NCBI GenBank assembly: GCA_017463155.1
Contig: JAFTPT010000003.1
Location: 1 to 55,819, forward strand
Origin: Blautia sp.
Lineage (GTDB): Bacteria; Bacillota; Clostridia; Lachnospirales; Lachnospiraceae
Direction of reading: 5' to 3'
Length of the DNA: 55,819 nt
Below, piece by piece: positions 1 through 55,819 of this stretch (positions are counted from its first letter, which is position 1; each line of letters starts with the position of its first letter). The notes under the pieces are model-generated. The model made no database searches and was not told where the DNA came from. It worked only from the letters and a program-made list of their open reading frames with translations. Both the position numbers and the translations under genes were made by a program.

Positions 1-1
1 C

Positions 2-1603
2 GTTATCGAAGTCTACGAGGTCGACGCAGCCGGTAAACACATCAGCGACAAGCCGGTCGACAGCTGGACATCGAAGAAGGGAGAAATGCACGATTTCGGA
101 CCGAAGCTCGAGAACGGAAAGAGCTATGTGCTGGAAGAGACCGTGGCCCCGACGGGTTATGGCATTACGACTGCAACGCCATTCCAGATTACGACGGATG
201 GAACGCTGAAGCTCGGTGCAGACCTTGCGAAGGCGACCAGTGCAACCGAAAAAGATGCGGACGGCAATGCGAAGGAGCTGACCGGCGAGAACGGCGAGCC
301 GATCTACCTGATCGAGGATTCTGCCCTGCATTTTGTCGTCAATAAGACAGAACTTGGCACAGGCACCGAGCTTGATGGAGCAGTTCTGGCAGTCTTTGCG
401 GCGGATGAGAAGGGTGAGCCTATCGGAACAACGCCCATTGCCACTTGGACTTCAAAGATCGGCGAAACCCATGATTTCGGCAGTGACCTGCACATCAACT
501 CCAGCTACATCCTTCGGGAAACGACCGCACCGGGTGGCTACAAGTATGCAGAGGATATCAACTTCTCCGTCGACGGTGAAGGAAAGGTAACGGCAAGTGT
601 TGAGCCCGTCAAGGCCGGCGATGGTACCGAAGTATACATAATGGAAGATGAAAAAGAACCTGCCGTAGTTACAGGTTCCGTCGAAGTGACCAAGAGACTG
701 GTGACAGAGATTGACGGAGAAGAAGAGGAACTATATGCGGACGACCAGACCTTCTACGTTGCCCTGTTCGAAGATGAAGGCTGCACGACGTTGGCCGGAG
801 GAACGAAGATACAGGCTCTGCACTTTGTGAACTCAAAGGCTGAAACCACTGTCTTTGCTGAACTGGCACCTGGAAAGACCTACTATTTGAACGAGGTTAA
901 GAGCCTGACAGATCCTACGCCGATCGATGGCGGAACCGTCAAAGGAGTTGCCTTTGTTGCAAAGCTGAGTGAGAAGAAGGCAGAAATCTCCGAGACAGGC
1001 GGAACGGCGACAGTGACCTTTACCAACGAATTCTCTGAAATCCCGGATGGTTTCTACCGCGATGTGGCTCTGACCATCACCAAGAAGGTCTTGGATGAAA
1101 AAGGCAAGGCCAAAGAAACGGATGAGGTTTTCTATGCGGGAATCTTTGAAGACAGTACTCTGAAGAAGCTTACTGAAAGGACTGAAGAGGATAATATCAT
1201 CAAATTGGATATGGACGAATCTTCCGAAGTATCTGTGATGATCAAGATTCCGCAGGATCCGAATGGAAGCTATGACTTGTATATCGCAGAGGTAGACAAG
1301 GATGGAGAACCCGTCAGCAAAGATAAGAATTTTGGATACAAGGCGACAGTCTCCAAAGAAAAGATTGTAATCACGACAGATACGACTGAAGCATCGGTGA
1401 CAATCACGAATAAAGATAAGAAGGATCCGGATGATTCATCCGACCGTAATTCCGGGAACAGCGGTGTGCCCGGCGGTTCCGGCAGTAGAGGTGCAAAAAC
1501 CGGCGACGATACACCGGTTACCTTGTGGCTGTTTATGGCCATCGCCAGTCTTCTTGTCATCGCAGGCTTGCTGCTGTCTGGCAGACGCCGCAGACGTTCA
1601 TGA
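2..1603 (+). CDS. SpaA/Cna-B-type surface adhesin, C-terminal part (5' end outside window)
   Basis: The frame is open from base 2, so this is the 3' part of a longer gene. The visible protein begins inside a SpaA/Cna-B-like domain, followed by a second similar domain (about codons 110-195), recognisable by the repeated A-P-x-G-Y segment after a long-strand motif, and by two further beta-sandwich modules. The end has a Gly/Ser-rich linker, the motif A-K-T-G-D-D, a hydrophobic helix and a five-arginine tail, the layout of a sortase-anchored wall protein but with KTGD in place of LPxTG. The last ~300 residues resemble the end of the giant adhesin at 11807-20455, so the two are paralogues. Role by family: surface adhesion or pilus-like structure stabilised by isopeptide bonds. 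The missing N-terminus prevents a full domain count. Confidence 0.85.
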   Translation, partial: VIEVYEVDAAGKHISDKPVDSWTSKKGEMHDFGPKLENGKSYVLEETVAPTGYGITTATPFQITTDGTLKLGADLAKATSATEKDADGNAKELTGENGEPIYLIEDSALHFVVNKTELGTGTELDGAVLAVFAADEKGEPIGTTPIATWTSKIGETHDFGSDLHINSSYILRETTAPGGYKYAEDINFSVDGEGKVTASVEPVKAGDGTEVYIMEDEKEPAVVTGSVEVTKRLVTEIDGEEEELYADDQTFYVALFEDEGCTTLAGGTKIQALHFVNSKAETTVFAELAPGKTYYLNEVKSLTDPTPIDGGTVKGVAFVAKLSEKKAEISETGGTATVTFTNEFSEIPDGFYRDVALTITKKVLDEKGKAKETDEVFYAGIFEDSTLKKLTERTEEDNIIKLDMDESSEVSVMIKIPQDPNGSYDLYIAEVDKDGEPVSKDKNFGYKATVSKEKIVITTDTTEASVTITNKDKKDPDDSSDRNSGNSGVPGGSGSRGAKTGDDTPVTLWLFMAIASLLVIAGLLLSGRRRRRS

Positions 1604-1623
1604 TCCGCCCCCTATGACAAAGA

Positions 1624-1650
1624 TGCCCCACAGTTTAAAGCTGTGGGGCA
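1624..1650. terminator. Hairpin between convergent genes
   Basis: Perfect 10-bp stem (TGCCCCACAG / CTGTGGGGCA) with a 7-nt loop just after the adhesin stop codon and beyond the end of the convergent kinase gene. T-tracts on both sides are weak, so termination is inferred from position and stem strength. Confidence 0.6.
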
Positions 1651-1656
1651 GTTCTG

Positions 1657-2856
1657 TCATGAGCGGTTTGCAGTCCATATGTTACGACCCTGCTGAAAGG
1701 CTCGGAGAGATTCTCTTTTTCTCTGATATAGTGATTGCAGCCTCGGGATACGGATATGACGTTCCAGGATATCTTTTTCATAGATAGAGAAATCTGGTTC
1801 CGCTTTATCCAGATTGATCAGGGAACGATCCCGGACATATTGCAGCAGGCGTACTTCTTTTTCAATAAAAGAGTGGGTCTTTATATCAGCCATTTTTATT
1901 TTACCGAGATTTTCGAAGGGTATATTGTAGAACATAGAGTTACCGGAATCGAAAATCGGTGCAAAACCTAATAGCTGTAAAGTATCAGGATTTCTCATGA
2001 TCGCAATGTTATTCATGTGACGATCCGTGTTAGTGATCAGATAATCTGACATCAGCAGGTAATCCATGTAATAATGGAATGCTTCTTCTGTCATTCCCAG
2101 AGACAGGCATGCATTTTTAAAAGGGTGAAAAAGCGATTCATTCTGTTTGGTTTTTCCAGTCTGAAGGAGTTCCCAGGCAGAGATCATCTCAATGTTTTCA
2201 CTGCAAAAATCATAACAGATACATCCGAGGCCTTCAGTTTGCTCGCTCACTTGTATTTGAACAAGTGAATATGGAGTATATTGTTCAAAACCTTGTTTCT
2301 GATGCAGATTGGCGGCAAAAACTTCATTTAAACTTTGCTGATATGAATCCCCGTAGTTTCCTTTGATCATATAACGACGACCGGTTTTGTCGATGCACCA
2401 TTTTTTTTGTAATTCCCCCGGAGAAGAAGCACAATCGAAACGTGTCTTCTTTCGAAGATCCAGTATAGAATCCTGATTTAATGTAATTTCGCCAAATTCA
2501 TCAACAAAATCGTTTGAAAAAAGATTCACTTCTTTCCATGACAGCGTCTCGCCTCTTGGACAGATCCAATAGCAGTCAGAAAGACTTAACGCAAGGTTAT
2601 TTACAAGCGCACTTGCGGTTGAAGAATAACCGAGCTTTTGCAGAGCAGTTGCTGCACCATGGCGGGTTTTGGGAATGGCCCTGTCTCTCCACCAATCATG
2701 GAATTTCATATCATTCATGCGTCCGCCAAGAGGAAAATGGGCAGCTTCAGCATCATTCCTTCGCACATGAGACATGACGCCGTTCTGATCAAGCTCCATC
2801 AGGCAGACAGGAATATCTTTATGCATCAGGTAATATTCTTTGACGCTTTTTCGCAT
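1657..2856 (-). CDS. HipA-like kinase-fold protein (partner of upstream HTH gene)
   Basis: 399 residues. About residues 274-285 read N-T-D-R-H-M-N-N-I, matching the catalytic loop of the HipA/PI3K-like kinase fold (N-x-D-R-H-x-x-N), and about 30 residues later F-A-P-I-F-D-S-G resembles the magnesium-binding D-x-G segment. The N-terminal ~150 residues do not look like the HipA N1 domain, so this is a HipA-C-like protein, not a canonical HipA. The stop codon of the HTH gene (TAA) directly abuts this ATG and a GAAAGGAAA ribosome site lies in the end of that gene, so the pair is one operon. By analogy with HipBA it may phosphorylate a cellular target while the HTH protein represses the operon; that role is inference. 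Related HipA-like proteins also occur outside toxin-antitoxin systems. Confidence 0.7.
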   Translation of the reverse strand: MRKSVKEYYLMHKDIPVCLMELDQNGVMSHVRRNDAEAAHFPLGGRMNDMKFHDWWRDRAIPKTRHGAATALQKLGYSSTASALVNNLALSLSDCYWICPRGETLSWKEVNLFSNDFVDEFGEITLNQDSILDLRKKTRFDCASSPGELQKKWCIDKTGRRYMIKGNYGDSYQQSLNEVFAANLHQKQGFEQYTPYSLVQIQVSEQTEGLGCICYDFCSENIEMISAWELLQTGKTKQNESLFHPFKNACLSLGMTEEAFHYYMDYLLMSDYLITNTDRHMNNIAIMRNPDTLQLLGFAPIFDSGNSMFYNIPFENLGKIKMADIKTHSFIEKEVRLLQYVRDRSLINLDKAEPDFSIYEKDILERHIRIPRLQSLYQRKRESLRAFQQGRNIWTANRS

Positions 2857-3273
2857 TTAAGTTTCCTTTCTCGACCAGATTATATCTTCTGTCTTGTCAT
2901 AGTAACAATCTCTGTTAAAACGTTCCTGTATTCTGTAAAAGTCTGAAAAAAGATCCTCCAGATACAGGAGAAGATTGGCTGCTTTTACATCCTTAAGGTC
3001 TTCGGTTATGAGAATATGATTCCCCCGATCATCCGAAACCATATGCTGCAGAGGGTCATAATAATAGTTTTTACCGTTCTTGCCATGAATCGGTTTCCAT
3101 GAAGCTTCAGCGGAAGGAAGAGTTCTTGCAAGTAACGAAAGGACATATGGAGCGGGAGAAGCCTCGCCTTGTTCCCATTTCCGTAAGGTACTGAGAGGGA
3201 TCTGATATTGTTCCGCGAAGGCTTTCTGGGTCAGTCCTGTGGAAAGCCGGAGTTCTTTGACAGAATAGATCAT
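2857..3273 (-). CDS. XRE-type helix-turn-helix regulator (HipB-like position)
   Basis: 138 residues. The first ~55 residues form a Cro/C1-type HTH (L-S-T-G-L-T-Q-K-A-F-A-E, then I-P-L-S-T-L-R-K-W-E). The remainder is an unrecognised ~80-residue domain rich in aromatic and acidic residues, which may contact the kinase. The start at 3273 is chosen because AGGAGG lies 6 nt upstream; a longer reading from 3312 would have no ribosome site and would run into the promoter. The HTH gene leads the operon, and its promoter carries regularly spaced palindromes (see 3287-3350), as expected for autoregulation. Confidence 0.75.
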   Translation of the reverse strand: MIYSVKELRLSTGLTQKAFAEQYQIPLSTLRKWEQGEASPAPYVLSLLARTLPSAEASWKPIHGKNGKNYYYDPLQHMVSDDRGNHILITEDLKDVKAANLLLYLEDLFSDFYRIQERFNRDCYYDKTEDIIWSRKET

Positions 3274-3286
3274 GGATAACCTCCTG

Positions 3287-3350
3287 TAACCAGATTGGGT
3301 AGTTATAGACAAAGTATAACCATATTGGTTACATATGTCAAGTAGTAACC
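3287..3350 (-). promoter_or_regulatory. Promoter with three phased operator sites for the HTH-kinase operon
   Basis: On the minus strand TTGACA (3336-3341) and TATACT (3313-3318) are separated by exactly 17 nt. An almost perfect palindrome TAACCATATTGGTTA (3317-3331) sits over the -10 and spacer. A second, TAACCAGATTGGGTA (3287-3301), lies 30 bp away downstream of the start site, and a third half-site TAACC begins at 3346, 29 bp on the other side. The roughly three-helical-turn spacing suggests cooperative binding on one face by the HTH protein. Confidence 0.75.
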
Positions 3351-3369
3351 AGTTCCGTGCAGAATAGAA

Positions 3370-3412
3370 AAACAGAAGCAGCGATACCGGTTCAGTACCG
3401 CTGCTTCTGTTT
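3370..3412 (-). terminator. Rho-independent terminator of trxA
   Basis: Stem AAACAGAAGCAGCG pairing with CGCTGCTTCTGTTT around a TACCGG/GTAC inner region, followed on the minus strand by TTTTTCTATTCT. It lies downstream of the thioredoxin gene and upstream of the HTH-kinase promoter. Confidence 0.8.
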
Positions 3413-3462
3413 GAAATGACAAGGGATCGTTTACGTAAAAACCAGATACCCTGTGATGGTTT

Positions 3463-3771
3463 TTATTTGACCATGTTCAGGATGGCTTCCTTCGGCTGGA
3501 CGCCGACGCTCTGGTTCACCTGCTTGCCGTCCTTGAATACGACGAGTGTCGGAATGCTCATTACATTGAACTGGCGGGCCAGATCCATCTCTTCATCGAC
3601 GTTGACCTTGCCGACCTTGACGTCCGGATTTTCATCCGCGATCTGATCCACAACGGGAGAGAGCATCTTGCAGGGTCCGCACCAGCTTGCCCAGAAATCA
3701 AGAAGCACCGTCTTGTCGGATTTGAGGACCTCTGCTTCAAAGTTGCTGCCTGTGATCGTCACAACTGCCAT
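3463..3771 (-). CDS. trxA: Thioredoxin
   Basis: 102 residues, normal length for thioredoxin. The active site W-C-G-P-C is at residues 30-34 and the cis-proline segment S-I-P-T-L lies near residue 74. It reduces protein disulfides in the cytoplasm and is probably re-reduced by the flavoprotein encoded at 4494-5375. A GGAGG site precedes the ATG. It has its own promoter (3840-3868) and terminator (3370-3412), so although it sits in the same direction as gpx, the reductase gene and ohrR it can be transcribed alone. Confidence 0.93.
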   Translation of the reverse strand: MAVVTITGSNFEAEVLKSDKTVLLDFWASWCGPCKMLSPVVDQIADENPDVKVGKVNVDEEMDLARQFNVMSIPTLVVFKDGKQVNQSVGVQPKEAILNMVK

Positions 3772-3839
3772 TTTCTATTACCTCCGTTCATGCAGGGCAT
3801 TGGCCCTGTAAATATGTGAATTTGCTTTACGATACCGTC

Positions 3840-3868
3840 ATCATAGCATATTGCCGGATTTTTGTCCA
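3840..3868 (-). promoter_or_regulatory. trxA promoter
   Basis: On the minus strand TGGACA (3863-3868) and TATGAT (3840-3845) with a 17-nt spacer whose last bases are TGC, giving a partial extended -10. A small hairpin (CAGGGC ATTG GCCCTG, about 3795-3810) lies in the untranslated leader before the ribosome site. Confidence 0.55.
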
Positions 3869-3925
3869 CGGGACTGGCTGGTGAAGCCATTCTTCTCCGC
3901 AGGTGTTCGAATTTGCGCTTTCTGC

Positions 3926-4387
3926 TTACATTTCACCGAGGCTGCCGAGCATCTTGTACAGAAGCGTATACAGCGCAGCCGCTTCCTGAGGATCCAGACG
4001 GATGCATCCGCCGACCTTGGCCGGGATCGAGACGGCCTCGTCCCTGAGCGAACGGCCCTCCTCAGTGAGAAAAACCTGCACCACGCGCTCATCCTCCCTG
4101 CTGCGCTTCCGTTCGACCAGCCCGCGTTCCTCCAGCTTTTTGAGAAGGGGCGTCAGCGTGCCGTTGTCAAGGAACAGCCGCCGTCCCAGCTCGCCGACCG
4201 TGACCGGAGCCTCCTCCCAGAGAACCAGGAGAACGATATACTGGGTATAGGTAAGGCCCAGCGGTTTAAAGTACGGGGTGTACATGGAAACCACCTTGCG
4301 GGCGCAGGCATACAGTGGAAAACAAAGCTGGTTTTCAAGTTTCAAAGGATCGTGATTCAGAAGATTTTGCGTAGTATCTGTACTCAT
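3926..4387 (-). CDS. MarR-family regulator, OhrR-type organic peroxide sensor
   Basis: 153 residues from the ATG at 4387, which has GGAGG 5 nt upstream; the frame stays open upstream but that part is repeat DNA. The segment L-E-N-Q-L-C-F-P-L-Y (Cys22) matches the reactive N-terminal cysteine region of OhrR, followed by the L-G-L-T-Y-x-Q-Y motif and a winged helix ending in D-E-R-V-V-Q-V-F-L-T-E-E-G. Family knowledge: OhrR represses peroxide-defence genes until its cysteine is oxidised. It sits between thioredoxin and the reductase/peroxidase genes, fitting control of this redox group. No ohr gene is in the window, so the regulated target is inferred. Confidence 0.85.
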   Translation of the reverse strand: MSTDTTQNLLNHDPLKLENQLCFPLYACARKVVSMYTPYFKPLGLTYTQYIVLLVLWEEAPVTVGELGRRLFLDNGTLTPLLKKLEERGLVERKRSREDERVVQVFLTEEGRSLRDEAVSIPAKVGGCIRLDPQEAAALYTLLYKMLGSLGEM

Positions 4388-4400
4388 GTTGCCTCCGTGG

Positions 4401-4493
4401 AAAAGACAGGGGACGGTTCTCTGTCTTGTTTTGTTTGCAAGACAGAGAACCGTCCCCTGTCTTTTCGAGAACCGTCCCCTGTCTTGTTTTGTT
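4401..4493. repeat. GGGGACGGTTCT palindromic repeat, three half-units
   Basis: Two half-units in inverted orientation (4401-4430 and 4437-4465) form a long hairpin, and a third half-unit in the second orientation follows (4466-4490). Each half carries the core GGGGACGGTTCT or its complement, flanked by AGACAG/CTGTCT. It fills the gap between the reductase stop codon and the ohrR ribosome site and would form a strong transcript hairpin there. Related copies are at 9575-9660, within 6475-6568, and 55391-55460. Confidence 0.85.
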
Positions 4494-5375
4494 TCAGCCT
4501 TGCTCTTTGCGTCGCAGTTCGTCCAGGTAGGAGACAGCGGAAAGAGCGGCCACGTTGCCTTCGCCGGCTGATTTGATGTATTGATAGGGCTTTCCGGCGA
4601 TATCGCCGCAGGCGAAACAGCCGGGTATGTTGGTGCTGAGATCGCGGCTGACCTTGACATGCGGTCCGTCAAGCTCAAGGCCGGGAACCAGCTGCTTGGG
4701 GGAGACGCTGTCCCGCAGGATAAAGATGCCGTCGTAGGCGTGATCGCCCTGGTCGGTCGTCAGTGTGTCTGCCTTGAAAGCACCGGAGATGGACTGCGGT
4801 TTTTCCCGGAGAACCTCGATGCCCTTCGCCAGTTGCGGCTCTTCCTTGTACATGGGAATGTAGGTCACGTGGGAGGCATATTCCGCCATGAAATCCGCCT
4901 CAGCCTCCTCCTTGGGGGAGAAGCCGATGATGACGACGTTCTTTTCCTTATAAAGGGGAGCGTCGCAGGTTGCGCAGTAGCTGACGCCGCGGCCCAGGAA
5001 TTCTTCCTCCCCCGGGAAAGGTTTGCCGGTCGTGACGCCCGTTGCCAGGATCACGGTCGTGGCTTCGTAGTTGCCGCCGGCTCCCTGCAGGGCAAAATAG
5101 CTGCCCATCGGATAGATGAGGGGAACCTTTTCATCGTGGATCTCAATATCCATGGAAGCCAGATGATCGAGCAGGGCTTTCTGAAGCTCCTGGCCGCTCA
5201 CGGCCGGAAGTCCTGGATAGTTCTGGATCGCATGTGCCTTGGAGACCTTGTCGCTGAGCGACGCCTGGCCGATGAGAAGAATGTTCTTCTTGCGGATGGT
5301 GGCCGTGATGGCGGCGGAGACGCCGGCCGGACCGGTCCCTATGATGGCGATGTCGTATCGGTTATTTTCACTCAC
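4494..5375 (-). CDS. Thioredoxin-reductase-like flavoprotein without NADPH motifs (FFTR-like)
   Basis: 293 residues. FAD motif G-T-G-P-A-G at 13-18, redox pair C-A-T-C at 134-137, and a C-terminal G-D-I-A-G-K-P FAD segment: the plan of low-molecular-weight thioredoxin reductase. Where the NADPH domain should show G-G-G-D-S-A and H-R-R-x-x-x-R, residues 151-160 instead read G-F-S-P-K-E-E-A-E-A and no basic triplet follows. That loss is characteristic of ferredoxin-dependent flavin thioredoxin reductases known from clostridia, so the electron donor is probably reduced ferredoxin (inference). The GTG start at 5375 is chosen because GGAGG precedes it and it overlaps the gpx stop by 4 nt (GTGA); the ATG at 5393 has no ribosome site. 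Likely partner: TrxA at 3463-3771. Confidence 0.8.
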   Translation of the reverse strand: MSENNRYDIAIIGTGPAGVSAAITATIRKKNILLIGQASLSDKVSKAHAIQNYPGLPAVSGQELQKALLDHLASMDIEIHDEKVPLIYPMGSYFALQGAGGNYEATTVILATGVTTGKPFPGEEEFLGRGVSYCATCDAPLYKEKNVVIIGFSPKEEAEADFMAEYASHVTYIPMYKEEPQLAKGIEVLREKPQSISGAFKADTLTTDQGDHAYDGIFILRDSVSPKQLVPGLELDGPHVKVSRDLSTNIPGCFACGDIAGKPYQYIKSAGEGNVAALSAVSYLDELRRKEQG

Positions 5376-5914
5376 AGTAATCCCTCCACACATTTGGAAA
5401 GCTCAGCCATGTCAGCGGTGGGCTCAAAGCGGGCGACAACGTTGCCGCCGCGGTCGACGACGAATTTGGTGAAATTCCATTTGATCGCGGGATTGTTCTT
5501 GTAATCTTTGTCGATCGTCTTGAGCATCGCGCTCATGGCCAGGGCCTTGACGCCCTTGCCGAAGCCTTCAAAGCCCTTCTGGCTCTTAAGGTAGGTATAG
5601 AGTGGAAGCTCGTTCTCGCCGTTGACATCGCTCTTTTTCATCTGCGGAAACCGAGTATTGTAGTTGAGGGTGCAGAACTCGTGGATCTCCTCATCGGTAC
5701 CCGGGGTCTGCCCTGCGAACTGGTTGCAGGGAACATCGATGATCTCCAGTCCTTTATCATGGAAGGACTCATACATCTGCTCCAGCTCCTTGTACTGCGG
5801 GGTAAAACCACAGCCGGTGGCGGTGTTGACGATCACGATGACTTTGCCTTCATAGTTTTTAAGAGAGATATCTTCTCCAGCAGGAGTGGTAACGGAATAG
5901 TCATAAATACTCAT
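5372..5914 (-). CDS. Glutathione peroxidase family protein (probably thioredoxin-dependent)
   Basis: 180 residues from the ATG at 5914, which has GGAGG 8 nt upstream. The peroxidatic motif T-A-T-G-C-G-F-T-P-Q-Y holds cysteine rather than selenocysteine; V-P-C-N-Q-F and K-W-N-F-T-K-F complete the family signature (Gln and Trp of the catalytic tetrad). Cysteine-type bacterial members usually use thioredoxin as reductant and detoxify hydroperoxides. It is the first gene of the group, translationally coupled by a GTGA overlap to the reductase-like gene, suggesting peroxidase, reductase and thioredoxin act as one chain. Confidence 0.9.
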   Translation of the reverse strand: MSIYDYSVTTPAGEDISLKNYEGKVIVIVNTATGCGFTPQYKELEQMYESFHDKGLEIIDVPCNQFAGQTPGTDEEIHEFCTLNYNTRFPQMKKSDVNGENELPLYTYLKSQKGFEGFGKGVKALAMSAMLKTIDKDYKNNPAIKWNFTKFVVDRGGNVVARFEPTADMAELSKCVEGLL

Positions 5915-5958
5915 GATGATGTCCTCCTTCATTGAGCTAAAATATTTTGCATGATTAT

Positions 5959-5986
5959 ATTTTATCAAATATATTTTGTTTGTCAA
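5959..5986 (-). promoter_or_regulatory. gpx promoter with possible operator
   Basis: Minus-strand TTGACA (5981-5986) and TAAAAT (5959-5964) with a 16-nt spacer. The spacer contains the near-palindrome CAAATATATTTTG (5966-5978), a plausible site for the nearby OhrR-type protein; that assignment is a guess from position and AT-rich symmetry. Confidence 0.5.
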
Positions 5987-6148
5987 GCACTTTCTTAAAA
6001 GTTTTTCCAGTAAAACTTATTCGGTTTGGAATGTCACAGGATTGACCAGTGATTAAACATGAGTACCGGTTAACGGACAGTGAGCTTGTTTTCAAAACAT
6101 CCCTGTGCTACAATTCAAATTTACAGACAATTCTATATTGAGGGAAAT

Positions 6149-6453
6149 CGCTCACAGTTTAATGTGAAGGAGTGAGGACGAACGCTGCCGAAGAGAGCGA
6201 AGATCTCTCTGCCCGCAAGGGCCCGGGCAACGGCTCGATGAACTAAGATCCAACTGCAACTAACAGAACGCTCAGCAAAGGCTTCGCGTTCTGAGTTTCC
6301 GTAGGATCTGGATTTCATCTTGCCTACAAACGCCCTCAAAAGCCCTTGCTCAGCAGAGATGATCTTCGCGCTTCCGGCAGCTGGTTCATCCGGCACCCTT
6401 ACAGCGTTAATCGGTTCGCGTAGGAGGTATCGCAGCTCGAGACCAGTGGCTAT
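6149..6453 (+). repeat. Element A left arm, containing structured unit
   Basis: The unit at 6197-6369 is closed by a stem GCGAAGATC-TCTCTGC (6197-6212) with GCAGAGA-T-GATCTTCGC (6353-6369): 16 bp with one bulged T. Inside are a TGCCCG/CGGGCA hairpin (6210-6229), an AGATCC/GGATCT stem, and nested within it AGAACGC/GCGTTCT around a small AGC/GCT hairpin. The same layout appears in the three other arms in the window. Confidence 0.75.
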
Positions 6454-6876
6454 CTGATTTGTTGGGAAGTGGAATGGAACGAAGAACCGTCCCCACGTTT
6501 TGCCCGAGACCAGCGGCTAACGCTGCGCGCAGGTGAGCGAGTGGAACGAAGAACCATCCCCTCGTTCCGTTGCCGGAAACTGACGTCGTGCGTTCTGGAA
6601 CGCGAAGCGTTCCACTTGCCAGAAGATACTCTCTGGGCGACAGCTGAGCATTTATAGCGAGCGCAGCATTCCGTGTTGGGGGAAGGTGCAGAGATATGCT
6701 GGCTGTGTAAGGCCGCTTCGCAGTCGACGCCGGGGATCGCGAGCATAGTTTCGTGTGCGGAGGCAGTCATGGAACACGCGATCGTTCCATGTACAATAGG
6801 ACTGGCATTCGTTCCATGACTTTGCCGGAGCACATGATCATAAACGGCGCAGCGATCCTAAGGAAACAAGCCAGGT

Positions 6877-7182
6877 ATAGCCGTTGGTCTCGAGCTGCGA
6901 CACCCTGTGAGCGAACCGATTAAAGCAGGCCGGAGATTGGACGGAACAGATGCCAGATGTGCGAAGATCGTCTCTGCCTGTAGCAAGGGCTTTTCAGGGC
7001 GCCTTTAGGAGAGACGAGATCCAGCTCCTACGGAAACTCAGAACGCGAAGCCTCTGCTGAGCGTTCTGCAAGTTGAAGTTGGAGATTAGCTCGACTCGAC
7101 GTTGCCCGGGTCCTTGCGGGCAGAGAGATCTTCGAATCCTGGCAGCGTCCGTCCTCTTCCTTACTACTTTTAACTGTGAGCG
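6877..7182 (-). repeat. Element A right arm, inverted copy of the unit
   Basis: Read on the minus strand this arm repeats the left arm. The closing stem pairs 7120-7135 with 6961-6978 (GGCAGAGA-GATCTTCG with CGAAGATC-G-TCTCTGCC), again with one bulged base. The hairpins at CCCGGG and AGAACGC/GCGTTCT are kept. Confidence 0.75.
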
Positions 7183-7211
7183 AATTAACATATAAAAAGG
7201 AGGAATTTGTT

Positions 7212-7499
7212 ATGAAATGGGGAAAACTTGGTTTTTTGGCTGGTGGTGCTTTACTTGGCAGCTATGGTGTCAGGATCCTGACCAGCAGGGATGCAAAGAA
7301 GGCCTACACGCACACGACCGCGGCGGTGCTCCGCATGAAGGATGAGGTGATGAAGGACGTCACCTGCCTCCGGGAAAACTGCGAGGATATCGCGGCCGCG
7401 GCAAAGGACATCAATGAAAAAAGGCAGCAGGAGTATGATGCCCGGATGATCGAGGATGCAAAAGCACTTCTCGCGGAAGCGGAGGCGACGGCCGAATGA
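7212..7499 (+). CDS. DUF6110-like small membrane-associated protein
   Basis: 95 residues starting at the ATG at 7212, which has AAGGAGG upstream; the earlier ATG at 7176 lies inside element A and has no ribosome site. Residues 3-25 form a Gly-rich hydrophobic segment (L-G-F-L-A-G-G-A-L-L-G), followed by a conserved-looking T-S-R-D-A-K-K-x-Y-T-H-x-T-A-A-V-L-R segment and an amphipathic helical tail. This matches my recollection of the DUF6110 family found next to metal-transporting P-type ATPases. Its stop overlaps the ATPase start by 4 nt (ATGA), so the two are co-translated; a role as a small ATPase accessory protein is inferred. Confidence 0.7.
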   Translation: MKWGKLGFLAGGALLGSYGVRILTSRDAKKAYTHTTAAVLRMKDEVMKDVTCLRENCEDIAAAAKDINEKRQQEYDARMIEDAKALLAEAEATAE

Positions 7500-9583
7500 G
7501 ATGCAGGATCCTGCATGAGTCAAACGGGCGTATGCGGGTCCATCTGTTTCAGAACCGGATGACCTTTGAGGAGGCCGATCTTCTGGAGGCCTACCTGCAG
7601 GAGGCTTCTCCCGTGACCAAGGTCCGTGTGGATGACCGGACCTGCAACGCCGTGATCTGCTACAAGGCAGACCGGCGGGAGGAGATCCTTCACCTGCTTT
7701 CCGCCTACGACCGGCAGGAAGCACAGACAACGATCACGGTACCGGTCCATTCCTCCCGCGCCCTCTCAAGAACCTACGAGGACAAAATGTTCTTCCATAT
7801 TGCCAGAAGAGGAATTTCAAGATTTCTTCTTCCCGTGCCTGTCCGGACGGTCATCACGGTCCTGAAAGCCGTGCCCTATATCTTCAGAGGGCTTTCATGT
7901 CTGGCAAGAGGAAAAATGGAAGTCCCTGTCCTGGACGCGGCCTCGATCACGGTGTCCATGCTGCGCAGCGAGTTTGACACAGCCGGAAGCGTCATGTTCC
8001 TGCTGGGGATCGGGGATATCATGGAAGAGTGGACCCACCGCAAGTCCGTGGAGGACCTGGCCGGTGCCATGTCCCTCAATGTTGACCGGGTGTGGATGCG
8101 CACGGATGACGGGCAGGAGGTCCTGACCGGGATCGACGAGATCCGGGAAGGCGATACCATTCTGATCCGCACCGGAAACATGATCCCTCTGGACGGTGTG
8201 GTGCTGGAAGGGGACGGCATGGTAAACCAGTCGTCCATCACCGGCGAGCCGCTGCCCGTCCACAAGCGGGTCGGCAGCCTGATCTACGCCGGCACGGTCA
8301 TGGATGAAGGCGAGCTGGCGGTCACGGTGCGTGAGGCATCGGGAAGCGGACGGTATGACCGCATTGTAAAGATGATCGAGGAGTCCGAAAAGCTGAAATC
8401 CGAGACGGAGGACAAAGCGTCCCATCTGGCTGACCGGCTGGTACCGTGGACGCTCGGAGCGACAGCCCTGACCTGGCTTCTTACACGGAATACGGCCCGG
8501 GCGGCGGCGATCCTGATGGTGGATTTCTGCTGCGCACTCAAGCTTTCCATGCCGATCGCGGTGCTTTCGGCCATGCGCGAAGCCGGAACCTACAAGATAT
8601 CCGTCAAGGGAGGGAAGTTCCTGGAAAACTATTCCGAAGCTTCCACCATCGTTTTTGATAAGACGGGGACCCTGACCAAGGCGTCTCCCAGCGTACGCGG
8701 CGTGGTTCCTTTTAACGGAACGGATCCGGACGAGATGCTCCGGCTGGCGGCCTGCCTGGAGGAGCATTATCCCCATTCGATGGCGAACGCCGTCATCGAG
8801 GAGGCCAGGCGCAAAAACCTGGAGCATGAAGAAAAGCACTCGACTGTGGAGTATCTCGTAGCCCACGGCATTGCCAGCAGCATCGACGGTCATGAGGTGC
8901 GGATCGGAAGCCATCATTTCATCTTCGAGGATGAAAAAGCCGTGATCCCGGAGGGAGAGGAGGAAGCATTCCGGAATCTTCCGGATGAATATTCCCATCT
9001 GTATCTAGCCGTAGACAAAGTCCTGTCCGCGGTGATCCTGATCGAGGATCCGTTGAAGGAGGAAGCGGCGGACACGATCCGGAGGCTTCACGGCCTCGGC
9101 GTTTCGCGGATCGTGATGATGACGGGCGACAGTGAACGGACGGCCAGGGCCGTGGCGGAAAAGGTCGGCGTGGACGATTATTATTCCGAGGTCCTGCCGG
9201 AAGAGAAGGCAGCCTTTATCCGGGCGGAGCATGAAGCCGGCCGGAAGGTCATCATGGTTGGCGACGGCGTCAATGATTCACCGGCCCTGTCCGAATCGGA
9301 CTGCGGCGTGGCGATCAACAGCGGGGCGGCGATCGCGAGAGAGATCGCGGACGTCACGATCTCGGAGGATGATCTTCGTTCCATGATCACCATGAAGCGG
9401 ATCAGCGACGGGCTGATGAGCCGGATCCACGGCAATTACCGCCGGATCCTGTCGATCAATTCCTTCCTGATCGTCATGGCAGCCCTGGGGATCCTTCCCT
9501 CGTCCATGACAGCGCTTCTGCACAACGCGTCCACGATCGCGATCAGCCTGAAGAGCATGACGGACCTGCTGAACGAAGAATAA
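7496..9583 (+). CDS. P1B-type heavy-metal-transporting ATPase with CCALKL motif
   Basis: 695 residues. The N-terminal ~100 residues look like a degenerate metal-binding fold without CxxC. Then come membrane helices, the actuator motif S-I-T-G-E-P, the ion-site helix D-F-C-C-A-L-K-L-S (Cys345-Cys346, replacing the usual C-P-C or S-P-C), the phosphorylation site D-K-T-G-T at Asp388, the nucleotide-domain H-Y-P-H-S-M, M-T-G-D, and G-D-G-V-N-D near residue 589. The proline of the CPx motif is replaced by cysteine, a variant seen in Mn/Fe-type exporters; the metal cannot be assigned from sequence alone. Start codon overlaps the preceding gene (ATGA). The end of the gene lies inside a perfect inverted repeat (9575-9660). 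Confidence 0.88.
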   Translation: MRCRILHESNGRMRVHLFQNRMTFEEADLLEAYLQEASPVTKVRVDDRTCNAVICYKADRREEILHLLSAYDRQEAQTTITVPVHSSRALSRTYEDKMFFHIARRGISRFLLPVPVRTVITVLKAVPYIFRGLSCLARGKMEVPVLDAASITVSMLRSEFDTAGSVMFLLGIGDIMEEWTHRKSVEDLAGAMSLNVDRVWMRTDDGQEVLTGIDEIREGDTILIRTGNMIPLDGVVLEGDGMVNQSSITGEPLPVHKRVGSLIYAGTVMDEGELAVTVREASGSGRYDRIVKMIEESEKLKSETEDKASHLADRLVPWTLGATALTWLLTRNTARAAAILMVDFCCALKLSMPIAVLSAMREAGTYKISVKGGKFLENYSEASTIVFDKTGTLTKASPSVRGVVPFNGTDPDEMLRLAACLEEHYPHSMANAVIEEARRKNLEHEEKHSTVEYLVAHGIASSIDGHEVRIGSHHFIFEDEKAVIPEGEEEAFRNLPDEYSHLYLAVDKVLSAVILIEDPLKEEAADTIRRLHGLGVSRIVMMTGDSERTARAVAEKVGVDDYYSEVLPEEKAAFIRAEHEAGRKVIMVGDGVNDSPALSESDCGVAINSGAAIAREIADVTISEDDLRSMITMKRISDGLMSRIHGNYRRILSINSFLIVMAALGILPSSMTALLHNASTIAISLKSMTDLLNEE

Positions 9584-9660
9584 AAAGACAGGGGACGGTT
9601 CTCTGTCTTGTTTGCTTTGTGCAACAAGACAGAGAACCGTCCCCTGTCTTTTTATTCTTC
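9575..9660. repeat. GGGGACGGTTCT repeat acting as bidirectional terminator
   Basis: Perfect 38-bp arms (9575-9612 and 9623-9660) with a 10-nt loop. The outer parts give A- and T-tracts on both strands, so it should terminate both the ATPase gene and the convergent marR gene. The arms include the ATPase stop codon and touch the marR stop codon, showing the repeat has become part of both gene ends. Confidence 0.85.
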
Positions 9661-10147
9661 ATTCCCCGGCTTCATTGCATTTGCAATCTTCCGACATCTC
9701 CTTGGAGATCTCGAAAAGCCGCCGGGTGATGCGGATGAAATTCTTGGCGTCCTCCTCCCCGATCCGGGAGACCAGCTGCTGGTGGATCATTTCCGCCTGG
9801 TGGTAGATCTGACAGACATACAGGGTGCCTTCCTCGGTGAGGGACACGATGGTCTTGCGTTTGTCATGAGCGTCACGCTTGCGGACGATCCGGTTCTTTT
9901 TTTCGAGCGCCTTGAGCACGTTGGTGATCCTGCCGGGCGTCAGGCCGACAGCCTCGGCCAGATCTCCGGCGGTAAAGCACCGTTGTTCCCGGTACAGCGT
10001 ATACAGGATGCCGTATTCTCCGGAGGCCTGCAGAAGCTCAGCCAGCTGCGAGACCTGCTTGGAATACAGGATCTGAATATCCAGAAAATCCCTGGCCAGA
10101 TCTTCCAGAGTCTCCGCTTTGGGACATTCGTCACTCCCGGACTTCAT
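9659..10147 (-). CDS. MarR-family transcriptional regulator
   Basis: 162 residues. Winged-helix core: F-T-A-G-D-L-A-E-A-V-G-L-T-P-G-R-I-T-N-V-L-K-A-L-E-K-K, then the wing D-A-H-D-K-R-K-T-I-V-S-L-T-E-E-G, flanked by helical dimerisation regions. Cys57, in the first part, and a C-K-C near the C-terminus are candidate sensing residues but nothing shows this directly. It starts 17 nt inside the end of the radical SAM gene, so it is translated from the same message. It is the likely binder of the palindromes at 11565-11589 in the operon promoter. Confidence 0.85.
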   Translation of the reverse strand: MKSGSDECPKAETLEDLARDFLDIQILYSKQVSQLAELLQASGEYGILYTLYREQRCFTAGDLAEAVGLTPGRITNVLKALEKKNRIVRKRDAHDKRKTIVSLTEEGTLYVCQIYHQAEMIHQQLVSRIGEEDAKNFIRITRRLFEISKEMSEDCKCNEAGE

Positions 10148-11543
10148 AGTTCACGTAGGAAAGCTTCTTGTGGGGCATGGAGTTCCAGATCTCGTCTGCA
10201 TCAGGCTGCCAGTTGGATGCATACTCCTTGCATTTTGCGCAGAGGTGTTCGACCGATTCCGGAGATTCCAGGTCTGTGCTGTGGGCACCGGTCTCGTTGA
10301 CCATCTTCTGCAGGAGCTCCGGGTTTTCCAGCATGGGGCAGGGGCGAAGATGATTCTTGTTGAACGGCTGTCCGTGATGGTAGGCCATGAACAGCGGGCT
10401 CTGCAGGATCTCCAGGATGGAGTGCTCGTGGATATTGCAGTTGGAATAGTGGATAAATACACAGGGCTCTGCGTCGCCGGCGGAATTGATGTGGAAATAA
10501 TTCCGGCCGCCCGCGATACAGCCGCCGACGTATTCGCCGTCGTTCTGGAAGTCCATCGGATAGAAGTTGATGTCACAATCGTCGGAACGATAGCCGCGGA
10601 TCGTCTTGATCATGTATTTACGCTGCTCTACGGTCGGCATCAGCTCCGGAACGGCATTCATGCCGACCGGCATAAAGTGGAAGAAGAAGCCGAACCGGGC
10701 GCCCTTGTCGGCCAGCATGCGGATGAACTTTTCGTTCGTGACGGCTTCGATATTGTCACGCGTGTAGCAGATGGAAGTTCCGAACAGGATACCGTACTTT
10801 TTAAGAAGGTCCATGGCCTTCATGACCGCTTCGTAGTGGCCGTCGCCGCGGCGGGCGTCGTTGGTCTCGGGCGTGCCCTCGATGGAAAGCTGGAAGGTGA
10901 TGTTGCCGAGGCGGACGACTTCCTTACAGAAATCCTCGTCGATCAGCGTGGAGTTCGTGTAGAGCGAAAGCTCCACATCGTTGTGCTTCTCGGCCAGCTT
11001 CAGGATATCTTTTTTGCGGACAAGGGGCTCGCCGCCGGTCATCATGTACAGATATACGCCCAGTTCCTTGCCCTGGGTGATGATCTTGTCCATGTCTTCA
11101 AAGCTCAGGTTGTGCTTGTGGCCGTAGGTACCGGACCAGCAGCCGACGCAGTGCATGTTGCAGGCGCTGGTGGGATCAAAAAGGATCAGCCACGGGATGT
11201 TGCAGTTGTAGATCTCGCGGTTCTTGCGGATCGTTTTGGTGCCATAGAAAAAGGCTTCAAAACCAAGATTGAGCAGCGCCATCTTGGCTACGTGGGGATC
11301 TGTTTCATCAATGACGGCATTGACGAATTTGTTCCAGCGGTTGTTGGGATCCTTTACGGCCGCGCGGAATCTGTCGTAGGTATCCTTGGACATGCCGTCG
11401 CCCCAGAATTTCTCTGCCAGATCGATCAGCTGTATGAAGGTCTTTTCACGGTCCTTCCGGACGTCCTTGAGAAGCTTGTCGATGAGGAGGCTGGCGGCTG
11501 CACGCTCTGCTTTGTGTGAAATATTGCTGATTACACTAGCCAT
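10131..11543 (-). CDS. Radical SAM protein with C-terminal cysteine-rich (SPASM-like) region
   Basis: 470 residues. The radical SAM cluster motif C-N-M-H-C-V-G-C places the ligands at Cys128, Cys132 and Cys135, followed by M-M-T-G-G-E-P-L (SAM-binding GGE). The C-terminal part has further cysteines (G-G-C-I-A-G-G, E-P-C-V-F, R-P-C-P-M, L-C-A-K-C), consistent with auxiliary iron-sulfur clusters of a SPASM-like domain. An N-terminal ~110-residue helical extension precedes the barrel. Substrate unknown: no small precursor peptide is evident nearby, so a RiPP role is not supported. It heads an operon with a MarR regulator under a strong operator-bearing promoter, suggesting induction by a small molecule. 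Confidence 0.85.
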   Translation of the reverse strand: MASVISNISHKAERAAASLLIDKLLKDVRKDREKTFIQLIDLAEKFWGDGMSKDTYDRFRAAVKDPNNRWNKFVNAVIDETDPHVAKMALLNLGFEAFFYGTKTIRKNREIYNCNIPWLILFDPTSACNMHCVGCWSGTYGHKHNLSFEDMDKIITQGKELGVYLYMMTGGEPLVRKKDILKLAEKHNDVELSLYTNSTLIDEDFCKEVVRLGNITFQLSIEGTPETNDARRGDGHYEAVMKAMDLLKKYGILFGTSICYTRDNIEAVTNEKFIRMLADKGARFGFFFHFMPVGMNAVPELMPTVEQRKYMIKTIRGYRSDDCDINFYPMDFQNDGEYVGGCIAGGRNYFHINSAGDAEPCVFIHYSNCNIHEHSILEILQSPLFMAYHHGQPFNKNHLRPCPMLENPELLQKMVNETGAHSTDLESPESVEHLCAKCKEYASNWQPDADEIWNSMPHKKLSYVNYEVRE

Positions 11544-11564
11544 GACGATTTGTTCTCCAATCTT

Positions 11565-11617
11565 GAAAATTATTTTCTACTGGAAAATAGTATATGCAAA
11601 CAATATAGCCTTGTCAA
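11565..11617 (-). promoter_or_regulatory. Promoter and operators of the radical SAM-marR operon
   Basis: Minus-strand TTGACA (11612-11617) and TATACT (11589-11594) with exactly 17 nt between. A perfect 7-bp-arm inverted repeat TATTTTC-TACTG-GAAAATA (11571-11589) overlaps the -10 end and start site, and an adjacent GAAAAT-T-ATTTTC (11565-11577) shares an arm with it. Size and position suit a MarR dimer, most simply the one encoded in this operon. Confidence 0.75.
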
Positions 11618-11706
11618 GTCTTTCTTATGAAAACTACATTGTAAGGATAAGACCGAAATTGTCATTGTTTTCGAAAAGAATTCTGTATTCGAAAAGATAA
11701 TACATA

Positions 11707-11735
11707 TTGCAAAACAATTTAACACAGATTATAAT
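11707..11735 (+). promoter_or_regulatory. Promoter of the giant adhesin gene
   Basis: TTGCAA (11707-11712), 17 nt, TATAAT (11730-11735); a second overlapping TATAAT follows at 11735-11740. The leader contains a small CAGCC/GGCTG hairpin (11761-11780) before the AAGGAGGAG ribosome site. Confidence 0.65.
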
Positions 11736-11806
11736 ATAATTAGAGTAGTTTGTGTAAAAACAGCCTTTACCGGAGGGCTGGAATCCAGTACAAGGAGGAG
11801 TAACAG

Positions 11807-14800
11807 ATGAAAAAACAATCGGGAATCAGAAGATATCTTTCATTGCTGCTGGCAGCGGCCATGATCCTGCAGCAGTCCGGATATCTTGTCTATGCTTCCG
11901 AGGATGGCTCCGTGACGACGGAGGCAGCTGCACACGTCTCCGAGGCGGAGGAAGCTCCGGCGGAAAAGCCGGCAGAGAGCGCGCCTGCAGCGAAGGAAGC
12001 CCCGGCACCGAAGCCAGCAGCCCCTGCACCGGCAGCGAAGGAAGCTCCGGCAGAAAAACCGGCATCCCCTGCGCCTGCAGCGAAGGAGGCTCCGGCGGAA
12101 AAACCGGCGGAATCTGCGCCTGCAGCACAGGAAGCTCCGGCAGAGAAACCGGCGGAACCTGCGCCCGCGTCCGAAGAGGCGCCTGCGGAAAAGCCGGCGG
12201 AGGAAGTGCCGGCAGAACCGGCACCGGAAGAGACACCTGCAGAGGAAGTAGTTCCGGCAGAAGACGGCCAGGGTGAAGAAGCTGCACCGGAAGAGGCAGT
12301 GGAAGAGGAACCGGCCGAAGAGGAGGTTCCCGAGGAGGAGGCTGAGGAGAAGGAAGTTTCTGTTTCCTTTGCCGTCGAGGAGGGAGCCCATGTCCTCGTT
12401 GATGGACAGGACGTCTCCAAAGAGACGGTCAAGGTCACGGAAGGCAGACTGACCTTCTCTGTCAAGGCGGATGAATCCTACAAGATCACCGGCGTCAAGG
12501 TGGACGGCGAAGGCAGTGTCAGCGAAAAAGAGACCGCTGTCTATGAAGCTGCCGGCCTGGCCGAAGGAGATGTGATCAAGGTTTCCGCTGAAAAAGAAGT
12601 GAAGACAGTCTTTGATTATAAGGACGGTTATGTGTCCGTGCATGCCGTAGCGGAAAAGGAAGCGGAGCTTCCGGCCGGCTCTGAGCTGCGCGCGGACTAT
12701 ATCGCTCCCGGATCAGGCCGCTACAGCCAGGCTGTGGCCCAGATCAAGGCGGCCTACGGCTACGGCGACGATGTCGTGTTCGAAGGCGCGATCGTGGACG
12801 TTTATTTCTTATATAAAGGAAACCGCATCGAGCCGAAGGATGGCACCGTTGACGTCAGGATCGATTTCCTGACCAAAGTGAATGCGGATGTGGACGAGGT
12901 CCTGAATGAGGGTGTCATCCATATCGAGGATAACGGAAGTGTCGAGAAGCTTTCTTCCGGATATGTGAATGAGACAGCTGCCGGGGACGTAAGCTCCATG
13001 GGTTTTACGTCTGACAGCTTTTCGCTGTATGCAGGCGGAAAGCTGGGCACGAACAATGCACCGCAGGTAGGCGCAGGCAGTGATCTGGCCGCGTATATGA
13101 CCGAGATCTCGATCAACGGCGATGCTTATACGAACAGTGAAGGCGAGTGGGTGGCCAAGTCCGGCAAGCCCTACGAGATCACGATGTATTTTGCAGAATC
13201 TTCCGGCAATCAGTTCCCGGACAGCGGAACCATGACCTACAACATCCCCATCGGGTTCTCGGCAGATGATTTTTCCGATAAGACCATCTCCATCAACGTG
13301 ACGGATGCCGGCGGACATGTGCATACGCTTCCGGGCAATGTGTATTCGGTTACGGGAGGCGTGCTGACCTTCAACTGGAACGAAGCAGGCGGAGAAGCCT
13401 ATGAGCAGCTGAAGGCAGCCGGAAACGCGGCATTCAGCCTTGCCATCTCCGGTGAGTTCAGCAAGGATGCCGACAGCGTAAAATTCGGGGCCAATACAGA
13501 TACGGAGGTACAGATCGACAACACCTCCGAGGTGACTATCCGGAAGAGCGGAAATTTTGACAGGGAAAAAGGCGTTATCCACTACACGCTGACTGTGGAT
13601 TCCAAGGGTCACAATGAACACGTCACGGTCAACGACACACTGTCCGGAAGCAGCAACCGGCTGAGCTATGCCGCGGAACCGAAGGCGACCAGCAGTGATT
13701 CCTCAAAAGCATATTCGACCGACGACAGCTTTTTATTTAACAGTGACAAGACTGGTTTTTCCTGGGATATCGGTACGATGGAGGACGGGGAGACCGTGAC
13801 CATTACCTACGACTGCAAGGTGGATTTCGGAAACCTGACCGGTAAGGGTACGGTGGAGGAGACCAAAAACGACGTTGTGGTCAACAGCAACCAGGATCCG
13901 GAGCCGGATAAGGACAGCCATAATTTTGAAAACCAGATCGAGTGGTATACGATTACGAAGGACGCGCCCGAGGTAACAGAAGAGAACGGGATGAAAAAGA
14001 CCGTCACCTGGAAGATCCATGTCAATCCCGAAAGGCTGGGCTCCATGGCCGGCAAGACCATCACCGACAAGATCGGAAACGGCAAGGAGATCATGGATTA
14101 CAGCGGCAGCGGGATCACCGTCACGCGCACGCCGAAGGAGGGCGCTCCGTCGACTACGACCGTGAACTGGGGCGAGGGCGGCCTTGTAAAGGGCGACGAT
14201 ACCTGGACCTGGACGGTGCCGGCAGACGACGGGATCTGCTCCTATGATATCACCTACACGACCGAGATCGATGTGACCGGCAAAGCCGGTGATACCCCGA
14301 TCAGCAACGATGTCGAGACCCCGGACGGTGTGAAGGGGCAGGGCAGCGGCAAGGTGGGTCCGGGACCGGACCAGGCCGCCGGCGTCGAAAAGACCCATAC
14401 CGAAATCGATATGAATAACAAGACGGTCACGTGGAAAGTCACATTGACCGTACCGAAGCTTGGCCTTACCACGGCGGTGGTGATAGATCATGCGCCGAAG
14501 TGCGACGCGAATCCGAACCTGGTCGATAATTTTGTCTTTGATTCAGAGACTGATGTACAGATCGATGGACTCCTTTCGGGCGAGACCAAGGAAATCGCGC
14601 GTGTCTCCGGGTCACAGCAGGATGATCTGGTCATCACATTCTACCAGGATGAGGCAAAGACAAAGACCGGTCTTCAGCCGAGTGCCGGCGAGCGGAAGGT
14701 GACCGTCACTGTCAAGACGACCCTCAATGAGGAGTGGCTGGAGGATTATCCGGCCGGCGGCAGCCACGGCGGACATACGAACAATGTGACCTTTACCGCC

Positions 14801-17800
14801 GCCAACGGAGATGATCTGACCGCGAACGATACGGTCACGCCTGCCGAGGCGGAGATCAAAAAGGAAGGTGAATACGCCGGAACGGTCACCATCGATGGTA
14901 TCGAGTATCCGGCCTACCTGTTCAAGCTTATACTCCGCGGTGTGAATGAGGATACCTTTACGTTCACCGACACGTTCGACAGCAGGCTCCGTTATCTCAG
15001 CGTCGCGGAGGCGGGCAGCCAGCTGGGAGATACCTACTTTATCGAGCATTTTTCGAACCTGTTCAACAATTATCGTGGGGAAGCCGTGATTCCTTCGGTC
15101 AGCGGGAACACCATGACCTTTACCGTCACGGCTGACAGCCTTCCCAAGGAGGACGGCAAGTATCTGGATGCGTATCTGCTCCGGTATTTCATGGTCGTCA
15201 AGGATAAGGCCACGCTGGACGCCATGAAGGAAGAGGCCGGAAAATCGAGCGGCTACATCGTATCGCTGAGCAACACGGCGACCTGGGATGGCTCCTCCAG
15301 CAGCGCAACGGTCACCTATGAGTATCCGGGCCTTTCCAAGGAAGCCGCACTGAAGGATGACAATACGCCCAACCCGGTCCTCACCTATACGCTGACGGTC
15401 AATCCCACCGCGGCGAAGATCGGCGACAAGGAGACCCTTACGCTCACGGATACGTTCACGAACCTGAGTGTCGATTATTCCACGATCAAAGTCAATCCGA
15501 GTGAAGGCGTGACCTGGAATGTCTCGGGATCCACGGCTACATTCAAGATTCCGAATGAGACGGCGATCACCATCAGCTATTCCGGCCGTCCGCTCAAGTC
15601 GGGGACTGTGTCCAACCAGGCCGAGGTGGAAGGCTTTACCGCGACGACAACGAATAATGCGACGGTCAATACGTCCGGTTCCGGATCTGCGAGCAATTAC
15701 TCCATCCGTCTTCTCAAGCACGAGAGAGATCTCATGAACAAACCCCTGAAGGGCGCGAAATTTGCGCTCTTTAACGGGGACGGCACACCCGTCAGATATA
15801 CGAAAGGCCCGAGGAACGGCCAGCAGGTCGAGGTCGAGACAGGAGAGAACGGTATCGCCACTGTGTCCGGAAACTCCGCGAATGACGGCTGGTTCCTGGA
15901 GAAAGGGAAGACCTATTATCTTGTCGAGACCGAGGCACCGGAAGGATATGAGAAAAAGACCACGCATTATACCTTCCAGATCGCGGATATTCCGAATTAT
16001 GATGCGGATCCCCGTATCTACTACAACAACGACATCATCCGTGTCCAGAATGACAAGCAGCCCCAGGGCGAGTTGGAGATCACCAAGACCTTCAGCGGTG
16101 ACGAGATTCCGGCTACGGAGCAGGCGAAGGTGAAATTTGACATCACCGGACCGAATAATTACAAGGAGACAAAGTACTACAGAGAGTTTACAAAAGGCGT
16201 CCTGAAGCTCACCAAGCTTCCGGTCGGCACATATACCGTCACCGAGACCAATCCGACCTTGAACGGATATGAGCTTGTGAAGACATACAAGGTGGACGGG
16301 AAGGAAGCCAAGGCCGCTTCCGCAGAGGTCAAGAACGGCACGACCGCAAAGATCACCATCACGAATACCTACAACAAGCAGGAAGGAAACCTGGAGATCA
16401 CCAAGACATTTGCGGGCGACACAGATTCGCTGACAGACGCGGACAAGGCAAAGATCACGTTCGAGATCACCGGCCCGACCGGGTTCACGAAGGTCACAAA
16501 GACCTACGCTGACTTCACAGATGGCAAGCTGACGCTGTCGAATGTGCCGCTCGGTGTATATACCGTTACCGAGTCAAACGCAAATGTTGATGGATACAAG
16601 CTTGAGACGAAGATCCAGGTGAATGATAAAGACGCAGAAACCGCCTCTGTGGAGATCAAGGACGGAGACAATGCGAAGATCACATTCACCAACACCTATG
16701 ACAAGCAGGAAGGGAACCTGGAGATCACCAAGACGTTCGTAGGCGATACCAAAACCTTGACGGATGCGGACAAGGAGAAGATGACTTTCGAGATCACCGG
16801 GCCAAAGGGATTCACAACGGTTACAAAGACCTACGCGGACTTCAAGGACGGTAAGTACACGCTTCCGAACGTCCCTCTCGGCGAGTATGAGGTCAAGGAA
16901 TCCAATGCAGGTGTTGATGGCTACAGCGTTGTGACAACGTATCTGGTAGGCAATGATAAGACCAGTAAGGTCAAGATCGCGGACGGCGAGACAAAGACCA
17001 TCGCCGTCACCAACACCTACGAGCAGCTGAAGGGCGGCCTGACCATTGTCAAAGAATTCGCGGGCGACGCGGTGACTTTGACGGATGAGCAGAAGAAAGC
17101 GATGACCTTTACGGTCACCGGTCCGGATGATTACAAGACGACGGTGACTTACGATCAGTTCACGGACGGCAAATACACGATCGAGGACCTGGTACCGGGC
17201 GACTATACAGTTGAAGAGACTAACGCGGACATTCCGGACTATGAAGTGACCACGACCTACGAGGTGGGCGGCAAGGAAGGAAAGACCGCCACGATTACCG
17301 GTACGACCGGTGGGTCCGTGACTGTCACCAACACCTACAACAAGCAGGAAGGAACCCTGGAGATCACCAAGACATTCGCGGGCGACGCGATCAAGGATGC
17401 CGACAAGGCGAAGATCACATTCGAGATCACCGGCCCGACCGGCTTCACGAAGGTCACAAAGACCTGCGCGGACTTCACGGATGGCAAGCTGACGCTGTCG
17501 AATGTGCCGCTCGGTGAGTACACCGTCACCGAGACCAACACGGGTGTCGAGGGCTACACTGTCGTTACGACCTACAAGGTCGGCGAGACCGAGACCAGCA
17601 AGGCCACGATCGCGGACGGCGAGACGAAGACCATCGACGTCACCAATACCTATACGCAGCTGAAGGGCGGCCTGACGATCACCAAGGCATTTGCAGGTGA
17701 CGCGGTGACGCTGACCGACGCCCAGAAGAAGGCGATGACCTTTACGGTCACCGGACCGGACAGCTACAACACGACAGTCACTTATGACAAGTTCGCAGCG

Positions 17801-20455
17801 GACGGCACCTACACCATCGAGGATCTGGTGCCAGGCGACTACACGGTCGTCGAGACCAACGCGGAAGTGCCGGACTACGAAGTCACCACGACCTACGCGG
17901 TGAACGGCGAAGCCGGCAGTACGGCCACGGTCACCAGCGAAAAAGGCGGTTCTGTGACTGTCACCAACACCTACAACAAGCTGGAAGGCAGCCTCAAGAT
18001 CACCAAGACCTTCGAAGGCGATACCGACGCGCTGACCGATGAGCAGAAGAAGGCGCTGACCTTTACGATCACCGGTCCCGAGGGCTTTACCGAAGTGACA
18101 AAGACCTACGCGGACTTCACCGACGGCGCGCTGACGCTTTCGAACATCCCGCTCGGTGAGTACACCGTCACCGAGACCAACACGGGTGTCGAGGGCTACA
18201 CTGTCGTTACGACCTACAAGGTCGGTGAGACCGAGACCAGCAAAGCCATGGTTGCCGACGGTGAGACCAGCACCATCGCGGTCACGAACAAGTACGAGCA
18301 GCAGAAGAACGGTCTGACGATCGTCAAGACCTTTGCAGGCGATGCGGTTACCCTGACCGATGAGCAGAAGAAGGCGCTGACCTTCACGATCACCGGCCCG
18401 GACAACTACAAGAGCACGGTCACTTATGACAAGTTTACCGATGGCAAGTACACGATCGAGGAGCTTGTTCCCGGCGAGTACACCGTCGAGGAGACCAACG
18501 CGGAGCTTCCGGATTACAAGCTCACCACGATCTACGCGGTGGATGGCAAGGAAGGCAGCAAAGCTGCCGTTACCGGCACGGCCGGCGGTACCGTGACCGT
18601 GACCAATACCTACGAGCATGAGACCGGCAGCCTGGAGGTCAAAAAGACCGTGGCCGGCGCAGCGCCTGACACGGAAAAGGAATTTGAATTCACCGTGAAG
18701 CTTAGTGATGAAACCATCAACGGCACCTACGGTGAGATGGAATTCAAGGAAGGAACGGCTGTCTTTACGCTGAAGCACGGCGAGAGCAGGAAGGCCGAAA
18801 AGCTTCCCACAAAGATCACCTATACCGTATCCGAGAAGGATTACACGGCAGACAACTATGCGAAGCTGGAGGATGTGACCGGTACGATCGAGAAGGACAA
18901 GACCGCGGAAGCAGCGTTTGAAAACCACCTGACTAAAAAGACCGTCAAGATCAGCAAGGTCGATGTCGCTGATGGCAAGGAGCTTCCTGGCGCCGAGATC
19001 GAGATCATCGATACCGAGACCGGTGAGACCGTCGAAAAGTGGACCTCCACTGACCAGCCCAAGGAAGTAACGCTGGATGTCGATAAGACCTACACGCTTC
19101 GCGAGACTGTGGCACCGGAAGGCTACACCGTGACCACCGATACCACCTTCACACTCGATAAGAACGGCGATATCGACAAGGAGAAGACGACGACCACCGT
19201 CAAGGGCGATGTCCTTCTGGTGGAGGACGAGGCGACCTTTGTCAAGGTGCGCAAGGTCGATGCGGCTAACGGTGAGGAACTGCCGGGCGCGGTGATCGAG
19301 ATCCGCGACAAGGATGACAACGTCGTCGACAGCTGGACCTCCACGGAAGAGGATCACGAGATCACTGGCCTGAAGACCGGCGAGGAATATAAGCTGGTCG
19401 AGGTGACTGCACCGGAAGGCTACGAGGTGACCGCCACGACGACCTTCACGATCGACGAGACCGGAAAGGTGACCTCCACGGGCAGCACCACGACCGACTC
19501 CGAAGGCAAGACCGTTCTGCTCGTCGAGGATGACAGAGGCAGCAAAGAGCTGACCGTGCAGAAGGATCTCCGCTATATGAACAGCGAGGAGATGAAGGCC
19601 AAGAGCGGCACCTTCTACGTGGCTGTGTACGATAAGGGCACAGACAATCTGGCCTACGGTACCAAGGTTGAAGCACTTACCTACAGTGGTACCAGCACTG
19701 CTACCGTGACCTTTAAGGGATTGGTTTCCGGCAAGGAATATGAAGTATTCGAGGTGACGGATGCAAACGGCACCGAAAAGATCGGCGAGCTCGGAGGTAC
19801 CACCGAGGATGGAACGCAGTTCTTTGTGGAGTTTGACGAGGAAGGCCAGTCGGAGACCGTCGTCTTTGACGAGGCTACGCAGGTGACGACCATCTATCTC
19901 TACAACGAGTTCATCTCGATCCCGAAGGGCTACTATCTGGATGGCAAGCTGACCATCACCAAGAAGTTCCTGGGAGCCGATGGAAAGGCGAAGAAGAGCA
20001 GCGAGAAGTTCTATGCCGGCATCTTTACGGACAAGGATCTGACGACCCTTGCGTCTGTCGAAGACGGCGTGGTAACGCAGAATATCGTCGAGCTTGATCT
20101 GGCCGGCGGCTCCGAGGTGTCCGAGGAGATCATGGTCCAGGTCGCCGAGGAAGGCTACAGCCTGTACATCGCCGAGACCGACAAGGACGGCAAACCGATC
20201 AACAAGAGCAAGTTTGCCTACGATGTCTCCGTCAGCAACAAGGGCAAGGTGACCTTCGATGTGGAGAACAACTGGGAGGCTTCCGTGACCATCAAGAACA
20301 GCGAGAAGCCGAACGCGACGCCGACTCCGACCAAGAAGCCGACCGTCAAGACCGGCGATGATACGCCTGTCGGCATGTATCTGTCCATCCTTCTGATGGC
20401 AGCTGTGCTGGCCGTGGCCGCAGCGGTGATCGTCAGAAGACGCCGCAGAGCATAA
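11807..20455 (+). CDS. Giant SpaA/Cna-B repeat adhesin (2882 residues), sortase-anchored
   Basis: Signal peptide at residues 1-31 (basic start, hydrophobic core, Y-A-S cleavage region), then a six-fold 15-residue Ala/Pro/Glu/Lys repeat (49-138), isopeptide-type beta domains to about 1300, a SpaA domain (about 1300-1418) with the A-P-E-G-Y motif, eight tandem ~107-residue Cna-B-like domains (1421-2273), a ninth divergent one, two SpaA-like domains (about 2378-2575), and a C-terminal module shared with the adhesin at 2-1603. The end reads V-K-T-G-D-D-T-P-V, hydrophobic helix, R-R-R-R-R. Such proteins act outside the cell as stalks or adhesins stiffened by Lys-Asn isopeptide bonds. AAGGAGG precedes the ATG and the gene has its own promoter and terminator. 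No sortase gene is in the window. Confidence 0.93.
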   Translation: MKKQSGIRRYLSLLLAAAMILQQSGYLVYASEDGSVTTEAAAHVSEAEEAPAEKPAESAPAAKEAPAPKPAAPAPAAKEAPAEKPASPAPAAKEAPAEKPAESAPAAQEAPAEKPAEPAPASEEAPAEKPAEEVPAEPAPEETPAEEVVPAEDGQGEEAAPEEAVEEEPAEEEVPEEEAEEKEVSVSFAVEEGAHVLVDGQDVSKETVKVTEGRLTFSVKADESYKITGVKVDGEGSVSEKETAVYEAAGLAEGDVIKVSAEKEVKTVFDYKDGYVSVHAVAEKEAELPAGSELRADYIAPGSGRYSQAVAQIKAAYGYGDDVVFEGAIVDVYFLYKGNRIEPKDGTVDVRIDFLTKVNADVDEVLNEGVIHIEDNGSVEKLSSGYVNETAAGDVSSMGFTSDSFSLYAGGKLGTNNAPQVGAGSDLAAYMTEISINGDAYTNSEGEWVAKSGKPYEITMYFAESSGNQFPDSGTMTYNIPIGFSADDFSDKTISINVTDAGGHVHTLPGNVYSVTGGVLTFNWNEAGGEAYEQLKAAGNAAFSLAISGEFSKDADSVKFGANTDTEVQIDNTSEVTIRKSGNFDREKGVIHYTLTVDSKGHNEHVTVNDTLSGSSNRLSYAAEPKATSSDSSKAYSTDDSFLFNSDKTGFSWDIGTMEDGETVTITYDCKVDFGNLTGKGTVEETKNDVVVNSNQDPEPDKDSHNFENQIEWYTITKDAPEVTEENGMKKTVTWKIHVNPERLGSMAGKTITDKIGNGKEIMDYSGSGITVTRTPKEGAPSTTTVNWGEGGLVKGDDTWTWTVPADDGICSYDITYTTEIDVTGKAGDTPISNDVETPDGVKGQGSGKVGPGPDQAAGVEKTHTEIDMNNKTVTWKVTLTVPKLGLTTAVVIDHAPKCDANPNLVDNFVFDSETDVQIDGLLSGETKEIARVSGSQQDDLVITFYQDEAKTKTGLQPSAGERKVTVTVKTTLNEEWLEDYPAGGSHGGHTNNVTFTAANGDDLTANDTVTPAEAEIKKEGEYAGTVTIDGIEYPAYLFKLILRGVNEDTFTFTDTFDSRLRYLSVAEAGSQLGDTYFIEHFSNLFNNYRGEAVIPSVSGNTMTFTVTADSLPKEDGKYLDAYLLRYFMVVKDKATLDAMKEEAGKSSGYIVSLSNTATWDGSSSSATVTYEYPGLSKEAALKDDNTPNPVLTYTLTVNPTAAKIGDKETLTLTDTFTNLSVDYSTIKVNPSEGVTWNVSGSTATFKIPNETAITISYSGRPLKSGTVSNQAEVEGFTATTTNNATVNTSGSGSASNYSIRLLKHERDLMNKPLKGAKFALFNGDGTPVRYTKGPRNGQQVEVETGENGIATVSGNSANDGWFLEKGKTYYLVETEAPEGYEKKTTHYTFQIADIPNYDADPRIYYNNDIIRVQNDKQPQGELEITKTFSGDEIPATEQAKVKFDITGPNNYKETKYYREFTKGVLKLTKLPVGTYTVTETNPTLNGYELVKTYKVDGKEAKAASAEVKNGTTAKITITNTYNKQEGNLEITKTFAGDTDSLTDADKAKITFEITGPTGFTKVTKTYADFTDGKLTLSNVPLGVYTVTESNANVDGYKLETKIQVNDKDAETASVEIKDGDNAKITFTNTYDKQEGNLEITKTFVGDTKTLTDADKEKMTFEITGPKGFTTVTKTYADFKDGKYTLPNVPLGEYEVKESNAGVDGYSVVTTYLVGNDKTSKVKIADGETKTIAVTNTYEQLKGGLTIVKEFAGDAVTLTDEQKKAMTFTVTGPDDYKTTVTYDQFTDGKYTIEDLVPGDYTVEETNADIPDYEVTTTYEVGGKEGKTATITGTTGGSVTVTNTYNKQEGTLEITKTFAGDAIKDADKAKITFEITGPTGFTKVTKTCADFTDGKLTLSNVPLGEYTVTETNTGVEGYTVVTTYKVGETETSKATIADGETKTIDVTNTYTQLKGGLTITKAFAGDAVTLTDAQKKAMTFTVTGPDSYNTTVTYDKFAADGTYTIEDLVPGDYTVVETNAEVPDYEVTTTYAVNGEAGSTATVTSEKGGSVTVTNTYNKLEGSLKITKTFEGDTDALTDEQKKALTFTITGPEGFTEVTKTYADFTDGALTLSNIPLGEYTVTETNTGVEGYTVVTTYKVGETETSKAMVADGETSTIAVTNKYEQQKNGLTIVKTFAGDAVTLTDEQKKALTFTITGPDNYKSTVTYDKFTDGKYTIEELVPGEYTVEETNAELPDYKLTTIYAVDGKEGSKAAVTGTAGGTVTVTNTYEHETGSLEVKKTVAGAAPDTEKEFEFTVKLSDETINGTYGEMEFKEGTAVFTLKHGESRKAEKLPTKITYTVSEKDYTADNYAKLEDVTGTIEKDKTAEAAFENHLTKKTVKISKVDVADGKELPGAEIEIIDTETGETVEKWTSTDQPKEVTLDVDKTYTLRETVAPEGYTVTTDTTFTLDKNGDIDKEKTTTTVKGDVLLVEDEATFVKVRKVDAANGEELPGAVIEIRDKDDNVVDSWTSTEEDHEITGLKTGEEYKLVEVTAPEGYEVTATTTFTIDETGKVTSTGSTTTDSEGKTVLLVEDDRGSKELTVQKDLRYMNSEEMKAKSGTFYVAVYDKGTDNLAYGTKVEALTYSGTSTATVTFKGLVSGKEYEVFEVTDANGTEKIGELGGTTEDGTQFFVEFDEEGQSETVVFDEATQVTTIYLYNEFISIPKGYYLDGKLTITKKFLGADGKAKKSSEKFYAGIFTDKDLTTLASVEDGVVTQNIVELDLAGGSEVSEEIMVQVAEEGYSLYIAETDKDGKPINKSKFAYDVSVSNKGKVTFDVENNWEASVTIKNSEKPNATPTPTKKPTVKTGDDTPVGMYLSILLMAAVLAVAAAVIVRRRRRA
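11951..12220 (+). repeat. Six in-frame 45-bp repeats (Ala/Pro/Glu/Lys-rich)
   Basis: Six consecutive 15-codon units beginning at 11951, 11996, 12041, 12086, 12131 and 12176, each starting E-A-P-A-(E/P)-K-P-A. Unit number could change by slippage without shifting the frame. The encoded segment is probably an extended, wall-spanning or low-complexity linker. Confidence 0.85.
16067..18625 (+). repeat. Eight tandem ~320-bp repeats encoding Cna-B-like domains
   Basis: Units begin at 16067, 16385, 16712, 17033, 17351, 17666, 17987 and 18308. Two subtypes are visible: one with I-T-G-P-x-G-F and K-T-Y-A-D-F (units 2, 3, 5, 7) and one with G-P-D-x-Y and V-T-Y-D-x-F (units 4, 6, 8). From unit 3 on they alternate, so recent expansion probably duplicated a two-domain block of ~640 bp. 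Confidence 0.88.
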
Positions 20456-20485
20456 CACGAAGTCAAAACCATATTTCTACACACA

Positions 20486-20517
20486 AAAAGGGCGCTGCTT
20501 TATGGCAGCGCCCTTTT
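20486..20517. terminator. Bidirectional terminator between adhesin and pepT
   Basis: AAAAGGGCGCTGC / GCAGCGCCCTTTT with a 6-nt loop; A- and T-tracts at both ends serve both convergent genes. Confidence 0.9.
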
Positions 20518-20529
20518 CATGTGCATCAG

Positions 20530-21762
20530 TCAATTTACATCCGGCTGTTCCGCGTATTTCCGGATGATCCCGAGGATCACCTGGACGACCTGTTCCATGG
20601 CTTCGGCGGTGATGTGTTCATAAGGGCCGTGGAAGGCGTAGCCGCCGGTTCCGAGGTTCGGGCACGGGAGTCCGCGGTAGGAAAGCTGGGCGCCGTCCGT
20701 TCCGCCCCGCACCGGGGAAGTGACAGGCTCCATGCCGAGCTCCCGGATGGCGGCTTTGGCATTGTCCACCAGATGCATGCAGGGAAGGATCTTCTCCTTC
20801 ATGTTGCGGTACTGCATGGTGATCGTCAATGTGACGGTCCCCTCGCCCCAACGCTCGTTCATGATCTTTTCGATATGGCGGAGCGTGGCCAGCCTTGCCT
20901 CAAAATTCTCCGCGCTGTGATCCCTTACAATGTAGGAGAGCGTGGCCCCGGAGACGTCTCCTTCCATGTCCGTCAGGTGGAAGAACCCCTCATATCCTTC
21001 GGTATCCCGCGGCGTCTCGGCTTCCGGCAGCATGGCGTTGATCCGGCAGGCCAGGAGGGCGGCGTTGATCATCTTATCCTTGGCGTCGCCCGGGTGGATC
21101 GCGAAGCCTTTGATGGTGAAGACCGCCTCCGCCGCGTTGAAGTTTTCGTATTCGATCTCGTTGGCAGCCCCGCCGTCCACGGTGTAGGCGTAGGCAGCCC
21201 CGAAAGCCGGGATATCCAGATCCTCCGCCCCGCCGCCGATCTCCTCGTCCGGGGAGAAGCAGAGGCAGATCTTCCCGTGGGGAGCCTGATTCCCAAGAAG
21301 CTCCTCCGCGGCGGTCATGATCGCCGCGATGCCGGCCTTGTCATCGGCGCCGAGAAGCGTCGTGCCGTCCGTGGTGATGAGGGTCTGTCCTGCCAGATCC
21401 GCAAGATGCGGGAACTTGGACGGGCTCAGGACCAGGCCGCTTGTACCGAGCGGGAGGTCCTTTCCGTCATAGTTTTTGTGGATCTGCGGGTGTACATGCT
21501 CCCCGCTGAAATCCGGCGCGGTGTCCAGATGTGCCAGGAAGCCGAGGGCAGGGGCATCCTCGCACCCGGCCGTGGCCGGTATCGTTCCGTAGACATAGCA
21601 TTTTTCATCCACACGCACGTCGGAGATGCCGAGGGCGGTCATCTCGTCCGCCAGTACCTTTGCCAGATCAAACTGGCGGGAGGTGGAGGGAACGGTTTCG
21701 GCGTCCGGATCGCTGGTGGTGTGGATCTGTACATAGTTGATGAGTCTTTCGTATGCTTTCAT
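20530..21762 (-). CDS. pepT: Peptidase T (tripeptide aminopeptidase)
   Basis: 410 residues, the usual length for PepT (peptidase family M20B). Zinc-site residues are visible in L-A-H-L-D-T (His78, Asp80), G-A-D-D-K-A-G, and P-D-E-E-I-G-G-G; near the end R-G-G-T-D-G-A and the F-H-G-P-Y-E motif match the family. It releases N-terminal residues from tripeptides in the cytoplasm. The ribosome site GGGAG is 5-6 nt before the ATG. A strong palindrome in the leader (21775-21799) suggests regulated transcription. Confidence 0.95.
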   Translation of the reverse strand: MKAYERLINYVQIHTTSDPDAETVPSTSRQFDLAKVLADEMTALGISDVRVDEKCYVYGTIPATAGCEDAPALGFLAHLDTAPDFSGEHVHPQIHKNYDGKDLPLGTSGLVLSPSKFPHLADLAGQTLITTDGTTLLGADDKAGIAAIMTAAEELLGNQAPHGKICLCFSPDEEIGGGAEDLDIPAFGAAYAYTVDGGAANEIEYENFNAAEAVFTIKGFAIHPGDAKDKMINAALLACRINAMLPEAETPRDTEGYEGFFHLTDMEGDVSGATLSYIVRDHSAENFEARLATLRHIEKIMNERWGEGTVTLTITMQYRNMKEKILPCMHLVDNAKAAIRELGMEPVTSPVRGGTDGAQLSYRGLPCPNLGTGGYAFHGPYEHITAEAMEQVVQVILGIIRKYAEQPDVN

Positions 21763-21774
21763 CGTTGTCTCCCT

Positions 21775-21799
21775 AATTTGTAAAATGTATTTACAAATT
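21775..21799. promoter_or_regulatory. Perfect inverted repeat upstream of pepT (operator candidate)
   Basis: AATTTGTAAA-ATGTA-TTTACAAATT, two perfect 10-bp arms, located between the upstream glycosyltransferase stop codon and pepT. It could bind a dimeric repressor; the regulator is not identifiable here. As RNA it would be a weak AT-rich hairpin without a T-tract, so an operator is more likely than a terminator. Confidence 0.6.
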
Positions 21800-21818
21800 G
21801 AATTTACATAAAAGTGAC

Positions 21819-24038
21819 TTATTTTTTGACTGTTTTAAGTGCTTTTCGCAGGGATTTTCGTACCTCTTTCGGTACCATGCCCTTGACCTTGCGCCTTGCA
21901 TCCCAGTAGGAATCGGACAGATGGCTCTCAAACGAAGCGTGGAGAGCGTCCGTCTCCGGCAGGCCGTCTCCGGTCCGGAAGGAGGCCGCGTAGCGGTCAG
22001 GATCCTTCAAAAGAAGCTGTACGGCGTTCCATTTTTCCCTGGTCATCAGCGGACGGCTCAGCTGTCCTTTGTTCCGGTAGAACCTGTCCTGAAGATGACG
22101 GGCAAATTCCGGACGGAGGTCATCGTCAAGCCGCTGCATCATCAGGTGGGCCTGGTCGTACCGGGCTTTCCAGTAGACATTGCGGATACCGCCCCATGCG
22201 GACGGCTGGTTTTCAAAGAGCAGTTCCAGGATGTAGTGGTAATCCCGCTCTGCTTCCATCATCTCTGTCCTGTCCGAAACCGTGCTTACGGGAAGAGCCC
22301 GGCGATAATAGGCCGGATGGCCTTCCAGCAGAACGGTTTTTCCCATGAGGGTGCGGGCGCAGCAGAAGGAGTCATCCCGCATGGTCCGGGAATACGCTTC
22401 ATTAAACCGGATCTGGTTTTCCTGCAAAAAGCTCCGGCGGTACAGGCCGTTTCCCGCAAGCATCGGAAAACGCAGTCCCCGGACCTTGCCAAGGTAGATC
22501 GGATGTGCGTAGGTCGCCGAGCGCAGGGAGACGGGACGTCGTACCCGCATATAGGAGGCCGTGGCAGCTTTTTTGGAAGAGCCTTTTTCCTCGGGGGCTT
22601 CGAGCAGGTCATAGTAGTCAGCCAGCACAAAGTCCACTTCCGGGCCGGCGGCGCTGACCTTTTTGTACATAAATTCGTAGAAATCCTCCGCGATAAAATC
22701 CACCGGACGTACGATGCCGATGTATTTGCCGGCGGCCGCACGGATGCCGGTATTGATGGCAGCCCCGTATCCGGGTGCCGTGACCGGATCGCCATCCGGG
22801 GCCCCGGGCAGAAACTGGACTTTTTCGCAGGGAAGGATCCGGACACGATCATCCTTTGCGGCATAGTGGGCCGCAATGGCGGATGCCTTCCGGGACTCGC
22901 CCGTATCGACGCAGAGGACCTCCAGGCTCGTGAGAGACTGCCCGAGAATACTTGCGAGACAGCGGGACAGATGAGTTCCGTCCCCGCAGACCGGAACGAC
23001 GACGGATACGGAGACCGTACCCTCTGCGACCGGCGGCAGCAGGCCGTCTATCTTGAGCATGAATTCCTGCGGGATCGAAAGGCCCAGCGGTTCCAGGCGG
23101 CGTATCAGCCAGTCGGTCCGGCGGTAGCAGTAGAAGTCTTCGATGTTGACCTCAGTACCGAGAAATTCCCGAATGTCCCCGGCGATCTTACCCTTCAGCT
23201 CGGATTCTTCGGGTACGGTTCCGTACCAGTAGAGCATGTCGGACAGACAGTTGCCGAGCAGGGCGGCCCGCACCCGCGGAGAGACCCCGGCCTCATCACA
23301 GAGCGTACGGGTGATCCGGTAGGATTCAAAATGCACCTCAAAATTGCGGATCCGTCCGCCGACCAGGGACTGGCTGTTGTTGACACGGTGCCTGGCCAGA
23401 GGCTTCCGGGTAAACATCATGCGTTTTCCCCTGACGCAGATTTCCAGATACAGGGAATGATCGTTGTTGCACCGCAGGGAATTAAACCGGATGTTGTTGT
23501 CCAGCAGGAAGGACCTCTTGTAGATTCCGTTCCAGGGGACGACGGAGATGTTTTTTAACATTTTGTCCGGAAAGTCGTGGAAGTCCAGGAGGACCTCCTC
23601 GAACTGAGGGCTCATTTTGGATATTTCATACTTATAGTTGGTGACATGTTCGCCGGTCGCCAGATCGACAGCCTCACAGGAAGCCTTCAGCCAGTCCAGA
23701 TCGTTGTCTGTGAGGATCGGCAGCAGGTCCTTGTAGACGTGGGGGATCACATAGTCGTCCGCGTCCATGAAGTGGACGTAGCGGCCGCAGGCCTTCTCGA
23801 GTCCGCGGTTGCGGGAACGGCCGGCGAAGATGTTTTCCTCATTCCGCAGCACGTGCACATTCGGGTACTTTTGCGTGTATTCGTGCAGAATGGACGGGGT
23901 CGAGTCAGTGGAGCAGTCATCCACGCAGATGACCTCCAGCGGAACATCCTGCTCCGTCAGGATACTGTCAAGGCAGGGACGGATAAACTCCTCCGCGTTA
24001 TAGACCGGGATAATGACAGAAAGCATGATCTCAGACAA
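21819..24038 (-). CDS. Tandem family-2 glycosyltransferase (two GT2 domains)
   Basis: 739 residues. Domain 1 (about 5-230) is a typical GT-A fold: V-I-I-P-V-Y-N, C-V-D-D-C-S-T-D, and the metal-binding D-A-D-D at 92-95. Domain 2 (about 343-600) starts V-S-V-V-V-P-V-C but has V-R-P-V-D at the DXD position, so it may be catalytically impaired or use another mode. The TTG start at 24038 is supported by GAGGAG 7 nt upstream; the next ATG is too far from it. It probably extends a surface glycan. It is transcribed away from the 24.3-41 kb cluster but adjoins it. Confidence 0.87.
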   Translation of the reverse strand: MSEIMLSVIIPVYNAEEFIRPCLDSILTEQDVPLEVICVDDCSTDSTPSILHEYTQKYPNVHVLRNEENIFAGRSRNRGLEKACGRYVHFMDADDYVIPHVYKDLLPILTDNDLDWLKASCEAVDLATGEHVTNYKYEISKMSPQFEEVLLDFHDFPDKMLKNISVVPWNGIYKRSFLLDNNIRFNSLRCNNDHSLYLEICVRGKRMMFTRKPLARHRVNNSQSLVGGRIRNFEVHFESYRITRTLCDEAGVSPRVRAALLGNCLSDMLYWYGTVPEESELKGKIAGDIREFLGTEVNIEDFYCYRRTDWLIRRLEPLGLSIPQEFMLKIDGLLPPVAEGTVSVSVVVPVCGDGTHLSRCLASILGQSLTSLEVLCVDTGESRKASAIAAHYAAKDDRVRILPCEKVQFLPGAPDGDPVTAPGYGAAINTGIRAAAGKYIGIVRPVDFIAEDFYEFMYKKVSAAGPEVDFVLADYYDLLEAPEEKGSSKKAATASYMRVRRPVSLRSATYAHPIYLGKVRGLRFPMLAGNGLYRRSFLQENQIRFNEAYSRTMRDDSFCCARTLMGKTVLLEGHPAYYRRALPVSTVSDRTEMMEAERDYHYILELLFENQPSAWGGIRNVYWKARYDQAHLMMQRLDDDLRPEFARHLQDRFYRNKGQLSRPLMTREKWNAVQLLLKDPDRYAASFRTGDGLPETDALHASFESHLSDSYWDARRKVKGMVPKEVRKSLRKALKTVKK

Positions 24039-24150
24039 ATCATCACTCCTCTCGTGGGATTATTACTCTGATATCCACATATGTGCATACCGAAGAAACT
24101 CCTCAGGAAGCACAACGTGGCAGAAGGCGTTTGACGCTGTATTCACATTG

Positions 24151-24168
24151 TACCCTATTTTATGGGTA
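24151..24168. promoter_or_regulatory. Inverted repeat in the divergent intergenic region
   Basis: TACCC-TATTTTAT-GGGTA in the 263-bp gap between two divergent glycosyltransferase genes. Symmetry and position suggest an operator or overlapping promoters; I see nothing else definite in this gap. Confidence 0.35.
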
Positions 24169-24301
24169 AATGCCACTCTTCCCTTTACAAAAACCTCCGA
24201 AAGAACTAAAATCATGGAAGATATCGGGCTGTTGTTGATGGCCTGGCCATGCATGATTCAGGAAAATCTTTGATATACAAGTCCGGCGGGAAGGAGAAAC
24301 C

Positions 24302-25537
24302 ATGGGTGAAGGAAAGCTTGTCACAGTCATTGTGACGGTATTTAATAAGGAAAAATATCTTCGTCAATGTCTGGACAGTGTGACGGGGCAGACAGAGGGA
24401 TCCCTGGAGATCATCTGCGTGAACGACGGTTCCACGGATGGCTGCGGCGAGATCCTTATGGAATATGAAAAAAAGGATCCAAGGATCCGTGTGATCACCC
24501 AGAAGAACGCCGGTCTTTCCGCTGCCCGCAACACCGGGATCGAGGCGGCCGGGGGAAAATATCTCTATTTTATGGACGCGGATGATTACCTGGAGCCGGA
24601 CGGGCTTTCCGCGGCTGTACAGCGGATGGAAAAAGAGCAGCTAGACATGCTGCTGATGGATGTAGTTCCTTTTGCAGAGACCGATGCGTACGCGGAGGAA
24701 TGCGAAAGGTACAAAAAGTTTTATACCCGGACCGGAGATTATCCCGGCATCTATACGGGGCCTGCACTCCTTTCGGCCATGGAGGCCGGCGGGGACTACC
24801 TGCAGGCAGCCTGGCTGTACGTGCTCCGGACGGCGTTTGTGAAGGAGAACGTGCTCCGGTTCTACCCGGGCATCCTGCAGGAAGACAACCTGTTTACCTT
24901 CCAGTGCCTGCTTTCTGCCGGACGAGCCGGCTACGAGAAGAAGCTTCTGTATCATCGCCGTCTGGCGGATGATTCGATCATGACCAAAAAGAAGACGTTC
25001 GCCAACATTTCGGGCTATTTCCGCGCGTACCGGGAGATGAGCCGGTGCCTGGAGGAGAGATCCCGGCAGATGCGAGGGGCAGAGACCGCTGCAGTGCTGC
25101 AGACCGGTGACCGGCAGGAAAAAGACCTGTCCGGACAGGAAACGGCTGCTTTTGGCAGAGAGCCGGAGGTCATCCGTGCGGATGCCCTGCAGATGGAGAC
25201 CGGTGCCGCGGCCATTCTTCGGAATCTTCTCGGAAACATCCGCCGTCAATACGGCCGTCTCGACGAGGAGGAGAAGGAAAAATACAAGGAGTTTTCTCCG
25301 TATGACAGGCTCCTGTTCGAGACGCTGGTGATCGAGAGCAGCGAGGAGGCCGTGAAGGCGGTGGAGCTTGCCATGAAGCGGATGCAGGGACGCATGCGCT
25401 GGCTGGATGAAGCGCTTGAAAAAACGCGGCTCGAAAAAAAGGAAGCCGAGAACGGGCGCAAAATGGCGGAGAAGGAGTTGGCCCGGATCAAAGAGAGCAG
25501 GGCCTACCGGACGCTTAAAAAGACCCATTTACTGTAA
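24302..25537 (+). CDS. Family-2 glycosyltransferase with C-terminal coiled coil
   Basis: 411 residues. GT-A domain at the N-terminus with V-T-V-F-N, C-V-N-D-G-S-T-D and D-A-D-D at 92-95. Residues about 250-340 are Glu/Gln/Ala-rich with no recognised motif, and 365-405 form a heptad-rich charged helix likely to be a coiled coil for oligomerisation or membrane association. Cytoplasmic sugar transferase for surface glycan assembly; donor and acceptor unknown. GGAG lies 5 nt before the ATG. First gene of the forward-reading cluster that continues with the LtaS-like enzyme and TagD. Confidence 0.87.
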   Translation: MGEGKLVTVIVTVFNKEKYLRQCLDSVTGQTEGSLEIICVNDGSTDGCGEILMEYEKKDPRIRVITQKNAGLSAARNTGIEAAGGKYLYFMDADDYLEPDGLSAAVQRMEKEQLDMLLMDVVPFAETDAYAEECERYKKFYTRTGDYPGIYTGPALLSAMEAGGDYLQAAWLYVLRTAFVKENVLRFYPGILQEDNLFTFQCLLSAGRAGYEKKLLYHRRLADDSIMTKKKTFANISGYFRAYREMSRCLEERSRQMRGAETAAVLQTGDRQEKDLSGQETAAFGREPEVIRADALQMETGAAAILRNLLGNIRRQYGRLDEEEKEKYKEFSPYDRLLFETLVIESSEEAVKAVELAMKRMQGRMRWLDEALEKTRLEKKEAENGRKMAEKELARIKESRAYRTLKKTHLL

Positions 25538-25557
25538 AAAGGAGTTTTTTCTGTTAT

Positions 25558-27366
25558 ATGAAGGATAATAGACGAAGGATCAGCCCCGCAAACCGGATCT
25601 TACGATATCTGATGATCGCGGCAGTGATCTTTCTGCAGTATGTACAGCTGCAGTACAGCGTGACGGAGGATCTGCCCGTGATCTTTACACAGGATCTGCG
25701 GGTGATGCTGCTGAACATGGCTTTTCTGGGGGCCCTTACGATGGCACTGTCGCTGGTCCTGCAGAGTATGACCTTTACGCTGCTTCTAAGCTCGCTGGCC
25801 GTGACGCTCTGGTCGATCGCGAACCACTATGTGATCCTCTTTCACGGAAGTCCCCTGTTTCCGAGCGAGCTTCTGAATTTCCAGACGGCGATGAACGTGA
25901 CGGGCGGCTACCGGTTCGAGATCAGTTCCGTGGTCATCTGCCTTGTCGGCCTCTTCGCCGGAGAGGTCGTGCTGGTCCTGCTGCATCATCTGCTGTGCCG
26001 GGAAAAAGGGCTCATTTCGATCAGGAGCTGGTTTCTTCACCTGCTGGTACTGGCACTGCTGTCGGGACTTTTTTATCTGGGCATGTTCAGCCGCTTCCGC
26101 GTGGTGGACGAGACGGTGCTCAGCTGGCTCTGGAGCCGAAATATCGAGACCTCCGGGTTCTGTGTGTGCAGTGTGGAAAACCTGAAAAAGATGCTGTACC
26201 CGTACCGCGTTCCGGAGGGATACGCGGATACGGCCATCAAAGAGGAACCGGCTGCGGCCGCGGGTACGGCGAAGGTACAGCCGGACGTGATATTGATCCT
26301 CAATGAGACCTTCTGCGATCTTGATTACTATTCGGATGTGCAGGCGGACAGCGGATATCTGGATGATTTTTACGCCCTGAAAAACGCGTCCTTCGGCCAT
26401 GCACTGGTGTCGCTGGAGGGCGGCGGGACCAACAATTCGGAGTATGAGCTCCTGACATCCAACTCCATGTACCTGCTGAACAACGACGCTCCGTTCAACT
26501 ATGTGGACCTGGCATCGACAGACGCGCAGGCGGCCGCGTATTTCCATGCCCTTGGCTATGAGACCTACGCGATGCACTGCGGGACGCCGGAGAATTATGC
26601 CAGGGACAAGGCATACCCGGGCATGGGCTTTGACCATATTCTGCTCGGCAAGGAGGTTTTTTCGAATCATCATTCCTATGGGAACCGGAACTGGCTCGAT
26701 GAGGACAGCTATCTGGAGCTGGAACGGCTCTACGAGGAAGATACGGGGAAGCCGAAATTCATGTATCTTCTCACCTTCCAGAACCATGGAGGTTACGAGA
26801 AGAACGATCCATCCATGGATACGGTCCATACGACGAAGGATCTCGGAGACGTGACGGACGACGTGGATGAGTTTCTGACGAGTATTTCGATCTCGGCGGA
26901 GGCGTTCCTTACCCTGACCGCGTATTTTGAAAAGGCGGACCGGCCGGTGATCATCTGCATGGTGGGCGATCACGCGCCGTCCTTTGTCGGAGAACTTCCC
27001 TCCGACCCGGAGCGGACCGAGGAGGAAGCCGCCCTCGCAAAGCGCGTCGTGCCCTATGTGATCTGGTCCAATTTTGACGCGGATCTGCCGGAAAACGGCC
27101 TGTCCGCGACCATGACGGACCTTCTTCCGATGACGGAGAAGGCCGCGGGGCTTCCGCTTACCAAGTACGGAAACACGATCCTTGCGCTGCAGGAGGAGGT
27201 TCCCTTCCGCTCGGCGATCGGCCTTTATGAGACAAAGGACGGGGAAATCTTTTCCTACGAGGACGAAAACCCGCTCCGGGAAAAGCTGCTGCAGTATTTT
27301 TATCTGGAATACAACGGCCTGCGCGCCGGCAGTGATTATCATAAGGAATATTTCCTGCCTGAATAA
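25558..27366 (+). CDS. LtaS-like membrane phosphoglycerol transferase / sulfatase-fold enzyme
   Basis: 602 residues. About five membrane helices (residues 15-185) precede an extracellular alkaline-phosphatase-superfamily domain. E-T-F-C-D starts the domain, E-G-G-G-T-N-N-S-E-Y (near residue 289) supplies the likely nucleophile threonine, and G-D-H-A-P-S (near 470) is the metal-binding pair. Enzymes of this plan polymerise or attach glycerol phosphate from phosphatidylglycerol outside the membrane (LtaS family). Next to TagD and four CDP-glycerol transferase genes this supports a glycerol-phosphate-decorated surface polymer. Whether it makes lipoteichoic acid or modifies a glycan is not decidable. 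Confidence 0.82.
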   Translation: MKDNRRRISPANRILRYLMIAAVIFLQYVQLQYSVTEDLPVIFTQDLRVMLLNMAFLGALTMALSLVLQSMTFTLLLSSLAVTLWSIANHYVILFHGSPLFPSELLNFQTAMNVTGGYRFEISSVVICLVGLFAGEVVLVLLHHLLCREKGLISIRSWFLHLLVLALLSGLFYLGMFSRFRVVDETVLSWLWSRNIETSGFCVCSVENLKKMLYPYRVPEGYADTAIKEEPAAAAGTAKVQPDVILILNETFCDLDYYSDVQADSGYLDDFYALKNASFGHALVSLEGGGTNNSEYELLTSNSMYLLNNDAPFNYVDLASTDAQAAAYFHALGYETYAMHCGTPENYARDKAYPGMGFDHILLGKEVFSNHHSYGNRNWLDEDSYLELERLYEEDTGKPKFMYLLTFQNHGGYEKNDPSMDTVHTTKDLGDVTDDVDEFLTSISISAEAFLTLTAYFEKADRPVIICMVGDHAPSFVGELPSDPERTEEEAALAKRVVPYVIWSNFDADLPENGLSATMTDLLPMTEKAAGLPLTKYGNTILALQEEVPFRSAIGLYETKDGEIFSYEDENPLREKLLQYFYLEYNGLRAGSDYHKEYFLPE

Positions 27367-27472
27367 CTCCTGCGTGACAGATACGGTTTTTTGTGGTATA
27401 CTCTTGCTTTGACCATGATGAGAGCGCTTAGAGAAGAGCGCCTGCAGATGCATGAGGGAGGGCACACTGGTT

Positions 27473-27889
27473 ATGAGACGTGTGATCACATACGGAACTT
27501 ATGATCTTCTTCATTACGGACATATCAATCTTCTCCGCCGGGCCAAAGAGCTTGGGGATTATCTGATCGTGGCGTTGTCCACGGATGAGTTCAACTGGAA
27601 CGAAAAGCAGAAAAAGTGCTATTTTTCCTATGATAAACGCAAACAGCTTCTGGAGGCGATCCGGTATGTGGATCTGGTGATCCCGGAGGAGAGCTGGGAG
27701 CAGAAGCGTTCCGATATCCACGAGTATCATGTGGATACCTTCGTGATCGGGGACGACTGGGAGGGAAAATTCGATTTCCTGAAGGAGGAAGGCTGCGAGG
27801 TGGTCTATCTGCCCAGGACGCCGGAGATCTCCACGACCCAGATCAAGAAGGATCTGACATCAAAGAAGAAGGAGCCGGAACAAGCATGA
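27473..27889 (+). CDS. tagD: Glycerol-3-phosphate cytidylyltransferase
   Basis: 138 residues from the ATG at 27473; homologues begin M-x-x-V-I-T-Y-G-T-F-D, and the earlier ATG at 27452 lacks a ribosome site whereas GGGAGG lies about 10 nt before 27473. The nucleotidyltransferase motif H-Y-G-H is at residues 14-17 and R-T-P-E-I-S-T-T-Q-I-K near 112 matches the family. It makes CDP-glycerol from CTP and glycerol 3-phosphate, the donor for the four TagF-like enzymes downstream. Its stop overlaps the next start by 4 nt (ATGA). Confidence 0.93.
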   Translation: MRRVITYGTYDLLHYGHINLLRRAKELGDYLIVALSTDEFNWNEKQKKCYFSYDKRKQLLEAIRYVDLVIPEESWEQKRSDIHEYHVDTFVIGDDWEGKFDFLKEEGCEVVYLPRTPEISTTQIKKDLTSKKKEPEQA

Positions 27890-28671
27890 TCGATCGCTTC
27901 ATAATGGATATCCGTAAATATTTTGCCTACGCCCGGTATTCCGCCTGGTCGGATCTGAAGGCGGAGGTGGCCAGCTCCTACCTGAACTGGCTCTGGTGGA
28001 TCCTGGATCCGCTGATGTTTATGCTGGTGTATACCTTTATCGCCGGCGTGGTGTTCAAGAGCAGGGTGGATTATTTTCCGCTGTTCGTCTTTATCGGCCT
28101 GACGATCTGGGACTTTTTCAGCAAGAATGTCCAGGGCTCGGTCAAGATGATGCGGCTGAATGTGGGCATCATCTCCAAGGTTTATATTCCCAAATATATC
28201 CTGCTTCTGCAGCGGGTGATGGTGAACGCCTTCAAGATGATGATCTGCTGGGGACTGATCGTCATCATGATGATCATCTACCGGGTGCCGGTCACCTTCA
28301 ACATCCTGTACCTGATCCCGGTGCTGATCGAGATCACGCTTTTGTCCTTCGGGATCGGCTGCCTGGTCATGCACTTCGGCGTCTTTGTGGATGACCTGTA
28401 CAATGTGGTGCAGATCGTGCTGCGGCTCATGTTTTACATGTCCGGGATCTTCTACTCCATCGAGGATAAGGTCGAGGATCCGCTCAGGACGATCATGATC
28501 TCGGTGAATCCCGCCTCCATGCTGATCAACTCCGCCCGGTTATGTGTACTGTATTCGAGCGCACCGTACCGGAAGCTCATGCTGATCTGGGGCGTGGTGT
28601 CCGTGTTTGTATGCTGGCTCGGGGTACACGTCGTCTACAAATACGAAAATAGTTACGTGAAGGTAATGTAG
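27886..28671 (+). CDS. ABC-2 type polysaccharide/teichoic acid export permease (TagG/Wzm-like)
   Basis: 261 residues with about six membrane helices and a short cytoplasmic N-terminal helix, typical of TagG/Wzm permeases. It carries polymer across the membrane with the ATPase encoded at 29405-30166. The gene is coupled to tagD by ATGA. Its stop codon lies immediately before the left end of element B, which separates it from its ATPase partner by more than 700 bp, although such pairs are normally adjacent. Confidence 0.9.
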   Translation: MIDRFIMDIRKYFAYARYSAWSDLKAEVASSYLNWLWWILDPLMFMLVYTFIAGVVFKSRVDYFPLFVFIGLTIWDFFSKNVQGSVKMMRLNVGIISKVYIPKYILLLQRVMVNAFKMMICWGLIVIMMIIYRVPVTFNILYLIPVLIEITLLSFGIGCLVMHFGVFVDDLYNVVQIVLRLMFYMSGIFYSIEDKVEDPLRTIMISVNPASMLINSARLCVLYSSAPYRKLMLIWGVVSVFVCWLGVHVVYKYENSYVKVM

Positions 28672-28672
28672 G

Positions 28673-29319
28673 GCTCACAGTTTAAAGGAACAGAGAGGAC
28701 GTACGCTGCGGATTTCGAAGATCTCTCTGCCCGCAAGGTCCCGGGCAACGGCTCGGCGAGCTAAGCTCCAACTTCAACTTACAGAACGCTCAGCAAGGGC
28801 TTCGCGTTCTGAGTTTCCGTAGGAGCTGGATCTTGCCTCGCCTAAGAACGCCCTGAAAAGACCTTGCCTGGCATAGAAAGATCTTCTTCTCCAGCAGCTG
28901 TACTGTCCGATCTCTGTGTGGCTTTAATCGGTTCGCCCGGAAGCCACTGCTGCTGACGGCCAGAAGTTAGCGCTGCGCGAACGATCCGCTGTAGGGTCCT
29001 GACAAATTCTCCCAACGCGTCATACTGCGTTCGCCGGAAGTGTACAGCTGTCGGCCAGGGGTTACCGCTTCGCGCGCTATCGGTTGATTTGTCAGGATGA
29101 TACAGCTGCAGGTGGATGAAAATCCATCTCTGCTGAGCAAGGGCTTTTGAGGGCGCATTTAGGAGAGGCAAGATCCAGCGCTTACGGAAACTCAAAACGC
29201 GAAGCCTTTGCTGAGCGTTTTGTAAGTTGTAGTTTGCGCTTAGCTCGCCTCGACGTTGCCCGGGGCCTTGCGGGCAGAGAGGATTTTTATTACCGCAGCG
29301 TACACTGATTAACTGCAAT
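28673..29319. mobile_element. Element B: second copy of the inverted-arm element, inside the exporter operon
   Basis: Left arm about 28673-28910, right arm (inverted) about 29098-29319, shorter centre than element A. It starts G-CTCACAGTTTAA as in A, but the right end has decayed (AACTGCAATG for AACTGTGAGCG). The centre holds TCCTGACAAAT / ATTTGTCAGGA inverted (28997-29007, 29087-29097) and two copies of the GGCCAG..GTTA.CGCT.CGCG module (from 28958 and 29053) that also occurs in element A's centre. The closing stem of the left unit pairs 28695-28711 with 28869-28886; that of the right unit pairs 29119-29133 with 29274-29287. No protein is credible. The rest of the gap to 29404 holds only the ATPase ribosome site. 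Confidence 0.75.
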
Positions 29320-29404
29320 GAGGAAGTACTTTCGTTTGTTGGAATATGGGAGCGTCCCTTGTTCTTCAGGAACGAGTAAAAATAAACTACGAGAGAGGTT
29401 TCGG

Positions 29405-30166
29405 ATGGAAGATAACAGAACAGAAGAGCGGGAGATTGCCCTGGAGGTGCATGATCTGCACATCTGCTATCGCATTCTCAAATCGTTTTCAATAAAAAAG
29501 AGCCTGCTGCATATGCTGCGGGGCCAGAAGGTCAAGCCGGAGATTTACGAGGCGGTCCGGGGCGTCAGCTTCTCCCTGCCCAAGGGCGAGATCCTGGGCA
29601 TCATCGGCAAGAACGGCAGCGGAAAATCGACCATGCTTCGCGCCATCGCCGGCATCTTCAGCCCGGATGAAGGCTATATCGATCTGCACGAGCACAGTAT
29701 TGCCCTTTTGTCCATCGGCGTCGGATTCCAGCGGGAGCTGACCGGGCGCGAAAACATCGTCCTCAGCGGTATGCTGCTGGGTTTCTCCGAGGAGGCGGTC
29801 CGGGCCAAGATGGACGAGATCGTAGAATTCGCGGATCTCGGGAAATTCATCGACATGCCGGTACGGACCTACTCGAGCGGCATGCACTCCAAGCTGGCCT
29901 TCTCCATCACAGCGATCCTGGAGACGGACATCATGCTGGTGGACGAGGTCCTGAGCGTCGGTGACTGGAAATTCAAAAAGAAAAGCTTTGCAAAGATGGA
30001 AGAACTGATCAACGACTCCGACCGGACCGTCGTGATCGTCTCCCACAACATGGAACATCTCCGCTCGCTGTGCACGAAGATCCTGTGGCTGCACGACGGC
30101 GAGATCAAGATGATGGGCCCGACGGATGAAGTCCTGCCCGCATACCAGGAATATATGAACAAATGA
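29405..30166 (+). CDS. ABC transporter ATPase for surface polymer export (TagH/Wzt-like)
   Basis: 253 residues from the ATG at 29405, preceded by AGAGAGG; a longer reading from 29318 would begin at the edge of element B without a ribosome site. Walker A G-K-N-G-S-G-K-S-T at 68-76, signature S-S-G-M near 158, Walker B M-L-V-D-E near 178, and the D-loop S-V-G-D. The N-terminal Y-R-I-L-K-S-F-S and short length, with no carbohydrate-binding C-terminal domain, resemble TagH/RfbB-type ATPases. Energises export with the permease at 27886-28671. Confidence 0.92.
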   Translation: MEDNRTEEREIALEVHDLHICYRILKSFSIKKSLLHMLRGQKVKPEIYEAVRGVSFSLPKGEILGIIGKNGSGKSTMLRAIAGIFSPDEGYIDLHEHSIALLSIGVGFQRELTGRENIVLSGMLLGFSEEAVRAKMDEIVEFADLGKFIDMPVRTYSSGMHSKLAFSITAILETDIMLVDEVLSVGDWKFKKKSFAKMEELINDSDRTVVIVSHNMEHLRSLCTKILWLHDGEIKMMGPTDEVLPAYQEYMNK

Positions 30167-30216
30167 CCTCGCTTTCCCGAGGCTGACACGCCAAAAGAGA
30201 AGCAATGGAGGTCTGA

Positions 30217-30255
30217 AAAAAGCCTGAATCCTCATAACAAAGGATACAGGCTTTT
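30217..30255 (+). terminator. Terminator after the exporter ATPase gene
   Basis: AAAAGCCTG-A-ATCCT pairs with AGGAT-A-CAGGCTTTT, followed by CTTTTA. Ends the tagD-exporter transcript before the convergent glycosyltransferase. Confidence 0.85.
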
Positions 30256-30333
30256 CTTTTATTTCCGCGGTAAAGACATTGACAAAAACAGTAAAGAACA
30301 GTAAAAACTCAATTAAAACGGCGGAGTACTGAG

Positions 30334-30420
30334 ATGAAAAAGAATCCATATATGCTGGTTTTTGGCAGAGAGCCTTCCCAGTTCATTTCGAGAGCGTACC
30401 AGTGGCTATCTTTTTTGAAG
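30334..30420 (+). pseudogene. 5' fragment of an AAA-type ATPase gene
   Basis: The first ~20 codons (M-K-K-N-P-Y-M-L-V-F-G-R-E-P-S-Q-F-I-S-R) resemble the N-terminus of a family of bacterial/archaeal AAA-type ATP-binding proteins (N-P-F-x-L-x-F-G-x-x-P). A TTGACA box at 30279 and a GGAG ribosome site precede it. After about 30396 the sequence runs into the end of the opposite-strand glycosyltransferase gene, so only a stub remains. Identification is by memory of the family, hence tentative. Confidence 0.35.
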
Positions 30421-30422
30421 TA

Positions 30423-31481
30423 TCAATCAAAGCCCCGGAAGGGATGCTGCTGCAGGCGGATCTTCAGGAACCGCCGGTATTCCTCCGGAGTTTTGTACTC
30501 GCAGCGGATCATGGCTTCGCACATATGAAGCCATGAGCTGTAAAAATACCAGTATTTGTGCAGGAATTTCGGAAGATACTGGGGAATCAGCGGATTCTTT
30601 CGCCAGGCGGGGTAACGCGTACGGAGAAACCAGAAGCATCGGGTGATGATCCGGAGCTTCAGGAAAAGCCGGCCGTGCTGTTCGTCGGGCAGCAGCTGCC
30701 AGCCACGGACGCAGGTCCGGTTGACCGCCCAGTATTCCAGGGCATCGCGATACCGGTCGTACAGGCCTTTTTTCTTAAAGATCCGTCGTGTATAGGCGAG
30801 AGAGCGGGTCGTATCCAGCATCCCTTTGGAGATTGCCGAGGAAAACCCCAGGTTGTAACGGTAAAAATACAGAGGCTCCCAAAGGACACCGATGCAGGAG
30901 GCCGAAGCATTCTGGAACAATGCGGGCGGAACATCCTCATATCGGATGCCGACGGGAAACAGACACTCAAGGAACAGGTCCCGGCGGATCAGCTTGTTCC
31001 AGGGATAGGGCGAAGCCATTGCGAGCCGGTTGGGAGTGTCGGCCAGACAGAAATTGTCCGACGCGAACAAGGGAAGCTTGACCGAGATCTTTCCGGTTGT
31101 GCAGTCATACTGGTCAAACCCGAAGAGGACAAGGTCATTGCCGTCCCTGGAGGCTTTGCGGTACAGCTTTTCGCAGGCATCGAGGTACAGTCTGTCGTCA
31201 CTGTCCGCAAACAGGATATATTCGCCGGAAGAGTGCTGCGCACCGTAGTTCCGGGCATAGCTCACGCCGTGGTTCTCCATGGAAAAGACCCGGATCAGGT
31301 CCGGATAACGGTCTGCGTACGCAGCCAGAATATCCGCGGAGCCGTCAGTGCTGCCGTCGTTGACGACGATGATCTCGAGCCCTTCCTGCATGGTCTGGCC
31401 CACGAGACTGTCCAGGCATTCCGCAAGGTATTTTTCGGCATTGTATACCGGAACGATGATGCTGATCCTGATATTATCCAT
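30423..31481 (-). CDS. Family-2 glycosyltransferase
   Basis: 352 residues from the ATG at 31481, which has GGAGGG 8 nt upstream; the earlier ATG at 31517 lacks one. I-I-V-P-V-Y-N, V-V-N-D-G-S-T-D and D-S-D-D at 93-96 define the GT-A domain. The C-terminal ~100 residues are Trp/Tyr/Arg-rich and may associate with membrane or polymer. It is the only gene of the polysaccharide region between 24.3 and 41.3 kb on the minus strand. Confidence 0.88.
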   Translation of the reverse strand: MDNIRISIIVPVYNAEKYLAECLDSLVGQTMQEGLEIIVVNDGSTDGSADILAAYADRYPDLIRVFSMENHGVSYARNYGAQHSSGEYILFADSDDRLYLDACEKLYRKASRDGNDLVLFGFDQYDCTTGKISVKLPLFASDNFCLADTPNRLAMASPYPWNKLIRRDLFLECLFPVGIRYEDVPPALFQNASASCIGVLWEPLYFYRYNLGFSSAISKGMLDTTRSLAYTRRIFKKKGLYDRYRDALEYWAVNRTCVRGWQLLPDEQHGRLFLKLRIITRCFWFLRTRYPAWRKNPLIPQYLPKFLHKYWYFYSSWLHMCEAMIRCEYKTPEEYRRFLKIRLQQHPFRGFD

Positions 31482-31659
31482 GTAGTACTCCCTCCGGTGC
31501 TGGAACAGACAGATCAATGGTTTACCATGCTATTTTACCAAAATTCCGGAATTCCCGCAATGTTTTATGAATCAGGCAAGAGAACTGGCGTTGCCGTAGG
31601 AAGTATGGTATACTAAAAAAAGGGTCTGTCCGGAACCAGAAACCGGGGCAGATTCTCAC

Positions 31660-33066
31660 ATGATATTCATAGCAAGAGAGGAAAAATCTTTGTCCGGAAA
31701 GATCAGCAAACGCGAAGATTACAAAAGACTGATCATCTTCTGCATGGCCATTATGATCGTATTGGCGCAGACGGCGGTCTTTGCATACGTCTGGTACGAC
31801 TACTATCGTGCCCTTATTTTTGAACCCTTCTGGCGGAAAGGTAACTGGGTCCTGATCGCCATCTACGGGGTGATCAATTTTATGTTCTCGCACATGTACG
31901 GGGGACTCCGGGTCGGCTTCCTCAAGAAGATCGACGTGTTTTATTCGCTGACACTGGCGATGATCTGTACCAACATCTTTGCGTACCTCGAGATCACGCT
32001 GATCAACCGCTGGTTCCTGTCACCGGTTCCGATCCTCAAGATGTCGGCGGTACAGATCGTCCTGATCCTGGTCTGGATCTTTGTGTCCAGGCGCGTTTAT
32101 TCTCACTATTACCATGCGCGGAACCTGCTGGTGATCTTCGGTGAAAAGGATCCCGGGGAGCTGATCGGCAAGATGAACAGCCGCAGCGACAAATACAATA
32201 TCTGCGCCAAGGTCAACGTGGACCGCGGCGAGGAGGAAGTGCACCGGATCATGGAGGATTACGACGGCGTGATCATCTGGGATCTGCCTTCCCAGATCCG
32301 CAACCGGTACTTAAAGTACTGCTTTGAACACTCCATCCGCTGCTACCTGAGCCCGAAGATCTCGGACGTGATCCTGATGGGTTCGGAGCGGATCCACCTG
32401 TTCGATACGCCGCTTCTTTTGTCGAGGAATTACGGCCTTTCGGTGGAACAGCGGGCGATCAAGAGAGTCGCCGATATCGTTCTGTCCGGATGTGCCATCG
32501 TGCTGCTGTCGCCCCTGATGGCGATCTGTGCCATCGCGGTGCGGCTCTGCGACAAAGGGCCGGTCTTTTATACGCAGGAGCGGCTCACGAGGAACGGAAA
32601 ACCCTTCCGGATCTGGAAATTCCGCAGCATGTACGTGAACGCGGAGAAGAACGGAGCGAGGCTTGCGACCCGGCATGACAGCCGTATCACGCCGGTCGGC
32701 AAGGTGCTTCGGAACCTGCACCTGGATGAGCTTCCCCAGCTTTTTAATGTGTTCATGGGGGACATGTCCATGGTGGGACCGCGCCCCGAGCGCAGGGAGA
32801 TCATGAAGGAATACGAAAAAGAGATTCCCGAATTCATGTACCGCCTGAAGGTCAAGGCCGGCCTGACCGGCTACGCCCAGGTCTATGGAAAATACAACAC
32901 GACGCCCTATGATAAGCTGAAGCTGGATCTGTTCTATATCGAGAACTTTTCTTTCCTTCTGGATCTGAAGCTGCTTTTCATGACGGTCAAGATCTTCTTC
33001 CAGAAAGAGGTCTCCGAAGGCGTTGACGACAAGCAGAAAAATGCACTGAAGGATTCAGAGGAATGA
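31660..33066 (+). CDS. Polyprenyl-phosphate sugar phosphotransferase (WbaP/WcaJ-type)
   Basis: 468 residues as given. Four N-terminal membrane helices (to about 150), a Rossmann-like middle (150-255), one more hydrophobic segment, then the conserved catalytic block G-P-V-F-Y-T-Q-E-R, F-R-I-W-K-F-R-S-M, D-E-L-P-Q-L-F-N-V-F, M-S-M-V-G-P-R-P-E and K-x-G-L-T-G-Y-A-Q-V. It transfers a sugar phosphate to undecaprenyl phosphate and so starts a repeat-unit glycan. The true start may be the TTG at 31690, which has AGAGAGGA 7 nt upstream, whereas the ATG at 31660 has only a poor site. It overlaps the next gene by 4 nt (ATGA). Confidence 0.92.
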   Translation: MIFIAREEKSLSGKISKREDYKRLIIFCMAIMIVLAQTAVFAYVWYDYYRALIFEPFWRKGNWVLIAIYGVINFMFSHMYGGLRVGFLKKIDVFYSLTLAMICTNIFAYLEITLINRWFLSPVPILKMSAVQIVLILVWIFVSRRVYSHYYHARNLLVIFGEKDPGELIGKMNSRSDKYNICAKVNVDRGEEEVHRIMEDYDGVIIWDLPSQIRNRYLKYCFEHSIRCYLSPKISDVILMGSERIHLFDTPLLLSRNYGLSVEQRAIKRVADIVLSGCAIVLLSPLMAICAIAVRLCDKGPVFYTQERLTRNGKPFRIWKFRSMYVNAEKNGARLATRHDSRITPVGKVLRNLHLDELPQLFNVFMGDMSMVGPRPERREIMKEYEKEIPEFMYRLKVKAGLTGYAQVYGKYNTTPYDKLKLDLFYIENFSFLLDLKLLFMTVKIFFQKEVSEGVDDKQKNALKDSEE

Positions 33067-33815
33067 CAGACAGGATCAGACCGGCCGTTTCCGTTGTGAT
33101 GCCGGTATACAATGGAAAAGCGTATATCAGGCAGGCGGTGGATTCGGTCTTCAGGCAGGATGTGCCTCTGGAGCTGCTTGTGATCGACGATCGCTCGACC
33201 GACGGTACGGCGGAGGCGCTGAAGGCGTACATGGACCGGCCGGACTTCCGGTATTTCCGGAATGAGCGGAACCTCGGTGCGGGTGCTTCCAGGAACCGCG
33301 GCGTCCGGGAGGCACGCGGGGAATACATCGCTTTTCTGGACGCGGACGACTGGTGGGAGCAAGGCAAGCTTTCCGAGCAGCTGCAGGTCCTTAAAAGGAC
33401 CGGCTGTGTGCTCTGTACGACCGGGCGCAAGCTCATCCGGTCCGACGGAAGCCCGACAGGAAAATACATTCCGGTGAGGGAGACCATCACCTGCCGGGAG
33501 CTTCTTAAGCACAATTCCATCAACTGTTCATCCGTGGTGCTCCGGCGCGACGTGGCCCTGGCTTTCCCGATGGAGCATGAGGACAGCCACGAGGATTACA
33601 TCTGCTGGCTCCGGATCCTGCAGAAGTACGGCAAAGCGGCCGGGATCAACAAGCCCTATCTGGCTTATCGGCTGAGCGAAGGAAGCAAGTCCCGGAACAA
33701 GCTGAAGTCCGCGCATATGACCTACACGGCCTACCGCTATGCAGGCTACGGACCGCTGAAAAGCGCGGCTTTTTTTGTATCCTACATGGTACACGGGATC
33801 ATGAAGTATATGTAG
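33063..33815 (+). CDS. Family-2 glycosyltransferase
   Basis: 250 residues. V-V-M-P-V-Y-N, V-I-D-D-R-S-T-D, R-N-R-G and D-A-D-D at 93-96. Short GT2 typical of the second sugar transfer after the initiating phosphotransferase, to which it is coupled through ATGA. Cytoplasmic face of the membrane. Donor and acceptor unknown. Confidence 0.9.
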   Translation: MTDRIRPAVSVVMPVYNGKAYIRQAVDSVFRQDVPLELLVIDDRSTDGTAEALKAYMDRPDFRYFRNERNLGAGASRNRGVREARGEYIAFLDADDWWEQGKLSEQLQVLKRTGCVLCTTGRKLIRSDGSPTGKYIPVRETITCRELLKHNSINCSSVVLRRDVALAFPMEHEDSHEDYICWLRILQKYGKAAGINKPYLAYRLSEGSKSRNKLKSAHMTYTAYRYAGYGPLKSAAFFVSYMVHGIMKYM

Positions 33816-33843
33816 CTGAAGTCATAGATAACAGGTTATTCAT

Positions 33844-35061
33844 ATGAACAAGGTAATGATGCTGCTGCGAACGCAGCTGGTCCGGCTGGGAAACCGGGTC
33901 AAGCCGGACAAAAGGATCTGGCTTTTTTCTTCTACGGACAACCGGCATTTTACGTACAATTCCCGGTATCTTTTTTTGCATGTCCGGGAGAACCATCCCG
34001 GGATCCGGCCGCTGTTCGTGATCAACGATCCTGTACTGCGGGAAAAACTGGCAGAAGAATACGGACAGGAATATTTTATTGAAACGGAAAGCCCTGACGG
34101 GATCAAAAAAGCCCTGTCTGCCGGCGTCTGGTTTACTTCGGCGGGTCTGCCGGTCTATGGTCCCAGGCTGAAACGGAATCGTCTTATCATCAACCTGTGG
34201 CACGGAGTTCCACTCAAAAAGATCGCCCTTCTGGATCCCAACGAAGGGGCGCTTTCCAGACTCTACTTCCGCAGGATCTTTTCGGACAATTACACATACA
34301 TCCTGACCACCTCGGACAGGCTGGTGCCGGTCATGAGGAGGAGCTTCGGTGTGCCGGAGGAGGTCATCAAGGTCTGGGGACAGCCCCGTAATGACGAGCT
34401 GCTCGCTTTCCGTCAGAAGGCAGTAAGAGACACAGCGGACGAGTCCGTTCAAGTACAGGAGACCCTCCGGAAGTTGTGCGGCGGGGGCCTGCCGCCGTTC
34501 AAAAAGGCGATCCTCTACGCACCGACCTTCCGTGACGAGAGGAGTACACGGCTGTTTCCGTTCGCGGATTATGACAAAGCTTCGCTGGAGAAATACCTGG
34601 AAGAAAACCAGCTGCTTTTGTTTATCCGCACACACATCAACGAGAAGGAGATCGCGGCTCCGTTCCTGACGGACCGGGTCCGGTTCCTCGGAAACGAGCA
34701 GGTGGAGGATATCACCGGAAGCCTGTATCTGTTTGACCTCCTGGTCACGGACTATTCCAGCATCTATATTGATTTTCTGCTGCTTGACAGGCCGGAGATC
34801 TTTTTACCCTATGACAGAGCCGAGTATCTGGCGGACCGGGGCATGAATTTTCCTTATGACAAGGTGACGCCGGGCCCGAAGCCGGAGACGATGGAGGATT
34901 TTTGCAGGGCAGTCACGGACAGCCTCTTCGGCGAAGATCCGTACCGGAAAGCACGAAAGCGCTGCAGCCGGTTCTTTAACCAGGTGACGGAGCCCTGCTG
35001 CGAACGGATCTGCCGGGAAGTGCTGCAGAAGACCGGCGCGGAGGACGAACGCCGCAACTAA
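33844..35061 (+). CDS. CDP-glycerol glycerophosphotransferase family protein (1 of 4)
   Basis: 405 residues. W-H-G-V-P-L-K-K near residue 119, Y-A-P-T-F-R-D, F-I-R-T-H, and V-T-D-Y-S-S-I-Y-I-D-F near 301 are the signature of the Glyphos_transf (TagB/TagF) family. These enzymes add glycerol phosphate (or in relatives ribitol phosphate) from the CDP-activated donor to a membrane-linked glycan. The ribosome site is weak (CAGG). The 28-bp gap to the preceding GT2 gene suggests one operon. Confidence 0.9.
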   Translation: MNKVMMLLRTQLVRLGNRVKPDKRIWLFSSTDNRHFTYNSRYLFLHVRENHPGIRPLFVINDPVLREKLAEEYGQEYFIETESPDGIKKALSAGVWFTSAGLPVYGPRLKRNRLIINLWHGVPLKKIALLDPNEGALSRLYFRRIFSDNYTYILTTSDRLVPVMRRSFGVPEEVIKVWGQPRNDELLAFRQKAVRDTADESVQVQETLRKLCGGGLPPFKKAILYAPTFRDERSTRLFPFADYDKASLEKYLEENQLLLFIRTHINEKEIAAPFLTDRVRFLGNEQVEDITGSLYLFDLLVTDYSSIYIDFLLLDRPEIFLPYDRAEYLADRGMNFPYDKVTPGPKPETMEDFCRAVTDSLFGEDPYRKARKRCSRFFNQVTEPCCERICREVLQKTGAEDERRN

Positions 35062-35083
35062 ACAGGAAGAGAAGAGGAACCTT

Positions 35084-36358
35084 ATGGGCTCGTTACAGAA
35101 AAAAGTGAAATCCGGACTGCTGATCCCTGCCCGGTTCGTTTTTGACCATAGCAGTTTTCTGAAGTACCACGTAGTTCGCGCGGCCAACGTGTACAAGGCA
35201 GGAAAATATAAAAAAGAGTATGCCCGGAAGTACCGGACGGACCCGAAGCTGATCCTGTTTGTTTCCTACTGGGGGAAACAGTACAGCTGCAATCCGAGGG
35301 CTCTTTTCGAGGAACTGCTGCGGGACCCGCGGTACCGGGAGTACAAAAAGGTCTGGGCATTTGAGGAGCCGGAAGGATACGGATGGCTTGCCGGCTGTCC
35401 GCGGACAAAGGTCGTCCGGTACAGAAGCCGCGATTTTTACAGATACTGCGCGAAAGCCGGTATCTGGATCGCCAACTGCCGGATGCCCGATGAGGTGATC
35501 CCCAAAAAGGATCAGGTCTACGTGCAGGCCTGGCACGGGACGCCGCTCAAAAAGCTCGGCTTTGATATCGGGCGGTTCAAGGGGAGGACCTACGAACAGA
35601 AGGAGCACGAATACCAGTACAGATATGATGCCGGACGCATCACCTGGTTCCTGTCTCCGTCTGATTTTTACAGGGAAAAGATCACCAGCGCCTTTGCACT
35701 CAGGAGCATCGGAAAGGAAAACTGCTTCCTGGAGGGCGGGTATCCCCGGAATGATTTCCTGTTCCGTTACAGCGACAAGGAAGCACGGGAGATCCGGGAA
35801 AAGCTCGGGATCCCTGACAACAAAAGAGTCATTCTGTACACCCCGACCTGGCGGGAGGATGACCACCAGGGCTACCGGTACAAGCTTGCCGTCCATTTTG
35901 AAAAATGGCGGGAATGCCTGGGCGAAGATACCGTGATCCTGTACCGCAGCCACTATATGGTGGCCAACTATATCGATCTTTCGCGGTTTTCGGGTTTCGT
36001 TTATAACGTGTCGGACTACGATGACATCCGGGATCTTTACGTCATCAGCGACCTGCTGGTGACGGACTATTCCAGCGTGTTTTTTGACTACGCAAACCTT
36101 CATCGTCCGATCCTGTTCTACATGTACGATCATGACCATTACCGGGAAGAGATGCGGGGCTTCTATATCGATGAAAAGGAGCTTCCCGGGCCGATCGTAC
36201 AGACGGAGGAGGAACTTTTAAAACTGCTTTTGCAGTATGATGGCTCCGGGTATGAGGAGATCTATGAAGCCTTCAACCGGAAATTCAATCCGTATCAGGA
36301 CGGACAGGGATCCGCCGTCGTCTGGCAGCGGCTGCTGGAAGACGGGCAGGGATACTGA
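35084..36358 (+). CDS. CDP-glycerol glycerophosphotransferase family protein (2 of 4)
   Basis: 424 residues. W-H-G-T-P-L-K-K near 150, Y-T-P-T-W-R-E, Y-R-S-H-Y near 287, and V-T-D-Y-S-S-V-F-F-D-Y-A near 327; the end is rich in the P-G-P-I-V-Q-T-E-E-E-L segment. It is closest within the window to the next gene, with the same motifs at nearly the same positions, so the two look like a tandem duplicate. GAGAGG precedes the ATG. Confidence 0.9.
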   Translation: MGSLQKKVKSGLLIPARFVFDHSSFLKYHVVRAANVYKAGKYKKEYARKYRTDPKLILFVSYWGKQYSCNPRALFEELLRDPRYREYKKVWAFEEPEGYGWLAGCPRTKVVRYRSRDFYRYCAKAGIWIANCRMPDEVIPKKDQVYVQAWHGTPLKKLGFDIGRFKGRTYEQKEHEYQYRYDAGRITWFLSPSDFYREKITSAFALRSIGKENCFLEGGYPRNDFLFRYSDKEAREIREKLGIPDNKRVILYTPTWREDDHQGYRYKLAVHFEKWRECLGEDTVILYRSHYMVANYIDLSRFSGFVYNVSDYDDIRDLYVISDLLVTDYSSVFFDYANLHRPILFYMYDHDHYREEMRGFYIDEKELPGPIVQTEEELLKLLLQYDGSGYEEIYEAFNRKFNPYQDGQGSAVVWQRLLEDGQGY

Positions 36359-36386
36359 ATATCTGTAAAGGGGAGAAAATGTTGGC

Positions 36387-37652
36387 ATGGAACTCAGAAA
36401 GATCAAACACAACGTCATGACCCATATCAAAAAAGTCGTGAATAAATGGGATACGACGAAGTACATCTATATCCGCGTCAGGGATTTTTACCGGAAAACG
36501 CGCTATACCCTGAAATACAAGAACAAGTATCCTCTGGATGACAGAATGATCGTATTTGAATCCTACAAGGGAGAGCAGTACAGCTGCAACCCGAGGGTCC
36601 TGTACGAGGCGATCCAGGCGGATCCGGCCTTCAAAGGGTACAAAAAGGTATGGGCCTTTATACACCCGGAGGAATTTGAATGGCTTGCGAAGCAGCCCGG
36701 GACGCGCGTGGTCAAATACAGGACGCCAGGATATTTCAAGGCTTACGCGAAGGCAAAGTACTGGTTTACCAACGCGAGACTTGCCAGTGACATGACGCCC
36801 AAAAAGGACCAGATCTATCTGCAGACCTGGCACGGGACGCCGCTCAAAAGGCTGGGCTACGACATCGTCAATTACCATGGCACGCAGTATGTCCCGAAGG
36901 AGCACCGGTATCACTATTCGTCCGATGCAAAGCGGTACACCTACATGGTCGGCCCTTCCGGGTTTTATAAGGAAAAGATAACCAGCGCTTTTAACCTGAA
37001 GGGGATCCATAAGGAAGATATCTTTATCGACTGCGCGTATCCGCGGAACGACTGCCTCTGCCGGGTCGATCCGGAGAAGATCCGCAGCCTGAAAAAGCAG
37101 CTGGGGATCCCGGAGGACAAGCGGGTGATCCTGTACGCGCCTACCTGGAGGGCCAATTATGAGCAGGAGCTGAAGGGGATCCACTTCTTCCTGAACATCC
37201 ATTTTGACAAATGGCAGGAGGCCTGCGGAGAGGATTCGGTCATTCTGTTCCGGACCCATTATCTGGTAAAGAACAGTGTGGATCTCACGGCTTTTGAAGG
37301 GTTTGTGTACAATGTCTCCGATTATCCGGATATCCGCGATCTGTATCTTGTCAGCGACGTGCTGGTCACGGATTATTCCAGCGTCTTCTTTGATTACGCG
37401 AACCTGTGCCGCCCCATGATCTTTTTTATGTACGATTATGAGGAGTACAAAAATGAAAAATGGGGCTTCTATATCGACGTGAAGGAGCTTCCGGGACCGA
37501 TCGTACAGACGGAGGAGGAGCTGGTCCGGCTGCTTCCGTCCTACGACGGGACGGGCTATGAGGAAGCCTATAAAGTATTTAATGACAAGTTCAATCCATA
37601 CCGGGACGGAAACGGCACGGAGATCGTTTTGCGGACGATTTTCAGGACCTGA
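36387..37652 (+). CDS. CDP-glycerol glycerophosphotransferase family protein (3 of 4)
   Basis: 421 residues, paralogue of the preceding gene: shared K-G-E/K-Q-Y-S-C-N-P-R, W-H-G-T-P-L-K-R near 148, Y-A-P-T-W-R, F-R-T-H-Y, V-T-D-Y-S-S-V-F-F-D-Y-A near 329 and P-G-P-I-V-Q-T-E-E-E-L. Divergence between the two suggests different acceptors (primer versus chain extension), which is inference. GGGGAG precedes the ATG. Confidence 0.9.
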   Translation: MELRKIKHNVMTHIKKVVNKWDTTKYIYIRVRDFYRKTRYTLKYKNKYPLDDRMIVFESYKGEQYSCNPRVLYEAIQADPAFKGYKKVWAFIHPEEFEWLAKQPGTRVVKYRTPGYFKAYAKAKYWFTNARLASDMTPKKDQIYLQTWHGTPLKRLGYDIVNYHGTQYVPKEHRYHYSSDAKRYTYMVGPSGFYKEKITSAFNLKGIHKEDIFIDCAYPRNDCLCRVDPEKIRSLKKQLGIPEDKRVILYAPTWRANYEQELKGIHFFLNIHFDKWQEACGEDSVILFRTHYLVKNSVDLTAFEGFVYNVSDYPDIRDLYLVSDVLVTDYSSVFFDYANLCRPMIFFMYDYEEYKNEKWGFYIDVKELPGPIVQTEEELVRLLPSYDGTGYEEAYKVFNDKFNPYRDGNGTEIVLRTIFRT

Positions 37653-37670
37653 TAATTCCAGGAGAGGAAT

Positions 37671-40133
37671 ATGGTAAAAAAGATCAAAAATGTACTGGTA
37701 AACAGTTGGTATGTTCACCAGTATAAACATCGGAAGATCAACAAAAAAAGGATCCTTGTAGATTCCATATACCGGAAGGATCTGGGTTCAAATCTCCTGC
37801 GGATCCTGATGGAGCTCCAAAAGGATGACTACAAGGACTATGAGGTGTGGTTCTCCTGCGATAAAAAAGTTCATGAAAAAGCAGAGCAACTGTTCCGGGT
37901 CTATGATCTATCCAGAATACGGATGGTTGACTGTTCAGAACCCCGGTATTTGACGTTGCTTTCGACGGCCGGGTTCCTTTTTCTGGATGTGACAAATCCG
38001 CACAGATACATCAAGAAGCCGGGACAGGTGATCATCAACACCTGGCATGGAACGCCGCTCAAGCGCATGGGCACGGAGATCCCGGGTGAGGCGCATCTGC
38101 AGGGAAACATGATCCGAAGCCTTCTGATGAGTGACTATCTGTGCCTTCCGAATGAATATACCCGTGATATGTTCCGGCGGGCTTATACCCTGGGCGGGAT
38201 CTACAAAGGAACCTATGTACTGGCAGGCTATCCGAGGAACCAGGTCTTTTTTGACAAGGAAAGACAGGCGGCCGTCCGGAAGAAACTGGCAAAGAAAAAC
38301 GAAAAGATCTATGTGTACATGCCGACCTGGAGAGGCGGAGGCAAATCACAGTCTTCCGGTGAAGCGGAGCGGCAGACCGTGCGTATAAAAGAACTGCTGG
38401 CAGATCTGGATAAAAGGCTGGAGGACGGAGAAATCCTGTATCTCCGTCTGCATCCCTTTGTCGGGAAAACGATCTCCTATGACAATTTCAAGCATATCGT
38501 GCCGATGCCCGGGACGTTGGAGCCCTATGAGTTTCTGGCTGCAGCAGACTGCCTGATTACCGACTATTCAAGCGTTTTTTATGATTATGCCAACAAACAG
38601 GACGGTAAGATCATTCTGTTTTTGTACGACAGAGAAGAGTATGAGGGAACCCGTAGCATTTACGGGAGAATGGAAGACCTGCCTTTCCCCATCACGGAAG
38701 ACGTGGACGCGCTGGTTCAGGAGCTGCGTGCGCCAAAACAGTACGAGGATGCGGCTTTCAGGGAGACCTACTGCAGATTCGACAGCCCTGACAGCGCGTC
38801 AGAGATCGTGCGTCTGGCGCTTTTCCATGAAACGGCTCCTGAGATGGTCCTGGAAAAAGAGCCTGTGAAAAAGGCACGTATCACGGCGTTTTATCTGGGG
38901 GATGTGCTGCGGATTGGTATCACGTCTGCGTACCTGAACCTGATTGATGAGATGAAGGAGCTTGCGGCAAAAACCGCGCATTCCGGTACAATCTCCCTGG
39001 ATCAGGAGGAAGAACCGGAAGACAGCCGGTATCACTTCCTGGCTATGGCGTCGGAATCGGGCCTTCGCGATGATCCGGGACGTCTGGATGTGATCCCGGA
39101 TCACGTGGACCTCATGCCGGTTACGAACAAATGGTTTGCTTCCCTTCCGGAATATGCAGCCTTATATCTGTTTGCCAGAAAGAATATCGACAACGGTTTG
39201 ATCCGGAGGATCATCAAAAAATACTACCGGCGGGAGTATCAGCGCCTGTTCGGATCCGCCGGTCTGGATGTGTGCGTCCACTATACCGGATATAACAGCA
39301 AGATGATCCGTCTTTTCCAGGAGGCTGTCGGGACAAATGTGATCGTCATCCACAACAACATGGTGCAGGAGATCCGGGAAAAGCACAACCAGCATGAGTT
39401 GACCTTAAAGCACGCTTACCGCGAGTATGACGCGGCTGTGGCTGTCTCTCAGAGTGCATGTGAGAGCGCCCTTGCGATCTGCGGCAGTGACGAAAAGCTG
39501 CACGTGATCGACAACTGCATGGATTACAGAGGGATCCTGGAAAAAGCGGAGCAGCCGCTTGCCTTCGATCCGGGCACCACAAGCAATTTTTCCGTGGAGG
39601 AACTTCAAAAAGTCCTTGACAGTCCTGCTCGAAAGTTCATCACGGTCGGCCGGTATTCAGTCGAGAAAAACCACAAAGTTCTGCTGGATGCCTTTGCAGA
39701 CTATCGGAAGAGCCATCCGGATGCGTTTCTGATCCTGATCGGAGGACGGGGGGATCTGTATGACGAGACCTGCCGTTATGCGGAGACGCTGGGACTTTCG
39801 AAAAACGTAGCGCTGATCCGCTATATCGCAAACCCGATGCCTGTTCTCAAAAAGTGCGATCTGTTTCTTCTGCCGTCCCTCTATGAGGGCCAGCCGATGG
39901 TGCTGATGGAGGCGGATGTGCTCGGCATTCCCTGCGCAGCGGCCGATACTCCGGGCTGCAAAGAGTTTATGGAAGATCATGGCGGATACCTGTTCCCCTG
40001 CACAAAGGAGGGGATCGTTGGCGCGATGGAGGCCTTTGACAGAGGAGAGATCGGAACGATGCAGATCGACTATGAAAGCCGTAACCGGCGGGCGGTCGAA
40101 AAGCTGCTCCAGTTGATCGATCCTGAAGGGTGA
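37671..40133 (+). CDS. Fusion: CDP-glycerol glycerophosphotransferase + GT4 glycosyltransferase (4 of 4)
   Basis: 820 residues. The N-terminal half is a glycerophosphotransferase domain (W-H-G-T-P-L-K-R near 125, Y-M-P-T-W-R, L-H-P-F, I-T-D-Y-S-S-V-F-Y-D-Y-A near 296). From about 400 a GT-B enzyme follows: its N-terminal lobe ends near 640 and the donor lobe shows V-G-R-Y-S-V-E-K-N-H near 657 and the E-x7-E-like P-S-L-Y-E-G-Q-P-M-V-L-M-E-A near 745. Both halves look intact, so one protein may alternate glycosyl and glycerol-phosphate transfer, as in bifunctional teichoic-acid polymerases. GGAGAGG lies 3 nt before the ATG. Confidence 0.9.
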   Translation: MVKKIKNVLVNSWYVHQYKHRKINKKRILVDSIYRKDLGSNLLRILMELQKDDYKDYEVWFSCDKKVHEKAEQLFRVYDLSRIRMVDCSEPRYLTLLSTAGFLFLDVTNPHRYIKKPGQVIINTWHGTPLKRMGTEIPGEAHLQGNMIRSLLMSDYLCLPNEYTRDMFRRAYTLGGIYKGTYVLAGYPRNQVFFDKERQAAVRKKLAKKNEKIYVYMPTWRGGGKSQSSGEAERQTVRIKELLADLDKRLEDGEILYLRLHPFVGKTISYDNFKHIVPMPGTLEPYEFLAAADCLITDYSSVFYDYANKQDGKIILFLYDREEYEGTRSIYGRMEDLPFPITEDVDALVQELRAPKQYEDAAFRETYCRFDSPDSASEIVRLALFHETAPEMVLEKEPVKKARITAFYLGDVLRIGITSAYLNLIDEMKELAAKTAHSGTISLDQEEEPEDSRYHFLAMASESGLRDDPGRLDVIPDHVDLMPVTNKWFASLPEYAALYLFARKNIDNGLIRRIIKKYYRREYQRLFGSAGLDVCVHYTGYNSKMIRLFQEAVGTNVIVIHNNMVQEIREKHNQHELTLKHAYREYDAAVAVSQSACESALAICGSDEKLHVIDNCMDYRGILEKAEQPLAFDPGTTSNFSVEELQKVLDSPARKFITVGRYSVEKNHKVLLDAFADYRKSHPDAFLILIGGRGDLYDETCRYAETLGLSKNVALIRYIANPMPVLKKCDLFLLPSLYEGQPMVLMEADVLGIPCAAADTPGCKEFMEDHGGYLFPCTKEGIVGAMEAFDRGEIGTMQIDYESRNRRAVEKLLQLIDPEG

Positions 40134-40139
40134 CGTGCC

Positions 40140-41267
40140 ATGGGGAAACTTGTAGACAGTAAATATGAAGAAGGATTTTCAAAAAATGATACGCAGATTG
40201 TGAAAGGAATTGCAATCATTTTCATGCTCTTTCACCATCTGTTCCGAGATCCGAAGCGATACACCGGATATATCGTTGACTGCACCCCCTTTCCAGAGCC
40301 TGCCATAAACTGGGTCGCGGCATCTTTTAAGATCTGCGTGGCGATGTTTACGTTTTTGTCGGCGTACGGAATCACACTCAATTACAGGAAGCTGTCGGCA
40401 GAGTACCGCTTCAGTGGGAAGGATGCCACAAGGCAGAGCACCCGAAGACTAGTATCCCTGCTTGGTGGATATGAGTTTTTATTCTGGCTGATCATTTTGC
40501 TGGATCTGTTTGTGATAAAGTCCGGCCGTTTTGTCAAGATATATGGGACGGGGCTCAGGAGTGTGATGAACTGTCTGATCGATGCTGCCGGTCTTGCAAA
40601 GCTCGTTTCGCTGCCGAATTTTCTGGGAACCTACTGGTACATGTCCCTGGCGATCATCCTGATCGTCCTTATGCCGCTGCTGCTGAAGCTGTACAGAAGC
40701 CTGGGAGGGGCTGTGGTCCTTTTTGGATCACTTCTGTTCTATGTGCTGTTTCCGATGACCAGGGATCATCAGTATGCCTTTTTGCCAAATTATCTGTTCA
40801 GTATGGTGCTGGGCATGGTCTCTGCTGATCAAAATCTGATCGTTCTCATGGATCAGAAACTTTGCCGGCAGAACAGGCTTTTCTGCCGCATACTTTCGTG
40901 TTCAGGAGGCGTGCTGCTCGTGCTGGGATTTCTGCTCCTTCGCCAGAAGGGGAAGGATACGTTCCTGATGCCGATTTGCGACGGGCTGATCGCGTTTCTG
41001 CTCTGTTTTGTGGTATATGCTGGGCTGGGAAGGATTCCTGTACTTAAGAAGGTTCTGGAAATACTGGGAAAATACTCGATGAATATCTTTCTGGTCCACG
41101 AGCTTTTCAGGATAATCTGGTGCAGGGACTTTATCTATTCCTTCCAAAAATGGTGGCTGATCTTCCTTGTGCTGTTCGCGGTATCGTTCGCAGCTGCCGT
41201 ACTGATCGAGCTTCTCAAGAAGCTGCTCCGGTATGACCGGTTCGTGAATTGGCTGCGCAGGAGTTAG
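40140..41267 (+). CDS. Membrane acyltransferase (acyltransferase-3 family)
   Basis: 375 residues, about ten membrane helices. The opening N-D-T-Q-I-V-K-G-I-A-I-I-F-M-L-F-H-H contains the conserved K-G-I and the paired histidines characteristic of O-acyltransferases of this family; Y-W-Y-M and the C-terminal Y-S-M-N-I-F-L-V-H segment also fit. It probably adds acetyl or another acyl group to the glycan during or before export. It starts 6 nt after the fusion gene, so it is the last gene of that operon; the following dehydrogenase begins only 13 nt later and may share the message. Confidence 0.85.
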   Translation: MGKLVDSKYEEGFSKNDTQIVKGIAIIFMLFHHLFRDPKRYTGYIVDCTPFPEPAINWVAASFKICVAMFTFLSAYGITLNYRKLSAEYRFSGKDATRQSTRRLVSLLGGYEFLFWLIILLDLFVIKSGRFVKIYGTGLRSVMNCLIDAAGLAKLVSLPNFLGTYWYMSLAIILIVLMPLLLKLYRSLGGAVVLFGSLLFYVLFPMTRDHQYAFLPNYLFSMVLGMVSADQNLIVLMDQKLCRQNRLFCRILSCSGGVLLVLGFLLLRQKGKDTFLMPICDGLIAFLLCFVVYAGLGRIPVLKKVLEILGKYSMNIFLVHELFRIIWCRDFIYSFQKWWLIFLVLFAVSFAAAVLIELLKKLLRYDRFVNWLRRS

Positions 41268-41280
41268 AAAGGAGATATAT

Positions 41281-42390
41281 ATGGAGACAAGGCCTTATGT
41301 TCCGTGGGAACTGATCAATAATTTCATGATCGACAGCTTTAAAGCCGTGGGTGTCCCGGAGGAGGACGCGAAGATCTGCGCGGACGTTCTTCTGGAAAGT
41401 GACCGGCGCGGGATCGAGAGCCATGGCTGCAACCGCTTTAAGCCCATCTACATCGACCGCATCAACGCGGGGATCCAGAACCCGGTGACGGAGTATGAAG
41501 TCCTGAAGGAGACCCCCACCACCCTGGTCGTGGACGCCCATGACGGCATGGGCATGGTCGCCTCCTGGAAGGCCATGAATACCATCATCGAAAAGGCCAG
41601 GAACTACGGGATGGGAATGGCCGTCATCCGGAATTCCACCCATTACGGCATTGCCGGCTACTGGGCGACCATGGCCTCAAAGCAGGGGATGATCGGGATC
41701 ACCGGCACCAATGCAAGACCATCCATCGCACCCACCTTCGGGGTCGAGAACATGCTGGGCACCAATCCGCTCACCTTTGCCTTCCCGACCGATGAGGAGT
41801 TCGATTTTGTGCTGGACTGCGCCACCTCCATCACGCAGCGCGGAAAGCTGGAGTTCTACGCGAGGAGCGGAAAAGCCACGCCCAAAGGGATGGTCATCAG
41901 CCGGGACGGAGAGGCGCTGACCGACACGGAGCAGATCCTGAAGGACCTGACGGCGGGTACCGCGGCGCTGGCTCCTCTTGGCGGCATTGGCGATGAGCTG
42001 GCCGGCTACAAGGGCTACGGGTACGCCACCGTGGTGGAAGTGCTTTCGGCAGCCCTGCAGGCAGGAAGCTTTTTAAAGGCTTTGAACGGATTGTCCTCCG
42101 ACGGGCAGAAGAGGCCTTATCACCTGGGACATTTCTTTATGGTCGTCAATCCAGAATTCTTTATGGGTGAGGAAAGCTTCCGGAAGATCACAGGCGACAT
42201 TCTCCGTGAGCTCCGCGCCTCTCAGAAGGCCCCGGGAGAGGAGCGTATCTATACCGCCGGAGAGAAGGAATACCTGGTCTGGCTGGAGCGGAAGGACAAA
42301 GGAGTGCCTGTCGGAGAGGCTGTGCAGAAGGAGTTCATCACCATACGTGACAAATACGACCTGCCATATAAATTCCCCTTTGAGGCATGA
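41281..42390 (+). CDS. Ldh-family NAD(P)-dependent dehydrogenase (malate/lactate/ureidoglycolate type)
   Basis: 369 residues. Features of the type-2 malate/L-lactate dehydrogenase family: A-D-V-L-L-E-S-D-R-R-G-I-E-S-H-G near the start, N-S-T-H-Y-G-I-A-G-Y-W (catalytic His region), G-T-N-P-L-T-F-A-F-P and Y-K-G-Y-G. These enzymes oxidise 2-hydroxy acids with a non-Rossmann NAD-binding fold; the substrate cannot be chosen by eye. AGGAG precedes the ATG. The genomic position next to polyol genes further on suggests a catabolic role, but it is separated from them by a tRNA gene. Confidence 0.88.
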   Translation: METRPYVPWELINNFMIDSFKAVGVPEEDAKICADVLLESDRRGIESHGCNRFKPIYIDRINAGIQNPVTEYEVLKETPTTLVVDAHDGMGMVASWKAMNTIIEKARNYGMGMAVIRNSTHYGIAGYWATMASKQGMIGITGTNARPSIAPTFGVENMLGTNPLTFAFPTDEEFDFVLDCATSITQRGKLEFYARSGKATPKGMVISRDGEALTDTEQILKDLTAGTAALAPLGGIGDELAGYKGYGYATVVEVLSAALQAGSFLKALNGLSSDGQKRPYHLGHFFMVVNPEFFMGEESFRKITGDILRELRASQKAPGEERIYTAGEKEYLVWLERKDKGVPVGEAVQKEFITIRDKYDLPYKFPFEA

Positions 42391-42432
42391 TCCGCTTCAT
42401 AAACCGTGTCAGAACTTTTTTTAAAAATGGGG

Positions 42433-42461
42433 TTGACTTTTCTTCTCTGGTTTTATATAAT
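42433..42461 (+). promoter_or_regulatory. tRNA-Lys promoter
   Basis: TTGACT (42433-42438), 17 nt, TATAAT (42456-42461), 28 bp before the tRNA. Confidence 0.8.
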
Positions 42462-42489
42462 AGCACTTGCGTTAAGAAATTAAGTGCAT

Positions 42490-42562
42490 GCATCTTTAGC
42501 TCAGTTGGAAGAGCACCTGACTCTTAATCAGGGTGTCCAGGGTTCGAGCCCCTGAAGATGCA
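42490..42562 (+). tRNA. tRNA-Lys (anticodon CTT)
   Basis: 73-nt cloverleaf: acceptor GCATCTT/AAGATGC, D-arm GCTC/GAGC, anticodon stem CCTGA/TCAGG with loop CTCTTAA (anticodon CTT), T-arm CAGGG-TTCGAGC-CCCTG, discriminator A. The 3' CCA is not encoded. Confidence 0.96.
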
Positions 42563-42566
42563 TTCA

Positions 42567-42614
42567 AGCATTGGTTTCGTACATTTACTGTACGGGGCTG
42601 GTGCTTATTTTTTT
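42567..42614 (+). terminator. Terminator of tRNA-Lys
   Basis: Imperfect hairpin with AGCA/TGCT outer and CGTAC/GTACG inner pairing, followed by TATTTTTTTG. Confidence 0.75.
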
Positions 42615-42634
42615 GCTCCGTTTGTCCATTGAAA

Positions 42635-42663
42635 TTGACACGGCCGGTCCGATGACATATTAT
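42635..42663 (+). promoter_or_regulatory. Promoter upstream of the YbjQ-like fragment and flavin-reductase-like gene
   Basis: TTGACA (42635-42640), 17 nt, TATTAT (42658-42663). Confidence 0.7.
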
Positions 42664-42718
42664 AGAAACAGAAGCTTTGCGGTTTTTTGCAGTATGTAAA
42701 AGAAGGGGTGAATGCAAG

Positions 42719-42862
42719 ATGATCATCGTGACAACGGATACGATCAACGGGAAAGAACTGGAGATGCTCGGCCTGGTCAAGGGCAGCATAACAGACGAGA
42801 AAAAGCGCGCTTTGCCGGTCTGCGGCCGTTGGTTGACAGATCCCAAAGCGCGTTTTCTGTGA
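42719..42862 (+). pseudogene. Short YbjQ/DUF74-like N-terminal fragment ending in a hairpin
   Basis: 47 codons with a good ribosome site (AAGGGGTG). Residues 1-26 (M-I-I-V-T-T-D-T-I-N-G-K-E-L, then L-G-L-V-K-G-S) match the start of the YbjQ/DUF74 family, normally ~105 residues. The rest is replaced by a hairpin AAAAGCGCGCTTTG / CAAAGCGCGTTTT (about 42803-42855) followed by a short T-run, i.e. terminator-like sequence. Either a truncated gene or a leader peptide ahead of the next gene; truncation is the simpler reading. Confidence 0.45.
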
Positions 42863-42874
42863 AAGGAGACGAAC

Positions 42875-43390
42875 ATGAAAGAAAAGATCAATGTAACAGA
42901 GTATGCAAAGCAGATCACCGAAGCGCTCCCGAAGGGGATCCTTCTGAATACCAACGGTGACAGATTCAATTCCATGGTCATCGGCTGGGGTCATCTGGGG
43001 ACATTGTGGGGAAGGCCCACCTTTGTGGTATATGTCCGCCAAAGCAGGTATACCAAGGAGCAGCTGGACAAGACGCAGGAGTTTACGGTGAGTACGTATC
43101 TGGAAGCGTCCGATCCTAAGATCTTCAAGGTCTGCGGCACGATGTCCGGCCGCGATATCGATAAGGTCACGGAAGCCGGTCTTACCCTGGAGGAACCGGA
43201 GACCAACCATACGCCGGGGATCAAAGAATATCCGATCACCCTGGAATGCAAGGTTCTTTATTCGCAGGACCAGGAACTGGCCGGGATTCCGGAGGATATC
43301 CGGAAGAAATACTATCCCGAAGCGGAAGGCGGCCCCGATATTCATACCATGTATGTCGGCGAGATCGTGGATGCGTACGTGATCAGGTAA
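42875..43390 (+). CDS. Flavin-reductase-like FMN-binding protein
   Basis: 171 residues. The segments N-T-N-G-D-R-F-N-S-M-V-I-G-W-G and F-V-V-Y-V-R-Q-S-R-Y-T match the FMN-binding flavin-reductase-like split-barrel family, and the C-terminal H-T-M-Y-V-G-E-I-V-D-A fits it too. Such proteins bind FMN and reduce flavins or small substrates; many in anaerobes have unknown partners. AAGGAG lies 6 nt before the ATG. Downstream of the YbjQ-like fragment and probably on the same transcript. Confidence 0.85.
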   Translation: MKEKINVTEYAKQITEALPKGILLNTNGDRFNSMVIGWGHLGTLWGRPTFVVYVRQSRYTKEQLDKTQEFTVSTYLEASDPKIFKVCGTMSGRDIDKVTEAGLTLEEPETNHTPGIKEYPITLECKVLYSQDQELAGIPEDIRKKYYPEAEGGPDIHTMYVGEIVDAYVIR

Positions 43391-43452
43391 GCGTTCCGGA
43401 GGATGCCGGACATAAAAGGACGAAAGAACAGCGCCCCGGCATGACACACAAA

Positions 43453-43619
43453 TGCACAAATGCACACACGTAATTTTGCACAGATTCGAGTTCTTCTATT
43501 TGGTGGTATTTGCGACTTGATTTTATACAGGGGTTTTGGTATTATGTGCATAGCACAGGTTATTTAAATGCACACCCCATTTGTAACATTTCCACCTGAC
43601 AGATGAATGTAAGTGCACA
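43453..43619 (+). promoter_or_regulatory. Promoter with six TGCACA boxes upstream of the isomerase-dehydrogenase operon
   Basis: TTGATT (43517-43522), 17 nt, TATTAT (43540-43545). TGCACA or its complement occurs at 43453, 43461, 43477, 43545 (directly after the -10), 43569 and 43614, in 167 bp of otherwise unremarkable non-coding DNA. Probably binding sites of a regulator of the polyol genes, perhaps the AraC protein at 47866-48714 (inference). The rest of the 43391-43677 gap shows nothing definite. Confidence 0.6.
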
Positions 43620-43677
43620 CGCCGTGCCCGGCTGGCATTTACACTGTCCCCCAGAGAATGACGGAGGAGACACGAGT

Positions 43678-44460
43678 ATGAAGCGTTCAGCGTGTATTGA
43701 TGCACTGTATCAGGAGATCCCTTTCCTTGACCGTATACGGCAGGCAAAGGCGGATGGATTTGACGCCATCGAGTTCTGGGGATGGCCGGACAAGGATCTT
43801 CCCGCAATCAAGGCTGCGGCAGAGGAAGCCGGTATCGCGATCTGCGGATTCAACGGAGACGCGGACTTATCCCTGATCGATCCGTCCGTCGCGGATGCCT
43901 ATATGGAATATCTCAAAAAATCCGTTGAGACAGCACAGTTTCTCGGAGCAGGCAGCGTGACCATCCATTCCAACGGCCTGGGCGACGGGGGCGTCGTGAT
44001 CGACCCGCGTGACGACCTTTCCGATACCGTGAGGACCTGCGCCATGTTCCAGACGCTGGAAAAATGCGCGGCCCTGGCAGAGGAGAGCGGGATCAGCATG
44101 AATCTTGAGGCACTCAATATCACGACCGACCATGTCGGAAACTTCCTCAAATACACACAGACAGCGGCAGAGATGATCCGTCTGATCAACTCTCCGAAGC
44201 TGAAGGTTCTCTACGATGTGTATCATATGCAGATCAACGAAGGCTGCATCTGCGACACGATCAAAAACTACGGAGACACCTTCGGACACATTCACATCGC
44301 GGACGCTCCGGGACGTCATGAGCCCGGCACCGGCGAGATCTACTTCCCGAGGGTATACAAGGCTCTCGAGGAAGTCGGCTACCAGGGGTATGTTGGATAC
44401 GAGCTCTTCCCGCTGACGACGACGGCGGAGGCCGTCAAGGCGATCATGGAACTCGTATGA
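43678..44460 (+). CDS. Hydroxypyruvate isomerase / IolE-like TIM-barrel protein
   Basis: 260 residues from the ATG at 43678, which has GGAGGAG upstream; an earlier ATG at 43603 is in the operator region. Xylose-isomerase-like barrel with I-E-F-W-G-W, L-E-A-L-N (metal-binding Glu), L-Y-D-V-Y-H-M-Q (Asp/His), H-I-H-I-A-D-A-P-G-R-H-E-P-G-T-G-E-I and Y-E-L-F-P. The A-P-G-R-H-E-P-G-T-G-E-I segment is typical of Hyi-type hydroxypyruvate isomerase and related sugar isomerases. It is followed 44 bp later by an IolG-like dehydrogenase, so a role in inositol or related sugar-alcohol degradation is likely. Confidence 0.85.
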   Translation: MKRSACIDALYQEIPFLDRIRQAKADGFDAIEFWGWPDKDLPAIKAAAEEAGIAICGFNGDADLSLIDPSVADAYMEYLKKSVETAQFLGAGSVTIHSNGLGDGGVVIDPRDDLSDTVRTCAMFQTLEKCAALAEESGISMNLEALNITTDHVGNFLKYTQTAAEMIRLINSPKLKVLYDVYHMQINEGCICDTIKNYGDTFGHIHIADAPGRHEPGTGEIYFPRVYKALEEVGYQGYVGYELFPLTTTAEAVKAIMELV

Positions 44461-44504
44461 TAACCACATAGCAGGAACACATTTTAAAAACAGGAGGAAA
44501 AACC

Positions 44505-45527
44505 ATGAGCAAGAAATTAAGAATCGGTTTACTTGGTGCAGGACGTATCGGTAAGCTCCACGGAACCAACATCCAGAACTTCGTACCGGATGCGGAAGTT
44601 ACGATCCTGGCGGATCCGTTCCTTAATCCGGATATGGAAGCATGGGCAGCAGGGATCGGTATCACAAAGTGCACCAAGGATCCCGAAGAGGTTTTCGCAT
44701 CTCAGGATGTTGACGCCGTATTCATCTGCTCTTCCACGGATACACACGCAGATTTCATCATCAAGGCTGCCGCGGCCGGCAAGCACATCTTCTGCGAGAA
44801 GCCCATCCACACCGATATCGCCCGCATCAAAGAGGCTCTGGAAGCTGTTGAGAAGGCCGGCGTCAAGCTGCAGGTCGGCTTTGTCCGCCGCTTTGACAGA
44901 AGCCACAAGGCTGTCCGTGACGTCGTTGCTTCCGGCAAGCTCGGCAAGCCGTACGTTGTCAAGGTCTGCTCCCGCGACCCGGGTGCTCCGCCCATGGAAT
45001 ACGTCAAGGTTTCCGGCGGTATCTTCCTTGATATGATGATCCATGACTTTGATATGGTCCGCTACCTGTCCGGCAGCGATGTAGTCGAAGTCAGCACCAC
45101 CGGCGCTGTCCTCGTAGATCCGCAGTTCGCGGACTATGACGATGTTGACACCGCGATCGTGACCCTCAAATTCGCGAACGGCGCGATCGGCGTGATCGAT
45201 AACTGCCGCCAGGCTCCCTATGGCTATGACCAGAGAGTGGAAGTCCTCTGCGAGAAGGGCTCCGTCCAGGACAACAACCATCTGGAGAACGAGGCTTATG
45301 TCAGCACTGCTGATACCGTGTGCTCCGCAAAGCCCACCTACTTCTTCCTGGAGCGCTACAACGACGCGTTCGTAGAGGAGACCAAGGAATTCGTGAAGGC
45401 CGTTCTGGACGGCGCGGATGTCCCGGTCACCGGTAAAGACGGTCTTGAGCCGGTCCGTATCGCGATCGCTGCCAAGAAGTCCCTGCAGGAAGGCAGACCC
45501 GTCAAGCTTGACGAGATCGAAGGCTGA
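44505..45527 (+). CDS. iolG: Gfo/Idh/MocA dehydrogenase, inositol 2-dehydrogenase-like
   Basis: 340 residues. Rossmann motif G-A-G-R-I-G at 11-16, the E-K-P motif near 100, F-V-R-R-F-D, and D-M-M-I-H-D-F-D with the catalytic histidine: the pattern of IolG. It oxidises myo-inositol (or a close relative) at C2 with NAD. AGGAGG precedes the ATG. Follows the isomerase-like gene in the same operon; a second, more distant paralogue is at 48955-49965. Confidence 0.87.
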   Translation: MSKKLRIGLLGAGRIGKLHGTNIQNFVPDAEVTILADPFLNPDMEAWAAGIGITKCTKDPEEVFASQDVDAVFICSSTDTHADFIIKAAAAGKHIFCEKPIHTDIARIKEALEAVEKAGVKLQVGFVRRFDRSHKAVRDVVASGKLGKPYVVKVCSRDPGAPPMEYVKVSGGIFLDMMIHDFDMVRYLSGSDVVEVSTTGAVLVDPQFADYDDVDTAIVTLKFANGAIGVIDNCRQAPYGYDQRVEVLCEKGSVQDNNHLENEAYVSTADTVCSAKPTYFFLERYNDAFVEETKEFVKAVLDGADVPVTGKDGLEPVRIAIAAKKSLQEGRPVKLDEIEG

Positions 45528-45549
45528 TAAAGCCTGTTATATACATATT

Positions 45550-45591
45550 GCGGCTGCGCTGTGGATCACGACCGATCCGCGGCGCAGCCGC
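45550..45591 (+). terminator. Terminator of the isomerase-dehydrogenase operon
   Basis: GCGGCTGCGC / GCGCAGCCGC outer stem with an inner GGATC/GATCC pairing, then TTTACGTTT. A TTTACG-17-TATAAT promoter for the next gene begins right after it (45592-45620). Confidence 0.75.
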
Positions 45592-45653
45592 TTTACGTTT
45601 CGGGGGTTATGCTTTATAATAGACAGCAGGAAAAGCAGAACGGAGGAACCAGA

Positions 45654-46694
45654 ATGAGCAGTACAGGGAAACTGGCATTTTCCAGTGATTATATGAAGGG
45701 TGCCCATCCGGACATCATCAAAAGGCTTGTGGAGACCAACATGACGGCGACCGGCGGTTACGGGCAGGATGAATATTCGGAGGCCGCAAAGCAGAAGATC
45801 CGAAAGGCCTGCGGCTGTCCCGGGGCCTGCGTTGAATTCCTGGTGGGCGGGACCCAGACGAACGCGACCGTGATCGACGCGTTCCTCCGGTCCTGGCAGG
45901 GCGTGGTCGCCGCCGGGACAGGCCATATCAGCGTCCATGAGGCCGGTGCCATCGAGGCGTCCGGGCACAAGGTGCTGACGCTTCCCCAGAAGCTTGGCAA
46001 GCTCAGCGCGGAGGACGTCCGAAGCTATGTGCAGGCCTTCTATGCGGATGAGAACCACGAGCATATGGTCATGCCCGGCATGGTCTATCTGTCTCATCCG
46101 ACGGAGTACGGTACGCTCTACACCCGCGAGGAGCTTGCAGCCTTCCGCCGGGTGTGCGACGAGTTCCATATGGCGCTCTACGTGGACGGGGCCAGGCTCG
46201 CCTATGCGCTTGCAAGCCCGGAGAGCCGGCTCACCCTCGAGGACCTGGCCAGGTACTGTGACGCGTTCTACATCGGCGGGACCAAGTGCGGGGCTCTGTT
46301 CGGCGAGGCCGTGGTCGTTCCGGATCCGGCTGCGCTGCCGGCGTTCTTTACGATCATCAAGCAGCACGGCGCGCTGCTGGCCAAGGGAAGGCTGCTGGGA
46401 CTTCAGTTTGACGTCCTGTTCACCGACGGACTTTACGAGCGGATCGGCCGTCCCGCCATCGAGGCGGCACAGAAGATCACTGCGGCGTTGAACGAAAAGG
46501 GCCGCCCGATGCTCTTTGAGACGCCGACCAACCAGATCTTCTGCATCGTGGAGAACGACAGGCTCGCGGCACTGGGGGAGAAGGTCGAGTACGGCTACTG
46601 GGAAAAATACGATGAAGGTCATACCGTGATCCGTCTGGCGACAGACTGGGGCACGACGACAGAGGAGACGGAAGCACTGATCAAGGCTTTGTAG
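45654..46694 (+). CDS. Low-specificity threonine aldolase-like PLP enzyme
   Basis: 346 residues from the ATG at 45654 with GGAGG upstream; the frame is open further upstream but overlaps the promoter and terminator. Fold-type I features: G-G-Y-G-Q-D-E-Y, F-L-V-G-G-T-Q-T-N, H-E-A-G-A-I-E, D-G-A-R-L-A-Y-A, and the PLP lysine in G-G-T-K-C-G-A-L (Lys211). Cleaves threonine or allo-threonine to glycine and acetaldehyde, or related beta-hydroxy amino acids. Own promoter; runs on toward the nitroreductase gene 13 bp later. Confidence 0.9.
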   Translation: MSSTGKLAFSSDYMKGAHPDIIKRLVETNMTATGGYGQDEYSEAAKQKIRKACGCPGACVEFLVGGTQTNATVIDAFLRSWQGVVAAGTGHISVHEAGAIEASGHKVLTLPQKLGKLSAEDVRSYVQAFYADENHEHMVMPGMVYLSHPTEYGTLYTREELAAFRRVCDEFHMALYVDGARLAYALASPESRLTLEDLARYCDAFYIGGTKCGALFGEAVVVPDPAALPAFFTIIKQHGALLAKGRLLGLQFDVLFTDGLYERIGRPAIEAAQKITAALNEKGRPMLFETPTNQIFCIVENDRLAALGEKVEYGYWEKYDEGHTVIRLATDWGTTTEETEALIKAL

Positions 46695-46707
46695 AAAGGA
46701 GAACGAC

Positions 46708-47250
46708 ATGAACGACATTATCAAAGCAATGCAGGAACGCAGATCGATCCGTAAATTTACGGCGGAGCCGGTCGCAAAGGAAGATATTTCACAGATCATC
46801 GAGGCAGGTCTTTACGCGGCCAGCGGCATGGGCAAGCAGGCCGCCATGGTCATCGCCGTGACGGACAAGAAATGCAGAGATCAGATCGCCGAGGATAACC
46901 GCCGGATCGGCGGCTGGAAGGAGGGCTTTGACCCCTTCTACGGCGCACCGGTCATCCTGATCGTCCTGGGCAACAAGGAGGTCCCGACCTACAAATATGA
47001 CGGCAGCCTGGTCATGGGCAACCTGATGCTCGCCGCCCATTCCCTGGGCCTCGGGAGCATCTGGATCCACAGGGCCAAGGAGGAATTTGAGATGGATGCC
47101 TACAAGGAGCTTCTGAAGAAGCTCGGCGTCGAAGGCGAGTGGGAAGGCATCGGCCACTGTGCGCTCGGTCATATGGACGGAGAGCTTCCGAAGGCAGCTG
47201 ACCGGAAGGATGGACGGGTCATCTGGATCGAGGACGAGACTCTTGCGTAA
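46708..47250 (+). CDS. Nitroreductase family protein
   Basis: 180 residues. R-R-S-I-R-K-F at the N-terminus, A-S-G-M-G-K-Q-A, and the C-terminal G-I-G-H-C-A-L-G-H with K-D-G-R-V match FMN-dependent nitroreductases. Dimeric cytoplasmic flavoprotein reducing quinones or nitro compounds with NAD(P)H; natural substrate unknown. AAGGAG precedes the ATG. Overlaps the NUDIX start by 8 nt if that gene begins at 47243. Confidence 0.9.
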   Translation: MNDIIKAMQERRSIRKFTAEPVAKEDISQIIEAGLYAASGMGKQAAMVIAVTDKKCRDQIAEDNRRIGGWKEGFDPFYGAPVILIVLGNKEVPTYKYDGSLVMGNLMLAAHSLGLGSIWIHRAKEEFEMDAYKELLKKLGVEGEWEGIGHCALGHMDGELPKAADRKDGRVIWIEDETLA

Positions 47251-47863
47251 TGAATGGCATCTCCCCGAAAAGCCGGTGCTGATCGGGGAGAGTTCTCTTC
47301 GCTCGTACGCGGTCGCCATCACACTCCTGGACGGGCCAGACGGGGAGGAGGTCCTCTTTGAGGTGCGGTCCGGCAAACTCAAGCACCAGCCCGGGGACAT
47401 CTGCCTTCCCGGCGGAGCCGTCGACGAGGGCGAGACGCCGGAGCAGGCGGTGGTCCGCGAGATCACGGAGGAATTGCGCGTAAGCGAAGAGCAGGTCGGG
47501 CTCATCGGCCCGGCCTGCGTCTTTATGAACGGCATGATCATGATCCATGTATTTCTCTGCACGCTGTCGGACTATACCGGGACGTTTTGCCGTGAGGAGG
47601 TGGCGGAGGTCTTTCGCGTGCCGCTTTCGTTTTTTGTGAAGACCGAGCCCGAGATCCACGAGGTGGGATGGAAGCCGGTGTTCAGCAAGGACTTCCCCCT
47701 CGACAAGATCTACGGCGGCAGAAAATACGCCTGGCGCGAGCGGAAGGACGAGCTTCGCTTCTATGAGTATGACGGACATGTGATCTGGGGCATAACCGCC
47801 CGGATCATGCACGCTTTCGCGGAAATCTGCCGGAAAGGAGAGCCTGAGGAGAGGGATCTATGA
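47243..47863 (+). CDS. NUDIX hydrolase, CoA-pyrophosphatase-like
   Basis: About 206 residues if translation starts at the TTG at 47243, which has GAGG about 10 nt upstream; longer readings lie within the nitroreductase gene. The NUDIX box G-G-A-V-D-E-G-E, R-E-I-T-E-E-L-R-V is present except that its last glycine is arginine. The preceding K-L-K-H-Q-P-G-D-I-C-L-P-G-G resembles the NudL/CoA-diphosphatase signature (L-x-x-H-x-G-x-x-x-F-P-G-G). It cleaves a nucleoside diphosphate linked to another moiety. Ends 2 bp from the convergent araC-type gene. Confidence 0.82.
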   Translation: MRNEWHLPEKPVLIGESSLRSYAVAITLLDGPDGEEVLFEVRSGKLKHQPGDICLPGGAVDEGETPEQAVVREITEELRVSEEQVGLIGPACVFMNGMIMIHVFLCTLSDYTGTFCREEVAEVFRVPLSFFVKTEPEIHEVGWKPVFSKDFPLDKIYGGRKYAWRERKDELRFYEYDGHVIWGITARIMHAFAEICRKGEPEERDL

Positions 47864-47865
47864 AT

Positions 47866-48714
47866 TCACTCCCTCGATTTGCGGTAGTGGCCGGGTGACG
47901 TGCCGGTGACCTTCTGGAAGGTGTGGTGGAACTGGCTGGCGCTGCCGAAACCGGCCCGCATGGCGATCTCCGTGACGGTCTGGTCCGTGTTCTCAAGCCA
48001 GGTCTGGGCGTCGCCGATCCGGCGGAGAGTCACATACCGCATGGGGGAGATCTTGTACATGGTCTTGAACACGTGGGCCAGATGCCAGGAGCTTACATGG
48101 AGCTCCTCCGCGACCTGCCCGAGCGAGAGGTCCTCCTCCAGGTAGTTCCGGTCCAGGCAGGCCTTGATCTCGATGGCCAGCTGTTTTTTGTCGGTGTCCT
48201 CCGGAGCGGTATACAGAGGGCCCTGCTCCAGGACGGCCTGGTGAAGCCGCACAAGATAGGCGCGAAGCAGATAATTGGCGATCTCGACACCTTCGGGATC
48301 GCCATTTATCGTGTGCTGGTACATCAGACGGTTCAGCTCCAGAAGGGATGAAAAGTCCGGGATCCCGAAGATCACGGGAGAATAGCCCTCCGGGACCAGC
48401 ATGTTCCGGGGAAGGCCCGGCAGCTGCACATGGTCCGCAAAGCAGCTGAACAGCTCGATCCGGTCCCCGGAGGTCCGGGCATGGACCCGGCCGGCGTTGT
48501 TGATCATGATATCGCCGGCGGTCGTATAGTATTCCTGGCCTTCCGAGGTATGTACGCCCATTCCGCCCCGGATCAGCAGGATCTCGAGATGATCGTGCCG
48601 GTGCGGGGAACGGAGCATATTCAGCGGATGTTCGTCCTCCTTGCCCATGGAGATCAGCGTGGGCGTTTCCATGAGGGTCGGGCAAAAAGTCTGCGTGGTG
48701 TTTGCGTAGACCAA
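47866..48714 (-). CDS. AraC-family transcriptional regulator
   Basis: About 282 residues from the TTG at 48714, where GGAGG sits 7-8 nt upstream; an ATG at 48762 has none. N-terminal cupin (H-R-H-D-H-L-E-I-L-L-I-R-G-G, A-G-D-I-M-I-N-N) binds an effector, probably a sugar or polyol. The C-terminal two HTHs are clear (L-S-L-G-Q-V-A-E-E-L-H-V-S-S-W-H-L-A-H-V-F-K and V-T-E-I-A-M-R-A-G-F-G-S-A-S-Q-F-H-H-T-F). Divergent from the IolG-like gene at 48955; the gap holds GATTTC-GGCA-GAAATC (48795-48810), a possible binding site. Confidence 0.9.
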   Translation of the reverse strand: MVYANTTQTFCPTLMETPTLISMGKEDEHPLNMLRSPHRHDHLEILLIRGGMGVHTSEGQEYYTTAGDIMINNAGRVHARTSGDRIELFSCFADHVQLPGLPRNMLVPEGYSPVIFGIPDFSSLLELNRLMYQHTINGDPEGVEIANYLLRAYLVRLHQAVLEQGPLYTAPEDTDKKQLAIEIKACLDRNYLEEDLSLGQVAEELHVSSWHLAHVFKTMYKISPMRYVTLRRIGDAQTWLENTDQTVTEIAMRAGFGSASQFHHTFQKVTGTSPGHYRKSRE

Positions 48715-48954
48715 GATCTTTTCCTCCTTCGTATGAAAGAAAGCGTAATCGCAAAAAAACACACAGGCCGGATAAAATCAGCGGGAATAAGCGTGATTTC
48801 GGCAGAAATCAGACAAGAAACGACAAGCCCCGGCTGTGTCTGGATGATATAATTGTAATATACCATTTTGAAGGTTGTCAATTGCGGGAGGCCGGGTCTT
48901 GGACCGGCAGGCGCCCCGAACCGGAAAAGGCGATTGTGCGAAAGGAGCAGGGAT

Positions 48955-49965
48955 ATGCTGAAAGTTGGAATCATCGGATGTGGAATGATCGGTAAGGAGC
49001 ATGCAAAAAGACTGCAGTACAAGATCCGTGACTGTGAGGTCGTGGCGGTCTGCGACAAGTTTCCGGAGAGCGCAAAAGCCGCTTCGGATCTGGTCGGCGG
49101 CGTAAAGATCTACGACGATGCCGCGGCACTGATCGCGGATCCGGAGGTGGACGCGGTCGTGGTGACGACCCCCGGAAACCTTCACAAGGAGCCGGTCCTT
49201 TTATCCATCAAAGCCGGCAAGCCGGTATTTACCGAAAAGCCGCTGACGACGACCGCGGCTGACTGCAAGGAGATCGTCGACGCGGAGATGGCTTCCGGCC
49301 GTCATCTGGTGCAGGTCGGCTTCATGCGCCGTTATGACCGGGGCTACCGTCAGGTAAAGGAACTCCTGGAGAGCGGAAAATACGGCGCCCCGCTGATCGT
49401 CAAGTGCACACATCGTGCCGAGGGCGTGGCCGACGACTATACCACGGAGATGGCTGTCACGGATACCGCGATCCACGAGATCGACGTCCTGCCCTGGCTG
49501 ATCGGCGAGGGTGAGGAGTGGGACGAGGTCCAGGTGATCATGCCCCGGAATACAAAGAACGCCCACGAGGGGTTGAAGGATCCGCAGATGATGATCATGA
49601 AGACGAAGAGCGGCGTTGTCTGCATGGTCGAGGTCAATGTCAACTGTGGTTTCGGCTATGACATCAACTGTGAAGTGGTCTGCGAGGATGGCGTGGTGAA
49701 CCTTCCCTGCCCGTCCTTCCCGACAGTCCGCAGCAACTTTGAGGTGTCCACGGCCATCGAGAAAAACTGGATCCTGCGCTTCATCGATTCCTACGATGTG
49801 GAGCTGCAGGACTGGGTCGACAATGTGCAGAAGGGGACGACCGGCGGCTCCTCCGCCTGGGACGGATACGCGGCGGCACTGACCGCGGACGCGCTCGTGG
49901 CGGCACAGAAGTCCGGCAGGATCGAAAAGGTGGTCACCGGAGGCGTACCGGAATTCTACAAGTAA
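48955..49965 (+). CDS. Gfo/Idh/MocA dehydrogenase, inositol-dehydrogenase-like (second copy)
   Basis: 336 residues from the ATG at 48955 with AAGGAG upstream. G-C-G-M-I-G at 8-13, T-E-K-P near 95, F-M-R-R-Y-D-R-G-Y, and D-T-A-I-H-E-I-D (catalytic His/Asp). Closer to the Bacillus-type IolG layout than the copy at 44505. A TATAAT box at 48848-48853 lies in the region shared with the divergent araC gene, so that regulator probably controls it. Likely oxidises an inositol isomer or related polyol. Confidence 0.87.
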   Translation: MLKVGIIGCGMIGKEHAKRLQYKIRDCEVVAVCDKFPESAKAASDLVGGVKIYDDAAALIADPEVDAVVVTTPGNLHKEPVLLSIKAGKPVFTEKPLTTTAADCKEIVDAEMASGRHLVQVGFMRRYDRGYRQVKELLESGKYGAPLIVKCTHRAEGVADDYTTEMAVTDTAIHEIDVLPWLIGEGEEWDEVQVIMPRNTKNAHEGLKDPQMMIMKTKSGVVCMVEVNVNCGFGYDINCEVVCEDGVVNLPCPSFPTVRSNFEVSTAIEKNWILRFIDSYDVELQDWVDNVQKGTTGGSSAWDGYAAALTADALVAAQKSGRIEKVVTGGVPEFYK

Positions 49966-49982
49966 AAACATATATACAGGAG

Positions 49983-50008
49983 GCACCGGCTGAAGATCCA
50001 GCCGGTGC
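49983..50008 (+). terminator. Terminator after the second iolG-like gene
   Basis: GCACCGGCTG / CAGCCGGTGC type stem with a 6-nt loop, followed by TTCGCTGTTTT. Confidence 0.8.
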
Positions 50009-50077
50009 TTCGCTGTTTTCAAAAGGCCTGTCATGTGGTATACTTCTGATAGTCTATTAAGGAAGGAAATAGCTGTT

Positions 50078-51337
50078 ATGGGCAAAGAAATGGCGACCTG
50101 GGTCGTCCTGCTCGTCCCGCTCCTGCTGCAGCTGCTCGGGCTGACCCTCGCCGTCCTGATCGATCCCTACATCAGCAGGCGCAACCGCAGGCAGCTGCTG
50201 GTCATCGTCGTGGTGATCCTGAGCCTGGTCATCCAGAATGTGGTGGAAGAAACAATATCGGGGAACAGGAACCTGATCTCGCAGCGCAGGGTCGTATCTG
50301 TCTACGGATATATCATACGTCCCGTGATCATTTTTCTGTTTATGGGGGTCGTGAGCGAAAGCAGAAAACTGCGGCTGGCCTGGATCCCTCTGGGGATCAA
50401 CGCGGCCGTGTATATGACGGCCTTTTTTTCAAAACTCAGCATATGGTTCAAGAGCGATAATACATTTCAGCGTGGCCCGCTGGCCTACACCTGCCATGTG
50501 GTCAGCGCATTCCTGATGCTCTGGCTTCTGATCGTTTCGCTCCAGAACTACAGCCGGATCCGGACGAAGGAATCATTGATCCCGGCCTTTGATACGCTGC
50601 TGATCGTGCTCATGGTGTTCCTGGATACGCTGGACATCGGGGATCTGCCGGTCAGTCTGCTGACGATGTCGGTGGTCAGCAGCAGCCTGTTCTACTATAT
50701 CTGGCTGCATCTGCAGTTCGTGCGGGAGCACGAGAGGGATTTTATGGCGCAGCAGCGGATCAAGATCATGATGTCCCAGATCCAGCCGCATTTTATGTAT
50801 AATACACTTTCCACGATCCAGGCCCTGTGCCGGATCGATCCGGAGAGAGCCTTCGACACGATCGGAAAATTCTCCTCCTATCTGCGGCAGAATCTGGATT
50901 TCCTGGGGCACGAGGGCCTGATCCCGTTCCGGAATGAGCTTAAGCATACGAAGGTCTACGCGGAGATCGAGATGGTCCGCTTCCCGTACATCCAGGTGGT
51001 GTATGATACGCAGGATGAGGATTTCTATCTGCCGGCGCTGACGATCCAGCCCCTCGTCGAGAATGCGATCCGTCATGGCGTGCGGGTCCGGGAGGAAGGC
51101 CTGGTCACGGTCCGGACAAGAAGGACAACAGGTCAGCATGAGATCATCATCGAGGATAACGGCAAAGGCTTTGACGTGGAGAAGGCCATGCAGGCGGATG
51201 ACACGCACATCGGCCTCAGGAACGTCCGCGAGAGGATCGAGCATGTCGCAAAAGGAACGATGGAGATCAGGAGCGTGATCGGGGAGGGGACTTCCATCAC
51301 GATCCGGATCCCGGCCACGGAAGGGGGCGCACAATGA
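50078..51337 (+). CDS. LytS-like sensor histidine kinase, no response regulator nearby
   Basis: 419 residues from the ATG at 50078 (AAGGAAGGA upstream). Six to seven membrane helices (about 8-215), then the short His_kinase domain S-Q-I-Q-P-H-F-M-Y-N-T-L-S with the phospho-acceptor His238, N-box V-E-N-A-I-R-H-G, and G-box E-D-N-G-K-G-F and G-L-R-N-V-R-E-R-I. The usual LytTR response-regulator partner is absent; the downstream neighbour is an HD hydrolase coupled by ATGA. The signal sensed by the membrane part is unknown. Confidence 0.88.
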   Translation: MGKEMATWVVLLVPLLLQLLGLTLAVLIDPYISRRNRRQLLVIVVVILSLVIQNVVEETISGNRNLISQRRVVSVYGYIIRPVIIFLFMGVVSESRKLRLAWIPLGINAAVYMTAFFSKLSIWFKSDNTFQRGPLAYTCHVVSAFLMLWLLIVSLQNYSRIRTKESLIPAFDTLLIVLMVFLDTLDIGDLPVSLLTMSVVSSSLFYYIWLHLQFVREHERDFMAQQRIKIMMSQIQPHFMYNTLSTIQALCRIDPERAFDTIGKFSSYLRQNLDFLGHEGLIPFRNELKHTKVYAEIEMVRFPYIQVVYDTQDEDFYLPALTIQPLVENAIRHGVRVREEGLVTVRTRRTTGQHEIIIEDNGKGFDVEKAMQADDTHIGLRNVRERIEHVAKGTMEIRSVIGEGTSITIRIPATEGGAQ

Positions 51338-51918
51338 AACCGGAGGAATTTTTGGAGATACTGGGGACAGCCGGAAAGCTGAAGACCACCATGCGGCACT
51401 GTTACACGGAGAAGGACCGGCGGGAGAGCGTGGCGGACCACAGCTGGAGGATCGCGCTGATGGCGATGCTTCTGTCCGGCGAGGAGGAGTTCCGGCAGAC
51501 GGATATGGACAAGGTGATCCGCATGTGCCTGATCCACGATCTCGGGGAGGCCTTTACGGGGGATATCCCGGTCTTCCGGAAGACGGATCAGGATACCGGG
51601 ACTGAGGACGAGCTTTTCCACAGGTGGGTCGGATCCTTTCCGGATACCCAGAGGGAGGAGTGGACGGCCCTGCTGTCTGAGATGGAGGAGCAGAAAACGC
51701 CGGAAGCCAGGCTCTACAAGGCGCTGGACAAGCTGGAGGCGCTGATCGCCCATGACGAATCGGACATTTCCACCTGGCTGCCGCTGGAATATGATCTGCA
51801 GCTGGTCTACGGCCGGGAGAACATGAAGTTTTCGCCTTTCCTCATGTCGGTGCGGGCCCTGGTGGATGGCTGGACGGAGCAGAAGATCGCGGAGGCCGGA
51901 GGCAAGGAGAAGGCCTGA
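51334..51918 (+). CDS. HD-domain hydrolase (YfbR-like 5'-nucleotidase)
   Basis: 194 residues. Metal ligands H36 (V-A-D-H-S-W-R), H68-D69 (C-L-I-H-D-L-G-E-A) and a later Asp in A-L-D-K-L-E-A-L define the HD_3 fold seen in YfbR-type deoxynucleotidases. Probably hydrolyses nucleoside monophosphates. Translated with the histidine kinase through an ATGA overlap, an unusual pairing whose meaning is not evident. Confidence 0.85.
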   Translation: MKPEEFLEILGTAGKLKTTMRHCYTEKDRRESVADHSWRIALMAMLLSGEEEFRQTDMDKVIRMCLIHDLGEAFTGDIPVFRKTDQDTGTEDELFHRWVGSFPDTQREEWTALLSEMEEQKTPEARLYKALDKLEALIAHDESDISTWLPLEYDLQLVYGRENMKFSPFLMSVRALVDGWTEQKIAEAGGKEKA

Positions 51919-51944
51919 GCCGGAAAGAATTTTCCCGGAGAGGC

Positions 51945-51973
51945 TTGACAAAGTTAATACATAACTATATAAT
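51945..51973 (+). promoter_or_regulatory. Promoter of the SH3-3D protein gene
   Basis: TTGACA (51945-51950), 17 nt, TATAAT (51968-51973), then a ~70-nt AT-rich leader with a GGGGG ribosome site. Confidence 0.8.
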
Positions 51974-52044
51974 CAACCTGTAACATGATTTAATAATTTT
52001 GTAATAAATCGAAATAATTATGAAACAGGGGGATATAGATAGTT

Positions 52045-52686
52045 ATGAAGAAGAATGTGAAAAAAGCAATCAGCGCAATGATCCTGGCCGGCGTGATGGC
52101 CGCTTTTCCGGTATCCGCCGGGGCCGCGATGGTGTGTACGGACCAGCTGAACGTCCGCACCAGCCCGTCTCTGGACGGTGAGATCGTGGATATGCTCTAC
52201 TATGGTGACAATGTGCTGGTGACCTACGATGCAGGCGACTGGTATGAGATCTACCTGAACGGCGGCTGCTACTATGTATGCAGCAGCTACGTGGGAGACG
52301 GCTCCGGCAGCAGCGAAAGCTATGATGACTATGACGAGTCCTATGACGACTATGATGACGACCTGTACGAGGAAGATTATGACGACTACAGCGACAGCAC
52401 CTCGGGCGGCACGTATCTGGGCAACTTTACCCTGACGGCGTACTGCAACTGTGCGCAGTGCTGCGGAACGGCCGGAAATCCGACCGCCAGCGGGACCATG
52501 CCTGCAGCAGGACGGACGGTCGCCATGGGCGGCGTGCCCTTCGGGACCCAGCTCCTCATCAACGGAAACGTGTACACCGTCGAGGACCGCGGAACGCCCT
52601 ACGGACATGTAGATATCTTCTTTAACAGCCATTCCGAGGCACTCGCCTTCGGTATGCAGAGTGCCGACGTCTATCAGCTGAACTGA
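52045..52686 (+). CDS. Secreted SH3b-3D domain protein (cell-wall associated)
   Basis: 213 residues. Signal peptide (1-27), bacterial SH3 domain (30-88: L-N-V-R-T-S-P-S, W-Y-E-I-Y), a linker of alternating Tyr and Asp/Glu (about 92-122), and a 3D domain (about 128-213) with A-Y-C-N-C-A-Q-C-C-G-T, T-A-S-G and the metal-binding-type D-R-G, H-V-D-I-F-F. Related proteins (YorM/YocH/Rpf-like 3D proteins) are peptidoglycan hydrolases or transglycosylase-like enzymes. Own strong promoter. No sorting signal, so it is probably held by the SH3 domain. Confidence 0.88.
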   Translation: MKKNVKKAISAMILAGVMAAFPVSAGAAMVCTDQLNVRTSPSLDGEIVDMLYYGDNVLVTYDAGDWYEIYLNGGCYYVCSSYVGDGSGSSESYDDYDESYDDYDDDLYEEDYDDYSDSTSGGTYLGNFTLTAYCNCAQCCGTAGNPTASGTMPAAGRTVAMGGVPFGTQLLINGNVYTVEDRGTPYGHVDIFFNSHSEALAFGMQSADVYQLN

Positions 52687-52740
52687 TGCAGGAGGAACGC
52701 AATTTCGTCTGCCTGGTGAAATGTACGGAAGGAGAGTACG

Positions 52741-53388
52741 ATGGAAAGACATGCGTTTGCAATGAAGATCAGAAAAGGCTGCGGAAATGATTTCCGCCGG
52801 ATCCTGGGCGAGGTATGGCCTACGTTCACGGCTTTTCTTGACCGGAATGAGATGAAGAATTTCAGCCTGTGGAACGCGGAGGACCTGGTCTTCGCCTACT
52901 ATGAGACGAAGGACGGCGCGGCTCTTCCCTCTTCCGAGATCGCGGAAGCCCGCAAGTGGATCCGTGATTTTGACAGGGCCGTGACGTGGATCTCCCGTCC
53001 CGGACAGGAGATGCGCCTGATGTATCACGATTTCGGCGTGGTGCGGGAGAATAAGGAACTGATCCGCCACCGGATGTTCATGACAAAGCTGCATCCCGGC
53101 TGCGAGGAAGAATACAAGAAACGTCACGACGCGCTGGTGACTGCGCGCGGGGACAAGGTGGATCCGGGTCCCGACAGCAATTTCAGTATCTGGAGTGCCG
53201 GCGGCTACATCTTCGGCTACAACGAGATCGACACGACCATGGAGACCGAGGAGACGCCCGCGGAGCATGAGGCGACGGTGGCCTGGGAGACCCGGCAGCT
53301 GGGCATCATGGACTGGATCACGAACGACTGCGACTGGCTGACCGGTGAGGTGCATGCCCAGGTACGGCGGCTCGCATGGCATAGATAA
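52741..53388 (+). CDS. Tandem L-rhamnose mutarotase-like (RhaM/DUF718) protein
   Basis: 215 residues, twice the ~104 of RhaM. Copy 1 (about 5-100): H-A-F-A-M-K-I, W-P-T-F, F-S-L-W, L-V-F-A-Y-Y-E. Copy 2 (about 107-215): H-R-M-F-M-T-K-L, E-E-Y-K-K-R-H-D, F-S-I-W, Y-I-F-G-Y-N-E and a W-I-T-N-D-C-D-W..G-E-V-H tail. RhaM interconverts L-rhamnose anomers as a dimer, so this may be a covalently linked dimer. Which of the two sites is active cannot be decided; copy 2 keeps more of the E-Y-x-x-R-H pattern. AAGGAGAG precedes the ATG. Confidence 0.82.
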   Translation: MERHAFAMKIRKGCGNDFRRILGEVWPTFTAFLDRNEMKNFSLWNAEDLVFAYYETKDGAALPSSEIAEARKWIRDFDRAVTWISRPGQEMRLMYHDFGVVRENKELIRHRMFMTKLHPGCEEEYKKRHDALVTARGDKVDPGPDSNFSIWSAGGYIFGYNEIDTTMETEETPAEHEATVAWETRQLGIMDWITNDCDWLTGEVHAQVRRLAWHR

Positions 53389-53404
53389 AAAGATAACGAG
53401 TAAC

Positions 53405-53455
53405 AGTGCGGCTTCCTGGATGATCTCAAATCATTTGAAAAGCCGCACTTTTTTA
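53405..53455 (+). terminator. Terminator after the mutarotase-like gene
   Basis: AGTGCGGCTT / AAGCCGCACT stem with an inner TGATCTCAAATCA hairpin, followed by TTTTT. Confidence 0.85.
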
Positions 53456-53470
53456 TGAGGATCGGCAAGC

Positions 53471-55381
53471 ATGAAGAAATACAGGATCGCCTTCTTTACG
53501 GCAGACTGGAATTATGAATTAGTGGAAAGTACCCTCCATGGCCTGAAGCAGTATGTGGATGAGCATCCGGAGTACCAGCTTTGCGTTTTCGACTGTTTCG
53601 GAAAAGAGGGCAGCAGCCAGATGGACAGAAGTGAATTCGCGATCTATGACCTGCCGGATCTGCGTATGTTTGACGGTGTCCTGATCCAGGGAAGCCAGAT
53701 CGTAAACCGGCGTATGCGGGAAACGCTCGGGCAGAGGGTGCGTGCGGCCGGGATCCCGGCCGTGACGGTCGACTGTCCGATCGAGGACTTTACGCTGCTG
53801 CGCATCGACGACCGGAAAGCCCAGTATGATATTGCCAGGCATTTTATTTCCGTGCATGGGGCACGGCGGCTGGTCTATCTGACAGGCCTTCTCGAGAACG
53901 GATGTCCGGAGGGAGACCTGCGCATGCAGGGCTTTCTGGATGCCTGCCGTGAAGCCGGCATTCCCAAGGAGGACGTCTCTGTATTCCCGTGCACCTGGCG
54001 AACGGAGGACGGCGCGCAGGCAGCGGAGAAGTGGCTGGAGAGCGGCCGTGCGCTTCCGGATGCGTTCCTCTGCGCGAATGATGAGATGGCCCTCGGCATC
54101 ATCTCGGTCCTGCAGAGCCGGGGCTATCAGATCCCCGGGGATGTACTGGTGGGCGGCTTTGACAATGTGAACAGCGCGGAGCTCAGCAGCCCGGCGCTGA
54201 CGACCATTCACCGTGATTGCGGGAAGGTCTGCTATTACGGAATGGAATTGCTGGCCGAAAAGATCCGGCGCGTTGAAGCCGGCGGGACACAGGATATGCC
54301 CGACCACACGGATTTTGAATATTCGCTGATCCTGTCCGAGTCCTGCGGCTGCGGGGGAGCGGGGCACCCGGATTATATCCGCGGCCGGTATTATGAGCAG
54401 ACCCGGTACCTGAAGAATTTCTATACCGCCCAGGATGAGATGGCGGCGGAGCTTTTTGAGGCGGTCGACCTGCAGGAGCTGATGGCCATCATGGAAAAAT
54501 ACCAGGGCGTTTTCGGGTGTGATACCGTCTGGTTATGTATCAACGACTACTACTATGACAATTACGACAAGCAGCAGTGGACACAGGATTCCGAGACCTA
54601 CGGCAAAGAGATGGTCCTGGCCGCCTTCGGGAACGAGCGGAATACGAGGACGGGCGGCAGGAGACGGATCGATCCCTACGGCCGGTTCGCGGCACGGGAG
54701 CTTCTTCCCGCGGAGCTGATGGAGAAGGAACGGTTCCTGATCTTCTACCCGCTGCATTACAATACCTACTCGATCGGATATCTGGTCATGAACAGCATCA
54801 GCGAGATGGCCAGGCTGAACCTGCACAAGAGTATCTTCAGCTTTCTGGAGATCGCGATCGAAAATGTCCGCAAAAAGTGCCTGCTGCGGCAGTTCAATGC
54901 CGTTCTTGACGATCTGTATGTCCATGATTCGATGACCGGCCTCTACAACCGGCACGGGTACGACCGGTTCGGGGAGAAGGCGTACCAGCGTTTTCTTGCG
55001 AAGGACGGGGGAGCCCGGATCCTCTTCATTGACCTGGACGGCCTCAAGCAGATCAACGATAATTTTGGCCATGACAGCGGAGACGAAGCGATCCTCGCGG
55101 CGGCCGCCATCCTGAAGACGGTTTTCGGGCCGGATGCTTTTATGATGCGGTACGGCGGCGATGAATTCCTGGTGATCACCTCCGACGGCGACGATGACCT
55201 GATTGAAAAACTGAAGCAGGCCGTGGAAGGCTTCAACCGTTTCGGCGAGGCGTGCTTTACGCTGAGCCTGAGCACAGGCGTCATCCATGCCGCAGCCTCC
55301 GATGGCCTCACGCTTGAGGAGTATGTGGAAAAGGCCGACGAGCTCATGTACCGGCATAAAAAACAGAAAAAAACCGGATGA
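53471..55381 (+). CDS. Diguanylate cyclase with cytoplasmic LacI-type ligand-binding sensor
   Basis: 636 residues with no membrane segments and no N-terminal HTH. Residues 1-300 follow the LacI/periplasmic-binding fold (K-Y-R-I-A-F-F-T opening, D-G-V-L-I-Q-G, D-A-F-L-C-A-N-D-E-M-A-L-G, V-G-G-F-D-N-V). A middle region (about 315-470) contains Cys-rich S-C-G-C-G-G and a GAF-like segment. The GGDEF domain (about 478-630) has an intact G-G-D-E-F at 562-566, so c-di-GMP synthesis is expected; the inhibitory R-x-x-D site five residues before it is absent (F-G-P-D). Ligand probably a sugar, sensed inside the cell. GAGG is the ribosome site. Confidence 0.9.
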   Translation: MKKYRIAFFTADWNYELVESTLHGLKQYVDEHPEYQLCVFDCFGKEGSSQMDRSEFAIYDLPDLRMFDGVLIQGSQIVNRRMRETLGQRVRAAGIPAVTVDCPIEDFTLLRIDDRKAQYDIARHFISVHGARRLVYLTGLLENGCPEGDLRMQGFLDACREAGIPKEDVSVFPCTWRTEDGAQAAEKWLESGRALPDAFLCANDEMALGIISVLQSRGYQIPGDVLVGGFDNVNSAELSSPALTTIHRDCGKVCYYGMELLAEKIRRVEAGGTQDMPDHTDFEYSLILSESCGCGGAGHPDYIRGRYYEQTRYLKNFYTAQDEMAAELFEAVDLQELMAIMEKYQGVFGCDTVWLCINDYYYDNYDKQQWTQDSETYGKEMVLAAFGNERNTRTGGRRRIDPYGRFAARELLPAELMEKERFLIFYPLHYNTYSIGYLVMNSISEMARLNLHKSIFSFLEIAIENVRKKCLLRQFNAVLDDLYVHDSMTGLYNRHGYDRFGEKAYQRFLAKDGGARILFIDLDGLKQINDNFGHDSGDEAILAAAAILKTVFGPDAFMMRYGGDEFLVITSDGDDDLIEKLKQAVEGFNRFGEACFTLSLSTGVIHAAASDGLTLEEYVEKADELMYRHKKQKKTG

Positions 55382-55390
55382 AAACGAACG

Positions 55391-55460
55391 GACCGAACGA
55401 GGGGACGGTTCTTCGTTCTGCGAAACGCAGCAGAACGAAGAACCGTCCCCTCGTTCGGTC
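55391..55460. repeat. GGGGACGGTTCT repeat, AACGA-flanked variant
   Basis: Arms 55391-55421 and 55427-55460 (GACCGAACGA + core ... core + TCGTTCGGTC) with a short interruption near the loop. Same core as at 4401-4493 and 9575-9660 but flanked by AACGA/TCGTT instead of AGACAG/CTGTCT. Probably ends the GGDEF transcript. Confidence 0.8.
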
Positions 55461-55523
55461 CCCCCGTTCGCCCCCCGTTCAATGTTTATAGAATAAGGTC
55501 CTGCCGGTATGTGTTTTGACGGG

Positions 55524-55819
55524 TTACATTTTAAGGGAATCGGTGTTCACACCGAACGTGTGAAGCTTGATCTCGAGAGTATTTAATTCCTTGTCGAGCA
55601 CGAGATTGACACAACCTTCCGGCTGTGCACATTTGATACGCCATAACATAGCAAACTGGTCGATCGCAACAGAAACTGCGTGAACCTCTCACGTTTAAAA
55701 ACGCGAGCTTCTATAGCCGCTTTAGGCGGCAGAATGAATAGCGGCGGATACGCCTGAAAATTAGATGCGCCATAAAAAGCGCAATAATCATGCCAAAGAC
55801 GACACGATCTCCACTCATC
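55524..55819 (-). pseudogene. Possible frameshifted 3' end of an IS4/IS1634-like transposase
   Basis: On the minus strand one frame (55711-55818) encodes G-D-R-V-V-F-G-M-I-I-A-L-F-M-A-H-L-I-F and another (to the stop at 55524) encodes D-Q-F-A-M-L-W-R-I-K, later D-K-E-L-N-T-L-E-I-K-L. Their order and spacing resemble the last ~100 residues of IS4/IS1634 transposases (hydrophobic F-x-A-L-x helix, then an x-K-x-Q-x-x-I-x-x-K-x-G tail), with a frame change between them. Judged by pattern only and the rest lies outside the window. I see nothing else between 55461 and the edge. Confidence 0.35.

Follow-up and report, generated by a model that had tools for sequence, protein, structure and literature searches.

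A dispersed family of large intergenic hairpins in Blautia whose covarying fold suggests folded DNA rather than RNA

Two inverted pairs of long hairpins are found in a contig of Blautia sp. (GenBank assembly GCA_017463155.1, contig JAFTPT010000003.1, positions 1 to 55,819). We refer to this whole stretch of 55,819 nucleotides as the window. The stems of the hairpins differ by changes that affect both sides together, and a preliminary description took these changes to imply selection for pairing, in either a structured RNA or a recognised DNA hairpin. The locus therefore raises two questions: which of the two molecules is kept, and whether paired changes of this kind are a sign of selection.

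Element A (6133..7195, both strands) was delimited using profile matches and inverted repeats (I1-I3). It contains a left arm module (6133-6465, +) and a right arm module (7195-6865, −), each a profile match, separated by a spacer that holds part of a second palindromic module. The arms of A form an inverted pair that is 86% complementary over 153 nt, and its left outer inverted end (6145..6165, +) is partnered by 7166-7186 (21 nt, 86%; I3). Element B (28665..29304) is also an inverted pair, 82% complementary over 189 nt. In each element, two arms stand head-to-head, the plus arm preceding the minus arm. The four arms were present where they had been described: 6197-6369 (+) and 6961-7135 (−) in A, and 28695-28886 (+) and 29119-29287 (−) in B. 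Matches to model R1 place the arm cores at 6213..6351 (+; R1 positions 1-139, helices P2-P8; 159.8 bits) and 6981..7119 (−; 151.8 bits) in A, and at 28731..28869 (+; 159.7 bits) and 29135..29273 (−; 151.4 bits) in B; all four arms belong to the 17-arm training set of R1. A is flanked by a glutathione peroxidase gene on one side and by a short ORF and then an E1-E2 ATPase gene on the other. B has a gene for an ABC-2-like membrane protein (under the Pfam cut-off) on one side and one for an ABC ATPase on the other. A listing of ORFs across both elements revealed no evident gene within A or B.

The concerted changes were borne out by reading the arms. The closing helix P1 of the left arm of A pairs GAAGATC (6199..6205, +) with GATCTTC (6361-6367). 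In the right arm of B, these become AAAATCC (29119..29125) and GGATTTT (29281-29287), corresponding to four base-pair swaps. The inner stems AGATCC/GGATCT, AGCTCC/GGAGCT, and AGCGC/GCGCT, as well as AGAACGC/GCGTTCT and its variant AAAACGC/GCGTTTT, were all found. The account of the closing stem, said to be common to three arms, holds overall but required two amendments: the 3' side of the left arm of B is GCATAGAAAGATCTTC rather than GCAGAGA-GATCTTC, and the quoted 3' blocks, although present, are separated by one base in the other three arms.

Other repeats occur in the same region. The second palindromic module, R, is about 268 nt long and was aligned from 20 copies; its partial copy in the spacer of A spans 6661..6871 (+; profile match, 2.8e-50). 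In the window's genome, R either shares elements with arms or occurs alone (window 6661-6871; L031, L032, L034-L036, L038-L045, L047, L049, L054, L055). Changes on both sides were seen in 13 of its 32 predicted pairs, and a DNA search of 59 other genomes did not find it. Short palindromic repeats with GAACCGTCCC are located in the spacer of A (6472-6499 and 6539-6566) and also inside some arms. They look REP-like, and closely similar pieces of 25-35 nt occur in genomes G002, G026, G030, G072, and G081. At L037, L048, and L051-L053, the arms carry a further palindrome at the P6/P7 junction, the insert being itself complementary. Elsewhere in the window, positions 11807-20455 comprise a 2,882-aa ORF for a giant surface protein, in which SpaA, DUF5979, and DUF7601 domains are present.

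The covariance model and genome search proposed in the preliminary description were carried out using R1, a model of 139 positions trained on 17 arms from three genomes. The window's genome contained 13 full-length arms (E below 1e-26) and extra pieces at contig ends. R1 matches were obtained in 18 of 64 genomes of the same genus (E ≤ 1e-4). The number of arms per genome varied from one in G003, G007, and G028 to 18 in G083, 27 in G069, 31 in G013, and at least 51 in G076. An order-wide search yielded matches in at least 6 of 392 genomes, all in the same family and representing 5 of 173 genera; these figures are lower bounds, as the filters were strict and eight candidates were scored per genome. 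A 20-base apex pattern was found in at least 116 stretches of named genome contigs. Among the matches listed, 114 of 116 were labelled Lachnospiraceae, Blautia, Eubacterium, or other Clostridia, and these included the cultured bacteria Blautia schinkii DSM 10518 and Eubacterium plexicaudatum ASF492. One match in Burkholderiaceae and one in Acidobacteriaceae are probably due to chance (about four were expected) and were left out of the setting counts. A phage origin was set aside, the exact apex pattern having no match in viral contigs. We found no earlier description of the arms in the open-licence literature, and they are a large and apparently undescribed family of intergenic hairpins of Blautia/Lachnospiraceae gut bacteria.

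The genomic setting was evaluated for 94 single arms with enough flanking DNA, using simple ORF calls and after contigs judged to be duplicates had been removed by hand. The centre of the arm lay within an ORF of more than 200 aa in none of the 94 cases, and 93 arms were flanked on each side by a gene-like ORF, the neighbours being in tandem in 50 cases, divergent in 24, and convergent in 19. In the tandem settings, the arm was on the strand of the genes in 26 cases and on the opposite strand in 24. This random strand and the intergenic placement argue against a cis-acting RNA leader or terminator. In the loci that were read, arms were single or in inverted pairs; L127 and L131 alone held two arms in the same orientation. 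The largest cluster of ORFs in arm loci was that of ABC ATPases, and the listed clusters of ORFs beside arms included no transposase family. ORFs that we take to resemble PD-(D/E)XK nucleases recurred near arms in five loci of three genomes.

From the outside in, the fold consists of the closing stem P1, P2, P3 (GGGC/GCCC), P4, P5, P6 (RACT/AGTY), P7, and P8. In the outer stem, P1/P2, the sequence varies freely and self-complementarity is retained. The core, P3-P8, has kept its internal loops and the unpaired motifs GCAAC, GARCTAA, AACTnCRACT, AGTYTCCGTA, TGGATYT, and CTAAA..CGC. Giving one vote to each of 14 genomes, 14 of 57 unpaired columns were at least 90% conserved, compared with 8 of 78 paired columns; the gap in mean conservation was small (0.71 versus 0.65). 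The strand opposite '+' folded lower in 93 of 93 arms, using either RNA or DNA parameters, and the conserved C·T/T·C mismatches are G·A/A·G on that strand. This is a hint, not proof, that the strand opposite '+' is the one that is read.

Covariation was evaluated in several ways. Both sides had changed in 27 of the 40 pairs among the 17 arms from which R1 was built. Paired cells amounted to 92.9% as compared with 80.2% in shuffles, none of 500 of which reached the observed value, and with 30-50% in slid comparisons. Of the five measures used, one did not exceed chance: further pair types numbered 39 versus 36.8 in shuffles, a value reached by 123 of 500. We also developed an R-scape-like test with a tree-preserving null, in which parsimony substitutions on a FastTree tree were moved among columns along branches. 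The statistic was the APC-corrected G, evaluated using 60 null alignments, and the alignment was fitted to the structure and comprised 80 of 101 rows after removal of near-identical and gappy ones. In this test, 18 of 38 structure pairs were significant (E < 0.05), and no column pair outside the structure was, out of 8,385 column pairs tested in all. When 74 rows were aligned with MAFFT on sequence alone, 7 pairs were significant: 6 among 30 structure pairs and 1 within two columns, with none elsewhere. Covarying pairs thus had statistical support once more homologues were aligned; a lack of such support was one of the outcomes that the preliminary description had named as grounds for refutation. 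A weak antisense match, 6232-6324 (−), was dropped from both covariation tests, the per-genome pair counts, the strand-folding comparison, and the attC-box counts; it was kept in the 102-arm pair-cell counts and the conservation votes.

The exchanges in the helices were mostly between Watson-Crick pairs. Using the model structure, the 3,617 cells of 102 arms included 861 two-sided changes, 46 one-sided changes to another standard pair, and 298 unpaired cells; G·T was seen in 67 cells and A·C in 88. When each pair was scored a single time per genome, G·T occurred in 29 combinations and A·C in 31, and in 86 combinations with a transition-type Watson-Crick polymorphism, 10 also had G·T and 14 also had A·C. 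The sequence-only alignment gave 50 G·T versus 84 A·C. Using pairs chosen by RNAalifold, G·T exceeded A·C, with 27 versus 9 of 1,040 cells in G013 and 21 versus 5 of 573 cells in the 17-arm set. This excess is a weak RNA-like sign. As a control, we counted SRP RNA from 30 genomes of the same genus using its RNAalifold structure: 210 of 1,020 cells were G·U and 3 were A·C (20.6% and 0.3%, respectively), and one-sided changes outnumbered two-sided ones (58 versus 35). The G·T share of arm helix cells was 0.9-3.7% across structures. Like for like, using RNAalifold, it was 2.6-3.7% in the arms versus 20.6% in SRP RNA. The ratio of one-sided to two-sided changes was reversed relative to SRP RNA, being 11 to 83 in G013 under RNAalifold. 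The control is imperfect in that it sets a single-copy orthologue against a repeat family; the contrast is nonetheless large. Overall, the data suggest that the kept entity is folded DNA rather than RNA, since wobble pairs are rare and, under a fixed structure, no more frequent than A·C, unlike in SRP RNA, and the orientation of the arms is random relative to tandem genes. Of the two possibilities originally offered, the recognised DNA hairpin is thus favoured, and rare wobble and random orientation weigh against the structured RNA.

In G083, the single arm of the unit lies within near-perfect 20-bp inverted ends, TGATGTCGGGGTCAAAAGGG. Among 18 elements with both ends, 8 had perfect 5-bp target duplications. 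The mean match of the flanking 5-mers was 0.73 in the expected register versus 0.24-0.42 in registers of another centre; registers that share the expected centre (7, unshifted; 3, shifted by two) gave 0.71 and 0.78. Based on the inverted ends and the target duplications, the G083 element moved as DNA. The same genome contains derivatives of 63-79 bp that lack the core and are short deletion derivatives; the ends may suffice for movement. No target duplications were found in G013 (20 copies), G069 (5), or G076 (7), and in these genomes it is therefore dispersal that points to movement. The G013 unit has a conserved unpaired foot, ACGGACGC, before the stem and GCTGT after it (20 copies). This foot contains GACG, the reverse complement of CGTC, adjoining the stem; GTAG was not seen in it. 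The foot is not the same in G083 and G076. Upstream of the foot, in several of the G013 loci (L144-L163), the flank/left-foot junction (..GGACGC) occurs in tandem copies with locus-specific units, as at L144, L145, L149, and L155. Ends of the G083 type had 67 matches within 3 mismatches. Those of the window type, to which the left outer end of A belongs, had 17 matches, recurred at other genome sites, and were also present without full arms. No transposase was noticed in the 15 loci read of the 67, and none was found in the three armless loci read for the window type. The ends vary between genomes, and the folded core is common to them.

Related sites revealed turnover of the stems. In two very close genomes, the same site (L273:1840-2060 and L327:1340-1560) holds arms in opposite orientation between near-identical flanks (neighbour ORFs 85-97% identical among the rows listed). 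The two cores are similar; the outer stems are unrelated yet each is self-complementary. These observations would be consistent with two insertions, with an inverted pair from which each genome lost a different member, or with an inversion accompanied by replacement of the stems. At a site shared by two species, L225/L258, the orientation is the same, the outer stems are wholly changed, and the core motifs are retained. The closest copies in G013 differed by 0.85 one-sided versus 1.46 two-sided changes (13 comparisons). DNA template switching can introduce paired changes in a single event (PMC8794818), and homogenisation of arms and inversion of spacers by this process have been described (PMC8604942; PMC8794818). 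Template switching predicts just such a two-sided excess among the closest copies (PMC8794818; PMC8604942), and paired changes are accordingly not proof of selection by themselves. Thus, the covariation on which the preliminary description relied was confirmed, but the conclusion that it implies selection for pairing was too strong by itself. Correction of one side of an arm by its other side, which that description had named as grounds for refutation, may act as a mutational source. Selection on the fold is argued for by the unpaired positions, which are conserved across genomes.

These data bear on two explanations that dispense with a recognised DNA fold. One holds that the arms belong to a family of structured non-coding RNAs that act in trans or resemble ribozymes and whose gene has spread as a repeat. 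Like the structured RNAs of Rfam, the arms have a secondary structure supported by covariation, together with conserved loops; the complexity of the fold, the good folding of the opposite strand with RNA parameters as well, and the excess of G·T over A·C where RNAalifold picks the pairs are also in its favour. We nevertheless consider an RNA unlikely given the scarcity of G·T relative to SRP RNA, its failure to exceed A·C with fixed structures, the 46 one-sided standard changes set against 861 two-sided ones, the random orientation relative to tandem genes, and the range of copies per genome from one to at least 51. Moreover, an Rfam search of the whole window at gathering thresholds returned tRNA alone, and a permissive search of six loci returned five chance-level matches and no family. 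The other explanation is that the arms are neutral remains of palindromic repeats, with a functionless fold whose complementarity is kept by template switching alone. It would account for the prevalence of two-sided changes even between the closest copies, and the orientation and stem replacement at the shared site match template switching as described in PMC8604942 and PMC8794818. However, the same process should also have paired the mismatches and loop motifs that are conserved in 14 genomes. The core motifs stayed at L225/L258 when the outer stems were replaced completely, and the arms have been amplified in several genomes. Neutral remains are accordingly improbable as an explanation.

If the arms are a DNA fold recognised in trans, known systems offer candidates for the recognition. 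REP/BIME/REPIN repeats, served by TnpA-REP (RAYT), are likewise dispersed, non-coding intergenic palindromes with an unpaired foot and frequent inverted pairs (PMC3733652; PMC8266576), and folded single-stranded DNA is the TnpA-REP substrate (PMC8266576). According to PMC3733652, REPs are 20-40 bp long and carry GTAG or CGTC tags, and the CGTC superfamily is likewise without a known transposase. The arms exceed this size: the core alone measures about 140 nt and includes several conserved internal loops, the model has 139 positions, and whole palindromic units are longer. If the arms were oversized REP repeats moved by a Y1 transposase (IS200/IS605, RAYT-type), this would explain the ACGGACGC...GCTGT foot beside the palindrome in G013 and the inverted pairs. 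Such an origin is nonetheless highly improbable in view of the size of the arms and the distribution of Y1_Tnp (PF01797). This family occurs in 40 of 64 genomes and in 11 of the 18 that bear arms, being missing from the other 7, including G013 and G083 (several assemblies are incomplete; completeness of G083 is 90%). Its presence across the 64 genomes gives no support for a Y1 transposase as partner. A second candidate is a folded recombination site similar to attC, used by an integron-like or Xer-exploiting tyrosine recombinase. In attC sites, boxes surround a short unpaired spacer, and the hairpin is variable. The arms share with attC and with the attC-like OTH-22-1 motif a structured DNA hairpin, conserved boxes, an unpaired spacer, and a variable end; by eye, P5-P8 has a similar layout of an AAC box, a short unpaired spacer, a second box, and a variable hairpin. 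Tyrosine recombinases under the integron cut-off are also common, occurring in 35 of 64 genomes (E ≤ 1e-20). We still consider such a site very unlikely: GTTRRRY was present in 0 of 99 arms and RYYYAAC, an attC box named in PMC8632094, in 7 of 99, while GTARR was present in 89 of 99. No cassettes were seen, and arms are single or in inverted pairs, with the same orientation only in L127 and L131 among the loci read. The integron integrase TIGR02249 scored above its cut-off in 0 of 64 genomes and is unsupported as partner.

The arms of G083 further resemble MITEs: they are bounded by terminal inverted repeats and 5-bp target duplications, contain no gene, and have internal deletion derivatives. 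They differ from MITEs in that the ends vary by genome around a shared folded core, that no duplications were detected in G013, G069, and G076, and that neither the 15 G083 loci nor the three armless window-type loci revealed a parent transposon sharing their ends. The arm family thus acts like REP/BIME or MITE yet lacks, or only partly shows, the defining features of each. We favour, at slightly better than even probability, the reading that the arms are non-autonomous mobile DNA, giant REP/BIME or MITE in kind, whose folded core is recognised in trans. Under this reading, each arm would be one unit, a long imperfect palindrome that folds as single-stranded DNA or extrudes as a cruciform. A trans-acting enzyme would recognise the folded core, and the strand that it reads may be the one opposite '+'. 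Many of the paired changes in the stems would arise in single events, by template switching within the hairpin, while selection would keep the loops; the outer stems would drift, probably through palindrome correction at the DNA level. A and B would each be two such units head-to-head, as in BIMEs.

More tentatively, the arms may represent a distinct class of mobile element. Its substrate for transposition would be a folded DNA domain of ~140-200 nt that has conserved non-Watson-Crick internal loops on one strand and is served in trans by an enzyme not yet linked to the recognition of folded DNA. If this were true, the arms would be a DNA counterpart of structured RNA, and the class would be marked by outer stems of free sequence, by G·T/A·C symmetry, and by arms that face opposite ways at a shared site. 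Covariation is usually read as strong evidence of structured RNA. The arms covary strongly without the G·U signature, which SRP RNA of the same genus shows by the same counting, and would thus be a case of structured DNA that evolves in an RNA-like manner. They would allow selection to be separated from template-switch correction as the origin of paired changes. The presence of arms in the cultured Blautia schinkii DSM 10518 and Eubacterium plexicaudatum ASF492 makes their transcription, folding, and mobility testable in these bacteria, and the arms could offer a route to an enzyme able to recognise large folded DNA.
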